From NCBI RefSeq assembly GCF_000212735.1, contig NC_015510.1, positions 1,426,001 through 1,490,000 of the forward strand: a stretch of 64,000 bases of DNA, written 5' to 3'. Source of the stretch: Haliscomenobacter hydrossis DSM 1100. GTDB lineage: Bacteria; Bacteroidota; Bacteroidia; Chitinophagales; Saprospiraceae. Shown in pieces: positions 1 through 64,000 of the stretch. Numbering within the stretch: position 1 is the first letter of the stretch; the number at the start of each line of letters is the position of its first letter. The position numbers were made by a program, and so were the translations under genes. The notes beneath the pieces are model-generated. The model was given only the letters and a program-made list of their open reading frames with translations, had not been told where the DNA came from and searched no databases.

Positions 1-145
1 GGATCGGAAACGATATGTGGAAATGGGTTCTCCATGTGCAGGACAAACATTTTTGTGAATGTATAGCCAAAAATAGCTAAAAATGCAATAAAAAGCTAGG
101 AGATGTTGATATTATGTAGAAGTAAGGAATTAGAAGCCAACACGA

Positions 146-188
146 TCAAAAAAAGCTGCCCGACCGGAAAGATCCAGCCAGGCAGCTT
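146..188 (-). terminator. Intrinsic terminator after ftsZ
   Basis: Read on the minus strand, an 8-bp stem AAGCTGCC/GGCAGCTT (arms 181-188 and 153-160, 20-nt loop) is followed at once by a run of T. It lies 30 bases past the ftsZ stop and closes the dcw cluster. The rest of 1-217 shows no gene. Confidence 0.8.
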
Positions 189-217
189 CAAAATGTGTCG
201 TTAACAAATGATGGAAA

Positions 218-1696
218 TTAATCCACTTTATCGTCTAAAAATGAATTCTTAGCGGAGATGTCCAGTTCATCGTCGTCGCTGATGGTCCAGCGGGAGAAGG
301 CCTGTTCATTGGCAGCGGGCACATCGTCGAGGTGGATGCCGCGGCGCATGTACGCAGGTTCACTTTCCATGTCGTTGACCAACTGTGGGTTGTTCAATTT
401 CTGTGGATTGATTTCGCTGCGCAAACGCTCTTTTTTGCGTTGTTCCATATCCTGGCGGCGGCGGCGTTCTTCTTCCATCCGCTCGTTATCCTCCTTCACG
501 AAGGGTTCGTCGTAGCCGTGTTTGTTGCTGCGTTGGTACTTTTCAATCGTAGAGCGGATGTTGTCAAACTCTACGGTATTCGGTTTTTTGTGCGTATCAG
601 GATCCGATTGAGTAATTTCTTTCAACCCACTCCGTGGCGTCAAATCTTTTTTTTGGCGCACATCGTCATCGTCCAAAGAAACCTTGATCTTTTGGTCCTT
701 ATTGGCGGGGATGGCCTCGTCCACGCTGGGTGCGTTAAAACCCGTGGCGATGATGGTCACGCTGAGTTTGTCGCCCATCCGTTCATCGAAGCAGTTACCC
801 CAGATCAGGTCGGTACCATAACCCGCTTCTTCCTGCACAAATTCTGTGATCTCAAAGATCTCATCCATGGTCACTTCTTTGCGGCCAGAGGTGATGTTGA
901 GCAGAATATGGCGGGCACCACGGATATCGTTTTCTTCCAACAATGGAGAGTGCAATGCTTCATCCACGGCACGACGGGCGCGGTCGTCTCCTTCGGCGCT
1001 GGCGGTACCCATGATGGCCATACCACTGTTGGCCATGACGGTGCGCACGTCTTCAAAGTCCACGTTGACATACCCCGGAACCGTAATGATCTCGGCGATG
1101 CCTTTGGCCGCGGTGGTCAGGATGTTGTCGGCTTTGGCAAAAGCGTCCGAAACCGACAGATTGCCGTAAATCTGCCGCAATTTATCGTTGGAAATGATGA
1201 TGATCGTATCCACGTTTTTGCGCAGTTCCGACAAACCCTCGATTCCTTGCATGACGCGACGGCGGCCTTCAAAGTTGAAGGGCAGGGTCACAATTCCCAC
1301 GGTGAGGATGCCCTTTTCACGAGCCGCTTTGGCAATGATCGGTGCAGCGCCAGTACCCGTACCACCACCCATACCGGCGGTAACGAACAACATTTTGCAG
1401 TCATTACCGATGTAACTCAATACCTCGTCAATGGATTTTTCGCAAGCTTCTTTACCCCTGGCAGGGTGAGAACCCGCACCAAGTCCTTCCACGCCCAATG
1501 GAATTTGAACCGTAACCGGACTTGCTTCCATGGCTTGTACATCGGTGTTGCAGATCGCAAAATCTACACCAACGATGCCTTGCTTGAACATGTGGGTGAC
1601 TGCATTGCTGCCGCCACCACCTACTCCCAGCACCTTAATGATGGAGCCTTTATTTTTTGGCATATCGAAAAGCATACCTTGCATTTTTTTGTTCAT
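218..1696 (-). CDS. ftsZ: Cell division protein FtsZ
   Basis: Tubulin-like GTPase that polymerises into the cytoplasmic Z-ring and recruits the division machinery. The N-terminus carries GVGGGGSNAV, and the tubulin signature GGGTGTGAAP lies about a third of the way in. The GTPase core is followed by a charged, low-complexity linker rich in E, R and K. A PAYMRRGIHLDD segment resembles the conserved C-terminal peptide that binds FtsA, but here it is followed by about 34 more acidic residues. The ATG at 1696 (MNKKMQ) is chosen over an upstream in-frame start at 1732 because the latter would begin inside ftsA; this leaves a 2-base gap to the ftsA stop. Last gene of the dcw cluster, with a terminator directly downstream. 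Identity is certain. Confidence 0.98.
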   Translation of the reverse strand: MNKKMQGMLFDMPKNKGSIIKVLGVGGGGSNAVTHMFKQGIVGVDFAICNTDVQAMEASPVTVQIPLGVEGLGAGSHPARGKEACEKSIDEVLSYIGNDCKMLFVTAGMGGGTGTGAAPIIAKAAREKGILTVGIVTLPFNFEGRRRVMQGIEGLSELRKNVDTIIIISNDKLRQIYGNLSVSDAFAKADNILTTAAKGIAEIITVPGYVNVDFEDVRTVMANSGMAIMGTASAEGDDRARRAVDEALHSPLLEENDIRGARHILLNITSGRKEVTMDEIFEITEFVQEEAGYGTDLIWGNCFDERMGDKLSVTIIATGFNAPSVDEAIPANKDQKIKVSLDDDDVRQKKDLTPRSGLKEITQSDPDTHKKPNTVEFDNIRSTIEKYQRSNKHGYDEPFVKEDNERMEEERRRRQDMEQRKKERLRSEINPQKLNNPQLVNDMESEPAYMRRGIHLDDVPAANEQAFSRWTISDDDELDISAKNSFLDDKVD

Positions 1697-1698
1697 GT

Positions 1699-3060
1699 TT
1701 ACAAATCCGCGTCCGGTTCTGCCTCGAACCATTCCTTGGTCTTTTTGAATAAACTATCGATCCAACGTCCTCCAGGTGCGGTTCGGGAATCTTCTTCATC
1801 GTCCAGGCTCACTACTTTGGGTGTGCTGAGGTTTTCCTTGGGTACGGCCACTTCTTCGGGCAATTCTACCGGAACATTGAAACGGCCTTTTTCCCGATCC
1901 TCAATGCCCTTCATCAGCAAACCGATGGCGGTAGCATAAATCGGGCTGCTCAGGTGTTCGGCATAACCATGCGCCAGCGGCTCTATCGGAATACCAATGC
2001 GGGTGGGTAAACCCGTGTGGTACTCGGATAATTTTTCGATGTGGCTGAGCAGTGCTCCACCGCCGGTCAGGACGATGCCCGCAATCAATTTGCGTTCAAA
2101 GCCGGAGCGGCGGATTTCCCATACCACGTAATCGAGTACTTCTTCTACCCGAGCCTGAATGATTCGGGCGAGGTTTTTCTCGGAAATCTCTTTATGCTCG
2201 CGTCCGCGCAAACCGGGAATCGTGATGATGCGGTTGTCGAACACTTCTTCGGCCAAGGCCGAACCAAATTTTACTTTCAGTTTTTCAGCCTGCTGGGTCA
2301 TCACCGTACATCCTTCTTTGATGTCTTTGGTGATCACGTTGCCGCCAAAAGGAATCACCGCCGTATGGCGAATGATGCCATCCTGGAAGATGGTGATGTC
2401 GGTGGTACCCCCACCGATGTCTACCAGGGCTACCCCGGCTTCTTTTTCCTCCTCATTGAGCACCGACATGGCGGAAGCGATCGGCTCCAGGGTCATATTG
2501 GCCACCCGCAAACCTGCGCGCTCTACACAACGGAAAAGGTTATTGGAGGCGGTGATTTGCCCGGTAATGATGTGGAAATTGGCTTCCAAACGCACGCCCG
2601 ACATGCCGATGGGATCTACGATACCCTGTTCGTTGTCGACCGCGTATTCCTGAGGAATGACGTGGATGATTTTGTCCCCCGGAGGCAGTACCAGTTTGTA
2701 CATGTCTCCAATCAGCCGATCGATATCGATTTGGCTGATCTCCACGATATTGTTGTCGCGCATGAGGATGCCACGGTGTTGGAGGCTTTTGATGTGTTGG
2801 CCAGCGATACCAACGTGCGCCCAATCAAAATCGGCATTGACGCCTCGGCGTGCAGCGATTACAGCTTCGGAAATAGCGTTTACGGTTTTCTCAATGTTGG
2901 ATACCACTCCGCGCAAAACGCCCTCGGAATTGACTTTGCCAACACCCAAAATTTCCAACTTTCCATGCTGATTTTTACGTCCCGCGATGGCGCATACTTT
3001 GGTTGTGCCGATGTCTACGGCCACCACCACGTCTGACTTGCGAGCATTTGTTTCCATCAT
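1699..3060 (-). CDS. ftsA: Cell division protein FtsA
   Basis: Actin-like ATPase that tethers FtsZ filaments to the inner membrane and links them to the periplasmic division proteins. VVAVDIGTTKVCAI near the N-terminus is the phosphate-1 motif, VDIGGGTTDITIF the phosphate-2 motif, and GIVLTGGGALL the adenosine-binding motif. The 1C (SHS2) subdomain lies between the first two. The last ~25 residues contain WIDSLFKKTKEWFEA, an amphipathic helix of the kind FtsA uses as membrane anchor. At 453 aa it is slightly longer than the E. coli protein (420 aa) because of an acidic linker before this helix. The start is MM at 3060/3057. It precedes ftsZ with a 2-base gap, as is usual. Confidence 0.97.
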   Translation of the reverse strand: MMETNARKSDVVVAVDIGTTKVCAIAGRKNQHGKLEILGVGKVNSEGVLRGVVSNIEKTVNAISEAVIAARRGVNADFDWAHVGIAGQHIKSLQHRGILMRDNNIVEISQIDIDRLIGDMYKLVLPPGDKIIHVIPQEYAVDNEQGIVDPIGMSGVRLEANFHIITGQITASNNLFRCVERAGLRVANMTLEPIASAMSVLNEEEKEAGVALVDIGGGTTDITIFQDGIIRHTAVIPFGGNVITKDIKEGCTVMTQQAEKLKVKFGSALAEEVFDNRIITIPGLRGREHKEISEKNLARIIQARVEEVLDYVVWEIRRSGFERKLIAGIVLTGGGALLSHIEKLSEYHTGLPTRIGIPIEPLAHGYAEHLSSPIYATAIGLLMKGIEDREKGRFNVPVELPEEVAVPKENLSTPKVVSLDDEEDSRTAPGGRWIDSLFKKTKEWFEAEPDADL

Positions 3061-3191
3061 GAATGTTCAATTTGGCCTTTTCCATAAGGAATTTAGGCAG
3101 TTAGTTCGGAAAGCTGGTTGTTGTTTGCGTGTATCAGTAAATTAGCTACAATCCTGCCTCCGTAAAATGGGATTTTAATCTGTTTAGTAGA

Positions 3192-3240
3192 AGTTGATGA
3201 CCCGGCACTTCGGCTTCGCTCAGCGACCGGGTCATCAACT
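3192..3240. repeat. Palindromic repeat between ftsQ and ftsA
   Basis: Perfect 14-bp arms (3192-3205 and 3227-3240) enclose 21 bases. The core CTTCGGCTTCGCTCAGCGAC belongs to a repeat family also found at 18409-18472, 20976-21000, 45304-45328 and 55455-55479. It ends one base short of the ftsQ stop codon. The rest of the 181-bp ftsQ-ftsA spacer has no recognisable gene. Confidence 0.8.
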
Positions 3241-3241
3241 G

Positions 3242-4030
3242 TCATTTACAAATCACCTGTCCGCGAAAGCGAACATCGATACTGCGGTATTTTCGCCAAC
3301 CTTCATAAGGCATGGCTTCACGGTAAAAGATTTTCAGGTTCTTGATCTTGTCCGGGGCATCTTCGTACTTTCCGAAGACGATCTTTTGATCACCAATCAT
3401 GGGGGCCAAAATAAAGTCGCCGTTGCTGCTCACGAAGATTTGTCCAATCATGGCATTCAAAAATGCATCGTTGCGTAGATCCTGACTCAGCAAAAACAAG
3501 TGCCGAAGCAGGTGTCTCTCGCGCAGCAGGTAATCAGAAACATACTCGGGAATGCTGCCAGTAGCCACCACCACACGGGCGGTAAAATGCTTGGAAAGCG
3601 GCATCCTTTTTCCGTTTTTATCCAGGTAATAGTTCCATCCGTCTTTATCAATGATGCGGATTACGGGTTCTCTTTGGGTCACACTTACCCGCACAAAATC
3701 GCGTGAATCAAGGTATACTTCGGCGTCTTCCACCAGCGGGTCCTTTTCCAAAACACGCTCCAGTCGGTCTATTTCCACGGTGCGCACAGAACGCGACTCA
3801 AATTCATAGCCAAAAGCTTTGTGGATCAGCTCGCGCACGTCTACAGGTTGCATGAGCAAATCGCCATTGGGCAAGGGTTTGATGTCTACCTCTACTCCTT
3901 TTACCGCTGAACCTTTGCGGTGGTTTACGGCGGCTAAAATGACCACGGCGCCAAGCAGCAGGCTGGCCATCCAGCCCAGGGCTTTCAGCTGTTGCCTCGT
4001 GATCACGTTTTTGTTTACTGGTTCCGCCAT
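3242..4030 (-). CDS. ftsQ: Cell division protein FtsQ/DivIB-like
   Basis: Bitopic inner-membrane protein of the divisome, which with FtsL/FtsB-type partners controls the FtsW-FtsI synthase. A short basic cytoplasmic N-terminus is followed by one membrane segment at about residues 18-36 (WMASLLLGAVVILAAV). A periplasmic POTRA-like part (VDVRELIH...VRTVEIDRLERVLEKDPLVEDAEVYLD) and a beta domain (VSVTQREPVIRI) follow. Length 262 aa is normal. Sequence similarity in this family is low, so the name rests on topology, the DPLVEDAEV-type POTRA motif and position between murC and ftsA. The start ATG lies 4 bases from the murC stop, consistent with co-translation. Confidence 0.9.
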   Translation of the reverse strand: MAEPVNKNVITRQQLKALGWMASLLLGAVVILAAVNHRKGSAVKGVEVDIKPLPNGDLLMQPVDVRELIHKAFGYEFESRSVRTVEIDRLERVLEKDPLVEDAEVYLDSRDFVRVSVTQREPVIRIIDKDGWNYYLDKNGKRMPLSKHFTARVVVATGSIPEYVSDYLLRERHLLRHLFLLSQDLRNDAFLNAMIGQIFVSSNGDFILAPMIGDQKIVFGKYEDAPDKIKNLKIFYREAMPYEGWRKYRSIDVRFRGQVICK

Positions 4031-4034
4031 GGTA

Positions 4035-5405
4035 TTATACCTTTTCTGGTTTTAGACTTTTAAGCCAATTGCCAATCGGTTCTACCAGTGTATCGATATC
4101 GCCAGCCCCAAGGGTCAGCAATACTTCTGGTTTGTTTTTTTGCAAAGCAGGCAATAGCTCCGCTTTAGTAATCAAGTGGACATTGGGATTGCGCATCAGC
4201 TTCACCAACATTTCAGAACTCACTCCTGGAATCGGTAGTTCCCGCGCAGGGTAAATGTCCAACAAATATATCTCGTCCAGTCCATCCAGGGCTTCCGCAA
4301 AGCCTTCCGCAAAATCACGGGTCCGGCTATACAAATGCGGCTGAAAAACCCCTGTGATCCTGGCCGCAGGAAACAATTCCCGCGCGGCTCCAATCGCGGC
4401 ATTCAACTCGGTTGGATGGTGTGCATAATCGTCAAAAAAAGCAACTTCTTCATCGCGGTGGATGATTTCGAAGCGGCGTTTGACCCCCCGGAAAGCTTCC
4501 AGTCCATCGCGCAAGGCTTCATCACTCGCGCCCAGTTGCAGGGCAATCGACATGGCTACCGTAGCATTTTCTATATTGTGTCTACCCGGTAGTGGCATGC
4601 GCAACCCTTTGATTTCGCGCTCGGGGCTCAGGTAATCAAAAACGAAGTAGCCTTTTTCCACCCGGATGTTGTGCGCCTGGTAATCCCCACCTTCCACCCC
4701 AAAACTCCGGTAGGCAGTCGTTGCATCAAAATGTGTCGTCAAATTGTGTTGCAACCACAGGGTGCCCCCCGGTTTGATTTGTTTGGCAAATGCTTTGAAC
4801 CCGGTATTCAACAGGGTTTCTGCATCGCCGTAAATGTCCAAATGGTCGGCGTCCATCGACATGATGGAAGCAATATCAGGGTGCAGGTGCAAAAAGGAGC
4901 GGTCAAACTCATCGGCTTCTACCACCACCCATTCGCTGCTACCCAGCACGTAATTCGATTCAAAATTGCGCGCAATGCCCCCCAAAAAGGCGGTACAATC
5001 CACGCCCGTGCTGCGCAATAAGTGCGCAGTGAGCGAGGAAGTAGTGGTTTTGCCGTGTGTTCCGGCAATGGCCACCGTTTTCATGCCCCGGCTAATGATG
5101 CCCAATACTTCCGCCCGTTTTTTAATCGGGGTTCCCTGGGTCAAAAAATATTGATATTCGGCATGACTGGTCGGAACAGCGGGGGTATAAACCACCAGAT
5201 CCACTCCAGCCGGAATTTTATTCACATCCTCATCATAATGTACCTGCATGCCTTCAGCTTCCAGCGCACGGGTCAGTTCCGTAGAAGTGCGGTCGTAACC
5301 GTGTACTTCTACCCCACGCTGTAGGAAATAGCGGGCGATGGCACTCATGCCGATGCCGCCAATTCCAATGAAATAAAGCCTTTTAATGTCTTGAAGGTCA
5401 AGCAT
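4035..5405 (-). CDS. murC: UDP-N-acetylmuramate--L-alanine ligase
   Basis: Cytoplasmic Mur ligase that adds L-alanine to UDP-MurNAc using ATP, the first amino acid step of peptidoglycan precursor synthesis. The N-terminal Rossmann motif is FIGIGGIGMSAIA (about residues 12-24), the ATP-binding P-loop is AGTHGKTTTSSL near residue 115, and the Mur ligase central and C-terminal domains follow (DDYAHHPTEL, FQPHLYSRTRDF). Length 456 aa is typical. It is followed closely by ftsQ. Upstream, the 89-bp spacer to murG is filled by an inverted repeat. Confidence 0.97.
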   Translation of the reverse strand: MLDLQDIKRLYFIGIGGIGMSAIARYFLQRGVEVHGYDRTSTELTRALEAEGMQVHYDEDVNKIPAGVDLVVYTPAVPTSHAEYQYFLTQGTPIKKRAEVLGIISRGMKTVAIAGTHGKTTTSSLTAHLLRSTGVDCTAFLGGIARNFESNYVLGSSEWVVVEADEFDRSFLHLHPDIASIMSMDADHLDIYGDAETLLNTGFKAFAKQIKPGGTLWLQHNLTTHFDATTAYRSFGVEGGDYQAHNIRVEKGYFVFDYLSPEREIKGLRMPLPGRHNIENATVAMSIALQLGASDEALRDGLEAFRGVKRRFEIIHRDEEVAFFDDYAHHPTELNAAIGAARELFPAARITGVFQPHLYSRTRDFAEGFAEALDGLDEIYLLDIYPARELPIPGVSSEMLVKLMRNPNVHLITKAELLPALQKNKPEVLLTLGAGDIDTLVEPIGNWLKSLKPEKV

Positions 5406-5420
5406 ACATTTTTTGGTTTA

Positions 5421-5503
5421 GAAGGTTGAGAAGGTTGAGAAGTTGAGGCTGCCGCAAGCGATGCTGCTGCGGTAGCCTCAACTTCTCAACCTTCTCAACC
5501 TCC
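5421..5503. repeat. 36-bp-arm inverted repeat between murC and murG
   Basis: Arms at 5421-5456 and 5468-5503 match at about 34 of 36 positions. Within each arm the unit AAGGTTGAG recurs in tandem. The right arm runs into murG: it encodes the last residues (VEGG) and the TGA stop. No clear T-tract follows, so I treat it as a repeat rather than a proven terminator. The sequence is unlike the other families in the window. Confidence 0.85.
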
Positions 5504-6607
5504 CTCAACTAAACTCAGTACTTGCTCCGCAATTTCCTCTGCCGCATTTGGTTTGGCCAGCGCAAGGATGTTTTGGGCAAGGGTGTTTCGTTTCGTTTCG
5601 TTTTTCAACAGCTCAAGTGCCTGGGGCAACAATTGGGTGATGGTATCGCCATTGGCCACCATAATCGCCGCATTTTTGTCCACCAACGCTTGGGCGTTTT
5701 TGGTTTGGTGGTCTTCAGCCACAAAGGGCGAAGGCACCAAAATGGCGGGTTTTCCCACCAAGCACAACTCCGAGATGGTCAGTGCCCCGGCTCGTGAGCA
5801 CACCACATCGGCGGCAGCATAAGCGAGGTCCATTCGGTCGATGAACGCCATCAGTTTTACATTCATCAACTGCGCCGCTGCACAGTTTCGGTATTTTTCA
5901 TAGTGGCTCCCACCGCATTGCCAAATCACTTGCACATCGGCATTGCTGCGCAAAAAATCGGTGTTTTGTGCCATCGCTTCATTGATGGAAAGCGCACCAA
6001 GGCTACCGCCAAAAATGAGCAAAGTGGGCTTGTCGGCCTCCAAGCCAAAATAAGCCCTTGCTGCGGCACGATCGCTGGCTTGCGCTACCGATCCGCGTAC
6101 TGGGTTTCCGGTCAGGACGATTTTTTCCGCTGGAAAAAAACGCTCCATCCCTTCGTAGGCCACGCACACTTTTTGCACCCTTTGGCTCAACAGTTTATTG
6201 GTCACTCCCGCGTAGGAATTTTGCTCCTGAATCAGGGCAGGTATTCCTTTTCGCGTAGCCATGTCCAATAAGGGGCCGCTGGCGTATCCTCCCACCCCCA
6301 CAGCTACCTGGGGTTTGAATTTCCGCAAAATGCTGCGGGCATTCAGCAGGCTATGCATCAATTTGACGGGAAAAAGCAAGTTGCGAAACGATAGGGAGCG
6401 TTGGAATCCACTGATCCAAAGGCCCTCGATCGAGTACCCCGCTTTGGGTACTTTTTCCATCTCAATTTTCCCCTGAGCACCAACAAACAGAATCTCCACT
6501 CCAGGCACTTTTGCCTTGATGGCATCGGCAATGGCAATCGCCGGGAAAACATGTCCCCCTGTACCGCCGCCGCTGATGATGATTCGTGGTGATCCTTTAT
6601 CGTTCAT
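5495..6607 (-). CDS. murG: Lipid II synthase MurG (UDP-GlcNAc transferase)
   Basis: Peripheral inner-membrane glycosyltransferase (GT28) that transfers GlcNAc onto lipid I to make lipid II. The N-terminus has the donor/acceptor loop ISGGGTGGHVFPAIAIADAI, then VGVGGYASGPLL and EQNSYAGVTNKLLS. The C-terminal donor domain shows GGSLGALSINEA and SRAGALTISEL. Length 370 aa is normal. The extreme C-terminus and stop are encoded inside the inverted repeat at 5468-5503. It follows ftsW after 6 bases. Confidence 0.97.
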   Translation of the reverse strand: MNDKGSPRIIISGGGTGGHVFPAIAIADAIKAKVPGVEILFVGAQGKIEMEKVPKAGYSIEGLWISGFQRSLSFRNLLFPVKLMHSLLNARSILRKFKPQVAVGVGGYASGPLLDMATRKGIPALIQEQNSYAGVTNKLLSQRVQKVCVAYEGMERFFPAEKIVLTGNPVRGSVAQASDRAAARAYFGLEADKPTLLIFGGSLGALSINEAMAQNTDFLRSNADVQVIWQCGGSHYEKYRNCAAAQLMNVKLMAFIDRMDLAYAAADVVCSRAGALTISELCLVGKPAILVPSPFVAEDHQTKNAQALVDKNAAIMVANGDTITQLLPQALELLKNETKRNTLAQNILALAKPNAAEEIAEQVLSLVEGG

Positions 6608-6613
6608 ATTCGT

Positions 6614-7753
6614 TTAGTCTCCGTCGTTTAGTTCTACAAATCGGCTCACACTCAGGATGATGCCAAAAGAAACACAAGTGAATAAAGTGGAGGTTCCCCC
6701 TCGACTCACCATCGGCAAGGTAACTCCTGCTACTGGAATCAAATGCAAGGCGGTAGCAATGTTCACAAATGCCTGGGTAATCATCAAAATGCCCAAACCC
6801 AGTGCGACCATGGCGCCAAATGCTTTGGAACTCTTGGTCACCAGGCGGGTTATCCGGAAAAAAAGCACGATGTACATCGAAATCACGATGGTACCACCAA
6901 TGATCCCGTATTCCTCACAGAGGATGGCATAAATAAAGTCAGAATAAGGGGATGGCAAATAGTTGCGCTGGATGCTATTGCCCGGGCCCACGCCAAACCA
7001 TTCCCCATTGGCGATGGCTATTTTGGCTTGTTGTACCTGGTAGCCACCATCAGGATTCGTGACAAAATCGCGAATCCGCTCTGACCAGGTATCTACCCGG
7101 AAGAAGCCAGGAAAGGCTTCAGCGGTAAAGATCAGGAGCGCAAATACCATCAAACCGAGGATCAGCAGCGCCAGGATAAACCGTACGTCTACCCGACCTA
7201 CAAACATCATCATCAAGCAGGTAAAAAACAGCAATACCCCGGTAGAAAGGTCCGCCGGTGCAATCAAGCCACACACAATCAGTACGGGTACGATGATGGG
7301 AATAAATGCCGATTTCCAGTCCTTGATGTAATCCTGTTTGGCCGAAATTGACCGCGCCACATAGATCACTAGCGCAAGTTTGGCAAAATCAGAGGTTTGG
7401 AAGGTCAATCCTGTAAATGGAATTTGAATCCAACGCCGGGCATCGTTGATGTTTGCCCCAAAAAACAGGGTATAAAACAAGAGCGGCAAGGCAATGAAAA
7501 ACAAATACGGTGCCGCCCGGTGAAAGCGCATGTAGTTGAATGTATGGCAGAAATAGGTGATCAGCAAGCCCCCGATGATGAACACGGTTTGCCGGATCAG
7601 AAATATTTCAGTGTTGCCTCCTACTTTTTGGTAAGCCAGGGTTCCGGTGGAGCTGTACACCACCAAAAGCGAGAATACTGCCAAAATCGACAGCACCGCC
7701 CAAATGGAACGATCTCCCTGTAATTCAGAACTGATTCTCGCAAATACGCTCAT
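6614..7753 (-). CDS. ftsW: SEDS peptidoglycan glycosyltransferase FtsW
   Basis: Polytopic inner-membrane SEDS protein that polymerises lipid II during septation together with FtsI. The protein is hydrophobic throughout, with about ten predicted membrane segments. The family signatures GPGNSIQRNYLPSPYSDFIY and PVAGVTLPMVSRGGTS are both visible, the latter near the C-terminus. Length 379 aa is typical. Position between murD and murG favours FtsW over the paralogue RodA. The 75-base spacer to murD holds a repeat. Confidence 0.95.
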   Translation of the reverse strand: MSVFARISSELQGDRSIWAVLSILAVFSLLVVYSSTGTLAYQKVGGNTEIFLIRQTVFIIGGLLITYFCHTFNYMRFHRAAPYLFFIALPLLFYTLFFGANINDARRWIQIPFTGLTFQTSDFAKLALVIYVARSISAKQDYIKDWKSAFIPIIVPVLIVCGLIAPADLSTGVLLFFTCLMMMFVGRVDVRFILALLILGLMVFALLIFTAEAFPGFFRVDTWSERIRDFVTNPDGGYQVQQAKIAIANGEWFGVGPGNSIQRNYLPSPYSDFIYAILCEEYGIIGGTIVISMYIVLFFRITRLVTKSSKAFGAMVALGLGILMITQAFVNIATALHLIPVAGVTLPMVSRGGTSTLFTCVSFGIILSVSRFVELNDGD

Positions 7754-7767
7754 AGTAGTGAAAAATT

Positions 7768-7841
7768 AAAAGTGAACAGTGAAAAGCGAATCGTGAATAA
7801 AGAGCGATCGTTTTTCACTTTTCGCTTTTCACTTTTCACTT
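7768..7841. repeat. Inverted repeat between murD and ftsW
   Basis: Arms at 7768-7790 and 7820-7841 are imperfect inverted copies built from AAAGTGAA-like units. The right arm includes the murD stop codon (7829-7831) and its last residues (LSEK). The sequence is unrelated to the murC-murG repeat, but the relation to the neighbouring stop codon is the same. Confidence 0.7.
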
Positions 7842-9154
7842 AACTTCAAGACTGCGGCTTTAAACTGCTCGCCCCGGTCTTCGTAATTGTTAAACAAGTC
7901 AAAACTGGCACAAGCGGGCGAAAGCAAAACGGTATCGCCTGGGCTCGCCAATCGAGCTGCGGCAGTTACTGCTTCCACTGCGCTGCCAGTTTCAACAATA
8001 TTTTCGACGATTCCACTGAAGCACTGCACAATTTTGCGGTTGTCCAGCCCCATACACACTACGGCTTTGACTTTGGCTTTGACAAATTCGAGCAGTGGCC
8101 CGTAGTCGTTGCCTTTGTCTTGCCCACCCACAATCCAGACCGTAGGTCGGGACATGGCTTCGAGCGCGTAGTACACCGAATCGACGTTGGTGGCTTTGCT
8201 GTCGTTGATGTATTCCACACCCTCAACAGTAGCCACCTTTTCGAGCCGGTGCGGCGCATTGACGAAGGTGTTTAAACCTTCCTGAATGGCCTCCGGTGCT
8301 ATCCCGACCTGGAGCGCAACCTGCACTGCAAACAGTGCATTCATGTAATTGTGCCGCCCCATCAGTGGAGTCGTACTCATGTCAAAGGTATACCCGCCAA
8401 CTTTGAGGCGGGTGCCTTCCGTCATCTGGAAGGAAATCGGTACCGCTTTGGCCTGCGTCGGATAGTGCTCCAGTTGCCCACCCACATTGGGGTCATCGGC
8501 GTTGTAGAGAAACGTATCCTCGGCTTGCTGAGCCTTGACGATGTTGAACTTTGCCGCCGCGTATTTTTCCAACTGGTAATCGTAACGATCCAGGTGGTCG
8601 GGCGTAATGTTCAAAATCATCGCAATATCTGGTCGGTATTCCCGAATGCCTTCCAACTGAAAACTGCTGAGTTCCAGTACGTAGAAGGGATAATCCCGTT
8701 CGGCAACAATCCGTGCAAAACTTTTGCCCACATTTCCGCCCATCGCTACATCCATACCCGCTGTGGCCAGCAAGTGATAAACGAGGTTGGTCGTCGTGGT
8801 TTTGCCATTGCTACCGGTGATGCCGATGGTAAAACTCCGGGTATACCGCGCCGCAAATTCAATTTCCGAAATTACCGGCAAGCCTTTGCCGATGATTTCC
8901 TGCAAAAGGGGCGCTTTGTCGGGTATTCCCGGGCTTTTGATGATCAGGTCCATGGCCAGAATGCGTTCGTGGTCGTGGCTGCCTTCTTCAAACGGGATAC
9001 CGTATTGCTCCAATTCTGCTTTGTACACTTCTTTGATCAGACCTTTGTCCGATACAAATACTTTGTGGCCTTTTTGTTTGGCCAGTATTGCTGCCCCAAC
9101 GCCGCTTTCGCCCGCGCCAAGGATGGCTATTTTTACAATTTGATCGAGGCTCAT
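7829..9154 (-). CDS. murD: UDP-N-acetylmuramoylalanine--D-glutamate ligase
   Basis: Cytoplasmic Mur ligase that adds D-glutamate to UDP-MurNAc-L-Ala. The N-terminal domain has ILGAGESGVGAAILA, the ATP loop is GITGSNGKTTTTNLVYH, and the central and C-terminal parts show NITPDHLDRY, YINDSKATN and WIVGGQDKGNDY. All are standard MurD motifs, and the length of 441 aa is usual. Its start is 3 bases after the mraY stop. The C-terminus is encoded within a repeat arm. Confidence 0.97.
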   Translation of the reverse strand: MSLDQIVKIAILGAGESGVGAAILAKQKGHKVFVSDKGLIKEVYKAELEQYGIPFEEGSHDHERILAMDLIIKSPGIPDKAPLLQEIIGKGLPVISEIEFAARYTRSFTIGITGSNGKTTTTNLVYHLLATAGMDVAMGGNVGKSFARIVAERDYPFYVLELSSFQLEGIREYRPDIAMILNITPDHLDRYDYQLEKYAAAKFNIVKAQQAEDTFLYNADDPNVGGQLEHYPTQAKAVPISFQMTEGTRLKVGGYTFDMSTTPLMGRHNYMNALFAVQVALQVGIAPEAIQEGLNTFVNAPHRLEKVATVEGVEYINDSKATNVDSVYYALEAMSRPTVWIVGGQDKGNDYGPLLEFVKAKVKAVVCMGLDNRKIVQCFSGIVENIVETGSAVEAVTAAARLASPGDTVLLSPACASFDLFNNYEDRGEQFKAAVLKLSEK

Positions 9155-9157
9155 GGT

Positions 9158-10426
9158 TTAGCGGATTTTAAGGGTAATGATGGTCATCACGGCCAATAAA
9201 ATACCAATAATCCAAAAGCGGGTAACGATCTTCACCTCGTGCATCCCCTTTTTTTGATAATGGTGGTGCAGTGGTGACATCAAAAAGATCCGTCGGCCTT
9301 CGCCATAGCGCTTTTTGGTGTACTTGAAGTAGGCTACTTGCAGCACTACCGATAAGTTTTCCACCACAAAAATCCCGCACAACACCGGAATCAGCAGCTC
9401 TTTGCGCAGCAAAATGGCCAATGCCGCAATGATGCCTCCGAGGGTCAAACTTCCTGTATCGCCCATAAATACCTGGGCAGGAAAAGCATTGTACCACAAG
9501 AACCCGATGCAAGCACCTACCAAACAGGCCGAAAAAACCACCAATTCCTCCGTACCTGGTAAATGCAGGATGTTGAGGTAATTGGCTGCAATCGCATTGG
9601 ACGATACGTAGGCCAAAATGCCCAGGGTCGCACCAATGATGCCCGAAACGCCAGTCGCCAAACCATCAATCCCATCCGTCAGGTTGGCCGCATTGGATAC
9701 GGCCGTGACGACGATGATGATGAACGGGATGTACAGGAGCCAAAGCCACTTTTTCCCCGTTTCTACATCACCCGGCATCAGCCAGGCGTAGTCCAGGTGA
9801 TTGTTCTTCAAAAAAGGAACATTGGTCACGTTGGTCTTGTAGTCGGCTTTTTCGATGGCGCCATCACGGTCTTCAATGTAAATAAAACTGCTGACCCGAT
9901 CGGCTTCCGTAAGGCCCAACTCGCGTGCTGCGTTGGTTTCCACCCGCACCTTGATGTCGCGGTTGAACATCATCGCCGTGGCAATGATGATCCCCAGCAC
10001 AACCTGGCCGATGATTTTGTAGCGCCCACTCAAGCCGGCTTTGTTCTTTTTGAACACCTTGATGTAGTCGTCTACAAATCCGATGATGGCCATCCAGGAC
10101 GTTGTCATCACCATAATGATGACGTAGATGTTATCCAGTTTAGACATCAACAGACAGGGGATCAAAATCGCCAGGATGATGATGACACCACCCATGGTTG
10201 GCGTTCCTTTTTTGGCTGCCAAACCTGCAAGTCCAAGTTCTTCGCGGTTGTCATCGCTAATTTGCTGTTTGCGCAAATACTTGATGATTCGACCACCCAG
10301 AACCAGGGAAATGAGCAGGGAAATAATGATTGCTACTCCGGCCCGGAAAGTAATGTATTGAAACAAACCAGCGCCTTTAAAGTGCCCAAAATTGGCCTGA
10401 AGCCAATCGACTAGATTAATCAGCAT
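9158..10426 (-). CDS. mraY: Phospho-N-acetylmuramoyl-pentapeptide transferase MraY
   Basis: Inner-membrane enzyme that transfers phospho-MurNAc-pentapeptide to undecaprenyl phosphate, giving lipid I. Visible motifs include KKGTPTMGG, FVDDYIKVFKKNKAGL, NAANLTDGIDGLATG and the C-terminal MSPLHHHYQKKG. It is a multi-pass membrane protein. At 422 aa it is about 60 residues longer than E. coli MraY. The extra length lies after FNRDIKVRVET, a charged stretch around residues 125-195, which fits a longer extramembrane loop seen in Bacteroidota homologues. murE lies upstream across a 167-base spacer. Confidence 0.97.
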   Translation of the reverse strand: MLINLVDWLQANFGHFKGAGLFQYITFRAGVAIIISLLISLVLGGRIIKYLRKQQISDDNREELGLAGLAAKKGTPTMGGVIIILAILIPCLLMSKLDNIYVIIMVMTTSWMAIIGFVDDYIKVFKKNKAGLSGRYKIIGQVVLGIIIATAMMFNRDIKVRVETNAARELGLTEADRVSSFIYIEDRDGAIEKADYKTNVTNVPFLKNNHLDYAWLMPGDVETGKKWLWLLYIPFIIIVVTAVSNAANLTDGIDGLATGVSGIIGATLGILAYVSSNAIAANYLNILHLPGTEELVVFSACLVGACIGFLWYNAFPAQVFMGDTGSLTLGGIIAALAILLRKELLIPVLCGIFVVENLSVVLQVAYFKYTKKRYGEGRRIFLMSPLHHHYQKKGMHEVKIVTRFWIIGILLAVMTIITLKIR

Positions 10427-10570
10427 AAGTTCGATGATTGTAAGGATCCAGATTCGGGATTAGACGAACCTGGCAAACACCCTATTTTACTTTTTTCAAA
10501 GCCGCAAAAATAGCAATTCCACCCTGCTTTTCTCTTTTGGTCATGCAAGAGTTATCCACAAAACCTCAAA

Positions 10571-10598
10571 ATTAGTCCCGAATGCCATCGGGATTAAT
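10571..10598. repeat. Small inverted repeat over the murE stop codon
   Basis: Arms ATTAGTCCCGA (10571-10581) and TCGGGATTAAT (10588-10598) form a hairpin that is imperfect by one base. The murE stop codon (10594-10596) lies inside the right arm. A related TCCCGATGTATCGGGA hairpin occurs inside the element at 26151-26330. The rest of the mraY-murE spacer shows nothing recognisable. Confidence 0.6.
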
Positions 10599-12066
10599 GA
10601 GAGAATTCTTCTTTTAGAATCTCTTTATCGTCGAAGGGATGTTTTACCCCTTTGATTTCCTGATATTTTTCGTGGCCTTTGCCCGCTACCAGCACCACAT
10701 CTCCACTTTGCGCCAAACGACAAGCCGTGCGAATGGCCTCTTTGCGGTCGGTGATGCTCAATACCTGACGCCGTGACCCCGCGGGCACTCCGGCCTCCAT
10801 CTCACGGATGATGGCTTCGGGTTCTTCCGAGCGTGGATTGTCGCTGGTCAGGATCACCTGATCGCTGTACTGACAGGCCACTTTCGCCATCGTGGGGCGT
10901 TTGGTTCGGTCACGATCTCCACCACAACCCACCACCGTAAGCACTTTTGCGTCGGCTTTGCGCAGGGCCTGGATGGTTTCGAGCACCTTTTCCAGGGCAT
11001 CTGGCGTGTGGGCATAATCCACAATGGCCGTGACCTGGCGTTTTTGATCCATCACGTAATCGAACCGGCCTTCCGCAGCTTTGAGTCGGCTCAACTGCGT
11101 GAGGGTCTCCACTTTGTCCTGCTCCAGCAATACCGCGGTTGCGTATACGGCCAGCAGGTTGTACGCGTTGAACTCTCCGATCAGGCGTCCGTAAAAATCC
11201 TGGTTGTCAATGTCCAAGTGCAGCCCCGTTAGGCTGTTCTCTATAATGCGCGCCCGAAACTCGGCCATCTGCCGCAAACTGTAGCGGTTTACGCTGGCAG
11301 CTGTGTTTTGCGTCATCACCATGCCCCGTTTGTCGTCGATGTTGACCAGGGCAAAAGCGCGCTTCGACAATTGGTCAAAAAAGCTTTTTTTGGCGCGGAT
11401 GTAATTGTCAAAAGTTAGATGGTAGTCCAGGTGATCGTGGGTGATGTTGGTGAAAATGGCTCCTTTGAAATCCAGTCCGGCGATGCGACCTTGGTCTACC
11501 GCGTGAGAACTGACTTCCATAAAGGCATATTCACATCCAGCTTCCACCATTTGGGCCAGCAATGCATTGATGGCTACTGCATCGGGCGTTGTATGGGTGG
11601 AAGCGATCACCTGGCTGGCAATGCGATTTTCTACCGTTGATAGCAAACCACACTTGTAGCCTAAACCACTAAACAGGTCATAGAGTAAAGTAACGGTAGT
11701 GGTTTTGCCGTTGGTTCCGGTTACCCCCACCAGGGTCAATTGGTGGGAAGGATGCTCGTAAAAAGCCGAGGCTAAAAACCCCAGGGCTTGAGCAGAATTG
11801 GCCACTTGCACTATCGTTACCTGATCCGGAACGTTTTCCGGGATCGTTTCAACAACCAGGGCACTGATGCCCGCTTGCAGGGTTTGAGGAATGAATTGGT
11901 GGCCATCCACCTGTACTCCTTTTACCGCTACAAACACTTTATTGGGGCCCGCTTTGCGGGAATCAAAAATCACTTCATTGATGGCGATGTCTGTTGAACC
12001 CAAAACCTGCAGGGGTTTTAAACCACGCAGCAGTGAGGTTAAGGTCTTGCTCGTTTGCTCCATCAT
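10594..12066 (-). CDS. murE: UDP-MurNAc-tripeptide synthetase MurE (meso-DAP type)
   Basis: Cytoplasmic Mur ligase adding the third residue to the peptidoglycan stem peptide. The ATP loop GVTGTNGKTTTVTLLYD, the central THDHLDYH and YAHTPDALE, and the C-terminal CGGDRDRTKRP are all present. The substrate-selecting motif is SDNPRSEEP; the DNPR form is known to go with meso-diaminopimelate rather than lysine, so the peptidoglycan is predicted to be the DAP type. Length 490 aa is typical. Its ATG overlaps the ftsI stop (ATGA), so it is translationally coupled. murF does not follow, as usual for Bacteroidota dcw clusters. Confidence 0.96.
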   Translation of the reverse strand: MMEQTSKTLTSLLRGLKPLQVLGSTDIAINEVIFDSRKAGPNKVFVAVKGVQVDGHQFIPQTLQAGISALVVETIPENVPDQVTIVQVANSAQALGFLASAFYEHPSHQLTLVGVTGTNGKTTTVTLLYDLFSGLGYKCGLLSTVENRIASQVIASTHTTPDAVAINALLAQMVEAGCEYAFMEVSSHAVDQGRIAGLDFKGAIFTNITHDHLDYHLTFDNYIRAKKSFFDQLSKRAFALVNIDDKRGMVMTQNTAASVNRYSLRQMAEFRARIIENSLTGLHLDIDNQDFYGRLIGEFNAYNLLAVYATAVLLEQDKVETLTQLSRLKAAEGRFDYVMDQKRQVTAIVDYAHTPDALEKVLETIQALRKADAKVLTVVGCGGDRDRTKRPTMAKVACQYSDQVILTSDNPRSEEPEAIIREMEAGVPAGSRRQVLSITDRKEAIRTACRLAQSGDVVLVAGKGHEKYQEIKGVKHPFDDKEILKEEFSH

Positions 12067-14189
12067 CGCAGGGTTATTGAGATCATTTGTCCACGTACTT
12101 TGGTGTTGGGCGGTACCGACTGGCTGATCACCTTCCCTACCCCATTGAGGCGCACTTTCAGTCCTGCGTTTTCGAGGGCATACAAGGCATCGCGCAGGGT
12201 CATGCCGAGTACATTGGGCACCAATCGTTCCACCAATTGGCGATCCTGGAACATAATCGAATCGGCGTGGGTGCGAATCACCGCCATTTCGGTACCAGGG
12301 CGTCCGTAAAAAGGCAAATCCAGGTACTTCATCGCCGTGCGCAAATCGGCTGCGGCGCCCACATCCAAGCCGGGTAGGGCTTCGTTTTTCATCACGGGCC
12401 GCTCGGCCAAATTGATCGGCGATTGGTGATTGGAACCCGAAGCCATAATTTTGTCGGCAACCTCCCGGAAAATGGGGCCAGCAACGTCCGAACCATAAAA
12501 CCCGGCTTTGCGTGGCCGATGGATCACCACAATACAGGAATAACGTGGGCTTTCTGCGGGAAAATACCCAACGAAGGAGGCACGGTATCCACCAATTTTG
12601 ATGTTGTTGCCACTGCGACGGTAGTTGATCTGCGCCGTACCCGTTTTGCCCGCAAAGTTGTAAGCATCGGTGTGCAGTTTGCGTGCGGTACCATCATTGA
12701 CTACCCCTTCCAACAGCTTGCGGATGCGCTCAATGGAACGCTCCGAAGCAATTTGTCTTTTGACGACGGTGGGCGGAAACTCTTCCAGCATTTCGCCGTA
12801 CCGCTGGGTCCCAGACACCAGGTAGGGTTTCATCATGATGCCATTGTTGGCAATCGAGTTATAAAAAGACAACAATTGCAGTGGCGTAATCCGCAACTCG
12901 TATCCATGAGAAATCCAGGGCAGAGAAATCCCGCTCCAGGTTTCACTAAATGCTTCTTTCAGGTAAGGATTGGCTTCTCCTTCTACTTCAATACCCGAAG
13001 GCAAATGCAGGTTGAACTGCTTGAGCCGCCGAATAAATCGGTCGGGGCCATTCCCTGAACCGTAGTAGCGCTGGGCCAGGCCCGCAATCCCTACGTTAGA
13101 GGAAATTTCAAAGGCTTTTTGAATCGAAATGGTGTCCAGTGCGGTACTTTCCGGCGAAGCGTCGACCATAAAGGATTCAAAAAACTGAGCCTTACCGTGG
13201 TTGATGTTGATGGAGTCCTCCAGTTTGATTACCCCATCCTCCAAAAGTGCCAGCATGGTGGCTGTTTTGAAGGTAGAACCAGGTTCCACAGAAGATCCAA
13301 TGGCGTAGTTGAAGGATTCCCACCAGCCGGTTTCCCCACGGCCCAAATTGGCAATGGCGCGGATGGCCCCCGTTTTTACGTCCATGACTACTGCTGTACC
13401 CCATTCGGCGTCGTGGGCATTCATACCCCGCAACAGGGCATTTTCGGTGATGTCCTGAATATTGACATCGATGGTGGTCATCACGTCGTCGCCACTTTTG
13501 GGATCCATGGCAGTTAGGTCTTCCAAAGGCAACCAAATGTCTTTTTTGGCGTCTACCCGGATCATCATTTGTCCACCTGGTTGTCCACGCAAAATGGAGT
13601 CCATGGCTCCCTCGATACCGACGGGTTTGGCACTTTCGCGCACATAACCAATCGTCCTTTGCGCCAGCAGGCCAAAGGGCCGACGACGCTCGTTGCGTTG
13701 TTCCACGATCAAACCACCCCGAAAACGGCCGCGGTTGAACAAGGGATATTTTTCGATGCGGTCTTTTTCAATAAAGGTAGCTCCCTTCTTGATCAGGATA
13801 TGGCGGTTGCTGGAATCGGCGCGGGCACGGATAAAATAATCACGCAAACCACCAGGCGTATAAGTATCGTCCACATATCTGGCCAAACAATAAGACAAAG
13901 AATCAATGTTTTCATTGAAGTCCTTTACCTGTGGTGCCACGGGGTCGAAATACAAATCAAAATAGGGAATGGAGGTAGAGAGCACGCTGCCATCCATGGC
14001 CAGGATGTTGCCACGGTCGGCTTCAATGGCTTTGAAACGCACGTAGTTGTCTTTGCCGCGTTGCCGCCAATCTTCACCCTGCACCACACTGATGTTGATG
14101 GTGCGCCATACCATAATGACAGAAGCCGGTATGAAGATACCGAACAACAAGAAGTAAATCCGATAAAGAATTTCGTTCTTGATTTCCAT
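12063..14189 (-). CDS. ftsI: Division transpeptidase FtsI (PBP3-like) with PASTA domain
   Basis: Class B penicillin-binding protein that cross-links septal peptidoglycan in partnership with FtsW. One N-terminal membrane segment (about residues 9-28) precedes the pedestal domain. The transpeptidase motifs are STFK (catalytic Ser, about 305-308), SSN (about 362-364) and KTGT (about 514-517). The final ~50 residues (VPNVLGMTLRDALYALENAG...) form one PASTA domain. At 708 aa it is longer than E. coli FtsI (588 aa), in line with Bacteroidota homologues. ATG at 14189 is preferred to the GTG one codon upstream. The stop overlaps murE. Confidence 0.95.
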   Translation of the reverse strand: MEIKNEILYRIYFLLFGIFIPASVIMVWRTINISVVQGEDWRQRGKDNYVRFKAIEADRGNILAMDGSVLSTSIPYFDLYFDPVAPQVKDFNENIDSLSYCLARYVDDTYTPGGLRDYFIRARADSSNRHILIKKGATFIEKDRIEKYPLFNRGRFRGGLIVEQRNERRRPFGLLAQRTIGYVRESAKPVGIEGAMDSILRGQPGGQMMIRVDAKKDIWLPLEDLTAMDPKSGDDVMTTIDVNIQDITENALLRGMNAHDAEWGTAVVMDVKTGAIRAIANLGRGETGWWESFNYAIGSSVEPGSTFKTATMLALLEDGVIKLEDSININHGKAQFFESFMVDASPESTALDTISIQKAFEISSNVGIAGLAQRYYGSGNGPDRFIRRLKQFNLHLPSGIEVEGEANPYLKEAFSETWSGISLPWISHGYELRITPLQLLSFYNSIANNGIMMKPYLVSGTQRYGEMLEEFPPTVVKRQIASERSIERIRKLLEGVVNDGTARKLHTDAYNFAGKTGTAQINYRRSGNNIKIGGYRASFVGYFPAESPRYSCIVVIHRPRKAGFYGSDVAGPIFREVADKIMASGSNHQSPINLAERPVMKNEALPGLDVGAAADLRTAMKYLDLPFYGRPGTEMAVIRTHADSIMFQDRQLVERLVPNVLGMTLRDALYALENAGLKVRLNGVGKVISQSVPPNTKVRGQMISITLR

Positions 14190-14235
14190 CACTTGGTTTT
14201 GTCAATTGTTGGGCCTTAGGCTTTACAATTGAGGG

Positions 14236-14565
14236 TTAATAATCGTTTTTGTCTTTCACTACAATGCGCTTGGGTTGTGTTCCAAACGCTTCGAAGTCTT
14301 GATCCTTGAGGCGGTCGGCCAGTTCGGATTGTCGACTGTTGTACATGTTTTCCGACTCCAGGGTCATGTATTGCCAGCGCAGCTCCCGCAAATCGCGTTG
14401 CAGTTGTTGGATATGGCGTACGTTTTTTTCGGCAAAGCGGGAATTGGCGATGTAGATTACGGCCAAAAATCCCAAAAAAATCACAAAAGACAGGTTCTTG
14501 AGGATGAGGTCCGAGGTAAGGAAACCCAGCTCAAAGTATTGTCCGATGCCTGATTTTTTTGCCAT
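14236..14565 (-). CDS. ftsL: FtsL-like division protein
   Basis: Small bitopic protein of 109 aa with one membrane segment at about residues 24-43 (LSFVIFLGFLAVIYIA). A heptad-rich coiled coil follows (VRHIQQLQRDLRELRWQYMTLESENMYNSRQSELADRL). FtsL proteins are barely conserved in sequence; topology, size and position between rsmH and ftsI support the call. It would act in the periplasm with FtsQ and an FtsB-like partner to activate FtsWI. The spacing to rsmH is 12 bases. Confidence 0.85.
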   Translation of the reverse strand: MAKKSGIGQYFELGFLTSDLILKNLSFVIFLGFLAVIYIANSRFAEKNVRHIQQLQRDLRELRWQYMTLESENMYNSRQSELADRLKDQDFEAFGTQPKRIVVKDKNDY

Positions 14566-14577
14566 TGTTTTTATGTA

Positions 14578-15474
14578 TTAAATTTTAACGGCCACGCGCA
14601 TTTTGGCGCTACGCGACCGCGGATTCGCTTTGATTTCTATTTCACTGGGCAACATCGCCTTTCTGGTGATGACCTCAAAAGGCCGGGTAATGTTGCCGTA
14701 AAAATCTTGCTCCATTTCCCCATCCACTTTGCCCGTTTTGATGAAATTTTTCACCATGCGGTCTTCAATGGAATGGTAGGCGATGATCACCAATCTGCCT
14801 CCCGGTTTGAGCACTTGTAAGGACTGTTCCAGGAAATCCTGGAGTGCGCCTACTTCGTCGTTGACCTCCATGCGCAGGGCTTGAAAAACCTGGGCGAGGT
14901 AACGATTGCGTTGTCCGCGCACCAGTGGGTCAAGCACTGCCAGCAAATCGCTGATGCTGCGCATCGGGCGCACCTGCCGTTCGCGTACGATGGCCTGGGC
15001 CAAAGTGCGGGAATTGCGCACTTCACCAAGGGTACCAAACATATTTTGCAGTTCGGCTTCGGTGTAAGTGGCCAATACATCGGCGGCGCTGCGCTCCCCT
15101 TGCTGGTTCATGCGCATGTCCAATTGAGTGTCAAAACGAAATGAAAAACCGCGTTCGGCTTCATTCAATTGATGGGAGGAAACCCCCAAATCTGCCAAAA
15201 TTCCGTCCACTTCAACCGCATCGTGCAAGCGCAAAAAACGGCGCAAAAAGCGGAAGTTGTGGGGCACAAACGTAAACCTGGGATCATCCAGGGCGTTGCG
15301 TTGCGCGTCTTCATCCTGGTCAAACCCGATCAGGCGAGCGTTCTCGTCCAGGGCTTGCAAGATCAGGCGGGCGTGTCCTCCGCCGCCAAAAGTGGCATCA
15401 ACGTAAGTGCCTCCTGCCTGGATGTTTAAGGCTTCTATTGCTTCGCTGGCCAGGACAGGGTTGTGGTACTCCAT
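14578..15474 (-). CDS. rsmH: 16S rRNA (cytosine1402-N4)-methyltransferase RsmH
   Basis: SAM-dependent methyltransferase (MraW) that modifies C1402 of 16S rRNA. The N-terminus has YHNPVLASEAIEAL and the SAM-binding loop DATFGGGGHARLIL; later motifs are GILADLGVSSHQL, RGFSFRFDTQLDMRM and VIIAYHSIEDRMVKNF. Length 298 aa is normal. It is the second gene of the cluster, 141 bases after mraZ, across a spacer holding a hairpin doublet. Confidence 0.97.
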   Translation of the reverse strand: MEYHNPVLASEAIEALNIQAGGTYVDATFGGGGHARLILQALDENARLIGFDQDEDAQRNALDDPRFTFVPHNFRFLRRFLRLHDAVEVDGILADLGVSSHQLNEAERGFSFRFDTQLDMRMNQQGERSAADVLATYTEAELQNMFGTLGEVRNSRTLAQAIVRERQVRPMRSISDLLAVLDPLVRGQRNRYLAQVFQALRMEVNDEVGALQDFLEQSLQVLKPGGRLVIIAYHSIEDRMVKNFIKTGKVDGEMEQDFYGNITRPFEVITRKAMLPSEIEIKANPRSRSAKMRVAVKI

Positions 15475-15495
15475 TGTTTTTTATGCGCTCAAGTT

Positions 15496-15554
15496 CCCAC
15501 GACTAAAGTCATGGGTTGTTATCAATCATGCGCTCCCACGAATAAATTCGTGGG
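15496..15554. repeat. CCCACGA hairpin doublet between mraZ and rsmH
   Basis: Two 20-nt palindromes, CCCACGACTAAAGTCATGGG (15496-15515) and CCCACGAATAAATTCGTGGG (15535-15554), sit 19 bases apart. The same pair recurs in the same order at 26386-26442, 17 bases apart, and a single relative is at 25933-25952. After it (about 15580-15617) comes a CACACCC-rich stretch that is also found, inverted, near 25955-25996. The paired arrangement is like REP/REPIN elements; no RAYT transposase gene is in the window. Confidence 0.85.
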
Positions 15555-15615
15555 GTGCGTAAGTTCTTGGATCAGGGCTCCAACACACCCACACATTCAC
15601 TCCCTAACCCACACC

Positions 15616-16062
15616 CTATTTTGGGCTCATAACGCGTTGTGCCAATCCCGAAAAATCAGCGGGTTCGTCGTCCAACATGTCATCGTAACGGTCTTTCGAC
15701 CACACTTCTACCCGATCGTTGTAGGCCATCAGAATTACGTCTTTTTCAATGCCCGCGTATTCGAGGAGGCGCTTGTTGAGCAGAATGCGATCGGAACTGT
15801 CCATCGTCAACTCTTGAGCACCCCGGTAGAAATAGCGTTGAAAAGCACGGCTTTCCTGATCGTAGTAATTCAGTTGGTCAATTTCTTCGGTGATTTTTTC
15901 CCATACTTCACGGGGATACAACATGAGACATTTCTCAAAACCCCGGTTCATGACAAAGGTGTAGGCTTCGCGCTCACCGAGTTGACTGATCAACCCGCTA
16001 GGCAGACGCATTCGACCCTTTTCGTCGATTTTGCATTCGAATTCGCCCAATAGCTTACGCAT
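15616..16062 (-). CDS. mraZ: Transcriptional regulator MraZ
   Basis: DNA-binding protein with two SpoVT/AbrB-like (MraZ) halves that represses its own dcw operon in other bacteria. Each half has the family DxxxR motif: DEKGRMRLPSGL near residue 13 and DSSDRILLNKRLLE near residue 90. Length 148 aa is normal. It is the first gene of the cluster. Its promoter and a row of matching MraZ boxes lie 30-70 bases upstream, which supports autoregulation. Confidence 0.96.
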   Translation of the reverse strand: MRKLLGEFECKIDEKGRMRLPSGLISQLGEREAYTFVMNRGFEKCLMLYPREVWEKITEEIDQLNYYDQESRAFQRYFYRGAQELTMDSSDRILLNKRLLEYAGIEKDVILMAYNDRVEVWSKDRYDDMLDDEPADFSGLAQRVMSPK

Positions 16063-16090
16063 GGATACACCTTTAGCATGTTTGTGTGTC

Positions 16091-16098
16091 CAAAATTA
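16091..16098 (-). promoter_or_regulatory. dcw (mraZ) promoter, -7 element
   Basis: Minus-strand TAATTTTG matches the Bacteroidota -7 consensus TAnnTTTG exactly. It would start transcription near 16083-16085, about 22 bases before the mraZ ATG. A TTTG lies 13 bases upstream, closer than the usual -33 spacing, so the -33 element is weak or absent. Confidence 0.6.
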
Positions 16099-16107
16099 AG
16101 GACTTTT

Positions 16108-16132
16108 TCCACAAATTGCCACTTTCTCCCAC
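16108..16132 (-). promoter_or_regulatory. MraZ operator: three boxes at 10-bp spacing
   Basis: Minus-strand GTGGG, GTGGC and GTGGA (16128-16132, 16118-16122, 16108-16112) repeat with an exact 10-bp period. This is the direct-repeat layout known for MraZ sites (GTGG/TGGG units with 5-nt spacers). A further GTGGG is at 16161-16165. The boxes lie just upstream of and over the expected -33 region of the mraZ promoter, so binding should block RNA polymerase. Confidence 0.7.
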
Positions 16133-16450
16133 TTTTTTAATCAATTTTTCCAACTTTTTTCCCACTTACCTGTTCTTTGCTGCGAAATATCACTGTTATG
16201 ATTTCATGTCTAATTTTTTTGATAACATTAAATTTGGGTTTGGGGGTTCGAAGTTCGGGGGTTTAGGGGACGCTGATGGTCTGGGCGTGGGAGAAAGTGG
16301 GCGCAACTTGGGTTTTTGGATCCAAGCTGAGCCGGGTTTGATGTATAGATGATGTGATTATTTATTTTCAATACAAAAATAAACAATAATTTTATTTAAA
16401 AAACTTTTTTTGTGTATTTTCTTAGTAAATTTCTGTGAATGGTTACCACT

Positions 16451-16580
16451 CGCCTACGGCGGATTATTTTTCACCACGGATTCCACAGATTTTCACAGAT
16501 TTTTTTGTCGTATCCATAAAATCTGTGAAAATCTGTGGAATCCGTGGTGAAATTATCTTTATCAATTTCCGCCGTAGGCG
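16451..16580. repeat. Long two-level hairpin downstream of the T9SS-sorted protein gene
   Basis: Outer perfect 13-bp arms CGCCTACGGCGGA (16451-16463) and its inverse (16568-16580) enclose an inner pair of about 35 bp, 16469-16503 against 16518-16552, essentially perfect. The inner sequence contains ATCCGTGGTG and AATCTGTGAAA words shared with hairpins at 54532-54639, 57765-57841 and 62881-62956. It lies about 36 bases past the stop at 16616 and could end that transcript. Confidence 0.85.
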
Positions 16581-16615
16581 GGTGCTAAATAAGCAGCGAA
16601 GCTGCGCATCCATAG

Positions 16616-18211
16616 CTACCGCACCAACTGCACCTCCCCGAACTTCGTTTGTTCGCGTCCATTTTTCAACACTACATTAACGACGTAAACGTACAAGCCT
16701 TCCGCGGCGGGTTTGCCCCGTGAAGTACCATCCCAACGCGTGTCCGCTTCTTCCGACGACAAATCGCGGGCACTAAACACCTGTTCGCCCCAACGATCGA
16801 ACACCCGGAGGGAGATGATGGTCAATTCGGAGGAATTGGCAAAGACCCCAAACGTGTCGTTGACCCCATCATCATTGGGCGAGAAAGCGGTAGGCATAAA
16901 GACTTTAAGGTTGTCCAAATCGAGGTAAACGGTGCTGTCGCAGCCCAGGGTAGATTGCAGGTGGAGGGCATATTTGCCCGGCGTGTGGATCTGGCGGGTG
17001 CCCACAGTGACAAAATCACCCTCCAGGATGCGGGTTTGCAGCGAGTCGATCAAATCGTCTTCAATCTCCAGGGTAAGCGTTACCACACTGTCGCAATTGT
17101 TGACCGAAGTGAAGGTTTCCTGATACGTCCCAGCTCGACTGAGTTTGCGCGACTTGAACGCATAACTCGTTCCCGGACAAATCTTTTGGGTCAATGCACT
17201 CGTCTCCACGGGGCGTTGGTGGTGGTACATGGACGTGATGCGGCAATCGCTGGCCGATTCGATGCGAACCTGGTAGATACCCTCTCCGGTTTTGACCTGC
17301 AACTCGGGCTGGGTTTCACCCACCAGGGCAATACCTTCTTTGTACCACTGGTAGGTATAGCCATTGATGGTAGGCACCCCGAGCACGAGTTTTTCCGAAC
17401 AGGGGTGGTTGCGGGGGGTAATGACGTATTCAAAATTGATGCGTTCATCCAGTATCAGGTTGTCGAAATAATAATAGGTATCGGTCGTCCAGCTGATCTC
17501 CACACAATCGGGCCCGATGGCAATGGCGGGGATGTCCTCCTTGGGCGTCACGTTGATTTCGTACTCTTTCCACTGGTTAACCCCCGACACGGAGACCCGC
17601 CCCAACTCCATCCAGCCCGGCCCATTCGTGGGGCAACCAAAACGCTCGTTGCCCTTGCCAAAAGGCAAATTTTTGCAATCGGCTGTACCGTAAAATACCA
17701 CATCCAGCGGCGGCGAGTTGATGGCATGGGTAAAGCCGATCCAAAACTTGAAGCGGTAGGCGGTGTTGGCCTTAAGTGGGCCCAACAAACAGGCTCCGGT
17801 GTATTCTTTCCAGTTGGGGTTGTTGTTTTGGTTGCCAAAAGTGCCATTGCGAAACCCTACAATGGCATCTCCATCGGGGAAAGGCAGTGGTGCGGGCAGG
17901 TTGGAACGCCCGATCCAGCCGCAATTGTGAATGTAATCGGTGGTGGCTTCCGAAGCCTGGATCCAGGTGACCGCGCAATTGAGCTGCGAACGGTCTTGCG
18001 GACAACATTTGAATTCTTCAAAAGAGGGATTGGGAATCAAGGAGATGGGCTCAATGACCTTGCACTTGCAATCTGCGGTATCGTTGAGGTCGATGAATCC
18101 GTCGCCATCGTCGTCGAGCGCGTTGTTGCAAATTTCAGTGCGGGCATTTTGTGCACCCACTTGCCCCAGGGAAAACAGGGCCAAACCCAAGGTAAGGATG
18201 AGCAGTCTCAT
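16616..18211 (-). CDS. Secreted protein with T9SS type B (gliding-motility type) C-terminal domain
   Basis: 531-aa exported protein. A signal peptide (MRLLILTLGLALFSLGQVGAQ) is followed by CNNALDDDGDGFIDLNDTADC, a calcium-binding-like motif common in Saprospiraceae surface proteins. The middle (about residues 45-250) looks like a carbohydrate-binding-type beta-sandwich, then Ig/PKD-like segments. The last ~95 residues (MPTAFSPNDDGVNDTFGVF...VFDRWGEQVF...WDGTSRGKPAAEGLYVYVV) are a clear gliding-motility-associated C-terminal domain, the signal for type IX secretion and cell-surface attachment. No catalytic domain is recognised, so an adhesive or binding role is only a guess. Its start is 238 bases from the 3' end of the EamA gene, same strand. 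Confidence 0.85.
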   Translation of the reverse strand: MRLLILTLGLALFSLGQVGAQNARTEICNNALDDDGDGFIDLNDTADCKCKVIEPISLIPNPSFEEFKCCPQDRSQLNCAVTWIQASEATTDYIHNCGWIGRSNLPAPLPFPDGDAIVGFRNGTFGNQNNNPNWKEYTGACLLGPLKANTAYRFKFWIGFTHAINSPPLDVVFYGTADCKNLPFGKGNERFGCPTNGPGWMELGRVSVSGVNQWKEYEINVTPKEDIPAIAIGPDCVEISWTTDTYYYFDNLILDERINFEYVITPRNHPCSEKLVLGVPTINGYTYQWYKEGIALVGETQPELQVKTGEGIYQVRIESASDCRITSMYHHQRPVETSALTQKICPGTSYAFKSRKLSRAGTYQETFTSVNNCDSVVTLTLEIEDDLIDSLQTRILEGDFVTVGTRQIHTPGKYALHLQSTLGCDSTVYLDLDNLKVFMPTAFSPNDDGVNDTFGVFANSSELTIISLRVFDRWGEQVFSARDLSSEEADTRWDGTSRGKPAAEGLYVYVVNVVLKNGREQTKFGEVQLVR

Positions 18212-18408
18212 AGATTAGTAATCTTGGATGGATAATCGGTGTTTACACTGTTGACATATTGACCCTGAAAACAGGCTATTAAGATAGGAGAATATTTGGA
18301 ATTGCGCGGAGGCGGTGGGAAAGATTGTGAAAATTGGTCGGGGGGTGGCAGAAAGGGGGGTGCACAATCAAAGACACCATGCTCATTGCACCCGGTCCCC
18401 GAGCGATG

Positions 18409-18472
18409 GTTACCGAGCGAAGCCGAGGTAAGCCGAGGCGCCGAGCCGGTCACCGAGCGGGGCCGAGGTGCC
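18409..18472. repeat. Two copies of the ACCGAGCGAAGCCGAGGT-type REP
   Basis: Two tandem copies (18409-18430 and 18448-18472) carry the core ACCGAGCGAAGCCGAGGT / CACCGAGCGGGGCCGAGGT. They are the reverse complement form of the family at 3204-3228, 20976-21000, 45304-45328 and 55455-55479. The right copy overlaps the 3' end of the EamA gene and supplies its last codons. Nothing else is recognisable in 18212-18449. Confidence 0.75.
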
Positions 18473-19295
18473 GCTCCTTCATCACCACCTGCACCGCCAA
18501 CATCCCCAAAATCACTACGCCCCCCACGATGGTCCACACGCCCGGTTTTTCGCCGTAGCCGATGAAGACCCAAAGCGGGTTCAGGATGGGTTCCATCATG
18601 GCGAGCAGGACACTTTCGATGGCCAGGGTGCGTTTCAGGCCATAGTTGAACAACATGTATCCTACTCCGATCTGGATCACGCCGAGGATAAAAAACAAGG
18701 TCCAGTGCTCCAGCGTCGGCGTAGCCGATTGCAAGTACCAGGGCAGGCAAATCAGGGCGATGAAGATGTTGCCCCAGAACAGGCCTGCGTCGTAGTTCTC
18801 GGGTTTGTTGTAGCGTTGGGTGAGCATCATGGCGGCCAGCATGACGCCAGACAACAGGGCAATGAGGTTGCCCTTGAGGCTACCTCCACCCAAGTCTTCG
18901 GCAAAAAAGAGCAACATGCCCAGGGTACATACCACTACGGTGATGATGTTGAGGCGGGTGAGTTTGAACTTGAACAGGATGGGCTCCAGCAAAAAAACAT
19001 AGATGGGCGCCGTGTACTGCAACAATACCGCATTGGCCGCCGTGGTGATCTTGGTGGCGACCACAAAACAGGTGGCCAGGGCGGTATACTGCAAACCTAC
19101 GGCCACAACCATCGGCGTGAGCGTCAGCGCCCGCCGCCGGAATACCGCCAAAAAAGTCAGGGCCGCAAATACCGATCGGTAGAAGAGAATGGTAAAAGGG
19201 TCGTAGGGCAGTAATTTTATACAGAGACCGCCAGTGCTCCAGATCGTCGCGCCTAGTAAAACGGCGAGAACGCCAAGGCTGTGTTGGTTTTTCAT
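18450..19295 (-). CDS. EamA/DMT-family transporter
   Basis: 281-aa inner-membrane protein with about ten hydrophobic segments in two EamA halves. The first half has ATIWSTGGLCIKLLPYDPFTILFYRSVFAAL and the second LFWGNIFIALICLPWY with YGLKRTLAIESVLLAMMEPILNPLW, typical drug/metabolite exporter wording. The substrate cannot be told. The final residues (RHLGPAR) are encoded by a REP element that covers the stop region, so the native C-terminus was probably slightly different. 9-mer repeats lie just upstream of the start. Confidence 0.85.
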   Translation of the reverse strand: MKNQHSLGVLAVLLGATIWSTGGLCIKLLPYDPFTILFYRSVFAALTFLAVFRRRALTLTPMVVAVGLQYTALATCFVVATKITTAANAVLLQYTAPIYVFLLEPILFKFKLTRLNIITVVVCTLGMLLFFAEDLGGGSLKGNLIALLSGVMLAAMMLTQRYNKPENYDAGLFWGNIFIALICLPWYLQSATPTLEHWTLFFILGVIQIGVGYMLFNYGLKRTLAIESVLLAMMEPILNPLWVFIGYGEKPGVWTIVGGVVILGMLAVQVVMKERHLGPAR

Positions 19296-19396
19296 GAGGG
19301 TTCGAGGGTTCGGGAGTTCGGGGGTTCGGGGGTTCGGGGGTTCGAGGATTGTTTAACATTGGAAACCCAACCCTCGAACCCCCGAACTCCCGAACC
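19296..19396. repeat. 9-bp GGTTCGnGG array with inverted copy
   Basis: From 19298 the unit GGTTCG(G/A)GG repeats about six times to 19345. Inverted units (CCCTCGAACCCCCGAACTCC) follow at about 19371-19396, so the spacer can fold as a hairpin. The right end abuts the TAG stop of the M28 peptidase gene. The same family occurs at 20929-21037, 45262-45364 and 52892-53091. Confidence 0.85.
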
Positions 19397-20914
19397 CTAT
19401 TTCTTATAAAGTTCCGCTCCCGCCTTCTCATACTTATCCCCGGCCTTCCACTGCGGGCGTTGGGCATTGTCGGCGATGAGGCGGGCGAGGTTGGCGAAGG
19501 ATTGGCAGTACTTGAGGAAATACGGCATGTCGACCGATTCGGCCTGGTCGGCTACCTGGTGGTAGTACTTGGCGATCACGTCGTCAAACTTGGTGAGGCC
19601 CGGGCTGTAGTTCAGTGCGGGAACCCCTTTGGAGGCAAACGACACGTTGTCGGAGCGGTCGAAGAGGTTTTGTTCGGGAGCAGGCTCGGGAAAAACCTTG
19701 AGGTTGACCCTGTTGGCAGCCTCTTCCACCAACGCATCTGTACCCGTCCGACTCCAGCCAATGATCGAGATGTGTTCGGTGCTGTTGTAGCCAGCGCCGT
19801 CGGTGTTGAGGTTGAAAATACACTGCTTGAGCGGGATCAGGGGGTTTTCGGAGTAGTATTGACTGCCCAACAAACCCAGTTCTTCCCCCGTAACGGCCAA
19901 TAAAATGATCGAGCGTTTGGGGCGCTGTTGAGCCAGGGCCTTGGCGGCACTGAGCAGGGCAACGGTTCCCATCGCGTTATCCCGCGCGCCGTTGAAGATG
20001 CTGTCCTCTTTTGAGTAGGCACCACCACCTTCTTTGCCGATGCCAACGTGGTCGTAGTGGGCGCTGAGGATGAGGTATTCATTCTTGAGTTCTGGATCGC
20101 TGCCTTCCAGGATGCCGACTACGTTTTGGCTGGGCACCATGCGGCGTGAAAAGCCTGAGCTCGCCAGATTGGCCTTGAATTTTTTGCCCGCTTGCAAGTC
20201 TTTGATGTCGCTGATGTCGGTTTTTTCCTTCATCCAGCCGTAAATCATCTTGTTGGAGGCTTTGGGGCCTTCTTTGGGGGCCAGCCCCAGGCTTTCTTTG
20301 CCAAAATAACTGGTGAAGAAATTCCAGGGGAAGCTTAAGCGGTACAATTCGATCAAACCCACCGCGCCGCGCTCATAGGCCCAGTCGCGTTTTTGGCCCA
20401 TGGCCCGAAAGACGGCTTGCGGAGCGGATTCATTGGGTGGGCCAGGCAATACCACGACGAGTTTGCCTTTGACGTCTTTGCCTTTGTAATCGTCCTGACC
20501 GGTTTTTTCGTCAATCCAGCCGTGACCCGCAAACACGACTTCCACCTTGTTCAACGTGGCTGCGTCTCCAGTCATGATGATGAAGTCTTCTTTGAATTGA
20601 TAGTTGGTTTTGCCAATCATCAAACTGGCCGTGGCTGGCGGCGTACTGGCCTGAAATCCAATGGGCTGAAAGTAGCCATTCAGTCCTGGCGCGGGTTGAT
20701 AGCCGTAAGTGCGCAGGTGTTCGGCAATGTACCGCGCCGCAATGAGGTTTCCATTGGAGCCCGTGCGGCGTCCACCCAATTCATCGGAAGCCAGAAAGCG
20801 CAGGGGCACTTCAACTTCAGCCTGGGTAATGGCAAATTCAGGAGCACTTGTTTTTTGGGCGAAGGCGGTAAGGCTCAAACCCAAAAGGAGGGAAAGTAAA
20901 GTTTGTTTTTTCAT
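19397..20914 (-). CDS. Secreted M28-family metallopeptidase
   Basis: Zinc aminopeptidase-like protein with a signal peptide (MKKQTLLSLLLGLSLTAFAQ), probably periplasmic or secreted. An N-terminal part with a PA-type insert (about residues 120-260) precedes the M28 catalytic core: SAHYDHVGIG (zinc His/Asp), NGARDNAMGTVALL (bridging Asp), VTGEELGLLGSQYY (Glu-Glu) and NTDGAGYNS (zinc Asp). Length is 505 aa from ATG 20914. A longer frame back to 20980 is rejected because its first 22 residues (EPPNPRTTNPRT...) are only a translation of the 9-mer repeat. The peptide substrate is unknown. Confidence 0.9.
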   Translation of the reverse strand: MKKQTLLSLLLGLSLTAFAQKTSAPEFAITQAEVEVPLRFLASDELGGRRTGSNGNLIAARYIAEHLRTYGYQPAPGLNGYFQPIGFQASTPPATASLMIGKTNYQFKEDFIIMTGDAATLNKVEVVFAGHGWIDEKTGQDDYKGKDVKGKLVVVLPGPPNESAPQAVFRAMGQKRDWAYERGAVGLIELYRLSFPWNFFTSYFGKESLGLAPKEGPKASNKMIYGWMKEKTDISDIKDLQAGKKFKANLASSGFSRRMVPSQNVVGILEGSDPELKNEYLILSAHYDHVGIGKEGGGAYSKEDSIFNGARDNAMGTVALLSAAKALAQQRPKRSIILLAVTGEELGLLGSQYYSENPLIPLKQCIFNLNTDGAGYNSTEHISIIGWSRTGTDALVEEAANRVNLKVFPEPAPEQNLFDRSDNVSFASKGVPALNYSPGLTKFDDVIAKYYHQVADQAESVDMPYFLKYCQSFANLARLIADNAQRPQWKAGDKYEKAGAELYKK

Positions 20915-20928
20915 ATTTGTGGTTTTAT

Positions 20929-21037
20929 TTAGGGTTCGGGGGTTCGTAGTTCGAGGGTTCGGGGGTTCGACATCGGGCACCTCGACTTCGCTCGGCGACC
21001 AATGTCAAACCCTCGAACTACGAGCCCCCGAACCCTA
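20929..21037. repeat. 9-mer array, REP and inverted 9-mers between two minus-strand genes
   Basis: GGTTCGnGG units run from about 20932 to 20970, then the REP core CACCTCGACTTCGCTCGGCG (REP 20976-21000), then inverted units from 21008 to 21037. The layout 9-mers / REP / inverted 9-mers is the same as at 45262-45364. The right end includes the TAG stop of the next gene (21035-21037). Confidence 0.85.
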
Positions 21038-21502
21038 AAAAAGTATCCGTTCCAAATTAGCCGGCGAATAATTCACCGACTTCAAGGTCTTGTGGTCATC
21101 TTCCCGATAAACCAAAAAGTAAGGTGGCACTTCGCGGATGTAACTTTGCACGCCGCGTTCCTGTTGGTAGTAGGCGGCAGTGGCCTGGGCTTCGGCGAGG
21201 GTTTGGCAAACCTTGCTCATGTTGGAGCGTTGCACTTCATCAAAAAGTTCGCGGAATTTTTCACCCATCCCAAACTCCAATACCGCGCCGCTGAGCACGT
21301 ACTGGATGTCGCAGAGGGCATCGGCAATTTCGACCAGGTCGCCTTTGGCGATGGCGGATTTCAACTCGGCGACTTCCTCTTCCAGCAGGGCCACGCGCAG
21401 GCGGCAACGGGCCTCGGCGGGAATGCAAGGTTGGGGCTCGATGGGGTGTTGAAAAGTACGGTGAAATTCGGCTACCTGATTGAGTGCATCCAATTGTTCC
21501 AT
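21035..21502 (-). CDS. MazG-like/PRA-PH-type nucleotide pyrophosphohydrolase
   Basis: 155-aa all-alpha NTP pyrophosphatase-like protein. The helical metal-binding pattern RVALLEEEVAELKSAIAKGD followed by EIADALCDIQYVLSGAVLEFG matches the EExxE...ExxD arrangement of the PRA-PH/MazG superfamily. A C-terminal YREDDHKTLKSVNYSPANL is typical of the stand-alone Bacteroidota version. It probably cleaves a nucleotide triphosphate to monophosphate and PPi; the substrate is unknown. ATG at 21502 (MEQLDAL) is preferred; a frame extends to 21631 but without similarity. It is divergent from the decarboxylase gene at 21653. Confidence 0.75.
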   Translation of the reverse strand: MEQLDALNQVAEFHRTFQHPIEPQPCIPAEARCRLRVALLEEEVAELKSAIAKGDLVEIADALCDIQYVLSGAVLEFGMGEKFRELFDEVQRSNMSKVCQTLAEAQATAAYYQQERGVQSYIREVPPYFLVYREDDHKTLKSVNYSPANLERILF

Positions 21503-21562
21503 AGAAAGTATATTTATGGGCGCAAAATACACGATTTCGCAAGAATTAGTTGGTGCAAATAT

Positions 21563-21570
21563 TAGCTTTG
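21563..21570 (+). promoter_or_regulatory. Candidate -7 element for the decarboxylase gene
   Basis: TAGCTTTG matches TAnnTTTG. It would give a leader of about 75 bases before the GTG at 21653. No clear -33 TTTG is found at the right spacing, so this is tentative. Confidence 0.35.
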
Positions 21571-21652
21571 CAACGCTTTTGGAGCGGTTCAAAGATATCA
21601 TTAGATCTGACTCCAGTGCAAGTTTGATCAACCATTAAAATCTCTGGCTAAA

Positions 21653-23062
21653 GTGAACGGTACCAACAGATACTTCGACCTGATTGACCAAACCTTTTAT
21701 TTCCCACAGGAAGGTTTCGATATCGATACAGATGGATACCTGGTTTTCAACGGTGTACCCTTGATGTACCTGATTGAAAAGTATGGAACGCCACTCAAGC
21801 TGACCTACTTACCCAAGATTGGGGCCCAAATCAAAAAAGCCCGAAACTTGTTTACGCGGGCCATGAAATCGCTGAATTACAATGGCAAGTACCAATATTG
21901 CTACTGTACCAAAAGCAACCACTTTAGCTACATTTTGGAGGAGGTAATCAAACACGATGTGCAACTGGAAACATCTTCAGCCTTTGACATCGATCTGATC
22001 CGCAAGTTGTACAAAAAGGGCCTGATTGACAAAAACATTACGGTGGTGTGCAATGGCTTCAAACCCGATCACTACAAACAGCGCATTGTAGACCTCATCC
22101 ACGATGGGTTTGAAAACGTGATTCCGGTGTGTGACAACATTCAGGAAATTGAATATTACGAGCAACACATTCAGGGGGTATGCAAAATCGGCATCCGCGT
22201 AGCGACAGAAGAAGAGCCCAATTTTGAGTTTTATACCTCCCGTTTGGGCATCCGTAACTCAGACGTGTTGCCGTTTTTTAATGAAAAAATCAAAAACAAT
22301 CCCAAGTTCAAGCTCACTTTGCTGCACTTTTTTGTCGATACGGGCATCAAAGACAGCTTGTATTATTGGGGTGAACTCCGCAAGGCGGTGCGCTTGTACG
22401 CCCATCTGCGCCGCGAATCCGAAGATTTGGGCATCCTCAACATCGGCGGTGGCATGCCCATCCGCAATTCGTTGGGTTTTGAGTTCGACTACAAGTACAT
22501 GATCAAGGAGATCGTCAAAACCATTCTCCAGGCTTGCCAAAAGGAGCAGATTCCCGAGCCCGATTTGTTCACGGAATTTGGCAAATATACCGTGGGGGAA
22601 AGTGGTGCGGCGCTGTTTTCGGTTTTGGCCCAAAAACAACAAAACGACGCGGAGCGCTGGTACATGATCGACAACTCCCTGATGACTACCCTACCCGACG
22701 TTTGGGGCATCGGCGAACGTTTTATCCTGCTGCCCATCAACAAGTGGTACAACGAATACCAGCGGGTCAACATCGGTGGCTTGAGCTGCGACAACTCGGA
22801 TTATTACAACGCCGAAGTGAACCAGGCGCAGGTATACCTGCCTACTTTTGAAAACGGCGAACCAGAGCCCCTCTTCCTGGGTTTTTTCCACACCGGAGCC
22901 TACCAGGACCAGATCAGCGGTTATGGCGGGATCAAACACTGTCTGATCCCTTCGCCCAAACACGTGCTCATTTACAAAGACCCACAAGGCAATATTGTGG
23001 ATCGTTTGTACCAGGCGGAGCAGACTTCGGATGAAATGCTGAAAATATTGGGCTATGAATAA
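21653..23062 (+). CDS. speA: Group IV PLP decarboxylase, arginine decarboxylase-like
   Basis: PLP-dependent fold-III (alanine racemase-like) decarboxylase of the kind annotated as biosynthetic arginine decarboxylase in Bacteroidota, feeding agmatine into polyamine synthesis. The PLP lysine is in YCYCTKSNHF (about K87). Further motifs are ETSSAFDIDLIRKL, VCNGFKPDHY, a glycine-rich NIGGGMPIRNS and FTEFGKYTVGESGA. Length is 469 aa. The GTG at 21653 is needed to include the conserved YFDLIDQTFYFPQEGF start; no ATG precedes it. A diaminopimelate or carboxynorspermidine decarboxylase is less likely from the wording. Followed after 35 bases by an unknown gene, probably co-transcribed. Confidence 0.8.
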   Translation: MNGTNRYFDLIDQTFYFPQEGFDIDTDGYLVFNGVPLMYLIEKYGTPLKLTYLPKIGAQIKKARNLFTRAMKSLNYNGKYQYCYCTKSNHFSYILEEVIKHDVQLETSSAFDIDLIRKLYKKGLIDKNITVVCNGFKPDHYKQRIVDLIHDGFENVIPVCDNIQEIEYYEQHIQGVCKIGIRVATEEEPNFEFYTSRLGIRNSDVLPFFNEKIKNNPKFKLTLLHFFVDTGIKDSLYYWGELRKAVRLYAHLRRESEDLGILNIGGGMPIRNSLGFEFDYKYMIKEIVKTILQACQKEQIPEPDLFTEFGKYTVGESGAALFSVLAQKQQNDAERWYMIDNSLMTTLPDVWGIGERFILLPINKWYNEYQRVNIGGLSCDNSDYYNAEVNQAQVYLPTFENGEPEPLFLGFFHTGAYQDQISGYGGIKHCLIPSPKHVLIYKDPQGNIVDRLYQAEQTSDEMLKILGYE

Positions 23063-23097
23063 CGTTTTAAAATCCTGAAAACAAAAACACCTAAGAC

Positions 23098-23613
23098 ATG
23101 AAAAACCAGATTGTTTTTTCCCTTGAACAAAACAAGTTGTACTTGCTGGATGATGCCGGAAACCTGCAAAATTTTGACCTCAGCACGGGGTTGTGCATCA
23201 GTCAGGTGAATGGCTTGTTGAGCATTACCCCTTTGGTTCCATTTTCTGCGGATGAAGTACTGCGTACCCTGCGCTTGTCGCCCGACCGCGCGCAGTTGAA
23301 TGTGTCATTTGATGGCAATGCGGGAGTTTTGTCCATCGTCCTGACGCCCCTCTTCCCAAGTGCTGCTTCTGCGATTGCCAGAGGTGGAAAAATGAAAGTG
23401 GGTTCTATGGATTTAACCCTGAGTAGAAATACCTTGAGTGCGGTTGCTGTAAACCTGGGCACCAGTGAACAGGCTGTATCTCCTGCGGATTCCAACGAGA
23501 CCAAACTGGAATGGTACCTGCTTGACCTCAATGCATTTGCGCTCAATGTTTTGGTGGAAAACGGAGATTTGGTGTTGCATACTTTGGTGAATGCGCCGGG
23601 GGATGTGATGTAG
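23098..23613 (+). CDS. Hypothetical protein
   Basis: 171-aa soluble protein with no signal peptide or membrane segment and no family that I recognise. It is rich in beta-prone segments (QIVFSLEQNKLYLLDDAGNLQNFDLSTG; KMKVGSMDLTLSRNTLSAVAVNLG), which suggests a beta-sandwich or barrel. It starts 35 bases after the decarboxylase stop on the same strand, so the two may share a transcript. A long hairpin follows at 23723-23791. Confidence 0.6.
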   Translation: MKNQIVFSLEQNKLYLLDDAGNLQNFDLSTGLCISQVNGLLSITPLVPFSADEVLRTLRLSPDRAQLNVSFDGNAGVLSIVLTPLFPSAASAIARGGKMKVGSMDLTLSRNTLSAVAVNLGTSEQAVSPADSNETKLEWYLLDLNAFALNVLVENGDLVLHTLVNAPGDVM

Positions 23614-23722
23614 ATTAGCCAGCTCAACCTCAAATTTATTAGCATTGAGATAAGTTGATTATCAGACAATTAGTGAATTGCCCAATGATTTTGGTATAAG
23701 GCTCTTTTGAGTTACGAGTGAC

Positions 23723-23791
23723 GAGTACATGACTTAAGAGTTTAGAAGTGAGCTGCGGTAGCCCACTTCTAAACTCTTAAGTCATGTACTC
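23723..23791. repeat. 28-bp-arm perfect hairpin between convergent genes
   Basis: Arms 23723-23750 and 23764-23791 are perfect inverted copies with a 13-base loop; weaker pairing continues outwards. It lies between a plus-strand gene ending at 23613 and a minus-strand gene ending at 23917 and could stop both transcripts. The rest of 23614-23916 shows no gene. Confidence 0.85.
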
Positions 23792-23916
23792 ATGTACTCG
23801 AAACTCAAAAAATCACAAACCTACACGAACCTAAATTCCATTAATTATTTGAGGATCAACTTACTTCAAATTTATTTTTTTACTCGCAGGCGAGTGCTTG
23901 AAAAAAATCGTTTGGG

Positions 23917-25458
23917 TTACGTATTGCGCAGCGCCTCCCGCTTGATCTGTTGCACAATCGACTCTCCCGTTAAATGCTGCACCACCCAATACCGCAAGGT
24001 GGTACCAATGCCCATCAGGCTGTTGTTTTTTTCAATGATGAATTGTTCCATTTTTTGCCAGATGGGGCGTCTTTCCTTTTCAGGGGCGCGATTGAGCACG
24101 CGCAGGTGAGCGAGCAGGGTTTGTTCGAAGTCTTCCAAAAAACCGATTTCCTCTTTTTCCAATAAACGGTCGCTGGCCCGCAGGGCATTCTCAAAGTCAT
24201 CGTGTTCCAATTCGTACATGGCAATCACGCGCAAGATGCCCGCCGCTACACGAGCGTCTTGTCGGTCTTTGATCTGGTGCCTGCGCACCAACAATTCACA
24301 AGATTCGATGCAACGCTCGTATTGTTCGGCCATGAATTGCAGCATGGCCAAATTGACGTAAAAATGAAACTGGCCGGAGATGGCCACGTCAAAACGGGCA
24401 ATACCCGTTTGAATTTTTTCGGCAATGTCGTCTAAATTGTTGGTGTCGCCAGTGTTGATGCGCAAAATCAAATCAGCGCCCATAAATTTGCGAAACCACC
24501 AGGATTCTTCGTGAAATGATTGAGGCTTGTAGGCTTCGAATTTTTTTTGCAAAAGTGCAGCATGGGCAAAATCCTGTTGTGAAATGGCCAGGTGAAACAG
24601 GTTGGCCAAATCGTTGATGTAGGAAAAAGGCTCTTCTTCTTGCAAGACGGGGTGCTGATCCCACAAGGCCATTCCTTTTTTGCTTTCTTCGTAGCCCCGG
24701 GCGTTTTCGCCCAGGTGGTACAACAGCACCACCCGAATTTGAAAACAGGTCAACTGCGCCCGCACCGACTGCGGGGTATTGGCGTCATCCAAGAGTGCGG
24801 CAAATTCCTGACGCAGGCGTTCATTTTCCAGGCGGTTTTCGCTGCGCATCACCCGATTGGTTTCTACAACCACCTGGTCGCTGATGCTCAAGGCCCAGAA
24901 TTCTTCCTGCATTTGTGTTTCCAGCTTGTGTAGGGCGTGGGTATGGGTCAGCAGGTTCCTTTCTTTTTCCTGGGTAAAGGTTCGGCGCAAGAGTTTGCGG
25001 CATTCGCGATTGATTTCCAGCAAAGAGAGGGTATCGCTGGAGGATTCGGCCATTTGTTTGGCTTCTTCGAGGCAATATTCGGCCTGTTCATACAGCCCGA
25101 CGTCGAGCAGATACCGGGCGTCGATGATTTTATCCTTGATTTGGCTGTACAAAAATCGTTTGCTGCGGTAGGCGCGCATGCTGCGCAAAATGGCATCGTA
25201 GAGATAAGCCCTGGTATCGGCCAATCTTTTGCCAAATACCTTGCGCAACTTCTGGTCATCCAGTTCATCCATCTGATTGAGCAACTCAAACAAATCAACG
25301 TAATCCGCCTGCGCTTTGCCCGCCTTTTCTCCACTGAGTTTTTTGGAGTTGACTTTGAAGTAGCGCTTTTCTGCCGGTGCCATTGCTTTGATCAAGCCAA
25401 ACAAATCATCTTTCATGCCCCAATTGATGGTTTTTTTAGAAAAAATGAATTTTTTCAT
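23917..25458 (-). CDS. Large helical hypothetical protein
   Basis: 513-aa, highly charged and predicted almost wholly alpha-helical protein without signal peptide or membrane segment. Segments such as LYEQAEYCLEEAKQMAESSSDTLSLLEINRECRKLL and EQYERCIESCELLVRRHQIKDRQDARVAAGILRVIAMYELEHDDFENALRASDRLLEK have the spacing of TPR-like helical hairpins, which suggests a scaffold or partner-binding protein. I do not recognise a named family. The ATG at 25458 is taken; an internal start at MKDDLFGLIK is also possible. Single gene with a long AT-rich upstream region. Confidence 0.65.
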   Translation of the reverse strand: MKKFIFSKKTINWGMKDDLFGLIKAMAPAEKRYFKVNSKKLSGEKAGKAQADYVDLFELLNQMDELDDQKLRKVFGKRLADTRAYLYDAILRSMRAYRSKRFLYSQIKDKIIDARYLLDVGLYEQAEYCLEEAKQMAESSSDTLSLLEINRECRKLLRRTFTQEKERNLLTHTHALHKLETQMQEEFWALSISDQVVVETNRVMRSENRLENERLRQEFAALLDDANTPQSVRAQLTCFQIRVVLLYHLGENARGYEESKKGMALWDQHPVLQEEEPFSYINDLANLFHLAISQQDFAHAALLQKKFEAYKPQSFHEESWWFRKFMGADLILRINTGDTNNLDDIAEKIQTGIARFDVAISGQFHFYVNLAMLQFMAEQYERCIESCELLVRRHQIKDRQDARVAAGILRVIAMYELEHDDFENALRASDRLLEKEEIGFLEDFEQTLLAHLRVLNRAPEKERRPIWQKMEQFIIEKNNSLMGIGTTLRYWVVQHLTGESIVQQIKREALRNT

Positions 25459-25932
25459 TTTTTTTCAAGTCCTCTGAAATCCGAAAACCTAGCGTTGTAT
25501 CTTCGTCTTAAAAAATAAAAAATATTAATTTATTTAAATTTTTAAAATTTTACAAATCAGCTTATTGTTGTCTTTATTTGTTTTTTCAATCCTTTAATTC
25601 TTCCCGTGTTTTGTGCGTTTTTTCCGCCTCAGAATTCCGATTTAAGCCAGTTCCGTGGTTTTCAGGGCCGGGGCTTTTGGAATACTTTTGAAAGGTGATC
25701 AGGAAACAACGAAACACGAAGCAAAGCTAAGGAACATACTATGAGAATTCTAACAATTGCTAAATCCCAGCTTTTTTTTATCGTTTGACACAAAAACCCT
25801 GCATATCCCAAAGAATGAGTGTGGGTTGGAGTGTGATAGTGTGGGTGTGATGTCCGCTGCTATTTCCATTCCTGCTCATGACTCAAGATCCTAAAACACC
25901 GCATATCCAAAAACACCTAGAACCCACACCTG

Positions 25933-25952
25933 CCCACGACTACGGTCGTGGG
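25933..25952. repeat. Single CCCACGA hairpin
   Basis: CCCACGACTACGGTCGTGGG is a perfect palindromic relative of the doublets at 15496-15554 and 26386-26442. It is followed by a GTGTGAG/TAGGGTGTGAG stretch (about 25955-25996), the inverted equivalent of the sequence that follows the doublet in the mraZ-rsmH spacer. Confidence 0.75.
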
Positions 25953-26150
25953 CACCCCAAGATAGGGTGTGAGTTAGGGTGTGAGTGTGGGTGTGTCCCG
26001 GACCCTACTAAAATGAACAACTTGAAACCCAACTAAACCTTAAAAAACAAACACCTAAAAACCCATTGCATAACTAATCCCATATCCGCGGAGCAATCCG
26101 CGGAAGTCAAAAACCCCGGTTGGTGTATTTTAACCTGTATGGACGAACGA

Positions 26151-26330
26151 AAGTGATGGGACTGTATTAATCGACATTTTCAACTTGATCTTTCGAATTT
26201 CATCTTCCTTATTTTTTCGTTACAATGCGCTGTCCTGTCCCGATGTATCGGGAATTGCGCCTCAAAAATAAGTCGCTGAAATCCAAAATCTCTACGTTGA
26301 ATTCTGTCGATTAATACAGTTCCATCACTT
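26151..26330. mobile_element. 180-bp MITE-like element with 25-bp terminal inverted repeats
   Basis: Terminal repeats 26151-26175 and 26306-26330 match at 24 of 25 positions. The 130-bp interior is non-coding and includes a TCCCGATGTATCGGGA hairpin. I see no clear target-site duplication and no second copy in the window. It could be a miniature inverted-repeat transposable element or an unrelated large inverted repeat. Confidence 0.4.
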
Positions 26331-26342
26331 ATCATGAAAAGC

Positions 26343-26373
26343 AAATGGCGCCGGGGATTCCCCGACGCCATTT
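26343..26373. terminator. Strong GC-rich hairpin, terminator-like
   Basis: 15-bp arms (26343-26357 and 26359-26373, one mismatch) form a tight stem around a single unpaired base. On the minus strand it is followed by GCTTTTC, so it may end the glycogen phosphorylase transcript 85 bases past its stop. On the plus strand a CTTCTTTT tail follows, but no gene reads into it. Confidence 0.45.
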
Positions 26374-26385
26374 CTTCTTTTAATT

Positions 26386-26442
26386 CCCACGACTAAAGTC
26401 ATGGGGTGTTTTTTGTGTGGCTCCCACGAATAAATTCGTGGG
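26386..26442. repeat. CCCACGA hairpin doublet downstream of the phosphorylase gene
   Basis: Palindromes CCCACGACTAAAGTCATGGG (26386-26405) and CCCACGAATAAATTCGTGGG (26423-26442) are base-identical to the pair at 15496-15554 and in the same order, while the spacers differ. This points to a dispersed REPIN-like unit. Confidence 0.85.
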
Positions 26443-26457
26443 TTGCCAGTGCCTGGG

Positions 26458-29019
26458 TTAGAGCCATTTGATCAGCCCCAGGTCCTGGCGGTGTGGCAAA
26501 CTTTCGTGTTTGGGATAGAGCCGGAAACCATACTCATAAACGCCAGACATTTGTGGATTGATTTCCGAAGAAAACGTTGCGATGTCCCCTTTGCCATTGC
26601 TCAATTCCAATGGGTAGGTATTGCGCAATTCCAACTCGGTCTCACTCTTGCGTTTGAAGAACAGGACTTCCACACCCAGGTGCTCGGGTTTGACGCCGTT
26701 GCAATACACCTTTACCCCAACATTGAAACTTTCCCCGAGGGTAAGTGAATAGTTGTCGGTATCAAAGATATCGCGGTCCACCAGGTGAATGCCATCCCAA
26801 CGTTGCTGCATTTGCTTTTTCCAGTCCGCCATCATTTTGGCATCCTTGAATTGGTCCTTTTTGAGTTGTCCGCCCCGCTTGGCCAGTTTGTTGTAAAAAC
26901 GGGCAAAATAATCATCCATCATGCGCTTCATGGTAAAAAGTGGCGCCACTTTGGAGATGATGTTGCGGATGTACTGGACCCATTCTTCCGAAATACCTTC
27001 GGCGTCGGTTTTGTAGTAGGTGGGGATGATGTCCTCTTCAAAGGTATTGTAGAGAGTCTCGGCATCCAGTTCGTCCTGCAAGCTAGGATCGTCGTAGGTA
27101 TTTTCGAGGGGCAGTGCCCAGCCCGAGTCGGCACGGTAACCTTCTGCCCACCAGCCATCCAGTACGCTGAAGTTCATGACACCGTTCATGGCTGCTTTCA
27201 TACCAGAGGTTCCGGAAGCTTCCAATGGGCGGGTCGGGGTATTGAGCCAGATGTCAACACCTTGCACCAAATAACGCGCCATTTCCATGTTGTAGCCTTC
27301 CAGGAAGATGACTTTGCCCGCAAACTCGGGGCGTTTGGAAATGTTGACGATGTCCTTGATGAGTTTTTGGCCGGGTTGGTCAGCAGGGTGTGCTTTCCCG
27401 GCAAAAATGAACATCACGGGGCGTTGTTTGTCCCCGACCATTTGGGCCAAATGCTCCAGGTTTTGAAACAGCAGGTGAGCACGCTTGTAGGTCGCAAAAC
27501 GGCGAGCAAAACCGATGACCAGGGCATTTTCCGGGATGTTGTTGAGCACTTCAAAGATGCTGCCCGGTTTTTCACCTCGCCGGGTCAATTCCGTTTTGAG
27601 CTTGTCTTTGATGTAATGCAACAAGCGCGTTTTTAACTTCTTGCGGATTTCCATGATCCGCTTGCCGGGTATCTTTTGAATCCCTTCCCAAAGTTTCAGA
27701 TTGGACTGATCTTTGACGAATTTTTCGCCGTTGAACTCCAGGAAGAGTTTGTGCCAATCATTGGCAATCCAGGTCGGGTAATGCACCCCGTTGGTTACAA
27801 AGCTGACATGAAGTTCCTGTTGGTTGTAACCGGGAAACATCGGCTTGAACATCTGTTGCGATACCAGTCCATGCAACTCACTCACTCCATTTACCTCCTG
27901 GCAAAGATGGATGGCCAAGTGGCTCATGGAGAAGGGTTCATCGTTGTTGTTGGCATCAATGCGGCCTAGTGCCATAAAATCGGGCCAGGTGAGGCTCAAT
28001 TGGTGGCAGTAATCAGACATGTATTTACGCAACAAATCTTCCGTAAAGTAATCATGACCAGCAGGAACCGGCGTATGGGTGGTAAACAAGGAAGAAGAAC
28101 GAACCACCTCGGTTGCCTGATGGTAACTCAGGTGATGATGGCGGATGAGGCCCCGAATGCGCTCCAAAGTCATAAAGGCCGCGTGCCCTTCGTTGCAATG
28201 GTAAATGTCTGCATCAAAACCCAGTGCTTCCAACGCGCGGATACCGCCAATTCCCAGCAGTAGCTCCTGCTTGAGGCGATGTTCTTTGTCACCGCCGTAA
28301 AGGTGGTGGGTAATGCTGCGGTCTTCCCAGTTATTTTCATTCAAATCGGTGTCCAAAAGATAAAGGGGAATCCGTCCAACGGGCAGCACCCATACCTTGG
28401 CAAAGACCTGACGGCCTTGCAAATCCATTGTAATTTTCAGCCATTCGCCATTTTGGTCCCGCACCGGATGCATGGGCATTTTGGTGTATTCCTGTGGCGC
28501 GTAGTTGTTCACCTGGTCTCCGTACAAGGAGATGCTTTGCTCAAAATACCCGTAACGATACAGCAGGCCCACACCTGCCATGTTGACGTTTTCATCACTG
28601 GCTTCCTTGAGGAAATCACCAGCGAGTACACCTAGTCCACCTGAATAAAGCCGAGCAGAGATGTGCAAGCCGAATTCCATACTGAAGTAAGCAATTCGGG
28701 GACTGTTCGCTGCCGGTTTTTCTGCCAGGTACTTTTTGAAAGACGCATGAGCTTTGGCCATTAAACTCATGAAGGCTTTATCTTTCAATAACTCTTGCGC
28801 TCTTTCCACGCCGAGTTGGTCCAGTATTGCGATCGGATTGTAGTTGAGCGCTTCCCAGTGCTCCGGACTGATTTGTTTAAACAGTTCGGTTGCATCTTGA
28901 CTCCATGACCAACTTAGGTTGTTGGCCATTTCTTGCAGGGGTTCAAGTTCTTCTGGCAAGCGAGATTCAATAAAAATGCGCTTTAGTTTGACACTACTGT
29001 CATTCAAATGCTCAACCAT
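26458..29019 (-). CDS. glgP: Alpha-glucan (glycogen/maltodextrin) phosphorylase, GT35
   Basis: Cytoplasmic PLP enzyme that releases glucose-1-phosphate from alpha-1,4-glucans. The 853-aa length and the N-terminal ANNLSWSWSQDATELF / NPIAILDQL region fit the short alpha-glucan phosphorylase subfamily (as in Thermus and Thermotoga). Substrate and cofactor motifs include YFSMEFGLHISARLYSGGLGVLAGDFLKEASD, CNEGHAAFMTLERIR, FARRFATYKRAHLLF, and the PLP region EASGTSGMKAAMNGVMNFSVLDGWWAEG. The last ~100 residues form an added beta-rich domain. It stands alone; no other glycogen genes are in the window. Confidence 0.92.
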   Translation of the reverse strand: MVEHLNDSSVKLKRIFIESRLPEELEPLQEMANNLSWSWSQDATELFKQISPEHWEALNYNPIAILDQLGVERAQELLKDKAFMSLMAKAHASFKKYLAEKPAANSPRIAYFSMEFGLHISARLYSGGLGVLAGDFLKEASDENVNMAGVGLLYRYGYFEQSISLYGDQVNNYAPQEYTKMPMHPVRDQNGEWLKITMDLQGRQVFAKVWVLPVGRIPLYLLDTDLNENNWEDRSITHHLYGGDKEHRLKQELLLGIGGIRALEALGFDADIYHCNEGHAAFMTLERIRGLIRHHHLSYHQATEVVRSSSLFTTHTPVPAGHDYFTEDLLRKYMSDYCHQLSLTWPDFMALGRIDANNNDEPFSMSHLAIHLCQEVNGVSELHGLVSQQMFKPMFPGYNQQELHVSFVTNGVHYPTWIANDWHKLFLEFNGEKFVKDQSNLKLWEGIQKIPGKRIMEIRKKLKTRLLHYIKDKLKTELTRRGEKPGSIFEVLNNIPENALVIGFARRFATYKRAHLLFQNLEHLAQMVGDKQRPVMFIFAGKAHPADQPGQKLIKDIVNISKRPEFAGKVIFLEGYNMEMARYLVQGVDIWLNTPTRPLEASGTSGMKAAMNGVMNFSVLDGWWAEGYRADSGWALPLENTYDDPSLQDELDAETLYNTFEEDIIPTYYKTDAEGISEEWVQYIRNIISKVAPLFTMKRMMDDYFARFYNKLAKRGGQLKKDQFKDAKMMADWKKQMQQRWDGIHLVDRDIFDTDNYSLTLGESFNVGVKVYCNGVKPEHLGVEVLFFKRKSETELELRNTYPLELSNGKGDIATFSSEINPQMSGVYEYGFRLYPKHESLPHRQDLGLIKWL

Positions 29020-29159
29020 AAAAATTCAATTTTGTGAACAATAAGACCGCCGAAAGGTAAGGCTAAAATCTAATTTTTTGGCAAAACAAAGCTGATCTGC
29101 AGGAGATACAAACGTTTGCAGTGGATAAATACCCGAGATGCGGATGGATATTCTGCGAA

Positions 29160-30275
29160 TTATTTGACTTTAGCGTCGAATAAAAACACGCCAATTCCCA
29201 GGCGGAGGCTCAAATTACCCAGGGTGAAATCATTGTCGACGTAGTGGAAATCATCGATGACCAATCGTTCTGCTTTTTCTTTGCGCAGGCTTTGCAAGGT
29301 TTGGGTATATTGGGCATCCAGCAAAAAAAACACTCGCCGCAGGTGCAATTTGAGACCAGCTCCAACCAGGGCGGAAACCGTATTGGAATTCCGAAAGCGA
29401 TCAATTCTTTGTGAACTAGCCACTAATGGAACGGAAATATTGGAATACTTTAAGTTCAAAGCGGGAAGTTTGGCAGTACCCCGAACCAGGTGATCATAAC
29501 TCCCTCCAAATTTGATGTAGGGGATCAAATATCGATTGACAATTTCTGCACGAGGAACCAGGTTATACGACAAATAGAGCGGAGCGCGGAGCCAAATGTG
29601 TTTTTCAGCGACAAAAAGGGCTGCACGATCCAATTCACCGGTGGGATTCGTCACATTTTCCAACTCCATTAAATAACGAAACGAATACCGCGAAATATTG
29701 ACGCCAACATGGAGATCAAAACGGGAATGTCGATTTAGCGCCAGTCCAACCTCCGTGCCAGCATGGTAGCCCCAATCAATGTCAAAGTCACCATCTGCTC
29801 CTTTGAAACTGTATTTTCGATTGGCAAGGGTAGCGCCGGGGAAAACTTCTGCACTTTTGAAATTAGGTTTTGAAAAAAGATACACCCCGAAAAAGCCGGA
29901 AATTTCTACGCCCGGATAATTGATCACCTGTTGGCGTAAATAGCGCATTTCAGGGATCTCCTGGTTTACTTTATAAAAAGGGTCAATATGTAAAAGTTCC
30001 AGCAGTGCCCCCTGAGCCAAACGGGTACTGTCCATAAAGATATAGGCCTCCGCCGCCATATTGAGTGCGGTGCGGCGAGTAACGCGGTTTTGGCCCCGAT
30101 CAAACGGACAAGTACCCAACGTTTGGATGACCTGGCTGAGTTTGCCTTTTTCGTACAATTGACTGGCTTGAGAGAGGCGCTCCAGGCAACTGTCGATCTG
30201 GCTGTAAGAGAGCGAAGCCCACAGCAACAACAGCCCTGCCAGTCCCCCGCGACGGATGTTTAATTCCCACCACAT
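29160..30275 (-). CDS. Outer-membrane beta-barrel protein of the STAND operon
   Basis: 371-aa exported protein. A signal peptide (IRRGGLAGLLLLWASLSYSQ) leads into a helical segment with a TPR-like feel (CLERLSQASQLYEKGKLSQVIQTL). From about residue 120 it becomes beta-rich and ends in alternating strands typical of PorT/OmpA-like barrels (SGFFGVYLF, RFDLHVGVNISRYSFRYL, LSLRLGIGVFLF). The ATG at 30275 lies inside the 3' end of the WD40 gene, a 16-base overlap, so the two are translationally coupled; a longer frame to 30317 would lack a sensible signal peptide start. This makes it the fourth member of the CHAT-STAND-WD40 operon. Function unknown; it may be a surface sensor or an exit point. Confidence 0.75.
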   Translation of the reverse strand: MWWELNIRRGGLAGLLLLWASLSYSQIDSCLERLSQASQLYEKGKLSQVIQTLGTCPFDRGQNRVTRRTALNMAAEAYIFMDSTRLAQGALLELLHIDPFYKVNQEIPEMRYLRQQVINYPGVEISGFFGVYLFSKPNFKSAEVFPGATLANRKYSFKGADGDFDIDWGYHAGTEVGLALNRHSRFDLHVGVNISRYSFRYLMELENVTNPTGELDRAALFVAEKHIWLRAPLYLSYNLVPRAEIVNRYLIPYIKFGGSYDHLVRGTAKLPALNLKYSNISVPLVASSQRIDRFRNSNTVSALVGAGLKLHLRRVFFLLDAQYTQTLQSLRKEKAERLVIDDFHYVDNDFTLGNLSLRLGIGVFLFDAKVK

Positions 30276-32575
30276 ACTTTCTGCTGTTTTATGTCTGTAC
30301 CAAAAAAACGACGCCATTCGTTGGTTTCCATTTCGTCATACCGGGGGCTGAGGTAACGCAAGCGCAATTGGCTACAAAGGTGTTCGGCGTACACCCGTGG
30401 ATCAAGGTTCCAAAAAGCGACTTCCCCGTTTTTGGTACCCACCAATAAAAAGCGATCATCGGGGGAAAAACAAAGCGAGGTAGCCCAACCTTCATGGTCT
30501 TCCAGCAACAAGGGTTGGTAAGTGGGGTCACTTTCGGAAATTTTCAAGTCCCAAAGCGTAGCCCTTCCATCCAAACTTGCGGCGGCCAGATAGCGGCCAT
30601 TGGGGCTAAAAGCCAAATCAACGATGGGTGACTGGTTTTGTTTAAACAAAGATACCAGGTTATTGATTTCCAGGGTAGCCACATCATCCATGCGGCCCAA
30701 TACAATTTGCCCGTTCTGAAAGCCAAATGCCAACAAACCTGCACCGTCGAGTTGTTCCGCTACCAGCGCGGTAAGTGCCCCGTAATTGCTTTGTGCCGTG
30801 ATTTGACGGGTTCCTCGGTCCTGCCGCAACATCCGGCCATTGATTAATCCTTCAATACTGAATTCGGTTAAGTTATCCCGATAAGAAAATTGAGCACTCA
30901 ATGGGACAACTCCCTGGCTGGTTTCCAAAAAGGTACTCACGCCGGAATTGATTTTAGTAATCTCGCGTATAGGCGCATTTTCATCCCGTAAAAAATAGGC
31001 GTGCGTACGACCCATCCCCACCAGAGCGCCAGTGTTGTTGAGAAAACTAGCCGCAAAAATTTCTTCGCCCCCTTTTCCTTTTGGCCAGTCAAAATGTTTG
31101 ATCATTTTGTTGCCAAAGTTGTAGACTTGCAAGCTTCCCAATTCTCCACCGACCAATAAGCGGTCGCCATTGGGGCTAAGTGCAAGTGTATTGTGCACGG
31201 CGTCTCCATCAAAGGGAAGTTCACTACTTTGGTGTGCGGGTACACCCAGGGCATTCCATTCGTCAATGTCCCATTGCACCACTCTCCCATCACTACCAGT
31301 GGTAAAAAACCTGCGACCATTGGGCTGAAAAACAATATCCCGCACCGAACCACCGTGGGTTTTGGCCCGGAAACGGATGGCGGGGTCTACATCTTTTACG
31401 GCATAGTATAAGGCATTGTAAATGTAGGGATGCCGCGTGAGGCCCAACTCCGGCGATGCACTCACGATGTTGTAGGCCTGTCGGGCTACCAGCGCCTGCA
31501 AGCGGGCATCGTCGAGTTCCTGGCTTTTGAGGGCGGCATTCAGCGCTACTACGGCGTTGCTGAATACGATGGCGCGTTGGCGGGCCAACAAGGCATTTTT
31601 TTCCGCGTTTTGAGCTTCGATGCGCAGTCGTCCCGCATTTTCGGCAGAGCGCACAGCTTCGGCTTCCGCGCGACGAGCGGATTCTCGGGAGCGGATGGCG
31701 TCGTCGGCTTCTCGTTCGGCGCGGGCTTTTTCGGTTTGGGCTTTTTTGGCGTTTTCGTTGGCACGAGTGGCTTCGGCTTTGGCCTTGGCGGCATTGGCTT
31801 TAGCCACCACCAAAAGGGAATCTGCCCTACGTGCTTCGGCAATGGCAAAACGCAGGTTTTCCTGTGCTTCTCTATTTAAATACCGTTCGCTTTCCACCGC
31901 TTGACTCAAACTATCCCGGCTCCCTTTTAGCTCTTCGTTTTTTTCGGCCAATTCAATCGATTTGCGCCTGGTTTCACAAGTTTGAATACCAGCCAATAAG
32001 GCCATGGCCATTATTGCGGTAATAAACAGGGTCAACAAAAATCCCCTTCTGCGTTTTCTGCGTAGAATTTGATCTCTTGATTCCTTGACAAACTCGGCCT
32101 CCTCATTGGGCAGCTCCAACAAATCCAGAGAAGAGGTGATGTAATTCAAATAATGTTCATCCAAAAATTCCTTGCGCGCCATGCGGTCGCGAATCGTGGA
32201 GCGCATGGTGCGTAGCACCCGGTTTTCGGCTTCTACTTTTTGGAAAGCCCGTTGCGCCAGGAGGTTATTGCTCAACTCGTATTTTCCACCAGGGGTTTTG
32301 CGCAACAAACTGGCGCCGGCCATCTGCTCCAAAATCCTTTGCACCATCATGCGGCTAATGCCTTTTTTGGTGTACAGTTCTTCGGCGATCTTTTCTTCGC
32401 CGAGTTGTAAACGATTGCCTCCCTGTACAAACATGGACAAAACCTTGTTGCCCATACCCCGGTATTCCTCCCCCAGGATGGTTTCGATTTCGCGCACTTG
32501 CTGGTCGAGCAAGTCTTCCACAATGTTGTTGCCACTACCGATACGGTCGAGGCTGTCAATCGTGATTTTTTTCAA
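30260..32575 (-). CDS. Winged helix-TM-coiled coil-WD40 protein
   Basis: 771-aa transducer. Residues 1-110 continue a STAND module: ITIDSLDRIGSGNNIVEDLLDQQ corresponds to VIFDHELVNEIGRIEDVLRDFLDEQ of the upstream protein, and a winged-helix-like region follows (EKIAEELYTKKGISRMMVQRILEQMAGASLLRK). A basic RRKRRR patch and one membrane helix lie at about 178-198, then a long Ala/Glu/Arg-rich coiled coil (about 200-340) and WD40-type blades to the C-terminus (VRDIVFQPNGRRFFTTGSDGRVVQWDID; VDLAFSPNGRYLAAASLDGRATLWDLK; ATSLCFSPDDRFLLVGTKNGEVAFWNLD). The start is TTG, overlapping the TGA of the STAND gene. The domain break inside the STAND module means the two genes may be one frameshifted gene. 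Confidence 0.8.
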   Translation of the reverse strand: MKKITIDSLDRIGSGNNIVEDLLDQQVREIETILGEEYRGMGNKVLSMFVQGGNRLQLGEEKIAEELYTKKGISRMMVQRILEQMAGASLLRKTPGGKYELSNNLLAQRAFQKVEAENRVLRTMRSTIRDRMARKEFLDEHYLNYITSSLDLLELPNEEAEFVKESRDQILRRKRRRGFLLTLFITAIMAMALLAGIQTCETRRKSIELAEKNEELKGSRDSLSQAVESERYLNREAQENLRFAIAEARRADSLLVVAKANAAKAKAEATRANENAKKAQTEKARAEREADDAIRSRESARRAEAEAVRSAENAGRLRIEAQNAEKNALLARQRAIVFSNAVVALNAALKSQELDDARLQALVARQAYNIVSASPELGLTRHPYIYNALYYAVKDVDPAIRFRAKTHGGSVRDIVFQPNGRRFFTTGSDGRVVQWDIDEWNALGVPAHQSSELPFDGDAVHNTLALSPNGDRLLVGGELGSLQVYNFGNKMIKHFDWPKGKGGEEIFAASFLNNTGALVGMGRTHAYFLRDENAPIREITKINSGVSTFLETSQGVVPLSAQFSYRDNLTEFSIEGLINGRMLRQDRGTRQITAQSNYGALTALVAEQLDGAGLLAFGFQNGQIVLGRMDDVATLEINNLVSLFKQNQSPIVDLAFSPNGRYLAAASLDGRATLWDLKISESDPTYQPLLLEDHEGWATSLCFSPDDRFLLVGTKNGEVAFWNLDPRVYAEHLCSQLRLRYLSPRYDEMETNEWRRFFGTDIKQQKVCGGN

Positions 32576-34434
32576 GTGCTCAGCAATTTGTACATGTATA
32601 GTTGCAAAAAGGTCAGATTGACCTTACCATCTCCTTCGGTTACATTTTGTAAAATTCGATCCATGACCTGCTCGTCTTCCACATCGAATTTGGCGTAATG
32701 CAGGTTGCGGCGAATGACTTCCGCAGCGCCGTACCGATCCAAATGTTTAACGCGCATTTGCTCCTCCAGGATACCCGGAATAAATGATTCAAGGTCTTGC
32801 AAGTTGGCAAAAAATTCGTCACGGATCACCAATACCAAATCACAATTGTAATGCCCATCGATCAAATGGGCGAGATGGCGGTAGAAGAATTCCAATTGGG
32901 CACTTTCGGTCACCCAGATGAAAACTTCTTCCAACTGATCAATGGTCAAAATTTTGCGTTCATCGGTATTCAAGGTTTTGCCCTCTTCGCCAAAAAACAA
33001 TTCCAAAAATCGGGGGGGATCTTTCTTTAGGGGAGGGCCCAAAAATAGTTCGTTGAAAACGGGCAGTTCAAATAGCTCCCGACTCAAGGCCAAATACCCC
33101 GTGCGGAACAACTGCTGTACCCTCGGCATTAAACCCGCCCGGATAAGCGAGGTTTTGCCCACCCCAATGGGGCCAAAAACCAGGGTAGAACGCACCGCAG
33201 TATCGTTGATGACTTTGTCGAATAGTTCGCGGATGTCTTTGTCGCGCCCAAAAAACAACTCCGCCATTTCCGGGTTATAAGCTGCAAAATTGACAAAAGG
33301 ATTGGATGGAAGCTGTTTTGCCGGCACGGTCAAAGGCATGGGAATACCCACCGTTTTGGTTTGGGAGAGTTTTAGGGCCAAACTATCGTGAATCAGTTCG
33401 TATTGGTCACTGTCCAGGGGGCGCAAAATGCGGTGGTTGACAAAGAATTGCAAATAATTGAAATGTTTGAGGCGGCCCAATTCGGGCATGGCGCGCTCGA
33501 TGTCTTGCCGTTTGATGGGTATTTTAGTGCCTTTGTCCGAAACGAATAATTTCAACCACTTTAGTCCCAATTCTTTGGTGTCAACTTCCAGCGCAAAAAC
33601 ATCGAGTTGTTCGTCCAGAAAATCGCGCAGGACGTCTTCAATCCTGCCAATTTCATTGACCAATTCGTGGTCAAAAATCACTTTGTCACCGCCCCGCAAA
33701 GCGGCTACCCGGTACAATTTATCCAAAAAGACCTGGAGGTAAGTCAGTTGTACCCGCCCCATGCCTTCGGTTACTTTGTCGATGATGGTTTCGGCCACCT
33801 GTTCATCGCTCAAGGTCACCTTGATTTTTTCACTGTGCAGGGTATTGATGATCACCCGGCGGGCATTGGCGCGGCTCATGGGTTCTACCCGCAGGCGTTT
33901 GTCAAATATTTGGGGAATCGCCTTTTCAAAACCAGACAAGTGCCCCAGGTATTCTTCGCGGATCACAATGATGATTTTGCAGGGGAGTTCGGCTACGAGT
34001 AGTCTTTTGATGGTTTTGACAAACATGGCCTCCTCTTGCGGCGACCCCAGGATAAACAGTTCTTCAAATTGGTCAAAAATGAGATAGATCGGGCGGAGGT
34101 AATCCAAATACAGGGAGTGGATCATTTTATCCGCCGTAAAGTCTGCTTCAAATGAGCTTTCCAGGTCGTGTTTTTTCAATTCATCACAAAACGCGTCATT
34201 GAGGTTGTTTTTGCGCCGAATGGTGATGTCAAACAAATCGCTGGACTCAAATTTTCCGGCAAGGCCGCATTGCACCAAACTGGTTTTGCCCGTGCCCGAT
34301 ACCCCGTAAACCAGCAGTAAGTTGGTTTGAAAGCTCATTTGGTATAGCGATTCCACCTCCTCTTCACGTCCGAAGAAGATTTCAGTATCGGCTTTACCGT
34401 AAGCATCCAAAAACTTGAAAGGTGTACGGGTCAT
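32572..34434 (-). CDS. Tandem nSTAND1-type P-loop NTPase
   Basis: 620-aa protein with two STAND NTPase units. Unit 1: FLDAYGKADTEIFFGREEEV, P-loop GVSGTGKTS (44-52), Walker B YLIFDQFEELF (D121), sensor-like IIVIREEYLG, and a winged-helix tail with LIHDSLALKLSQ near residue 350. Unit 2: NPFVNFAAYNPEMAELFFGRDKDI, P-loop GPIGVGKTS (421-429), Walker B LTIDQLEEVF (D499), LVLVIRDEFFANL. Unit 2 stops after LTFLQLYMYKLLST, where unit 1 would go on into its winged helix; that part appears at the start of the next gene. nSTAND1 proteins are NTP-driven switches of bacterial conflict and signalling systems. The start overlaps the CHAT gene stop (ATGA). Confidence 0.85.
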   Translation of the reverse strand: MTRTPFKFLDAYGKADTEIFFGREEEVESLYQMSFQTNLLLVYGVSGTGKTSLVQCGLAGKFESSDLFDITIRRKNNLNDAFCDELKKHDLESSFEADFTADKMIHSLYLDYLRPIYLIFDQFEELFILGSPQEEAMFVKTIKRLLVAELPCKIIIVIREEYLGHLSGFEKAIPQIFDKRLRVEPMSRANARRVIINTLHSEKIKVTLSDEQVAETIIDKVTEGMGRVQLTYLQVFLDKLYRVAALRGGDKVIFDHELVNEIGRIEDVLRDFLDEQLDVFALEVDTKELGLKWLKLFVSDKGTKIPIKRQDIERAMPELGRLKHFNYLQFFVNHRILRPLDSDQYELIHDSLALKLSQTKTVGIPMPLTVPAKQLPSNPFVNFAAYNPEMAELFFGRDKDIRELFDKVINDTAVRSTLVFGPIGVGKTSLIRAGLMPRVQQLFRTGYLALSRELFELPVFNELFLGPPLKKDPPRFLELFFGEEGKTLNTDERKILTIDQLEEVFIWVTESAQLEFFYRHLAHLIDGHYNCDLVLVIRDEFFANLQDLESFIPGILEEQMRVKHLDRYGAAEVIRRNLHYAKFDVEDEQVMDRILQNVTEGDGKVNLTFLQLYMYKLLST

Positions 34435-36146
34435 GATAAAAGTTTATGAAAAAAACCGTCAAAAAGCTCGGTCACCACGGGGTAGTTTTCGCCAGTAATG
34501 TTCAAAGTATCTTTGAGATTATCGATCAAGGTAAAATGCAATTCTTTTCCTTCGCGGCTGGTAAAAAAGAACAATTTAGAATTTTGCTGCCCCGAAAGTG
34601 CATTTTCATCCAAAATAAACGGAGACAAATTGAGCGAAGGGTTAACCGTTTCTTCATCGCGCATGAGAATCACCGAGTTGTTGTCGGTATAGTCCAAGGC
34701 CTCCAACACATCATCTAGCACCCCTATTGCGGCAGTAAGTTGGTTCAACACCACCAAATTATGCCGAAAGCGGGGCGTATTGTGCCGCGCTTTGACCAAT
34801 TCAATCATCTTGATGGTGGCCAAAGTGTATTTTGCTGCAAAACCAATGTGGCTGAAAATGACGCACAATTTGTCTTCACCCTGCACACAGAAACTCTCAA
34901 TTTCATCGGCGGCTACTGCGCCCATGAGCTCACGTTTCATTTCTTCTAAAAAAAGCACTGCGGTTTGTAGTTCGGGTTCTTCCTGATATTGTTTGCGCAG
35001 GGTAGCAAATTCTTCCACAAACAGTACGGTGCTGTTTTCGGCTAAGGTATCCCCTAAAGCCTGGATGAGGTTCACAAAGTTGTACACCTGGCTGTCTGCT
35101 GTCGACAGTGCAAAAAAAGAATCCAGCGCCGCCTGGGTATTCGGTAAAACCTTAAACTTGGGGTCGTTGTGCTTTTCATCCCAAGTTTGAGCCATCAATA
35201 CGTAGGCCAAAAACTGCGAGGAAACCTGATAAAGGTTTACAATTTTTTGCAAACGATCGGTACCAATTTCTTCCGCAATGAGCAGCTTGCGCAAATGCAT
35301 CCCGATCGGGGTGGGAAAAGAATCGATCACGGCTACCCTCAGGTCGCGCATTTTGGGCTCACGGCCTTTCGATTTTGCTTCTTCCAGAATCATCCGAATG
35401 CCCCGGCTGAAGGGGGCAATGGCATTGGCAATGGTCATGACCAACTTCTGGTTGATCACTACCCCACTTTGGTATTTCATCCCCGCCCCCCTGACAATGA
35501 AGGAGGCTGCACTTTGGCGGGGCATTTTCCAGTTCAGCACCGCTTCTTTGCCCTCGGTAATATAGAGTCCCCAGGGCAGTACCTCGGTTTCTTCTTTGCG
35601 TACCCGCACTCCCCGGTTAATGCCAGCGGCCTGGCCGCTAGACATCAGGTGATTAGCTGCCGCTAATTTATACGCTTCTTCGAGGGTATGGTCTTCGGCA
35701 AGTGCCCGGTAAAATACATCGGAAAAGGTTCTGGCCGATTGATCGGCGATGGGAATTGAAGTAGCAATGATGGCGGGGATACCCAGTTCTTGCAACAGTG
35801 CAACTTGAGCACGGGTAGAACAGCCATTGAGAAAAACCAATTTGATTTCTTTTTGCAAAGCCAAAATCTGGGCAATTCCGTCGGCGTTGGCCGCCTGATC
35901 CTGCAAAAAAATTTCTTTGCTGCCCGCATGTCCACCGTAATGAAAAAGGTTGATCCGGTCTTTCAGGTCAGTGACGAAGCGGCTGATGTCCGCAATTGTA
36001 GCGGAGGGTTCGATGACCAACTGTACATATTGTTGGTTGGCCAAGGGAAGCAAATGCCCGCTAATGACCTTTCTTTCCTCGTCCAGTAGGGGCAGGTGGT
36101 CATCTTTGTCATTGGCAAAAGCCAAAAAAATTACGGGTTGCTTCAT
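34431..36146 (-). CDS. CHAT-domain caspase-like protease
   Basis: 571-aa protein beginning with a CHAT (caspase HetF-associated) peptidase domain, about residues 1-195. Motifs: ISRFVTDLKDRINLFHYGGHAG with catalytic His (H73, or H69) and IKLVFLNGCSTRAQVALL with catalytic Cys (C109), then IPAIIATSIPIADQSARTFSDVFYRAL. The C-terminal ~375 residues are helical with no known domain and could bind the STAND partner. No signal peptide, so it is cytoplasmic. CHAT proteases are known effectors activated by STAND or CRISPR-type sensors. First gene of a four-gene minus-strand operon; it overlaps the STAND gene by 4 bases. Target protein unknown. Confidence 0.85.
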   Translation of the reverse strand: MKQPVIFLAFANDKDDHLPLLDEERKVISGHLLPLANQQYVQLVIEPSATIADISRFVTDLKDRINLFHYGGHAGSKEIFLQDQAANADGIAQILALQKEIKLVFLNGCSTRAQVALLQELGIPAIIATSIPIADQSARTFSDVFYRALAEDHTLEEAYKLAAANHLMSSGQAAGINRGVRVRKEETEVLPWGLYITEGKEAVLNWKMPRQSAASFIVRGAGMKYQSGVVINQKLVMTIANAIAPFSRGIRMILEEAKSKGREPKMRDLRVAVIDSFPTPIGMHLRKLLIAEEIGTDRLQKIVNLYQVSSQFLAYVLMAQTWDEKHNDPKFKVLPNTQAALDSFFALSTADSQVYNFVNLIQALGDTLAENSTVLFVEEFATLRKQYQEEPELQTAVLFLEEMKRELMGAVAADEIESFCVQGEDKLCVIFSHIGFAAKYTLATIKMIELVKARHNTPRFRHNLVVLNQLTAAIGVLDDVLEALDYTDNNSVILMRDEETVNPSLNLSPFILDENALSGQQNSKLFFFTSREGKELHFTLIDNLKDTLNITGENYPVVTELFDGFFHKLLS

Positions 36147-36465
36147 GTTAAAGGTGCACGTCGGGGCAACCCTGGCGGTTGCCCTTGAAACAAATTTAGG
36201 CAGTGAAATTAAATTTTTTTCCGGTATTTAAATTCTTTTTTCCAGGAATATGTCTGGTTTTACCGCACGTTTATCCTCTTTAACGCTTTTTTCGTCATTT
36301 ATAGGTTGCAGAATGATGAGAAAAAGTATTAATTTTCCGCCATCAAATGTTCCTCCATCCTGTTTTTGATCGCAACTTTCTAGCCGTTTATCTTGTCTGT
36401 CTTTGCGGTTGCTCAAAAATCAACCCTTCCACAACAAGCTTGTTAAACCTAAAACTATTTATACG
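36147..36465. other. Divergent promoter region of the CHAT operon, with GGGCAACC hairpin
   Basis: The spacer separates the CHAT operon (leftward) from a small barrel gene (rightward). GGGCAACC...GGTTGCCC at 36164-36184 is a hairpin of the family that is expanded at 43614-43765, and it lies just 18 bases upstream of the CHAT start. The rest is AT-rich; I cannot pin down a TAnnTTTG element with confidence. Confidence 0.6.
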
Positions 36466-36960
36466 ATGAAAAAACTATTTTTCCTGTTCGCCTTTTTAGG
36501 AGCTATGTTTTTTACTAACGCGATTCAAGCTCAATCTTACAACTCTGCTATCGGTTTACGTTTGGGTTATCCCGTCTCCGTAACTTACAAAAAATTCCTT
36601 ACTGAATCCAATGCACTAGAATTGTTTGCGGGTTACCGTGGCAATACTTTCTACAACTGGTTCAGTGTAGGTGCAGCTTACCAAATCCACAAGCCTATTA
36701 ATGGTGTTGAGAACCTGCAGTGGTATTTTGGTGGGGGTGCAACCGCATTATTCTACAGCTACGACGACGGTTTTGATTTTGGGGATTCTGGCAGTGTAGG
36801 CATCGGTATCTTTGGTAACTTGGGCTTAGATTACAAGTTTCCCGATACACCCATCAACCTCAGCGCTGACTGGATGCCAACTTTTTTTGTGGGTAGTGGT
36901 TACCTCACTGGGTTTGGTGGCGGCTACGGAGCACTCTCTGTTCGGTATACGCTCAACTAG
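36466..36960 (+). CDS. Small outer-membrane beta-barrel protein
   Basis: 164-aa exported protein. The signal peptide MKKLFFLFAFLGAMFFTNAIQAQ is followed by eight or so amphipathic strands (AIGLRLGYPVSVTYKKFL, ALELFAGYRGNTFYNWFSVGAAYQIH, LQWYFGGGATALFY, VGIGIFGNLGLDYKF, GYGALSVRYTLN), the pattern of a small OmpA/OmpX-like barrel. The ATG at 36466 is preferred to a frame from 36403 because the signal peptide begins there. A strong terminator follows at 37009-37043, so it is transcribed alone. Specific function unknown. Confidence 0.8.
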   Translation: MKKLFFLFAFLGAMFFTNAIQAQSYNSAIGLRLGYPVSVTYKKFLTESNALELFAGYRGNTFYNWFSVGAAYQIHKPINGVENLQWYFGGGATALFYSYDDGFDFGDSGSVGIGIFGNLGLDYKFPDTPINLSADWMPTFFVGSGYLTGFGGGYGALSVRYTLN

Positions 36961-37008
36961 AATACTGGAGTAGACAACCTCTAAACTTTTACGTTTTAAG
37001 AATCGCGT

Positions 37009-37043
37009 CGGGCGGATGGCAAAATGCCATCCGCCCGTTTTTT
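37009..37043 (+). terminator. Strong intrinsic terminator
   Basis: A perfect 13-bp stem (37009-37021 and 37025-37037) with a 3-base loop is followed by six T. It lies 49 bases after the stop of the small barrel gene. Confidence 0.92.
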
Positions 37044-37247
37044 ATGGGTATTACATTCTAATCCACTGTTTTTTAACAGCAAATCAAAATCTTATTGTAA
37101 ATCCTGGAGCAAACCCTAATTTTTTTTGGAAAAAACCATTTCCTCTTCCTATTTTTACCGCGCTTGTTTATTGACGGGGAATCGAGTAAAAATAATGTAT
37201 GAACCATACTCGAGAGTAACTTCGCGGGTATAAATACTTTTTCAATC

Positions 37248-37799
37248 ATGCAGAGAAGAGAAGCTGTAAGGCTCGTAACGGCAGTTTTCGGGGTCTCGCT
37301 GGCCGTGCCGGAAACCGTTTTCGCCCGGCTTGCCGAGCCGATGGATGTTGGCATCAAGCCAAAGCTAATGACCGGTAAGCAACGCAAGACGCTGGCGGCC
37401 ATTTCAGAATGTATCATTCCCAAAACCGACACACCCGGAGCCATTGAAGCAGGAGTACCGCGCTGGTTTGAAATCCTGCTCCAGGATTGTTATACCGCCG
37501 AAAATCAAAAAGTGGTTTTGGATGGCTTAACCAATCTGGATGTGGAATGCAAAACCAAATATGGTGGCGTATTCGCCAAGCTCAAAACGGCACAGCAAAT
37601 TGAGATCCTGACTGCAATGGAAAAGGCCGAACGGGATTCCAAAACCAGAAATGGTTTTATCCGCGCCACTAAAGATCTGGTTAAAACCTGCTACGCCAAC
37701 AGCGAAGTAGGTGCGACCACCGCCTTTGAATACCTCCCCGCACCCGGCCGCTGGAGTGGCGAGGAGCTGTACAAAATGGGGGACAAAATTTATCTGTAA
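37248..37799 (+). CDS. Gluconate 2-dehydrogenase subunit 3 family protein
   Basis: 183-aa small subunit type protein that usually accompanies a GMC oxidoreductase in periplasmic dehydrogenases. The N-terminus MQRREAVRLVTAVFGVSLA has paired arginines before a hydrophobic stretch, a Tat-like signal that would also carry its partner across the membrane. Family-typical wording includes KQRKTLAAISECIIPKTDTPGAIEAGVP and the C-terminal AFEYLPAPGRWSGEELYKMGDKIYL. The GMC oxidoreductase gene follows after 118 bases, across a hairpin. The sugar or alcohol oxidised is unknown. Confidence 0.85.
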   Translation: MQRREAVRLVTAVFGVSLAVPETVFARLAEPMDVGIKPKLMTGKQRKTLAAISECIIPKTDTPGAIEAGVPRWFEILLQDCYTAENQKVVLDGLTNLDVECKTKYGGVFAKLKTAQQIEILTAMEKAERDSKTRNGFIRATKDLVKTCYANSEVGATTAFEYLPAPGRWSGEELYKMGDKIYL

Positions 37800-37825
37800 A
37801 TATGAGTTGATAAAGGTTGATAAAA

Positions 37826-37878
37826 GTTGATGGGGTTGATGCTACCGCGTCGCTCGCGGTAGCATCAACCCCATCAAC
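37826..37878. repeat. 24-bp-arm hairpin between dehydrogenase subunit genes
   Basis: Perfect arms 37826-37849 and 37855-37878 with a 5-base loop (TCGCT); GTTGAT-like units flank both arms. It sits between two genes expected to be co-transcribed, with no T-tract, so it may trim or stabilise mRNA rather than terminate. Confidence 0.85.
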
Positions 37879-37917
37879 CCCATCAACCCTCATCAACCAT
37901 CATAAAAGAAACATCCA

Positions 37918-38946
37918 ATGCAAATCAACCATAACGGCGTAGTTGCAGAAAACACTTTCGACGCCATTGTAGTAGGATCGGGTATCTCTGGGGGCTGGGC
38001 CGCCAAAGAATTGACCCAAAAAGGGCTTAAGGTATTGGTGCTCGAAAGGGGCCGCGACCTGCGCCACGTCGTAGATTACTCGACCGCCAACAACATGCCC
38101 TGGGACTTTGCTCACCTGGGCCGTTCCTCCGAGGAAAACCTCAATCAACAACGGGTCCAAGCCCGTACGGGGTATACCGTTCAAAACGAGGGAACTGCAC
38201 ACCTTTTTGTCAAGGATACGGAGCATCCCTACATCGAAAAAAGACGTTTCGACTGGATGCGGGGCTACCACAAAGGTGGCCGTTCGATCACCTGGGGCAA
38301 GCAGACCTACCGCTGGAGCCAGATGGACTTTGAGGCCAATGCCAAAGATGGTATTGCTACGCCCTGGCCCATCAATTACGACGACATTGCGCCCTGGTAC
38401 AGCTACGTAGAGCGCTTCGCCGGGATCAGTGGTTCCGTAGAAAATTTGCAGCACCTGCCCGACAGTGATTTTCAACCTGCCATGGATTTGACAGTTGCTG
38501 AAAAAGTCCTCAAAAGTTCGGTTGAAGCCAAGTGGAATGGCCGTAAGGTGATTCCAGGCCGAGTGGCGCATCTTACTGCTCCAACTCAAGAACAACTGGC
38601 ATTAGGTCGGGGTCAGTGTCAATACCGCAACCTGTGCTCAAGAGGCTGCCCTTATGGTGCCTATTTCAGCAGCAACGGGGCTACGTTGATCGCGGCTGAG
38701 CGTACGGGCAACATGACCTTCCGCCCCCACTCTATCGTGGGTTCTTTGATTTATGATGAGGCTACGGGTAAAGCCAAAGGGGTGCAAATCGTTGATGAAT
38801 TGAGCAAACAACCTATGGAGTTTTTTGCCAAAATCATCTTCCTCAACGCTTCTTGTGTGGCTTCCACGGCCATCCTGATGAACACCAAAACCCAGCGCTA
38901 TGGTGCTGCTGGTTTGGATGAGTCCGGTTCACTGGGCGTTACCTGA
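37918..38946 (+). CDS. GMC oxidoreductase, N-terminal part (frameshifted)
   Basis: FAD-dependent glucose-methanol-choline oxidoreductase, N-terminal 342 residues. The FAD-binding VVGSGISGGWAAKELTQKG lies near residue 20, and LVLERGRDL follows. The middle has a GGRSITWGKQTYRWSQMDF stretch and a CQYRNLCSRGCPYGAYFSS cysteine cluster as in the gluconate-2-dehydrogenase-type subfamily. The frame ends with SGSLGVT and TGA, where homologues continue with LGRYLMDHHLG. That continuation is present in the +1-shifted frame (RYLMDHHLG), so one base, most simply a C in GGC(C)GTT, is missing near 38935-38940. Either a true mutation or a sequencing error. Partner of the subunit 3 gene just upstream. Confidence 0.8.
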   Translation: MQINHNGVVAENTFDAIVVGSGISGGWAAKELTQKGLKVLVLERGRDLRHVVDYSTANNMPWDFAHLGRSSEENLNQQRVQARTGYTVQNEGTAHLFVKDTEHPYIEKRRFDWMRGYHKGGRSITWGKQTYRWSQMDFEANAKDGIATPWPINYDDIAPWYSYVERFAGISGSVENLQHLPDSDFQPAMDLTVAEKVLKSSVEAKWNGRKVIPGRVAHLTAPTQEQLALGRGQCQYRNLCSRGCPYGAYFSSNGATLIAAERTGNMTFRPHSIVGSLIYDEATGKAKGVQIVDELSKQPMEFFAKIIFLNASCVASTAILMNTKTQRYGAAGLDESGSLGVT

Positions 38947-39632
38947 TGGATCACCACCTCGGCGTAGGAGCAAGTGGAACGTTTGAAGGGCACTTGGACA
39001 AAACCACGTTTGGCCGCAGGCCAAATGGATTCTATATCCCTCGCTACCGCAACCTTTATCAAGAAGGTAATGGCTACATCCGTGGCTTCGGCTATCAGGG
39101 TGGAGGTACGCGCCAGGGCTGGAGCCGCGACATCATGGGCTTTGGTGAAGACTTCAAAAAGCAGTTCACTTCCCTTGGTCCCTGGAATGTCAACATGGGC
39201 GGCTTCGGGGAATGGTTGCCTTACAAAGACAACATGATGTTCCTCAGCCCGGATAAAAAGGACCAGTGGGGTCTGCCACAAGTGGTGGTCGACGCAGGTT
39301 ATACCAGCAACGAGCTCAACATGCGCAAGGATATGCAGAACGATGCCGCGGAAATGTTGGAGGCCATGGGTGCCAAAAACGTCAGCTCACGTACCAGCGA
39401 ACCTGCCCTGGGCTTGGGTATCCACGAAATGGGTACAGCACGCATGGGTACGGATCGCAAAAACTCGGTACTCAACAAGTGGAACCAGGTTTGGGTCGCC
39501 CCCAATGTATTTGTTACCGACGGGGCCTTCATGACCTCCGCCAACTGTGTCAATCCTTCCTTGACCTATATGGCCATGACGGCCAGAGCAGCGGATTACG
39601 CTGTTTCGGAATTGAAAAAAGGTAATTTGTAA
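38946..39632 (+). CDS. GMC oxidoreductase, C-terminal part (frameshifted)
   Basis: The 228-residue C-terminal part of the same oxidoreductase. It begins at MDHHLGVGASG, and its end has GLGIHEMGTARMGTD (active-site His region), VFVTDGAFMTSANCVNPSLTYMAMTARAADY, the GMC C-terminal signature with the catalytic histidine/asparagine segment. The ATG shares one base with the TGA of the first part (TGATG), so low-level reinitiation is possible. Together the halves give about 571 aa, the normal length of this subfamily. A terminator follows at 39656. Confidence 0.8.
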   Translation: MDHHLGVGASGTFEGHLDKTTFGRRPNGFYIPRYRNLYQEGNGYIRGFGYQGGGTRQGWSRDIMGFGEDFKKQFTSLGPWNVNMGGFGEWLPYKDNMMFLSPDKKDQWGLPQVVVDAGYTSNELNMRKDMQNDAAEMLEAMGAKNVSSRTSEPALGLGIHEMGTARMGTDRKNSVLNKWNQVWVAPNVFVTDGAFMTSANCVNPSLTYMAMTARAADYAVSELKKGNL

Positions 39633-39655
39633 GTTTTTATTTCGCAATATTCAAG

Positions 39656-39696
39656 AAGCGGCGGCAAGACCTGATTTTGTCGCCGCTTTATTTTTT
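39656..39696 (+). terminator. Intrinsic terminator after the GMC oxidoreductase
   Basis: Arms AAGCGGCGGCAA (39656-39667) and TTGTCGCCGCTT (39677-39688), one mismatch, are followed by TATTTTTT. Position 24 bases after the stop fits. Confidence 0.85.
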
Positions 39697-39751
39697 AACA
39701 GTTACGATTATGTTATTTGGAATAGAAATGAATCTACAGAGATAAAAGGAA

Positions 39752-40711
39752 ATGATGAAATGCAAAAAGTACATTCTGTTGATGGGCTTACTACTCACCC
39801 TAGTGAATATGGGGCTGAGTTCTTCTTTTGGCCATCCTCCTCTTAGTGCGGCGTACCAGGAATCGGATTTTGTAATGATGGCTAAATCCAAATCTACGGG
39901 GCTGGAACTAGATTTTGAGTATATCCATTTTTTTAAAGGAAGAGCAAAAGTCCGCAAATCTCTTCGATATGCTGAATTCGACATTTCAAGATTGTATATA
40001 GGTAGCTTTATGCAAGATTCCACCTATTTGCTTTTCGTGAAAGGCGAGGAGCTTTACATGGCCGCAAAAATTTCGGAAAAGCCAAATTTACCGCTATGGG
40101 ATGCATTATTTAAAGAACTTACTCTATTTCTTGAGATGAAACCTTCTCCGAGTCAATTTAATTTCTACACTAATTGGTTAGGCAAATACCTCCACGAACA
40201 AGAAGTTCAAAAAGTAGTACTTTGGGAATTGTATTATAAGTCTACCTACACTTGGCTTTGCCATGATCCCCTTCATCCGAAATGGTATGATCATTGGGAT
40301 TGTGTTATCCCACCAATTTTAAATCGTCAAGATCAATACTATGTGTTAGATATTATACAAAAAAGGGGTAGGATTGGGTTTGAGCAATACATTTTTAATC
40401 ATCACTTTGATTCTATTGCTCCTCAAGACTTGCAAAAATATTTCTATTCCACTTTTTTAGTCTTTTACCAACAAAACTTAAAAGACAATGATGGCAGTGG
40501 ATTTTCCAAAAAGTGGTCAAATTGGGGTGGCTTTTTAGGGTTATTTCGACGAAAAACCAGTAACCCTGAATTGCTTCAGCTAATGGAAGTTTACTTTAAT
40601 ACACCAGAATCAGTCCATCATCAAAAAAACTATCTGGAGGATGAAAACAATATTCTTTTTCAAATAACTCGCTACATTCAACAAAATAAACCAATGTTTT
40701 CAACTTCTTAG
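39752..40711 (+). CDS. Hypothetical exported protein
   Basis: 319-aa protein with a signal peptide (MMKCKKYILLMGLLLTLVNMGLSSSFG). The body is rich in aromatic residues (HDPLHPKWYDHWDC, FNFYTNWLGKYLHEQE) and has no motif that I know. Its sequence is visibly more AT-rich than the flanking genes, which may mean recent transfer. AAAAGGA 5 bases before the ATG is a plausible ribosome binding site. No functional link to the neighbours is evident. Confidence 0.6.
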   Translation: MMKCKKYILLMGLLLTLVNMGLSSSFGHPPLSAAYQESDFVMMAKSKSTGLELDFEYIHFFKGRAKVRKSLRYAEFDISRLYIGSFMQDSTYLLFVKGEELYMAAKISEKPNLPLWDALFKELTLFLEMKPSPSQFNFYTNWLGKYLHEQEVQKVVLWELYYKSTYTWLCHDPLHPKWYDHWDCVIPPILNRQDQYYVLDIIQKRGRIGFEQYIFNHHFDSIAPQDLQKYFYSTFLVFYQQNLKDNDGSGFSKKWSNWGGFLGLFRRKTSNPELLQLMEVYFNTPESVHHQKNYLEDENNILFQITRYIQQNKPMFSTS

Positions 40712-40751
40712 CAGGGAGGAAACCTAATATTTAGCTTAACATATCTAACAA

Positions 40752-41195
40752 ATGAACACACAACACCTTGCACAAATCAACATTGCCCGCCTCATCGCGC
40801 CCATCGATGACCCACTCATCGCCGACTTTGTTCGGCAGCTCGACGACATCAATGCGCTTGCTGAAAGTAGTCCAGGGTTTGTCTGGCGCTTAAAAGAAGA
40901 AAGTGGCAATGCGACCAACATTGACGTTTTTGACGACCCGCTCATGATCGTCAACATGTCGGTATGGGAAAGTATTGAAGACTTGAAAAACTTCGCCTAC
41001 AAATCTGCGCATGTCCAGGTGTTTCGGGATCGGGCGCGCTGGTTTGAAAAAATGGACGTGGCGCATATGGCGCTCTGGTGGGTGCCAGTTGGCGTTTTTC
41101 CTACGGCAGAGGAAGGGAGAGATCGCTTGTTGTATTTAAGAGAACATGGGGAGTCGGAGCGGGTGTTTACGTTTAGGAGTTTGGTGAATTCGTAG
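40752..41195 (+). CDS. DUF3291 family protein
   Basis: 147-aa soluble protein. HLAQINIARLIAPIDDPLIADFVRQLDDINALAESSPGFVWRL, then VNMSVWESIEDLKNFAYKSAHVQVFRDRARWFEKM and LWWVPVGVFPTAEEGRDRL, match the DUF3291 family (dimeric alpha-beta barrel-like, as in antibiotic biosynthesis monooxygenase folds). No activity is established. It starts 40 bases after the preceding gene on the same strand. Confidence 0.8.
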   Translation: MNTQHLAQINIARLIAPIDDPLIADFVRQLDDINALAESSPGFVWRLKEESGNATNIDVFDDPLMIVNMSVWESIEDLKNFAYKSAHVQVFRDRARWFEKMDVAHMALWWVPVGVFPTAEEGRDRLLYLREHGESERVFTFRSLVNS

Positions 41196-41262
41196 GCTTC
41201 TGAAATCCCAGTTAATTCTCCTCCCCACTAAGCTCGTCCTCAAGGAAGGTACTGCAATTATC

Positions 41263-41484
41263 CTATAGCTCATCGATCAACTCACTTAAACTGACACCCT
41301 GTATTTCACCTCTTTTAAGCTGACGAACTTCCCGAAAAGCCTCCTTGAGCTTAGCCTTAAAAGCCAATAAACCTTCCATTCTTTTTATTTCATGGATCAA
41401 ATTTTCCCAATCCTGTATGGATACCTGGACAAACACCTTCTGTCCTTGTGTATCAACCACATAATTCGCTTCAGGCAGTATCAT
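41263..41484 (-). CDS. Orphan antitoxin-like small protein
   Basis: 73-aa protein of the kind seen as Phd/RelB-like antitoxins in Bacteroidota: MILPEANYVVDTQGQKVFVQVSIQDWENLI, then a basic amphipathic helix (LLAFKAKLKEAFREVRQLKRGEIQG) and SLSELIDEL. Normally a toxin gene follows in the same direction; here only 67 bases remain before the converging DUF3291 gene and no toxin is visible. Probably a relic or a stand-alone regulator. Confidence 0.55.
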   Translation of the reverse strand: MILPEANYVVDTQGQKVFVQVSIQDWENLIHEIKRMEGLLAFKAKLKEAFREVRQLKRGEIQGVSLSELIDEL

Positions 41485-41582
41485 AATCCAACATTTGCAT
41501 GCAAAATACTACAATCCGTCGATTGATACAAGGCCGCAAAGCCCAAAGCCCTCTTTCCCTCAACCAAACTCATAATTTTTTT

Positions 41583-41590
41583 TAAGTTTG
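41583..41590 (+). promoter_or_regulatory. Candidate -7 element of the GH51 gene
   Basis: TAAGTTTG matches TAnnTTTG and would start transcription about 23 bases before the ATG at 41620. No good -33 TTTG precedes it. Confidence 0.4.
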
Positions 41591-41619
41591 TCCATTCATC
41601 AACGTTTGACAAACAAAAC

Positions 41620-43614
41620 ATGAGAATACCCGTCCTTTCTTTTCTTCTCCTGCTGCAAGTGGCACCGATTTTTGCCCAAAACAAAGCCGTCTTTTCCGTT
41701 CAAGCAGACAAACCGGGCGCAGCCGTTTCACCGACTATGTGGGGCATCTTTTTTGAAGACATCAATCTTGGTGCCGATGGTGGCCTATACGCCGAACTGA
41801 TCAAAAACCGTTCTTTCGAGTTTTTCAAACCCCTGATGGGTTGGCAAATTCGCAATAGCAAAGCGACGGGGACGCTCAATTTTGGATCAAACCTGTTGAT
41901 GATCAATCGACCAGAGCGAGCGGAAACCAACCCACGCTACTTGCAGGTTACCCTCAATAAAACGCCCAAGGATAGCCTGGGTCTGACCAACGAAGGTTTT
42001 CGCGGAATGGGCATCAAAAAAGACCTGCGCTACGACTTTTCGGTCCTTTATCGCTTGCAAAGCGGGAACGCCAAAATCCACCTGGAGTTGGTGAGCGAAA
42101 AAGGCGAAATCATTGGTTCTGGCGTATTTGCCCCAAAGAACACGGGCGATGTTTGGCAAAAAGGCGAAACCAGCTTCACGGCAAGCGCCACTGATCCCAA
42201 AGCCAAACTCAACATCTGGTTTGAAGGGACTGGTGTGCTAGATGTTGACATGCTCTCCCTTTTCCCCGGCGATACCTGGAAAGGGCGCAAGGGAGGCTTA
42301 CGTGCAGATATGGTGCAAATTCTGGCGGATTTAAAACCCGGCTTCATTCGTTTTCCCGGTGGCTGTATTGTGGAAGGGCACGACCTTTCGGTGCGTTATC
42401 AGTGGAAACGCACCATTGGCCCCATCGAAGAACGCAAGTTGGTGGTCAACCGCTGGAATTACGAGTTTGCCCATCGACCGACGCCTGACTATTTTCAAAC
42501 CTTTGGGTTGGGCTTTCTGGAGTATTTCCAGATGGCTGAAGACATTGGTGCAGAACCGCTGCCGATTTTGAATTGTGGCATGGCCTGTCAGTTCAACTCT
42601 GCCGAAGTCGCCCCACTTGAAGACCTTGCGCCCTACGTACAAGATGCCCTCGATTTGATCGAGTTCGCCAATGGCTCCACGGCGACCAAATGGGGTAAAA
42701 TGCGGGCCGACCTGGGTCATCCTGCTCCTTTCAAGCTCAAAATGCTGGGCGTAGGCAATGAAAACTGGGGCCCGCAATACATCGAACGCCTGAAAATTTT
42801 CCAAGCTGCACTCAAACGTGAACACCCGGAAATTCAATTGGTGTGCAGCAGTGGCATCGCTCCTACGGGTGAGTTGTTCGATTACCTCAACGGTGAATTG
42901 CGCGCGATGAAAGCCGATTTCATCGATGAACACTACTACAGTCGCCCGGAATGGTTTTTGGCCAATGCCAAACGTTATGACACTTATGACCGAAAATCCA
43001 AATCCAAGGTTTTTGCCGGAGAATACGCTGGGCAAAGCGACAAAACGGTCAGTGTACTCAACAAAAACAATTGGCGGACTGCCCTGGCGGAGGCGGCTTA
43101 CATGACGGGACTTGAACGCAACGCTGATGTGGTTCAAATGGCTTCTTATGCCCCGCTCTTTGGGCATGTAGACGGTTGGCAATGGAAACCCAACCTGATT
43201 TGGGTGGACAATTTAAAAACCATGCCTACTCCGAATTATCAGGTGCAAAAGTTGTATTCCAATCACAAAGGGAGCCAGGTGGTGCCTATTTTGTACAAGG
43301 ATAAATTGCCTGCTACGGGGCAGGATAGCCTCTATGCTTCGGCGATGCTTGACCAAACGAGCAATGAGTTGATCATCAAAATTGTAAATGCTTCAGCTAA
43401 GCAACAGCTCACTCAAGTGAATATAGATGGCGTGAAAAAGTTGGATGGACCTGCAAAGTTGATCACTTTGCAGCATGACAATTTGGAAGCGGAGAATACG
43501 ATGGAGCAGCCGGGGGTGATTGCGCCTATAGAAAGTGTGATTCAAACGAAAGGACGGGGAATTGAAATGGAAATCAAAGGGCATTCATTTTCCGTAATCC
43601 GGGTAAACCTGTAG
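41620..43614 (+). CDS. GH51 alpha-L-arabinofuranosidase, exported
   Basis: 664-aa glycoside hydrolase that trims arabinofuranosyl side chains from plant polysaccharides such as arabinan and arabinoxylan. A signal peptide (MRIPVLSFLLLLQVAPIFAQ) precedes ISPTMWG-type GH51 opening wording (AAVSPTMWGIFFEDINLGADGGLYAELIKNRSFE, here in part), a carbohydrate-binding-like insert (about 75-220), and the TIM barrel: IRFPGGCIVEG, acid/base LGVGNENWGPQY, DEHYYSRPEW and nucleophile FAGEYAGQS. A beta-sandwich closes the protein. No SusC/SusD pair is adjacent. The TAG stop runs straight into a GGGCAACC repeat. Confidence 0.92.
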   Translation: MRIPVLSFLLLLQVAPIFAQNKAVFSVQADKPGAAVSPTMWGIFFEDINLGADGGLYAELIKNRSFEFFKPLMGWQIRNSKATGTLNFGSNLLMINRPERAETNPRYLQVTLNKTPKDSLGLTNEGFRGMGIKKDLRYDFSVLYRLQSGNAKIHLELVSEKGEIIGSGVFAPKNTGDVWQKGETSFTASATDPKAKLNIWFEGTGVLDVDMLSLFPGDTWKGRKGGLRADMVQILADLKPGFIRFPGGCIVEGHDLSVRYQWKRTIGPIEERKLVVNRWNYEFAHRPTPDYFQTFGLGFLEYFQMAEDIGAEPLPILNCGMACQFNSAEVAPLEDLAPYVQDALDLIEFANGSTATKWGKMRADLGHPAPFKLKMLGVGNENWGPQYIERLKIFQAALKREHPEIQLVCSSGIAPTGELFDYLNGELRAMKADFIDEHYYSRPEWFLANAKRYDTYDRKSKSKVFAGEYAGQSDKTVSVLNKNNWRTALAEAAYMTGLERNADVVQMASYAPLFGHVDGWQWKPNLIWVDNLKTMPTPNYQVQKLYSNHKGSQVVPILYKDKLPATGQDSLYASAMLDQTSNELIIKIVNASAKQQLTQVNIDGVKKLDGPAKLITLQHDNLEAENTMEQPGVIAPIESVIQTKGRGIEMEIKGHSFSVIRVNL

Positions 43615-43765
43615 GGGCAACCCTATGTGGTTGCCCCAGATATGATTTGTGAGGTTGCCCATGCAGGGCAACCACATAAGGTTGTTAAAGGGGCAACCAC
43701 ATAAGGTTGTTAAAGGGGCAACCACATAAGGTTGTTAAAGGGGCAACCACATAGGGTTGCCCGTA
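43614..43765. repeat. GGGCAACC hairpin followed by 25-bp tandem repeats
   Basis: A hairpin GGGGCAAC...GGTTGCCCC (43614-43637) is followed by three identical 25-bp units at 43666-43690, 43691-43715 and 43716-43740 and a degenerate fourth (43741-43765). Each unit begins GGGCAACCACATAAGGTTG and is itself partly palindromic. It fills the space between the convergent GH51 and gltD genes. A single relative is at 36164-36184. Confidence 0.9.
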
Positions 43766-43769
43766 CAGG

Positions 43770-45254
43770 TTATTCCTCAATCTCGTGCAGCATCAACGGC
43801 GAATCCTCCTTCGCCTCCAAAATGGAATGCCCCATTAGGAACAAATCCACTTGTCGGGCACATTCGCGGCCTTCCGAGATGGCCCAGACCACCAGGGATT
43901 GCCCCCGGCGCATGTCGCCTGCGGCGAAGACTTTTTTATTGCTGCTTTGGTATTTCTGTTCAGTCGCTTTTACGTTGCCGCGCTCATCCAGTTCTACGCC
44001 CAATTGTTCGAGCATACCCTGGTGTTGCGGGTGTACGAAGCCAATGGCCAAAAGTGCCAGGTCGCAGGGAATGATTTGTTCAGAACCAGCCACTTCTTTG
44101 AAAGAATAACGTCCGGTGGTTTGATCCATCGCCCACTCTACCTTCACCAGTTCCAATTGTTTGACATTACCCTGTTCGTCGCCGATGAAGCGTTTGGTCT
44201 GGATGGCCCATTGACGGTCAGCGCCCTCCTCATGCGAGGAAGAAGTCCGCAAAATCATCGGCCAATTCGGCCAGGAGTATTCATCACGTTCTTTCGGTGG
44301 TTTGGCCAACAATTCGATCTGAGTAATCGAAGCTGCCCGGTGACGGTTAGAGGTACCCACACAGTCGGCACCCGTATCTCCACCCCCAATGACTACAACG
44401 TGTTTGCCCGTTGCCCAAATATCTTCAGCTGTGGGCAACTGATCACCAGCCTGGCGGCGGTTGCTTGGCTCCAGAAAATCCATGGCAAAGTGTACCCCTT
44501 TCAGTTCACGACCGGGGATGGGTAAGTCCCGGGGGATGGTAGAACCACCCGCGAGTACCACGGCATCAAAATCACTGAGCAGTTGTTTGGCTTCGATGTC
44601 AACACCAATATTGGTACTGACGCTAAATTTGATACCTTCCTGCTCCATGACCTTCACCCGGCGATCAATCACCCATTTCTCCAGTTTAAAATCTGGAATC
44701 CCGTAGCGGAGCAGTCCGCCCACCCGGTCTTTGCGTTCAAAAACGGTGACCAGGTGGCCTGCTTTGTTGAGCTGAGCCGCTGCACCCAATCCGGCAGGAC
44801 CTGAACCAATAACAGCAACTTTTTTGCCCGTGCGTTTAGCCGGAACTTGTGGCACCACGTACCCTTTTTCAAAAGCCAGTTCCGCAATTGATTTTTCAAT
44901 GTGCTCGATGGCTACCGGTGGCTGGTTGATGCCCAGTACACAGGCCGCTTCGCAAGGAGCAGGGCAAATGCGTCCGGTAAATTCCGGGAAATTGTTGGTG
45001 CTACTGAGAATCTGATACGCTTCATCCCAGTTTTCCTGGTATACTGCGTCGTTGAATTCAGGAATGATGTTGCCCAATGGGCAGCCGCTGTGGCAAAATG
45101 GTACGCCACAATCCATACAACGCGAAGCTTGGTCCACCGTTTTTTCGCTGGAAAAAGCCTCGTAAATCTCGCGATAATCGTTGATGCGTTCTTCGGGTTT
45201 GCGAGAAGACGGAAGTTCGCGCGTATGTTTGAGAAATCCTTTTGGATCGGCCAT
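43770..45254 (-). CDS. gltD: Glutamate synthase small (beta) subunit
   Basis: FAD/NADPH- and iron-sulfur-binding subunit that feeds electrons to GltB in glutamate synthesis from glutamine and 2-oxoglutarate. Cysteine motifs CMDCGVPFCHSGCPLGNIIPEFND and CPAPCEAACVLGI bind two 4Fe-4S clusters. FAD loop VAVIGSGPAGLGAAAQLNKAG and NADPH loop VVVIGGGDTGADCVGTSNRH are present; ALLAIGFVHPQ and VFAAGDMRRGQSLVVWAI close it. The start ATG at 45254 (MADPKGFLKHT) is chosen, as the 18 residues before it translate the 9-mer repeat. Length is 494 aa. It follows gltB after a 112-base repeat spacer. Confidence 0.96.
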   Translation of the reverse strand: MADPKGFLKHTRELPSSRKPEERINDYREIYEAFSSEKTVDQASRCMDCGVPFCHSGCPLGNIIPEFNDAVYQENWDEAYQILSSTNNFPEFTGRICPAPCEAACVLGINQPPVAIEHIEKSIAELAFEKGYVVPQVPAKRTGKKVAVIGSGPAGLGAAAQLNKAGHLVTVFERKDRVGGLLRYGIPDFKLEKWVIDRRVKVMEQEGIKFSVSTNIGVDIEAKQLLSDFDAVVLAGGSTIPRDLPIPGRELKGVHFAMDFLEPSNRRQAGDQLPTAEDIWATGKHVVVIGGGDTGADCVGTSNRHRAASITQIELLAKPPKERDEYSWPNWPMILRTSSSHEEGADRQWAIQTKRFIGDEQGNVKQLELVKVEWAMDQTTGRYSFKEVAGSEQIIPCDLALLAIGFVHPQHQGMLEQLGVELDERGNVKATEQKYQSSNKKVFAAGDMRRGQSLVVWAISEGRECARQVDLFLMGHSILEAKEDSPLMLHEIEE

Positions 45255-45261
45255 TTTAAAA

Positions 45262-45364
45262 GTTTTGGGGGTTCGGGGGTTCGGGGGTTCGGGGGTTCCA
45301 AACTGCACCTCGACTTCGCTCGGCGACCGTTTTGAACCTTCGAACCCTCGAACCTTCGAACCCT
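45262..45364. repeat. 9-mer array, REP and inverted 9-mers between gltB and gltD
   Basis: GGTTCGGGG units (45264-45299), then REP core CACCTCGACTTCGCTCGGCG (45304-45328), then inverted units (45334-45364). The arrangement copies that at 20929-21037. It separates two genes that are usually tightly linked. Confidence 0.85.
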
Positions 45365-45366
45365 GT

Positions 45367-48300
45367 TTAATATGCTACTGCAACCTTTACGTCAACTTTC
45401 ACTTTATCAGTGCGCTTGGCGAGTACTGCTTTGTAATCGCGTGGCATGACTTTGGTAAAAAACTGACGCTGAATGTCCCAGTTTTCGAGCATTTCGCGGG
45501 CCACTTTGCTGCTGGTGCAGCTGAAATGGTTGCGCAACATGCGGCGCAGCAATTCAAAGTCCTCGTCTTCCATGGGGTCCAGATCGACCATTTCCAGGTT
45601 GACGCGTTTTTCAAATTCACCCAGTGGATTGTGGACGTAAGCAATGCCACCGCTCATCCCGGCGGCAAAGTTTTTACCCGTTTCACCGAGTACCACCACT
45701 ACCCCACCGGTCATGTATTCGCAACCGTGGTCACCCACGCCTTCAACCACTGCTTTTACCCCAGAGTTGCGTACTCCGAAGCGCTCACCCGCCATCCCTT
45801 TGATGTAGGCTTCGCCCGCAGTAGCCCCGTAGAAAGCCACGTTGCCAATAATGATGTTTTCCTGTGGTTCGAATTTGGCTTCACGGTCGGGTACCACGAT
45901 CAGTCGGCCTCCCGAAAGCCCTTTGCCAAAGTAGTCGTTGGCTTCCCCTTCCAGCGTAAACTGCAAGCCAGGAGCGGCAAAGGCACCAAAACTTTGACCT
46001 GCCGAGCCCCGGAAACGGAAATCAATCGTGGCATCGGGTAATCCTTTGCCTTTGTAGCGCTTCGACACTTCGTTGGAAAGCATGGCGCCTACGGCACGAT
46101 CGGTATTTTGAATTGGGAAAATCGAACTTACTTTTTGCCCATTTTCCAGTGCCAATTTGGCCTGGTAAATCAACTTGCGGTCGAGTACCCCGGCAATGCC
46201 GTGGTCTTGTTCTACCCGCTTGTATTGACCGACATTTTCATCAACCGGTTGTTTGAACAGGATGGCATTGAGGTCAACCTGGCGGTATTTCCAGTGCTGC
46301 ACGTTGCTGCGCAAGCGCAGAAGTTCCACTTTGCCCACCATTTCATTGATGGTGCGGAAGCCCAGTTCAGCCATGATGCTGCGCAGGTCTTCAGCGAGAA
46401 AACGGAAGAAGTTGATGACGTGTTCAGGCTTTCCGTTGAAACGTTTACGCAATTCCGGGTCTTGGGTTGCAATGCCCACCGGGCAAGTATTCACGTGGCA
46501 TTTGCGCATCATGATGCAACCTTCCACCACCAGAGCGGCAGTAGCTACACCCCATTCTTCGGCGCCCAAGAGCGTTGCAATGGCGATGTCTTTGCCCGTG
46601 CGCAACTGGCCGTCGGTTTGTACCACCACCCGATCGCGCAGTTTGTTGCGCAGCAGGGTTTGGTGGGTTTCGGCCAGACCCAATTCCCAGGGCAAACCAG
46701 CGTGGCGAATCGAAGTCAGCGGCGATGCACCCGTTCCTCCATCGTGACCAGAGATCAAAATGGCATCGGCGTGGGCTTTGGCTACCCCGGAAGCAATGAT
46801 CCCTACTCCGGCTTTTGACACGAGTTTGACGTTGATGCGGGCAGCAGGGTTGGCGTTTTTGAGGTCAAAAATCAGCTGCGCCAAATCCTCAATGGAATAA
46901 ATATCGTGGTGCGGCGGCGGCGAAATCAAGCCTACTCCTGGCGTAGAATGGCGCACGCGGCCAATCCACTCATCCACTTTATGGCCGGGCAATTGTCCAC
47001 CTTCACCAGGCTTGGCACCTTGCGCCATTTTGATCTGCAATTCAGCAGCATTGGTGAGGTAATAACTGGTTACCCCAAAGCGACCGGATGCCACTTGCTT
47101 GATGGCCGAACGTTCCCAATCGCCATTTTCTTTGGGTTCAAAGCGGATCTCGTCTTCACCGCCTTCGCCACTGTTGCTTTTGCCACCCATGCGGTTCATG
47201 GCAATGGCCAGGGTGGAGTGGGCTTCGTGAGAAATAGACCCAAAAGACATGGCACCCGTAGCAAAACGCTTCATGATGTTTTCCACGGGTTCTACCTCTT
47301 CGATTGGAATCGGATTGCCCTTGCGGAAAGTCAATAAACCGCGCAACGTCAAGGCCTGCTCGGTTTGCTCATTGATAATCGAGGCGTATTTTTTGTATTC
47401 CTGAAAATCGTTTTTGCGCGAAGCCACCTGCAAGTGGTGAATGCTCTTGGGGTTGAACAAGTGAGCCTCACCGCGGCGTTTCCACTGGTATACCCCTCCT
47501 ACTTCGAGTTGTTCTCCAGGAAGCGGCATTTCGGGGAAGGCGATGGTGTGACGAGCCAAAACTTCTTCGGCAATGCCATCGTAGCTAATGCCCTGGATGC
47601 GCGAAACCGATCCGGTGAAACACTTCTCTACCACCTCGTTAGAAATACCCAGGATTTCAAAAATCTGTGCCCCCTGGTAAGATTGCAAAGTGGAGATCCC
47701 GTTTTTCGACATTACTTTGAGGATCGACTTACCGATGACTTTGTTGAAAGTATCGATCATCTTCTCCAACTTCATGCTGGCGTCAAGATGGCCCAATTCG
47801 CGTTGCTCCGCAATGGTGGCGTATACCATGTAGGGGTTCACACAAGTGGCCCCGTATCCAATTAAGGAGCAGAAATGGTGGGTTTCGCGGATGTCTCCGG
47901 CTTCAACGACCAGCGAAGTCAAGGTGCGTAAACCGCGACGGATCAAATGGTGGTGTACCGCACCAATGGCCAACAACGAAGGCATGGGAGCATGCTTTTC
48001 GTCAGCCTGACGATCCGATAAAATCAAGATGTTGCAACCTTGCCGTACCAGGTCTTCAGCCTGGGCACAAAGGTTGTCTATGGCAGCTTTGAGTCGCCCC
48101 TCTTGTCCGTCAGCGCGGAAAAGGATATCGATTACCCCTGATTTGAAGTAACTGTGTTCGAGGTATTTTACCCGATTGAGCTCGCCATTGGTGATGACCG
48201 GGCTTTCGAGGTGGATGAAGCGTCCCCGCTCGGGCACCAAATCGAGGTGTTTGGGGTTGCCGCCCAACATGGCAAACAAGGACATGACCGAACGCTCCCG

Positions 48301-49899
48301 AATGGGGTCAATCGGGGGGTTGGTTACCTGGGCAAACAACTGCTTGAAGTAGTTGGACAAGTGCTGCGACTGGTGCGACAATACCGCCAAGGGTGTATCT
48401 GCCCCCATTGAACCCAATGGTTCTTGGCCTTCAGCAACGGTTGGATTGATCAACACCTTGATGTCTTCTTTGGTGAAGCCAAACAATTGCTGATTGCGGT
48501 GCAAGGTTTTGCTGTCCAGCTCGACTACTCCAGGGATGTTTTCGGGCAAATCCTCCAGGGTCAGGCGGTATTCTTTCATCCAATCCCGATAAGGGAGGCG
48601 CTGACAGATGGTGCTTTTCAGTTCCTCATCCCCTACAATCCGACCTTCGTCCAGATCGGCAATGAGCATCCGGCCTGGTTGCAAACGGCCTTTTTTCACC
48701 ACTTTGGACTGATCTACCGGCAAAGCGCCCGCTTCAGAGGCAACGATCAGGGTATTGTCTTCCAGCAAGCAGTAACGCGAGGGGCGCAATCCGTTGCGGT
48801 CAAGTGTTGCCCCGACCAAAATACCGTTGGTAAAACAAATCGATGCTGGGCCATCCCATGGCTCCATGATGGTTTTGTGGTACTCGTAGAAGGCTTTTTT
48901 GTAGTCTTCCATGGTATCATCGTGCTCCCAGGCCTCCGGAATCATCATCATTAAGGCGTGGGGCAAGGAGTAACCACTCATCACCAGGTATTCCAGTACA
49001 TTGTCGAAATTACCCGAATCGGACAGATCATCGCCACAAATGGGTTTGATCAATTCCAGTTCTTCATCGCTGAAGATTTCCGACATCAGGTTTTTCTCCT
49101 TGGACTGCCACCAATTCAGATTCCCTCTTACCGTGTTGATTTCGCCGTTGTGGGCAATGTAGCGGAATGGCTGGGCCAATTTCCACTTGGGAACCGTGTT
49201 GGTAGAAAACCGGGAGTGGATCACCGCGATCGCCGATTTCAGGTCGGCATCTTGCAAATCCAAAAAGTAAGGGCGCAGCTGATAAGTGGTCAACTGGCCC
49301 TTGTATACAACAGTTTTGTATGAAAAGGAGGCGATATAAAAGTTTTCCTTCACGTGAGGGAAAACTTTATAAATGTTGTGGATCACGAACTTGCGCAGGA
49401 TGTACAAACGACGCTCCAGTGTCTTCAGATCCATGGTTTTTTTGGGTTTAACAAAAACCTGTTCAACCCGGGGTTCGGTGGCCACTGCCGATTCTCCCAA
49501 CAATTCATGGTCGGTGGGTACTTTGCGCCAGCCAATTAATTCAAAACCACATTCATCCATATAATCCTGGAACAATACACGGCATTCTTGACGTTGGGCA
49601 CGATCCATGGGAAAAAAAACCATTCCCACCCCATATTCTCCAAAATCTGGCAAATCAATCTTTAGTTCCCGGCATTTTTTCTTTAAAAATTCATGGGGAG
49701 TTTGGATAAGAATACCAGCTCCATCGCCCGTGTTGGGTTCACAGCCACAGGCTCCGCGGTGCTCCATATTGGCCAGCATGGTGAGGGCATCCTCTACCAA
49801 TTCGTGGGACTTGATGCCATTCAAATTGGCCATCAACCCCGTACCACAGGAGTCTTTTTCCAGTTGCGGAACGTACAAACCTTGGTTGGTCTCCTTCAT
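45367..49899 (-). CDS. gltB: Glutamate synthase large (alpha) subunit
   Basis: 1510-aa amidotransferase-synthase. The N-terminus is EKDSCGTGLMANLNG, where Cys18 becomes the catalytic N-terminal nucleophile after propeptide removal. HRGACGCEPNTGDGAGILIQTP marks the class II glutaminase domain. The FMN/2-oxoglutarate domain has FATGAMSFGSISHEAH, GEGGEDEIRF, KPGEGGQLPGHKVDEWIGRVRHSTPGVGLISPPPHHDIYSIEDLAQLI (spread over the synthase site) and the 3Fe-4S cysteines CHVNTCPVGIATQ. The C-terminal beta-helix domain carries GGRLIVVPD and GGVVVVLGETGKNFAAGMSGG. ATG at 49899 is preferred to a TTG two codons upstream. It forms the ammonia assimilation enzyme with GltD. Confidence 0.97.
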   Translation of the reverse strand: MKETNQGLYVPQLEKDSCGTGLMANLNGIKSHELVEDALTMLANMEHRGACGCEPNTGDGAGILIQTPHEFLKKKCRELKIDLPDFGEYGVGMVFFPMDRAQRQECRVLFQDYMDECGFELIGWRKVPTDHELLGESAVATEPRVEQVFVKPKKTMDLKTLERRLYILRKFVIHNIYKVFPHVKENFYIASFSYKTVVYKGQLTTYQLRPYFLDLQDADLKSAIAVIHSRFSTNTVPKWKLAQPFRYIAHNGEINTVRGNLNWWQSKEKNLMSEIFSDEELELIKPICGDDLSDSGNFDNVLEYLVMSGYSLPHALMMMIPEAWEHDDTMEDYKKAFYEYHKTIMEPWDGPASICFTNGILVGATLDRNGLRPSRYCLLEDNTLIVASEAGALPVDQSKVVKKGRLQPGRMLIADLDEGRIVGDEELKSTICQRLPYRDWMKEYRLTLEDLPENIPGVVELDSKTLHRNQQLFGFTKEDIKVLINPTVAEGQEPLGSMGADTPLAVLSHQSQHLSNYFKQLFAQVTNPPIDPIRERSVMSLFAMLGGNPKHLDLVPERGRFIHLESPVITNGELNRVKYLEHSYFKSGVIDILFRADGQEGRLKAAIDNLCAQAEDLVRQGCNILILSDRQADEKHAPMPSLLAIGAVHHHLIRRGLRTLTSLVVEAGDIRETHHFCSLIGYGATCVNPYMVYATIAEQRELGHLDASMKLEKMIDTFNKVIGKSILKVMSKNGISTLQSYQGAQIFEILGISNEVVEKCFTGSVSRIQGISYDGIAEEVLARHTIAFPEMPLPGEQLEVGGVYQWKRRGEAHLFNPKSIHHLQVASRKNDFQEYKKYASIINEQTEQALTLRGLLTFRKGNPIPIEEVEPVENIMKRFATGAMSFGSISHEAHSTLAIAMNRMGGKSNSGEGGEDEIRFEPKENGDWERSAIKQVASGRFGVTSYYLTNAAELQIKMAQGAKPGEGGQLPGHKVDEWIGRVRHSTPGVGLISPPPHHDIYSIEDLAQLIFDLKNANPAARINVKLVSKAGVGIIASGVAKAHADAILISGHDGGTGASPLTSIRHAGLPWELGLAETHQTLLRNKLRDRVVVQTDGQLRTGKDIAIATLLGAEEWGVATAALVVEGCIMMRKCHVNTCPVGIATQDPELRKRFNGKPEHVINFFRFLAEDLRSIMAELGFRTINEMVGKVELLRLRSNVQHWKYRQVDLNAILFKQPVDENVGQYKRVEQDHGIAGVLDRKLIYQAKLALENGQKVSSIFPIQNTDRAVGAMLSNEVSKRYKGKGLPDATIDFRFRGSAGQSFGAFAAPGLQFTLEGEANDYFGKGLSGGRLIVVPDREAKFEPQENIIIGNVAFYGATAGEAYIKGMAGERFGVRNSGVKAVVEGVGDHGCEYMTGGVVVVLGETGKNFAAGMSGGIAYVHNPLGEFEKRVNLEMVDLDPMEDEDFELLRRMLRNHFSCTSSKVAREMLENWDIQRQFFTKVMPRDYKAVLAKRTDKVKVDVKVAVAY

Positions 49900-50478
49900 A
49901 TACAAAACTGTTGTCTGATAAGTAAAAAATATTCTTGATGCGCAGTACGCACGTAAACAATGTGAATTGGTCGCTGAAGCAGCAGTGTGGTTAGGGTAAT
50001 GGGGAATTTAAGCTCCGTCTAAAGTCAGTGGTAAAAGAAATAGGCTAAGCGGATTAAAAGCTATCAGCAATTACGGTGGTCAGTAGGCTACGCCATTTTT
50101 TGGCTTTGTAGAACTTCAAAAATATTGAAGGAATCTTGAAAAGCAAATTGCAATGGATGAAAAAAGTGTGCGAAAGAATTATTTTAATTCCCCATTCTCC
50201 GACACTTAACCGCAAATTATGCAAAAAAGTGGACTTTTTATTGAAAATATTGAAAGCTTAGATTGAAATAATAGTTTGTCATTGTTGCAAAACATGCGTC
50301 AACTATCCCCTATTTTAGAATGCACGCCAAAAATTATTCTTTTTCCAGAAAAACAATCTCAGCCAAAAAGCAGCAAACACCGCATCATTTGCTACAACAT
50401 CAAAACGAAAATGGCCTGCCCTGAAGGCAAGCCATAAGACTAGGAAACAAGAAGATCTGGTTGCAATACATTTATTGA
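49900..50478. other. Gene-free spacer upstream of gltB
   Basis: About 580 AT-rich bases. I see no coding frame, no member of the dispersed repeat families and no riboswitch that I recognise. The gltB promoter should lie at the left end. At the right end is the hairpin at 50413-50433. Confidence 0.6.
50413..50433 (-). terminator. Possible terminator of the PhoD-like gene
   Basis: On the minus strand GGCTTGCC-TTCAG-GGCAGGCC (one mismatch) is followed by ATTTTCGTTTT. It lies 46 bases past the stop at 50479. Confidence 0.5.
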
Positions 50479-51537
50479 CTAAAATTCCAATTTGAAAAAT
50501 TCGATGTTGTCCAAACCACGCGCTTCCATCGTAATCCGGGGTGAAGGTGCTGACCAGTCTATCCGCAAAACACCAAAGCTGCGCTGGTTGACCAGAGGGC
50601 TCACCCGGTAACGATTGGTTTCGGTAGTATTCCCGGAGTAAGCATGCGTAAGGCCACTGGAGGTAAAATCATACAATGGATATCCCAAACCGGGTAGGTC
50701 AATTTTTGACACCTCCGAGATGTGTCGATCCCCGCTCAACAAGAGCGTTTTGGTCGGTTTTATTTTCACCAGCAATTCAAAAAAACGCTGGCGTGCTGCC
50801 GGGAAGTTGCCCCATTTTTCAAACGCATGTTCGTCATGAACGAACTGAATGCCACAAGCGATGATGTTGATTTGAGCGGTACTGTTGCGCAACTCCTCTT
50901 CCAACCATTTCCACTGGGCCTCTCCCAACATATCACCCGTTTCATTGTTGAAATAGCGTGGCGTTTTAGAAGGATTGGGAACCAATTCGTCCCGAAAATA
51001 TCGCCCGTCGAGAAGGATGACTTTGATTTGGCTTCCTGCGGGCCCCATGGTGTAAGACTGATAAGCCCCTTCGCGTTTCCAGACTGGGTCATCTTTGGGC
51101 ACCTCCAAAAAATTCAACATCAAGGCTTTACTTTCCTCCTTTTTTTGGTAGTTTTTGTCGCCATCATTTTGGCCGTAATCGTGGTCATCCCAAATGCCCA
51201 TCACTGAAGTTTTTTGGCACAATTGGGCATAATCGGGTTCTTTGAGCACTTTTTGGTACATCTTTTTCATGAGCGCCATATCATCCGTATCCGCGTAGAT
51301 ATTGTCCCCCAGCCAAACCCATAAATCGGGCGTATTGCTCAGGATTGGCTTCCACATCATTTGGTCTTTCTCCTGATTGTTGCAGGAGCCAAAAGCAAGT
51401 GTGGTAACCGCTTGTTTGACATCAACAGGACCAATAGTCGTGCGCTTTTTAGTAAGATGCTGTGGTGTAGCAATTCCTTGAGCACTTAATAAAGTGATCA
51501 TTGACATACCAAAGAGGATGGTACAAAAGTGTTTCAT
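50479..51537 (-). CDS. PhoD-like phosphatase/phosphodiesterase, exported
   Basis: 352-aa calcineurin-like metallophosphatase of the alkaline phosphatase D group, probably periplasmic. A signal peptide (MKHFCTILFGMSMITLLSAQ) starts at ATG 51537. Metal-binding motifs are LAFGSCNNQ, VWLGDNIYAD, GIWDDHDYGQND, and TLLLSGDRHISE; a Tyr/Asp-rich catalytic region is visible around YFRDEL. It may hydrolyse phosphodiesters or nucleotides outside the cell; the natural substrate is not known. It stands alone. Confidence 0.85.
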   Translation of the reverse strand: MKHFCTILFGMSMITLLSAQGIATPQHLTKKRTTIGPVDVKQAVTTLAFGSCNNQEKDQMMWKPILSNTPDLWVWLGDNIYADTDDMALMKKMYQKVLKEPDYAQLCQKTSVMGIWDDHDYGQNDGDKNYQKKEESKALMLNFLEVPKDDPVWKREGAYQSYTMGPAGSQIKVILLDGRYFRDELVPNPSKTPRYFNNETGDMLGEAQWKWLEEELRNSTAQINIIACGIQFVHDEHAFEKWGNFPAARQRFFELLVKIKPTKTLLLSGDRHISEVSKIDLPGLGYPLYDFTSSGLTHAYSGNTTETNRYRVSPLVNQRSFGVLRIDWSAPSPRITMEARGLDNIEFFKLEF

Positions 51538-51893
51538 GAGCAATACGTCGTTGCAGGGTAAATGAATCAAGTCTAAGTTACACACACCAATTTACAGCCA
51601 ATAGAAGGGCAATCGGCTGGGGCCGGCAAAGTCTGATAAGGCAACAAATGATCAGTGTTATTTACGCTCAAGTGTAGCTAAAGGAAGAGAGTCGTTTTAC
51701 ACCTGGTTTGCAAAATTGGAAGAAAGCATCAATAACTATTACAATCCTCAATCCTGCAAACGTTTGCAATTTAATGATCTTTGAAAAAAGAAGACTTGGT
51801 TTTCCGTAATTCAGTTCGTTTTTTCCGTTTTTTGACAGCTCTAAACCGTTTTTTGGCAAATGTGGTTTTTTATGATATGACTCGATGGACAGG
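51538..51893. other. Spacer upstream of the PhoD-like gene
   Basis: 356 bases without a supported gene. It includes several CCGTTTTTT-like strings (about 51815-51860). A 90-codon minus-strand frame here starts inside the next gene and shows no similarity. Confidence 0.5.
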
Positions 51894-52880
51894 CTATTTT
51901 TCGGAAGGATATTGAAGTCCGATTTGTTGGCGAATACCATCCAAAAGTTCCATTCTGGCGAGGGTAAAATCGAGGTTCAAATCCGGGCTCTCGGTCAAAC
52001 CAAAGGATAGGCAGCGCATCACCTCCTGTGCTTCAAAAGTATAGCCGTGTACCTGGTTGTCAAATTGGAAGAATTCAGGCCGTTGCCCTTCGCGCAACAA
52101 ACTCATGGAGGTCATCTCATGAAAACGACTATGGATGTGAATCGTTCCGGTCTCGCCGTAAATAAAGGCTTCGGATTTGGTTCCCATCCTGATGGTGGTA
52201 TGCAAATGTGACAAGGCGCCATTCGTATGGCGCAGGATGATGGCCGTATCTTCATCTACGCCCGTAGCGCCCAGGTAGGCTTTGGCGGTCACTTCAACGG
52301 GCATGCCCAACACCAGGGTAGCCAAAAAAAGCGGATAAACCCCAATGTCCAATAGTGCACCGCCGCCCAGTGCCGGATTAAACAGTCGACCTTCGGGCTC
52401 ATAAGGGGGTTTAAACCCAAAATCGGCTTTGATGCCAAGCACGGCACCGATCTGGTTATCGGCAATGAGTTGCAACATTTTTTGGGTGGTGGGCAAAAAG
52501 CGCGTCCAAAACGCTTCCATCAAAAAAGTCCCTTGCAAACGCGCCGCTTCTACCATCTGCCTGGCTTCGTGAATGTTGATGGAGAAAGGTTTTTCACAAA
52601 GCACGGGAATCTTATGGGCGAGACAGAACAGGGTGTTTTCGCAATGCAGGTTGTTGGGCGTAGCAATGTACACCGCATCCAAATCGGGGCATTGGATGAT
52701 CGCTTCATAGCTGCCATAAACATGACTCGCACCATACTGACGGGCGAATTCCACCGAACGATCCATATCGCGGGAGGCTACCGCCGCGAGCCTGGCACCC
52801 GGTGTTTTTGCCAAATCAGACGCAAATTTGTGGGCGATGCGCCCCAGGCCGATGATGCCCCAGTTGAAGGTTCTGTTCAT
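51894..52880 (-). CDS. Gfo/Idh/MocA family oxidoreductase
   Basis: 328-aa NAD(P)-dependent oxidoreductase. The Rossmann motif WGIIGLGRIAHKFASDL is at the N-terminus, then VYIATPNNLHCENTLFCLAHKIPVLCEKPF, with EKPF the catalytic-lysine motif, and the C-terminal beta-sheet domain (GALLDIGVYPLFLA). It resembles dimeric dihydrodiol dehydrogenase/D-xylose dehydrogenase-like members, so a sugar or diol is a likely substrate. The ATG at 52880 (MNRTFNW) is chosen; the long N-terminal extension in the same frame is only repeat translation (NPRTLEPS). Downstream is the M20 peptidase-side repeat array; upstream of its start lies the same array. Confidence 0.88.
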   Translation of the reverse strand: MNRTFNWGIIGLGRIAHKFASDLAKTPGARLAAVASRDMDRSVEFARQYGASHVYGSYEAIIQCPDLDAVYIATPNNLHCENTLFCLAHKIPVLCEKPFSINIHEARQMVEAARLQGTFLMEAFWTRFLPTTQKMLQLIADNQIGAVLGIKADFGFKPPYEPEGRLFNPALGGGALLDIGVYPLFLATLVLGMPVEVTAKAYLGATGVDEDTAIILRHTNGALSHLHTTIRMGTKSEAFIYGETGTIHIHSRFHEMTSMSLLREGQRPEFFQFDNQVHGYTFEAQEVMRCLSFGLTESPDLNLDFTLARMELLDGIRQQIGLQYPSEK

Positions 52881-52891
52881 AAAAGGAAGGT

Positions 52892-53091
52892 TTGAGGATT
52901 CGGGGGTTTGAGGGTTCGTAGTTCGAGGGTTCGGGGGTTCGGGGGTTCGAGGGTTCGAGGGTTCGGGGGTTCGAGGGTTCGAGGGTTCGAGGGTTCGGGG
53001 GTTCGAGGGTTCGAGGGTTCGGGGGTTCGGGGGTTCGGGTAGAATTGTGTGCAACCATCGAACCCCCGAACTACGAACCCCCGAACCCTCA
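52892..53091. repeat. Largest 9-bp GGTTCGnGG array, with inverted copies
   Basis: About sixteen units of GGTTCG(G/A)GG with a 9-bp period run from about 52892 to 53040. About four inverted units follow at 53056-53091, reaching the stop of the M20 peptidase gene (53089-53091). Read in any minus-strand frame it encodes NPRTLEPS/NPRTPEP-like peptides, which explains the false N-terminal extensions here. Units mix G and A at position 7, so the array is not recent and uniform. Confidence 0.9.
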
Positions 53092-54396
53092 TTTTTTAAA
53101 CAAATGCAATGCCGCTTCCGCCATCGCTGCGACTCCGGTTTTTAAAGTGGGTTCAGGTACTGGGCAAAAAAGGGAAGAATGCAATGAAGGCAATTGGATG
53201 TCGCCTTTTGCCGCCTTTTCAGCCATGCTTGCCTCCTGGGTACCCAGCCAAAATAGAAAAATGGGTACTTTTTCTTCCGTTCGACCAAATAGGGCAAAAT
53301 CTTCACCCGCCATTGAAGGTTCCACTTCCTGAATTTGTGCGGGGCCAAAGGTAGTTTTAAAATGATTCACCACCCGCTCGGTCAGAGCCGGATCATTGTA
53401 GGTGGAAGGGGTTTCTTCGGGGCGCATGGTCAGTTTGGGGAATTTGCTTTCGGGCAAACCCGCCGCAATGGCTTCTCCCCGGCAAATGCGGCCAATTTTT
53501 TCGATGGTGTTTTTGCGTACTTGATCGGAATACGAGCGCATGGTCAGTTGCAAATGCACTTCGTTCGGAATCACATTGCCTTTGGCGCCACCGTGGATGG
53601 CACCGACCGTGACTACAGCGGGTTCGAGTGGGGAAGTTTCCCGACTGACGATGGTTTGTAACGTAGTGATGATGCGCGCCGACAAAACGATGGGGTCAAT
53701 GGTGGTGTGCGGATACGCCCCATGCCCTCCCTGGCCGTACACGGTAATGTCCATAAAGTCGACGTTGGCCAGGGTGTATTCTTTGCGGTAGCCAATACGG
53801 CCAGCAGCCAGCGTAGGACTCACGTGGATGGCCAAAGCGTAATCGGGTTTGGGAAATTTGCTGTACAAACCTTCTTTGAGCATGGCCTTGGCGCCACCAC
53901 TGCGTTCTTCGGCGGGTTGGCCCACCATGATCAGGGTCCCGCTCCACTTGCTTTTCATTTTGGCCAAGGTGCGCGCTGCACCCGTCCATACACTCATGTG
54001 TACGTCGTGGCCACAGGCGTGCATCACGCCTACGGTGTTGCCCGCTTCGTCTTTGGTGGTCACTTTGCTGGCGTATGCTTTGCCGGTTTCTTCCACTACT
54101 GGCAGGGCATCCATATCGGCGCGGATGAGCACGGTGGGGCCTGGGCCGTTTTTCAGGATACCTACTACTCCAGTGCCGCCGAAGTTTTCGGTGACTTGAA
54201 ATCCAATTTGTCGCAACTCTTCAGCCAGGCGCTTGGCCGTGTTGGTTTCGTAAAAGGAGAGTTCGGGATTTTGGTGCAGGTGGAGGTAGAGTTTTTCTAG
54301 ATAGGGGTAATCCTGGTTACTGAGGTCTTTGGCGGTTTGGGCCATCAAAGGCGTGCAAAACAAGAGAAAAAATATGGCGTAAATGGTATGGCGCAT
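53089..54396 (-). CDS. Secreted M20-family amidohydrolase
   Basis: 435-aa metallo-amidohydrolase of the M20D type (hippurate/indole-acetyl-amino-acid hydrolase-like), exported by a signal peptide (MRHTIYAIFFLLFCTPLMAQ). LHQNPELSFYET, IRADMDALPVVEETG and HACGHDVHMSVWTGAA carry the metal-binding His, Asp and Cys; AEERSGGAKAMLKEG holds the catalytic glutamates. A dimerisation domain sits in the middle (about 205-320), and SMAGEDFALFG near the end has the conserved metal ligand region. It would hydrolyse N-acyl amino acids or peptides outside the cytoplasm. Confidence 0.9.
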   Translation of the reverse strand: MRHTIYAIFFLLFCTPLMAQTAKDLSNQDYPYLEKLYLHLHQNPELSFYETNTAKRLAEELRQIGFQVTENFGGTGVVGILKNGPGPTVLIRADMDALPVVEETGKAYASKVTTKDEAGNTVGVMHACGHDVHMSVWTGAARTLAKMKSKWSGTLIMVGQPAEERSGGAKAMLKEGLYSKFPKPDYALAIHVSPTLAAGRIGYRKEYTLANVDFMDITVYGQGGHGAYPHTTIDPIVLSARIITTLQTIVSRETSPLEPAVVTVGAIHGGAKGNVIPNEVHLQLTMRSYSDQVRKNTIEKIGRICRGEAIAAGLPESKFPKLTMRPEETPSTYNDPALTERVVNHFKTTFGPAQIQEVEPSMAGEDFALFGRTEEKVPIFLFWLGTQEASMAEKAAKGDIQLPSLHSSLFCPVPEPTLKTGVAAMAEAALHLFKK

Positions 54397-54731
54397 GGAT
54401 GAAATTTTTCAGGCGGGCAAAATAAGGAAAAAGGGGTGTTATGCACGTTTATCTCGTAGGTCTTTTTACATTGCTATACGAATCTATTATTGTAACCCGC
54501 CTACGGCGGCTGAGTTTTTTAAAAGCGACAACAATGGGAACGCAGATGACACGGATTAAGCGGATTCACACGGATTTATTTGTTGGTAAATTGAGATCTG
54601 CGTCAATCCGCCAAATCCGTGTCATCTGTGCTCCCATTGAGACTTCTGCGGCAGAGCCGAAGGCTCCAAGCAGGAGTGGGACAAATTAGACTCAGCGGTA
54701 GAGGTGGACTTTGAACTTTCACCCTGCATTT
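54397..54731. repeat. Intergenic region with long hairpin
   Basis: Arms 54532-54567 and 54605-54639 are largely complementary (CAATGGGAACGCAGATGACA against TGTCATCTGTGCTCCCATTG). A CCCGCCTACGGCGGC palindrome lies to the left (54497-54511). Words such as AAATCCGTGTCATCTGTG tie it to the hairpin family at 16451, 57765 and 62881. It lies between divergent genes, so it is not a terminator. No gene is seen. Confidence 0.75.
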
Positions 54732-55445
54732 ATGGACGTAACCAGATTTGATAACGAGATTTCTCTGGCCGAAGCCGCCAGCGACCATATCCTGCAAGCC
54801 ATTCAGCAAAAACCAGATCTTTTGCTCTGCGCAGCTACGGGCAATACACCTACCTTGAGTTACCAAAAGCTGGTTGAAAAAGCTTCCGTTTTTCCATTGG
54901 ATCAATTGCGCCTGTTCAAGCTGGATGAATGGGGCGGCGTGCCGATGGAGCATTCCGGTACCTGTGAAACGTATTTGCAGCAGTATTTGATTTCGCCACT
55001 GCGGATCAGTACCGATCGGTATTTTTCCTTCCAAAGCAATCCCGCTGATCCCGAGCAAGAATGTGTAAAGGTGCAAAAAATGCTGGAGCAACAAGGGCCC
55101 ATCGACCTCTGTATTCTTGGCCTGGGCCTCAATGGGCACCTCGCTTTTAACGAGCCGGGGGAATATTTGCAGCCGCATTGCCATGTAGCGCAACTGACGG
55201 AAGCTTCCCTGGGACACAGCATGGCACAGGACATGGAGGGCGTGAAATTGTATGGGCTTACCTTGGGGATGAGTGATATTTTGGCAGCAAAAGAAATTAT
55301 GCTGCTGATTTCGGGGGCTTCAAAAGTGGAGATTACAAAACGTTTGTTGGAAGGGAAGATTAGTACACAGTTGCCAGCGTCGTTTTTGTGGTTGCATCCG
55401 AAGGTGAAGGTGTATGTAGTGACGAATTTTTCGAATGACGAGTGA
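54732..55445 (+). CDS. NagB-like sugar-phosphate isomerase/deaminase
   Basis: 237-aa protein of the NagB/6-phosphogluconolactonase superfamily. LLCAATGNTPTLSYQKLVEKA is the phosphate-binding loop, LFKLDEWGGVPMEHSGTCETYLQQ holds the catalytic Asp-Glu region, and ILGLGLNGHLAFNEP the His motif. The wording is closest to glucosamine- or galactosamine-6-phosphate deaminase/isomerase. The ATG at 54732 (MDVTRFDNE) is preferred to a TTG 21 bases upstream. The last codons (NFSNDE) and stop lie inside the left arm of a perfect inverted repeat. Confidence 0.85.
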   Translation: MDVTRFDNEISLAEAASDHILQAIQQKPDLLLCAATGNTPTLSYQKLVEKASVFPLDQLRLFKLDEWGGVPMEHSGTCETYLQQYLISPLRISTDRYFSFQSNPADPEQECVKVQKMLEQQGPIDLCILGLGLNGHLAFNEPGEYLQPHCHVAQLTEASLGHSMAQDMEGVKLYGLTLGMSDILAAKEIMLLISGASKVEITKRLLEGKISTQLPASFLWLHPKVKVYVVTNFSNDE

Positions 55446-55514
55446 CGAATATCCGGCACTTCGACTTCGCTCAGTGACCGGATATACGTCACTCGTCATT
55501 CGAAAAATTCGTCA
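55420..55514. repeat. 28-bp-arm hairpin with nested REP, over the nagB-like stop
   Basis: Perfect 28-bp arms (55420-55447 and 55487-55514) enclose an 8-bp pair ATATCCGG/CCGGATAT and the REP core CACTTCGACTTCGCTCAGTG (REP 55455-55479). The left arm contains the stop codon of the NagB-like gene; the right arm is an inverted copy of that gene's 3' end. It lies between convergent genes. Confidence 0.9.
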
Positions 55515-55523
55515 TTCCTTCCC

Positions 55524-57716
55524 CTACTGCACCAGCACCCGCTTCACCCCTACCCCATCATTTGTAAGCAATTCCAAAACATATATCCCCACTGGAAAAT
55601 CCTGAGTCGACAGCTCGAATTGGTTGTTCCCCACCGCTGCTTCGATGGTTTTAGCCCACAACAAACGCCCATGAGCATCCCGAAAATTCAGGCGGCACGG
55701 GGTTTGTTCATTTGCAGCATACACCAGGGTAAAAGCACCCTGACTAGGCTGCGGCAGCACCTGCATGCGCTCCTCCAAACGCGGCGCATCGTGCAAGCCC
55801 GTGGCTGGACTACAAGCAGTACCACCGGCTGCGATGATCCGGCTCAACAGGGCAATGTACGCCGCCTGGTAATAAATGGCGGGTTCACTGATTTCCCAGG
55901 AATTTTCGGGCCAGCTGAAGTTCCAGTCTTTGTAACTTTTTTGCGGAGGCTGGGCAGCCGGAGGCGAGATGGTTTTTACCGAAAAATCCTTGTTCGGACC
56001 ACCCGTTACGTACCCTGGGGGTGGGCCTTTGGGCGAGGTCAGGGCGTTGTCCCAATCCGATTTGTCTTTGAACCAGCCGTGGTAGAGTTCGTTGACACAT
56101 TTTTCACCCCCGTAATTGTACATGTTGCTCAACATCACCATCGTCAGGGGGTTGACGCCGTGCAGCCAGTGCAGGTACTGTTCGGCCACTTCGTAATAGG
56201 TGGCGTGCTGGCTGGTATTGATGCCAAAATGGATGAAATCCAGGTTGAGTAAACCCGAATTGGAGCGAATATTGTTGCTGCCCCAGTGGTGCGCCCAGTC
56301 TTCCATAAAGGCGCGGTACAGGTCGGTTTTGTTTTGGTAATTGTTGATGGAAAAGGCGTAGTTCATGTTGGCTTTTTGCCCCTTGATTTTGCTGGCTACC
56401 GCTGGCGTAGCGCTGGGCATGCCCGCGTATTTGAGCAAGGCAAAAGAAACGCCCATGTTGTAGGAAACCCAATAGTTCTCTTTTACGGGGCGTATTTTTT
56501 CGTAATTGGCGTCGATCGCGGTTTTGTAACTGTTGTTCCCCGTGGCTTCCAACAAATAAATCGCGGCAGCCACGGCATTGCCCAGTTGGCCCTCCACATC
56601 GCGATCGGCATCGCCGGAGGTGATGTTTTGGTCGTCGCAGGTGGTTTCAAAAGTACTGAGGTTGTTGGTGGTCACCAGGGCGCGTGCCCAGGCTTTGACC
56701 GCCCGATCAATCAGGTCTTGTCCATAAGCTTGCAGAGCTGGGTCGGGCAGCGATTTGTATACCTGTCCCGCACAAGCAAAAATAGCCGCTCCGGTGATGG
56801 TTGCCGAAGTACACTCCCCCACCCAATAGCGGGGCCGGGTATCCAAACTGGGCAGCGCGGGTACTTCGTTGAAGTTGTCGACGCCCACTTTGAGCATGAA
56901 ACCGTTGGTGCCTGTGGCGTCCTGCATTCGTTTGAGCCAGTCGAGTTCCCATTTGATTTCGTCCAACAGGTCGGGGATGTTGTTGCCCGATTCGGGGATG
57001 TTGTAGTTGTCTTTGAACACCGTGGGGTTGAGGCGGTAGGCTTCCAGCATGTTCAACAGGGGATCGAAGGTGAAAGTGGTGTACTTGTTGGGGTCACCCG
57101 CATCCCACCAGCCTCCGCTCACATCACGGGCAGTGGTGGGGTTGCTTTTATCGTAACGGCTACGGGCGGCTTTGTCCTGATTGGGGCCGCCGTAGCAGGC
57201 CGCATCGGCCCATTTGGGTTCAACGTAGGGTGGATTTTTGGCAAAATTGATCCTTTGGTAAAAAAACATACGCACGGCCTGGCGCAGTACCTCGTCGTAG
57301 ATTTTGTCTCCAATATCGAAGCGAAAAGAGCCGACTTGATTCGCTACATCGTAGACGTAATAGGAACCGGGAGTAGACACCGTGCTGAAATCGAACCACC
57401 AGCCGCGGTCACCCGACTGGCTGTGGGTGTTGCCATTGTTCCAGATTTGCAGCGTGCCAGTAAACACCACGTGGTCGTCATCCCAGCGGCGGATTTGGTA
57501 TTGGTTGTTGCCTACGCCGGGTGCAAAAGTTTGACTAGCATTGAAGCCCACTTGGGGATCGGCAATGACGGCAATTTTTTTGGATTGACAGAAGTAACCG
57601 AACTGGTCTACTTTGATGAACTCGGTGGTGGTTTTGGGGCCAGCCAAGACCTGGAAAGTGCAGCTCATCAACAGGAACAGGAAGTAGTTGCGACGATGTA
57701 CGTTTTTCATCAACAT
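55524..57716 (-). CDS. GH9 endoglucanase with T9SS sorting domain
   Basis: 730-aa secreted beta-glucanase. A signal peptide (about 1-25), an N-terminal Ig-like cellulase domain (about 30-135; IKVDQFGYFCQSKKIAVI), then the GH9 (alpha/alpha)6 barrel. GGWWDAGDPNKY has the catalytic aspartates (D205, D208), LHGVNPLTMVML matches the GH9 active-site region, and SWPENSWEISEPAIYYQA holds the acid Glu (E611). The last ~75 residues (VLPQPSQGAFTLVYA...GIYVLELLTNDGVGVKRVLVQ) are a T9SS type A sorting tail. It should attack cellulose or mixed-linkage glucan at the cell surface. Start M1 or M3 is open. Confidence 0.9.
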   Translation of the reverse strand: MLMKNVHRRNYFLFLLMSCTFQVLAGPKTTTEFIKVDQFGYFCQSKKIAVIADPQVGFNASQTFAPGVGNNQYQIRRWDDDHVVFTGTLQIWNNGNTHSQSGDRGWWFDFSTVSTPGSYYVYDVANQVGSFRFDIGDKIYDEVLRQAVRMFFYQRINFAKNPPYVEPKWADAACYGGPNQDKAARSRYDKSNPTTARDVSGGWWDAGDPNKYTTFTFDPLLNMLEAYRLNPTVFKDNYNIPESGNNIPDLLDEIKWELDWLKRMQDATGTNGFMLKVGVDNFNEVPALPSLDTRPRYWVGECTSATITGAAIFACAGQVYKSLPDPALQAYGQDLIDRAVKAWARALVTTNNLSTFETTCDDQNITSGDADRDVEGQLGNAVAAAIYLLEATGNNSYKTAIDANYEKIRPVKENYWVSYNMGVSFALLKYAGMPSATPAVASKIKGQKANMNYAFSINNYQNKTDLYRAFMEDWAHHWGSNNIRSNSGLLNLDFIHFGINTSQHATYYEVAEQYLHWLHGVNPLTMVMLSNMYNYGGEKCVNELYHGWFKDKSDWDNALTSPKGPPPGYVTGGPNKDFSVKTISPPAAQPPQKSYKDWNFSWPENSWEISEPAIYYQAAYIALLSRIIAAGGTACSPATGLHDAPRLEERMQVLPQPSQGAFTLVYAANEQTPCRLNFRDAHGRLLWAKTIEAAVGNNQFELSTQDFPVGIYVLELLTNDGVGVKRVLVQ

Positions 57717-58087
57717 AAAATTTTAGCTAAAGCTTTGAATAAGGCCACCTGCGGTGGCTTTTCTCAATTTTTTTACCGCAAAGACGCAAAGGCACTAAGC
57801 ACTGAAATGTTACGCTCTTTGTGCCTTTGTGGTGAAAAAAATCCGCCGCAGGCGGGGTACTAAACTTTTATGGAAAATTAAAGCTTTCAGGGAAATGCAG
57901 ACAGGGGGTTACTGTGCGAAGTTCGGGGGTGCTGGTGCAATAGTCTTTAATTCAAGACTCTTTTTTGACAAATGTACGCGCTTCGACCGTTCTACACCTT
58001 ACCCTTCACTGAAAAAACGTACCTTTAAGCCCATTATTTTTACAAACCATCGACTCTATGAAGGGTCTAAACGTACACACTTAACCA
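57717..58087. repeat. Divergent spacer with rRNA-spacer-like hairpin
   Basis: CAAAGACGCAAAGGCAC (about 57778-57794) pairs with GTGCCTTTGTGGTG (57821-57834), and GCCACCTGCGGTGGC / CCGCCGCAGGCGG palindromes flank it (57743-57757, 57843-57855). The layout (short GC palindrome, long hairpin, short GC palindrome) is the same as at 16451-16580. A short GGTTCGGGG-like patch follows near 57921. No gene is seen; the M16 gene promoter should be at the right end. Confidence 0.7.
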
Positions 58088-60934
58088 ATGAAAAAAACCA
58101 TTTTAACCAGCCTATTTAGCGCTTTGCTACTTGGGTTGAGTTTCAGCGCATTTGGCCAAACCAAACTGGTCGAAAAAATAGACCGCAAGGGCAGCGAGCT
58201 CGTCATTTCTTATGAAAAATACGTGCTGCCCAATGGCCTCACCGTCATTGTACACGAAGACCACTCCGACCCGGTCGTACACGTTGATGTGACTTACCAC
58301 GTAGGATCAGGCCGTGAAGAAATTGGTAAATCCGGTTTTGCCCACTTCTTCGAACACATGATGTTCCAGGGTTCCGATAACGTAGCCGACGAAGAACATT
58401 TCAAACTGGTCACCGAAGCAGGCGGCACCCTCAATGGCTCCACCAACCGCGACCGCACCAACTACTACGAAACCGTACCCAGCAACCAATTGGAAGTAGC
58501 CCTTTGGCTGGAAGCCGACCGCATGGGCTTTTTGCTGGACGCCGTTACGCAGAAAAAATTTGAAATTCAACGCGCCACGGTGAAAAACGAACGTGGCCAG
58601 AATTACGACAACCGTCCTTATGGACTGGCAGGCGAGGTCACCAGCAAAAACTTGTATCCTTATGGCCATCCTTATTCCTGGTTGACCATCGGTTATGTAG
58701 AAGACCTCAACCGGGTCGACGTGAACGACCTCAAGCGCTTTTTCCTGCGCTGGTATGGCCCAAACAATGCAACCCTGACTGTGGGCGGTGATGTTACTGC
58801 GGCTCAAGTGGTGAAACTGGCGGAAAAATACTTCGGCAGCATCCCACGTGGTCCCGAAGTAAGCAACATGCCGAAGATGGTTCCAACGCTGGAAAGCGAC
58901 CGTTACATCTCTTATGTCGACAACTACATCCGCTTTCCGCGTCTGCAAATGACCCTGCCCAGCGTGCCCAACTATCACCCTGACAAGGCCGCGTTGGATT
59001 GTTTGGCTTCGTTGATGGCACAAGGCAAAAACACCGTTTTTTACCAAAATTTCATCAAAGCCCAAAAAGCCCAGCAGGCCAGTGCGTTTAATCAAGGCAC
59101 TGAATTGAGTGGCGAATTCAGCATTGGCATTCTGCCTACCCCCGGAAATTCCCTGACCGATATCGAAGCGCTGATCCGCAAATCCATCACAGATTTTGAA
59201 GCCAAAGGCATCAGCGATGAAGAAGTGGAGCGGTACAAAGTACAATACGAATCAGGCCGGATCAATGCGCTTTCCAGTGTTTCTGGCAAAGTATCACAAC
59301 TGGCTGCATACCAGACCTTTACTGGCAATCCCAACATGTTTCCAGTAGAACTGGCGGCGGTACGCGCCATCACCAAAGCGGATGTATTGCGGGTTTTTAA
59401 CCAGTACGTCAAAAACAAACCGGGCGTAATCCTGAGCATCCTGCCCAAATCTGGCGAGGTAAAACCTGCTGCTGCTGACAACTACAAGGTTGACGAATCC
59501 AAATACGTCGCGCCAGCGGATCAATACGCGGGTTTGACCTATGTAAAGGCCAAAGATAATTTTGATCGCAGCAAAAAACCGGGTTCCAGTACCAATCCCG
59601 TGGTGACTGTGCCAACGCTCTGGCGCTCCAAACTGGCCAATGGCGTCCAGATCATAGGTACCCAGAACTCTGAAATCCCTACAGTTACTTTGTCGATTAG
59701 TGTCAAAGGTGGTCAAATGTTGGACCCATTGGACAAAGTTGGCTTGGCCAACCTGTGCAGTCAAATGTTGCGCGAAGGGACTGAAAACTACAGCGCCGAA
59801 GCTTTTGAAGACGAGTTGCGCAACCTGGGTGCCAGCATCAATGTTGGTGTCAGCGAAACAGAACTTACTTTTTCGATGAATGCGTTGGTGAAAAATCTGG
59901 ACAAAAGTATTGCCCTGTTGGAAGAACGGGTGTACCGTTCCAAATTTAAAGAAGAGGATTTTAACCGCATCAAACAAAACACCATTCGGGGCATCATCAA
60001 CAGTTCGACCCAGGCGGCGGGGGTTGCCAGCGAAGTTTTCCAAGCTTTGTTGTATGGCAAAAAAGACATCCGTGGCTATGCCGTCGAAGGAACCGAAGAA
60101 ACGGTTGGCCGGATCACCCTGGCGGATGTCGAGCAGTATTACCGCAACAACATCTCGGCACCACTGACCAACGTGGTGGTAGTAGGCGACATCAAACAAC
60201 AAGAAATGCTGCCCAAGCTGGCTTTTTTGAATAAGATGACGGCTAAACCCGTCACGCTACCTGTGCTTAAGCCCCTGATGCAAAGCAATAAGGCTAAAAT
60301 CTACATCGTAGATCAGCCCAAAGCGGCCCAATCAGAAATCCGCATTGGTTACGACGCGCTGCCTTTTGATGCTACGGGTGAGTATTTCAAAGCCGGTTTG
60401 ATGAACTACAACCTGGGAGGCTCTTTCAACAGCCGTATTAACCTCAATTTGCGGGAAGACAAAGGGTATACGTATGGCGCCCGTTCTGGTTTTTCGGGTT
60501 ACCAAACCTCTGGATATTTCGTGGCCAGCGCTGGGGTAAAAGCTACCGCAACCGACAGCTCGGTAGTAGAATTCATGAAGGAAATCAACAAGTTTCGCAC
60601 TTCTGGCGTAACGGATGCAGAGCTCACCTTTATGAAAAGCTCCATTGGCCAACGCGATGCGCTGCGTTACGAAACGGGTTTCCAGAAAGCGGGCTTTTTG
60701 AACCAGATCATCAAGTACAACCTGCCGGATGGTTTTACCAAAAAACAAAGCGAGATCATCAAAACCATCACCAAAACCGAGCTGAATGCTCTGGCCAAGA
60801 AGTTGCTCAAACCTGAGGCAGCCTATATTCTGGTAGTGGGGGACAAAGCTTTGATTAAGCCGGGTTTGGAAAAATTGGGTTACGAGATTGTGGAGTTGGA
60901 TAAGAAGGGGAATGTGGTAGTGGCCAAGCCATAA
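58088..60934 (+). CDS. M16-family (pitrilysin-like) double-domain peptidase, exported
   Basis: 948-aa zinc metallopeptidase with a signal peptide (MKKTILTSLFSALLLGLSFSAFGQ). The first half has YVLPNGLTVIVHEDHSDPVVHVDVTYHVGS and the inverted zinc motif HFFEH (86-90), with the distal Glu expected about 75 residues later. The second half (from about 510, LWRSKLANGVQIIGTQNSEIPTVTLSISVKGG) repeats the fold without HxxEH and ends with the conserved R/Y region (NLREDKGYTYGARSGF). The two halves form the closed chamber usual for periplasmic M16 proteins that degrade peptides. It converges on the M61 gene. Confidence 0.92.
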   Translation: MKKTILTSLFSALLLGLSFSAFGQTKLVEKIDRKGSELVISYEKYVLPNGLTVIVHEDHSDPVVHVDVTYHVGSGREEIGKSGFAHFFEHMMFQGSDNVADEEHFKLVTEAGGTLNGSTNRDRTNYYETVPSNQLEVALWLEADRMGFLLDAVTQKKFEIQRATVKNERGQNYDNRPYGLAGEVTSKNLYPYGHPYSWLTIGYVEDLNRVDVNDLKRFFLRWYGPNNATLTVGGDVTAAQVVKLAEKYFGSIPRGPEVSNMPKMVPTLESDRYISYVDNYIRFPRLQMTLPSVPNYHPDKAALDCLASLMAQGKNTVFYQNFIKAQKAQQASAFNQGTELSGEFSIGILPTPGNSLTDIEALIRKSITDFEAKGISDEEVERYKVQYESGRINALSSVSGKVSQLAAYQTFTGNPNMFPVELAAVRAITKADVLRVFNQYVKNKPGVILSILPKSGEVKPAAADNYKVDESKYVAPADQYAGLTYVKAKDNFDRSKKPGSSTNPVVTVPTLWRSKLANGVQIIGTQNSEIPTVTLSISVKGGQMLDPLDKVGLANLCSQMLREGTENYSAEAFEDELRNLGASINVGVSETELTFSMNALVKNLDKSIALLEERVYRSKFKEEDFNRIKQNTIRGIINSSTQAAGVASEVFQALLYGKKDIRGYAVEGTEETVGRITLADVEQYYRNNISAPLTNVVVVGDIKQQEMLPKLAFLNKMTAKPVTLPVLKPLMQSNKAKIYIVDQPKAAQSEIRIGYDALPFDATGEYFKAGLMNYNLGGSFNSRINLNLREDKGYTYGARSGFSGYQTSGYFVASAGVKATATDSSVVEFMKEINKFRTSGVTDAELTFMKSSIGQRDALRYETGFQKAGFLNQIIKYNLPDGFTKKQSEIIKTITKTELNALAKKLLKPEAAYILVVGDKALIKPGLEKLGYEIVELDKKGNVVVAKP

Positions 60935-60955
60935 AGATTTGCACCACGGATAACA

Positions 60956-61030
60956 GTAGAGTAGAGAGAAGCGGCGCTGCCGCTTCTCCCCCTCGTCAAT
61001 CCGTACGTGCGGTTTTCCCGCATACGGCTT
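60956..61030 (-). ncRNA. Group II intron domains V and VI
   Basis: Domain V starts AGCCGTATGCGGG and ends CCGCACGTACGG, with a GAAAA-type loop; the AGC catalytic triad is present. Domain VI is GAGAAGCGGC-AGC-GCCGCTTCTC, with G-T/G-C pairs below and an unpaired A at 60962, the expected lariat branch point. Confidence 0.9.
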
Positions 61031-61054
61031 TCCTATGAACTTCTTCATGAGCTT

Positions 61055-62470
61055 TCACAGGCGAACTCCTCCGGAAGTGTATTTCGTCGGGTCGATTAGT
61101 CCATACTTTTCGACTAATGCCTCAAAGGCTCTTTGTCCATAAAGCCTACACTTCCGTTGACTCTTGCGGTTATAGTAACGGTTCAGTCGCTCTTGCAGGT
61201 AGTGCCGTAACCGTCTTTTGCTCACCGCTGGATAGCTCACCCCTTTGATGTCAAAGTAGTTCAACCATCCCCGTAATAGCTTATTCAGGTCTTCGCTCAC
61301 TTGTTCTCCCTTGTAGTGACCATGTGCTTCAAGATATGTATCGATCTTGTCTCGGATCTTTTGCTCCGATTTCTGACTTGGAATGATGTTCCAGTAGCGT
61401 TTGTTACGATCCCATAAATCCTTGTCGTAGCGGATGGTGAACCCTAAAAAGTTAAAGCTCTCCGCTTTTGCTTCCACCGTTCGGGTTTTCTGCTCATTCA
61501 AGCTTAATCCCATTCGACTTAGCAAGCTTTTGAGCTGCTCCTTCACTTGTTCTCCGATCTGTTTGCCCATTAACACAAAATCATCTGCATACCGTACTAT
61601 CTTCACTCCACCTTGGTAAAACAAACTCTTCGGATTGTTCACGATCCGATCTAATAGGTTCAGGTATATATTGGCCAGTAAGGGCGAGATCACGCCCCCT
61701 TGTGGTGTCCCTACTTTGTTCTTCTTGCCCCCTTTAAACTGTCCGTCCTCGTATATCGGCGCTTTCAACCATTGACCGATTAAGTCCAATATCCGTCCGT
61801 CACTGATCCGCTCTTTTAGCCCAATCAGCAGTTTATCGTGTGGTATCGTATCAAAGTATTTACTCAAGTCCGCATCCAATACTTCACTCTTCCCTTCCTG
61901 TAGATAACCCTTGATCGCTCCTAGTGCATCCCCAGAACTGCGTTCTGGGCGGAACCCATAGGAACTTTCCTCAAAGTCCGCTTCAAAGATCGGTTCTATT
62001 AGTAGTTTACATGCTGTCTGTACTATCCGGTCTCTAACCGTCGGTATCCCCAATGGACGTTCTCCTCCGTTCGCTTTCGGGATCATTACCCGTTTTACTG
62101 CTTGCGTCCGGTAGCGCTTCGTCCTTAGTTCCTCCCCTAGTTCCTCCAAATAGTTCTCTACGCCGCCTTGCTCAATATCATTTATGCTGATCCCGTCTAT
62201 GCCGGGGGAGCCTTGGTTCGCTTTTACTGCCTTCCATGCAACGCTCAACATATGTTTTTGAAACACCTTGTCGTATAACACGTAAAACTTATACCCCTTG
62301 TCCTGCTTGGCTTTTTGGTATAGCTTGCATTGTAACGAAAATACCCTTTCCGCATCGCTCAACTCCCATTTCTTCTTCCCGAATAGTGGCAGTTGTCCCT
62401 CCGCTCCGTCTTTCTGTTGATACTTATTTCTCAATTTTGACTGGTCTTCCATTTTGCAAGTTTTATTCAT
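61055..62470 (-). CDS. ltrA: Group II intron reverse transcriptase/maturase
   Basis: 471-aa multifunctional protein that helps the intron RNA splice and copies it into new sites. RT blocks: GSPGIDGISINDIE, RYRTQAVKRVMIPKANGGERPLGIPTVRDRIVQ (in part), YGFRPERSSGDAL, DADLSKYFDTIPHDKLL, GTPQGGVISPLLANIYLN and the catalytic YADDFVLMG. The thumb/X (maturase) region has LRGWLNYFDI and LRHYLQERLNRYYNRKSQRKCRLYG. The protein stops after the X domain; there is no HNH endonuclease, so retrohoming would use nicks from other sources. The frame is intact, so the element may be active. Confidence 0.95.
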   Translation of the reverse strand: MNKTCKMEDQSKLRNKYQQKDGAEGQLPLFGKKKWELSDAERVFSLQCKLYQKAKQDKGYKFYVLYDKVFQKHMLSVAWKAVKANQGSPGIDGISINDIEQGGVENYLEELGEELRTKRYRTQAVKRVMIPKANGGERPLGIPTVRDRIVQTACKLLIEPIFEADFEESSYGFRPERSSGDALGAIKGYLQEGKSEVLDADLSKYFDTIPHDKLLIGLKERISDGRILDLIGQWLKAPIYEDGQFKGGKKNKVGTPQGGVISPLLANIYLNLLDRIVNNPKSLFYQGGVKIVRYADDFVLMGKQIGEQVKEQLKSLLSRMGLSLNEQKTRTVEAKAESFNFLGFTIRYDKDLWDRNKRYWNIIPSQKSEQKIRDKIDTYLEAHGHYKGEQVSEDLNKLLRGWLNYFDIKGVSYPAVSKRRLRHYLQERLNRYYNRKSQRKCRLYGQRAFEALVEKYGLIDPTKYTSGGVRL

Positions 62471-62880
62471 AGCAATGCCCCTTCGCTCCTCCCGCTTTTA
62501 CCTTTTCGGGGATCAGCACTACTATGGGCATCTCCGACTCCCTCGACTAGGTTAGACTGCCTATCGTTAGGGTCTCCCACGTTCATGCGGCACCTTTGAG
62601 AAACACGCAACATTATCTTACCCCGGGTAGTCCCCATTGTGCCCTTTGCCGATGCTTCCAATGGAGTTGCAGGTTTCATCCAATCTGGCAGACTGACCAC
62701 TACCAATAGTGTAACGAGGCCTAACTAATGCAGCTTATCTCTCCCGTTAGTGCGAGCTCTTGGCCCTTCGTTTCCTCCAGTCCAATCACACCTCCTTCAA
62801 GCTGATCGGCATCTTGGCTCGTGTGGTTCTTGCATCCACATAGGTTTTATTTTATATTTACCGCACGCCTCGTGGCGCAC

Positions 62881-62956
62881 CAGATTCGCACAGATTTTTT
62901 TAGCAACTCAAATAAAATCTGTGCGAATCTGTGTTATCTGTGTTATCCGTGGTGAA
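62881..62956. repeat. Long palindromic repeat split by the group II intron
   Basis: One arm is 62914-62954 (AAAATCTGTGCGAATCTGTG... to ...TTATCCGTGGTG). The other arm begins at 62881-62898 and is continued on the far side of the intron at 60942-60955 (CACCACGGATAACA). Rejoined, it is a hairpin of the same family as that at 16451-16580. It starts 5 bases past the M61 stop. Confidence 0.85.
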
Positions 62957-62961
62957 AAATA

Positions 62962-64000
62962 CTAAGGCGAAACCTTCCCCCTCAACCAGCCCTCTAAAAT
63001 TGCTCTTTGTTGTTTACCCGCATTGGCTTGCGGTGTGATTTTAAACGAACGCTCCAATTTTTTACCCAAAATCAAGGTCAGCGTTTTTTTCTCGCCACGT
63101 TGTGCCACCACTAATTTCATTTCCGCTCCGGGCAACTGGTCTTTGATCATGTTGCCAAAAGGAAAGGCTTTAGCGGGCTGATTGTCAATCTCCAAAATGA
63201 CATCGCGTCGGCGCAATCCCGCTTGCCAGGCTGGCGAATCGAATTCTACTGCGGTAATCACCGTGCTGTCTTTGGCCACGCGGGTTGTGACCCCCAGCCA
63301 GGCACCTGGCACAGTTTGTCGCTCCAGGTCTATATGGAGACCCGCGTGATCCAGGTGTTTGGTGTAATCAATTTCGGTGGTGCTACCGACGTAACGAAAC
63401 AGCTCTTCCAGATTGGTTCCTGCGATGTCTTCACATACTTTGCGAAATTCCTGCTCCGTAAATCCCCGTTGTTGTTTGAGGTAGTATTCCTGGTACAGGG
63501 TACGCATCACATCGTCCAGCGATTTTTTGTTGCCCGTGAGGTGGCGAATGTGCAAGTCGAACATCCAACCCACGATGGGGCCTTTGTCGTAATAAGAAAT
63601 GGTTTTGTTCACCTCATCTCCGGTGCGGCCAAAGGGGCCATCGCTCCAGGTTTCGTAACTGGCTTGCAGGAGGGTTTGGTACAAACGCCCGGGTTTGTCT
63701 TCAAAACCCTGGATGTTTTTGCGAAGCGCTTCCAACAACTCTTCATCGTTACACAAGCCAGCCCGGCGCAGCAACAGGTATTCGTAGTACACGGTCAGGC
63801 CTTCCGAAATCCAGAGCTGATTGGTACGGCTGCCCTGGTCGTAGTCAAAAGGCCCGAGTTCGATGGGACGGATGCGTTTGACATTGTAGTGGTGGAAATA
63901 TTCATGGGCCAAAAAAAACAAGGTACGCAGGCGGCTTTGGGGATTGTTTTGGCTTTCGTCTGTAAAAGTAAAAGTAGTCGAGTTCAGGTGTTCAATGCCG
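62962..64000 (-). CDS. M61-family (glycyl aminopeptidase-like) peptidase with PDZ domain, partial
   Basis: C-terminal ~346 residues; the frame is open to the window edge, so the 5' end lies beyond 64000. The edge part reads GIEHLNSTTFTF, the G-x-EH-x-NS motif of M61 enzymes. The zinc site is FFLAHEYFHHYNV (HExxH), with the third ligand Glu in WISEGLTVYYEYLLL. After an all-helical segment, a PDZ-like domain (about the last 110 residues: GAWLGVTTRVAKDSTVITAVEFDSPAWQAGLRRRDVILEID, in part) ends the protein. Such enzymes are usually periplasmic. It converges with the M16 peptidase gene across the intron. Confidence 0.9.
   Translation of the reverse strand, partial: GIEHLNSTTFTFTDESQNNPQSRLRTLFFLAHEYFHHYNVKRIRPIELGPFDYDQGSRTNQLWISEGLTVYYEYLLLRRAGLCNDEELLEALRKNIQGFEDKPGRLYQTLLQASYETWSDGPFGRTGDEVNKTISYYDKGPIVGWMFDLHIRHLTGNKKSLDDVMRTLYQEYYLKQQRGFTEQEFRKVCEDIAGTNLEELFRYVGSTTEIDYTKHLDHAGLHIDLERQTVPGAWLGVTTRVAKDSTVITAVEFDSPAWQAGLRRRDVILEIDNQPAKAFPFGNMIKDQLPGAEMKLVVAQRGEKKTLTLILGKKLERSFKITPQANAGKQQRAILEGWLRGKVSP

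Follow-up and report, generated by a model that had tools for sequence, protein, structure and literature searches.

The locus lies within a 64,000-nucleotide stretch of the genome of the filamentous water bacterium Haliscomenobacter hydrossis DSM 1100 (contig NC_015510.1; hereafter the window), where ORF analysis identifies four minus-strand genes with overlapping ends that encode, in order, a CHAT protease, a tandem nSTAND1 protein, a chain made of an arm, a transmembrane (TM) helix, a coiled coil, and a WD40 propeller, and an outer-membrane barrel (Table 1). Genes 1 and 2 share the bases ATGA (34431-34434) and genes 2 and 3 share TTGA (32572-32575), with TTG as the gene 3 start; genes 3 and 4 overlap by 16 bases (30260-30275), provided that the inner ATG (30275) serves as the start of gene 4, as its two closest homologues favor. 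A recheck of ORFs and motifs bore out the reading frames, frame overlaps, and CHAT and STAND motifs listed in the initial annotation. Among the window proteins, Pfam recovered CHAT at 25.9 bits (cut-off 24), nSTAND1 at 223.4 bits in two stretches, and WD40 at 83.4 bits, and NCBIfam gave nothing above its family cut-offs. The locus belongs to none of the known anti-phage systems in PADLOC 2.0.0, which returned weak P-loop matches to gene 2 (best, 27.6 bits) and none at an E value of 0.1 to genes 1, 3, and 4.

Table 1. Predicted genes and domains of the four-gene cassette, in window positions.
Feature	Position	Strand	Basis
Gene 1: CHAT cysteine protease and C-terminal domain	34431..36146	-	ORF, Pfam, alignment
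CHAT protease domain, gene 1 residues 1-215, with H73 and C109	34431..36146 (whole gene)	-	Pfam, alignment
Conserved C-terminal domain, gene 1 residues 216-571	34431..36146 (whole gene)	-	Alignment; recurs on EAD11 protein
Gene 2: tandem nSTAND1	32572..34434	-	Pfam, motif alignment, profile-profile comparison
nSTAND1 module a, complete, Walker A and B intact	about 33349-34434	-	Pfam, alignment
nSTAND1 module b, NTPase core only, Walker A and B intact	about 32575-33279	-	Pfam, alignment
Gene 3: module-b arm, juxtamembrane helices, one TM helix, coiled coil, WD40 propeller	30260..32575	-	ORF, Pfam, alignment, hydropathy
Module-b arm (helices and winged helix) on gene 3	32231..32575	-	Profile-profile match to module-a arm
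TM helix, basic N-side (RRKRRR)	31985..32041	-	Hydropathy and charge
WD40 propeller, predicted periplasmic	30263..31585	-	Pfam, topology prediction
Gene 4: signal peptide, TPR-like helical domain (barN), small outer-membrane barrel	29160..30275	-	Homologue starts, AlphaFold2, Foldseek

Gene 1 is predicted from its profile match and His/Cys dyad to be a CHAT protease that acts by proteolysis. The catalytic residues, whose degeneracy across homologues had been raised as a concern, are not degenerate: His73 and Cys109 are kept in all 46 distinct evaluable rows of the alignment, window included (60 rows, less 12 repeat contigs and 2 without the region), and both stand in register with those of the solved CHAT protease 8tl0, the closest solved CHAT sequence (E = 1.2e-19). 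The C-terminal domain is also found on the EAD11 protein of a sister cassette in the same genome (L016; E = 1.4e-30), while PDB matches to this region were weak (E of 0.03 to 0.07) and were treated as chance. Relatives of the catalytic domain sit on plasmid-sized contigs of the H. hydrossis genome itself, and several paralogues occur per genome.

The border between genes 2 and 3 falls inside the second STAND module, with gene 3 opening on that module's C-terminal arm. Profile-profile comparison matched the gene 3 N-terminus to the module-a arm with a probability of 88% and a score of 42, where 30 column shuffles scored no higher than 18. The initial annotation proposed a pathway split over separate chains but missed that the border cuts through a STAND module; the winged helix that it placed in gene 3 is in fact the C-terminal arm of module b. 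All eight aligned orthologues, window included, retain intact copies of both P-loops and of both DQxEE Walker B motifs, which rules out a degenerate second NTPase, and the profile score (223 bits), these motifs, and the arm on gene 3 together place the protein, as judged from sequence, in the nSTAND1 family. A programmed frameshift from gene 2 into gene 3 is ruled out by the gap of 29 to 130 bases between them in six orthologues. A phmmer search of the PDB at an E value of 0.01 found no relatives of gene 2. At two further loci (L080 and L121) a single nSTAND1 is cut at about the same point as in the window, and the L080 sensor N-terminus matches a STAND arm directly (E = 5e-9).

Topology and signal peptides were judged by hydropathy and charge, which predict a single TM helix in gene 3; given the basic N-side of this helix, the N-terminus is predicted to be inside and the propeller periplasmic, in keeping with the inner-membrane anchoring originally suggested for the WD40 chain. 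Of 96 TM-bearing proteins that are sensors or nSTAND1-WD40 chains, 92 have more K/R residues ahead of the helix, and the remaining 4 are ties. An AlphaFold2 model of gene 4 built from an eight-row alignment (pLDDT of 85.6) comprises a signal helix, a helical domain, and a barrel, and Foldseek matched it to small barrels such as OmpA, OmpW, OmpX, and NspA (E of 1e-6 to 1e-4, with modest TM-scores); together, signal peptide and modeled fold identify gene 4 as a predicted outer-membrane beta-barrel. Assignment of the barrel to a known Pfam family was rejected because this member has no Pfam match; a homologue (L190) passes PF13568.

The cassette recurs in relatives, as had been anticipated, and chance co-location is ruled out by this recurrence. 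We counted 17 distinct CHAT loci with tandem nSTAND1, having dropped loci without tandem nSTAND1 as well as CHAT fragments and contig-end genes (L057, L058, L117, L124, L130, L137, and L139). The WD40 gene lies next in 15 of these (it is not adjacent in L109 and L111), and the barrel lies next in 11 of those 15; it is not adjacent in G018, L108, and L114, and is on another contig in G026. The G018 genome gave no barrel match at an E value of 1e-5. The barrel is thus not obligatory. Approached from the other side, the genes recovered by a barrel search adjoin a WD40 or STAND gene in 14 of 16 genomes; partial matches were seen in G192, G288, and G326 (among the best four candidates per genome), and the one whose surroundings were examined (L192) has no STAND gene nearby.

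In sister systems nSTAND1 is split within the winged helix. All 10 of the short nSTAND1 genes surveyed in them end before an ELxHDxLA element, and in 8 of the 10 loci a same-strand gene starts with that element, there being three such genes in L092 and L094 and two in L095. A single CHAT/STAND core can go with two or three genes for membrane sensors, each opening on the missing piece; in other cases such sensor genes are all unlinked to the core. Three more pairs of nSTAND1 and sensor (L286, L287, and L288) were fetched via sensor matches and kept out of the 10. Orphan sensors in the window genome were rejected, since the three matches at an E value of 1e-8 each adjoin a STAND gene or form part of one. 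The effector varies as well, being CHAT, EAD11 (L016), or a member of the TIR family. With an effector or EAD coupled to a STAND and a sensor, and interchangeable in comparable positions, these loci have the predicted composition of nSTAND1 conflict systems. Neither the interchangeable sensor chains of the sister cores nor the effector swaps had been noticed in the initial annotation.

We consider it probable that the window encodes a split, envelope-spanning STAND switch controlling a caspase-like (CHAT) protease. In the resting state, the tandem nSTAND1 chain in the cytoplasm would bind the gene 3 arm in trans and be held ADP-bound, while the WD40 propeller would dock in the periplasm on barN of the barrel. 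A change at the barrel (phage or toxin binding, or outer-membrane damage) would be relayed by barN to the propeller, and from there along the coiled coil and TM helix to the arm, freeing the NTPase for nucleotide exchange and oligomerization; the oligomers would cluster and activate the CHAT protease bound via its C-terminal domain. Active CHAT would cleave its targets, most likely in a conflict (abortive or alarm) response, because sister systems bear EAD11 or TIR-family proteins in its place. Such a trans-envelope switch is probably immune-like, and we infer a role in phage defense. We extend this more tentatively, at somewhat less than even confidence, to a class of split envelope-spanning STAND switches, in which one CHAT/nSTAND1 core would be completed in trans by several membrane sensors bearing the missing end or the whole arm of the winged helix, so that several envelope signals would feed one protease, and in which periplasmic propellers would be linked to the outer membrane by barN, a shared adaptor carried on small barrels or TonB-dependent receptors.

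The genomic setting bears on whether the role is one of immunity. The siting near defense genes that had been anticipated was not found: compared against the window's own neighbors, the flanking genes are housekeeping and often conserved, with glgP and/or GMC-oxidoreductase neighbors kept in the four congeners examined and glgP beside the cassette in other genera too. The CHAT protein had no match in plasmid and phage collections, and with its conserved neighbors the locus does not look like a mobile defense island; unlike most mobile defense genes, it looks old and vertically kept. CHAT and nSTAND1 module a change roughly as fast as glgP. Divergence is quicker at the sensor end than at the effector end; fast divergence is expected for any surface protein. 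Because the locus looks old, is often beside glgP, and shows no sign of mobility, envelope-stress or developmental signaling through the same architecture is a serious rival, albeit a less likely one. The barrel would then report the state of the outer membrane or sheath, and CHAT would alter expression by cleaving a regulator (e.g., an anti-sigma factor) in a limited way, with neither immunity nor killing involved. The occurrence of barN-like proteins beside Ser/Thr kinases with PEGA repeats is consistent with this, but the swapping of effectors for EAD11 and TIR-family proteins, the several paralogues per genome, and the filamentous host argue against it, conflict systems being described as preponderant in multicellular prokaryotes in the abstract of Kaur et al. 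2020 (PMC7159879).

A second alternative, a conventional cytosolic-sensing STAND conflict system with a cytoplasmic propeller and the barrel merely a neighbor, is improbable. WD40 is a usual cytosolic sensor of STAND proteins, the system is kin to nSTAND1 systems described as intracellular, and 4 of 15 cassettes have no adjacent barrel; against this, a single TM helix with its N-terminus predicted inside precedes WD40, and at L016 the WD40 chain stands alone as a protein whose N-terminus resembles a signal peptide, pointing to export. Further, the outer-membrane partner recurs well beyond the window locus. In a survey with query models seeded from loci showing the pairing and with the best two candidates per genome scored, a barN partner lies beside nSTAND1-TM-WD40 genes in 16 of 21 evaluable loci and is lacking in 5 (G702 and G795:C246, both truncated at the end of a contig, are left out), and barN beside such genes is sometimes mounted on a TonB-dependent receptor. 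Of 9 small barN-only genes, 7 lie away from any STAND or WD40 gene, which means that barN also occurs outside this system. Least probable of all is that the protease system uses the barrel as a substrate or for transport, and not as a receptor, for although the genes co-occur and present evidence does not fix the direction of signaling, the CHAT and STAND chains of the window have no TM or signal helix by hydropathy and charge and so should not reach the barrel, and the presence of barN on TonB-dependent receptors is what one would expect of a receptor adaptor.

The proposed envelope-spanning switch can be set beside several known designs. In systems of the FecA-FecR-FecI type, the N-terminal periplasmic signaling domain of an outer-membrane receptor talks to an inner-membrane protein; here the inner-membrane part would instead be a WD40 propeller with a STAND arm, and the output an NTPase-gated effector and not a sigma factor. 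The nSTAND1 conflict systems, as presented in the available parts of Kaur et al. 2021 (PMC8195603) and Kaur et al. 2020 (PMC7159879), are fused proteins with the NTPase between effector or EAD and sensor, with caspase, TIR, and EADs interchanging and with multiple paralogues, and H. hydrossis is named there as carrying 11 paralogous copies of another system; the window system shares the NTPase position, effector interchange, and paralogues, but is split. The term "outer membrane" is absent from the main texts of both papers, and "split" and "TonB" from that of PMC8195603. The SAVED-CHAT protease of type III CRISPR (PDB 8tl0; PMC11417357) shares the CHAT sequence with its His and Cys in register, but the available part of that account describes stacked protomers whose SAVED domain binds a nucleotide messenger as the trigger and notes no membrane parts, whereas the window system uses a STAND NTPase. 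The DGR-diversified STAND sensors of multicellular bacteria (PMC10907252) likewise join nSTAND1 or NACHT to sensor domains, and one DGR locus has a second target predicted to be periplasmic, but there a C-type lectin fold is diversified by reverse transcriptase, and the part of the paper available notes no split STAND or outer-membrane barrel. Judged by titles and abstracts, none of the papers searched around STAND, CHAT, WD40, TonB, periplasm, and outer membrane described a split system whose sensors can be exchanged and which has a partner in the outer membrane.

The best-known bacterial STAND (NLR-like) sensors act intracellularly. If this reading is true, events at the cell surface, such as phage adsorption, could set off a protease that kills the cell or raises an alarm, and an NLR-like switch would be gated from the cell surface and not from the interior. 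Because the arm sits on its own chain, the system would offer a clean test of STAND arm control over activation, and the barN domain would provide a handle for finding surface-wired systems. Finally, the arrangement suggests a wiring of many sensors to one effector, reminiscent of sensor and helper NLRs.

The border between the second and third genes of the four-gene cassette (table below) falls inside the second of two tandem STAND modules. Gene 2 contains the whole of module a and only the NTPase core of module b; the arm of module b, made of helices and a winged helix, forms the first ~115 residues of gene 3 (88% probability in a profile-profile comparison, with a score of 42.1; top score of 30 column shuffles, 18.2). 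The gene overlaps claimed in the initial annotation (ATGA, TTGA and 16 bases) proved real on re-reading of the sequence. The TTG start of gene 3 with its 4-base overlap recurs in two congeners, G004 (L104) and G001 (L115), and the gap between genes 2 and 3 is 29 to 130 bases in six other orthologues (G- and L-numbers designate genomes and fetched loci, respectively).

Genes of the cassette as read from open reading frames, in window positions
Feature	Position	Strand	Reading order
Whole four-gene cassette	29160-36146	minus	
Gene 1, CHAT	34431-36146	minus	first
Gene 2, tandem nSTAND1	32572-34434	minus	second
Gene 3, winged helix/TM/coiled coil/WD40	30260-32575	minus	third
Gene 4, barrel	29160-30275	minus	last

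CHAT exceeds its Pfam cut-off by a small margin (25.9 versus 24 bits), nSTAND1 matches strongly (223 bits, two stretches in gene 2), and the WD40 match in gene 3 is clear. The closest solved CHAT, 8tl0 (E = 1.2e-19), named SAVED-CHAT in PMC11417357, has its His and Cys in register with gene 1; H73 and C109 are conserved in all 46 distinct evaluable rows, and all 8 aligned orthologues retain intact nSTAND1 sites in both modules. The CHAT gene of G001, a fragmented assembly, is spread over two overlapping frames (L075:2560-4250), which could be an assembly error. The predicted structure of gene 4 (8 alignment rows; pLDDT 85.6) runs from a signal helix through a TPR-like domain of helices, which we call barN, to a barrel, and Foldseek returned OmpA, OmpW, OmpX, NspA and further outer-membrane barrels (best E = 6.4e-07; TM-scores by query of at most 0.36).

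The host, Haliscomenobacter hydrossis, a sheathed member of the Saprospiraceae (PMC3156403), has a genome of 8,771,651 bases, including plasmid-sized contigs of 164,019 and 143,757 bases. It holds 26 CHAT matches (25 above cut-off), two of them on contig C2 and two on C3, both of which carry relatives of the CHAT catalytic domain; the CHAT protein had no match among 72,556 plasmid and 50,697 phage records, from which near host records were possibly left out. Caspase (Peptidase_C14) genes adjoin CHAT-nSTAND1 cores in L131, L133, L119 and the host's own L012, where a patatin-like phospholipase is also present.

Splitting is not confined to the window. A single nSTAND1 is split at about the same point in the L080 and L121 cassettes, and the break lies slightly later, within the winged helix, in other sister systems. 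The conserved ELxHDxLA element lies beyond the end of all 10 short single nSTAND1 genes at the loci surveyed, and 8 of these loci (the exceptions are L097 and L131) have at least one same-strand gene that starts with it; most such genes have a TM near residue 85, and they number three in L092, three in L094 and two in L095. Among 1123 ORFs with no other model match, nine have the element close to their N-terminus, and each of the nine is a sensor-type gene of a short-nSTAND1 locus (8 of 1122 in a count predating the sensor model). Sensor genes, membrane chains that carry the missing STAND arm or winged-helix piece, also occur unlinked: in G040, the 10-15 kb fetched around three such genes (L279-L281) contain no STAND gene, and the CHAT core of this genome (L097, 14 kb) has no sensor gene beside it, and G059 and G025 each have one on a short stretch (L282 and L283) plus one linked sensor, although some of these contigs end nearby and linkage could continue past their edges. 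Together, the short nSTAND1 genes, the multiple sensor genes starting with the element and the unlinked sensors point to several exchangeable sensors serving one core.

Among 99 distinct proteins, either sensor-type or nSTAND1-WD40, 96 have a TM past residue 30 (the other three come from Chitinophaga species), and in 92 of these it is the only one. Lys and Arg are in excess on the N-side of the TM in 92 of the 96, with ties in the remaining four; these calls, which use hydropathy and charge only, would put STAND and CHAT in the cell interior and WD40 in the periplasm. At L016 and L012 in the host genome, WD40 is a protein of its own whose N-terminus is signal-like, and the TM is on the STAND chain. 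The window WD40 (30263-31585) is 87% identical to that of its paralogue L002 (L002:2464-4575) versus 76% to that of the congener G004, which suggests that a sensor domain was exchanged between cassettes of one genome; the window and L002 WD40 DNA is 81.5% identical over 1.5 kb, and the cores share only 28% (CHAT) and 43% (nSTAND1) identity.

Compared with the window, loci outside the genus share 56-63% identity in the CHAT catalytic part, 56-62% in nSTAND1a and 59-60% in the neighbouring glgP (three genomes), against 30-37% in WD40 and 26-33% in the barrel, an order that fits a conserved effector core with a divergent sensor end, although fast divergence is usual for surface proteins anyway. 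The gene glgP is adjacent to the cassette or one gene off in the window, G001, G002, G004, G033, G018, L108 and L114 and adjoins a lone barrel in G026; it had no match within the stretches fetched for G003, G048, G058, G057 and L140. An upstream GMC-oxidoreductase pair is conserved in four congeners (G001, G002, G003 and G004), and given these conserved neighbours the locus appears ancient and, within part of the family, vertically inherited.

Relatives and named genomes yielded 17 distinct tandem-nSTAND1 CHAT loci (window, G001, G002, G003, G004, G018, G026, G033, G048, G057, two in G058, L108, L109, L111, L114 and L140), with the G001 and G002 cassettes, broken across contigs, scored from pieces and the CHAT gene only partly on the contig in L078 (G057), L111 and L114. 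The WD40 gene comes next in 15 (not in L109 or L111), followed by the barrel in 11 of those 15; an adjacent barrel is missing in G018, L108 and L114, and the G026 barrel is on a separate contig. The barrel was found in 16 of 148 related genomes, with a WD40/STAND gene adjoining it in 14 (exceptions, G026 and G059).

When the barrel alignment was searched against the phylum, with no more than four candidates scored per genome, 21 of 395 genomes gave matches; the scored candidates included six barrels of nearly full length from outside the order, found in three genomes of a single family, and all six follow an nSTAND1-TM-WD40 gene. Three more matches cover the barrel part only, and L192, the sole one fetched, has no STAND gene nearby. 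In L190, L191 and L193-L196, the nSTAND1-TM-WD40/barrel pair sits in a larger conserved operon, with a ~1050 aa protein upstream (HEAT repeats in L191, the one scanned) and, after the pair, a protein of 426-472 aa that starts like a lipoprotein and another of >2100 aa.

Searched against the class, the fused protein (two candidates scored per genome) gave 23 matches in 19 of 395 genomes; a barN-bearing exported partner is near 16 of 21 evaluable nSTAND1-TM-WD40 loci and absent in five, a pairing that the model may favour because its query rows were taken from paired loci. In L202, L203, L206, L207 and L235, barN precedes a TonB-dependent receptor (TBDR) plug and barrel beside an nSTAND1-TM-WD40 gene, and this barN matches its small-barrel counterpart with 98.4% probability and a score of 87.9 (30 shuffles, at most 15.5). 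Across all distinct loci fetched, 31 of 35 small barN barrels, 5 of 5 TonB-type barN genes and 2 of the 9 small genes with barN only have a WD40/STAND gene no more than three genes away, counts that are not a free sample, many loci having been fetched via STAND or CHAT queries. Lone barN-type exported proteins adjoin Ser/Thr kinases with PEGA repeats (L199:9093-9716, L201:8663-9472 and L205:10110-10739), on which basis barN may serve more generally as a periplasmic partner for signalling proteins of the inner membrane.

The effector varies as well. At L016, an EAD11 domain (74 bits) replaces CHAT and is followed by a C-terminal domain shared with gene 1 (E = 1.4e-30); EADs are described in PMC8195603 as connecting effectors to counter-invader cores. 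A TIR-family gene lies directly upstream in 8 of the 23 nSTAND1-TM-WD40 matches: the Pfam TIR_2 cut-off is exceeded by L245, L247 and L248 but not by L191 and L196, L194 is counted as a near relative of L191 and was not itself scanned, and L233 and L234 are assigned through the family profile only.

The open literature searched, which included few subscription papers, yielded no paper describing either a split STAND whose sensors are exchangeable or the wiring of a STAND system to an outer-membrane protein; the nearest precedent found is one locus for which PMC10907252 predicts a periplasmic STAND target. Sequence comparison establishes the parts of the system and their pairing, and we infer every arrow between them. 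A signal at the barrel or TBDR would start the pathway and be relayed via barN and WD40, the STAND arm would then be released, STAND would assemble, and CHAT would be activated as the last step. An envelope-stress role for the cassette also fits and matches the synteny at least as well as an immune function does. The strongest sequence argument for a role in conflict is that CHAT, TIR and EAD effectors are interchangeable, and an immune function is likely.
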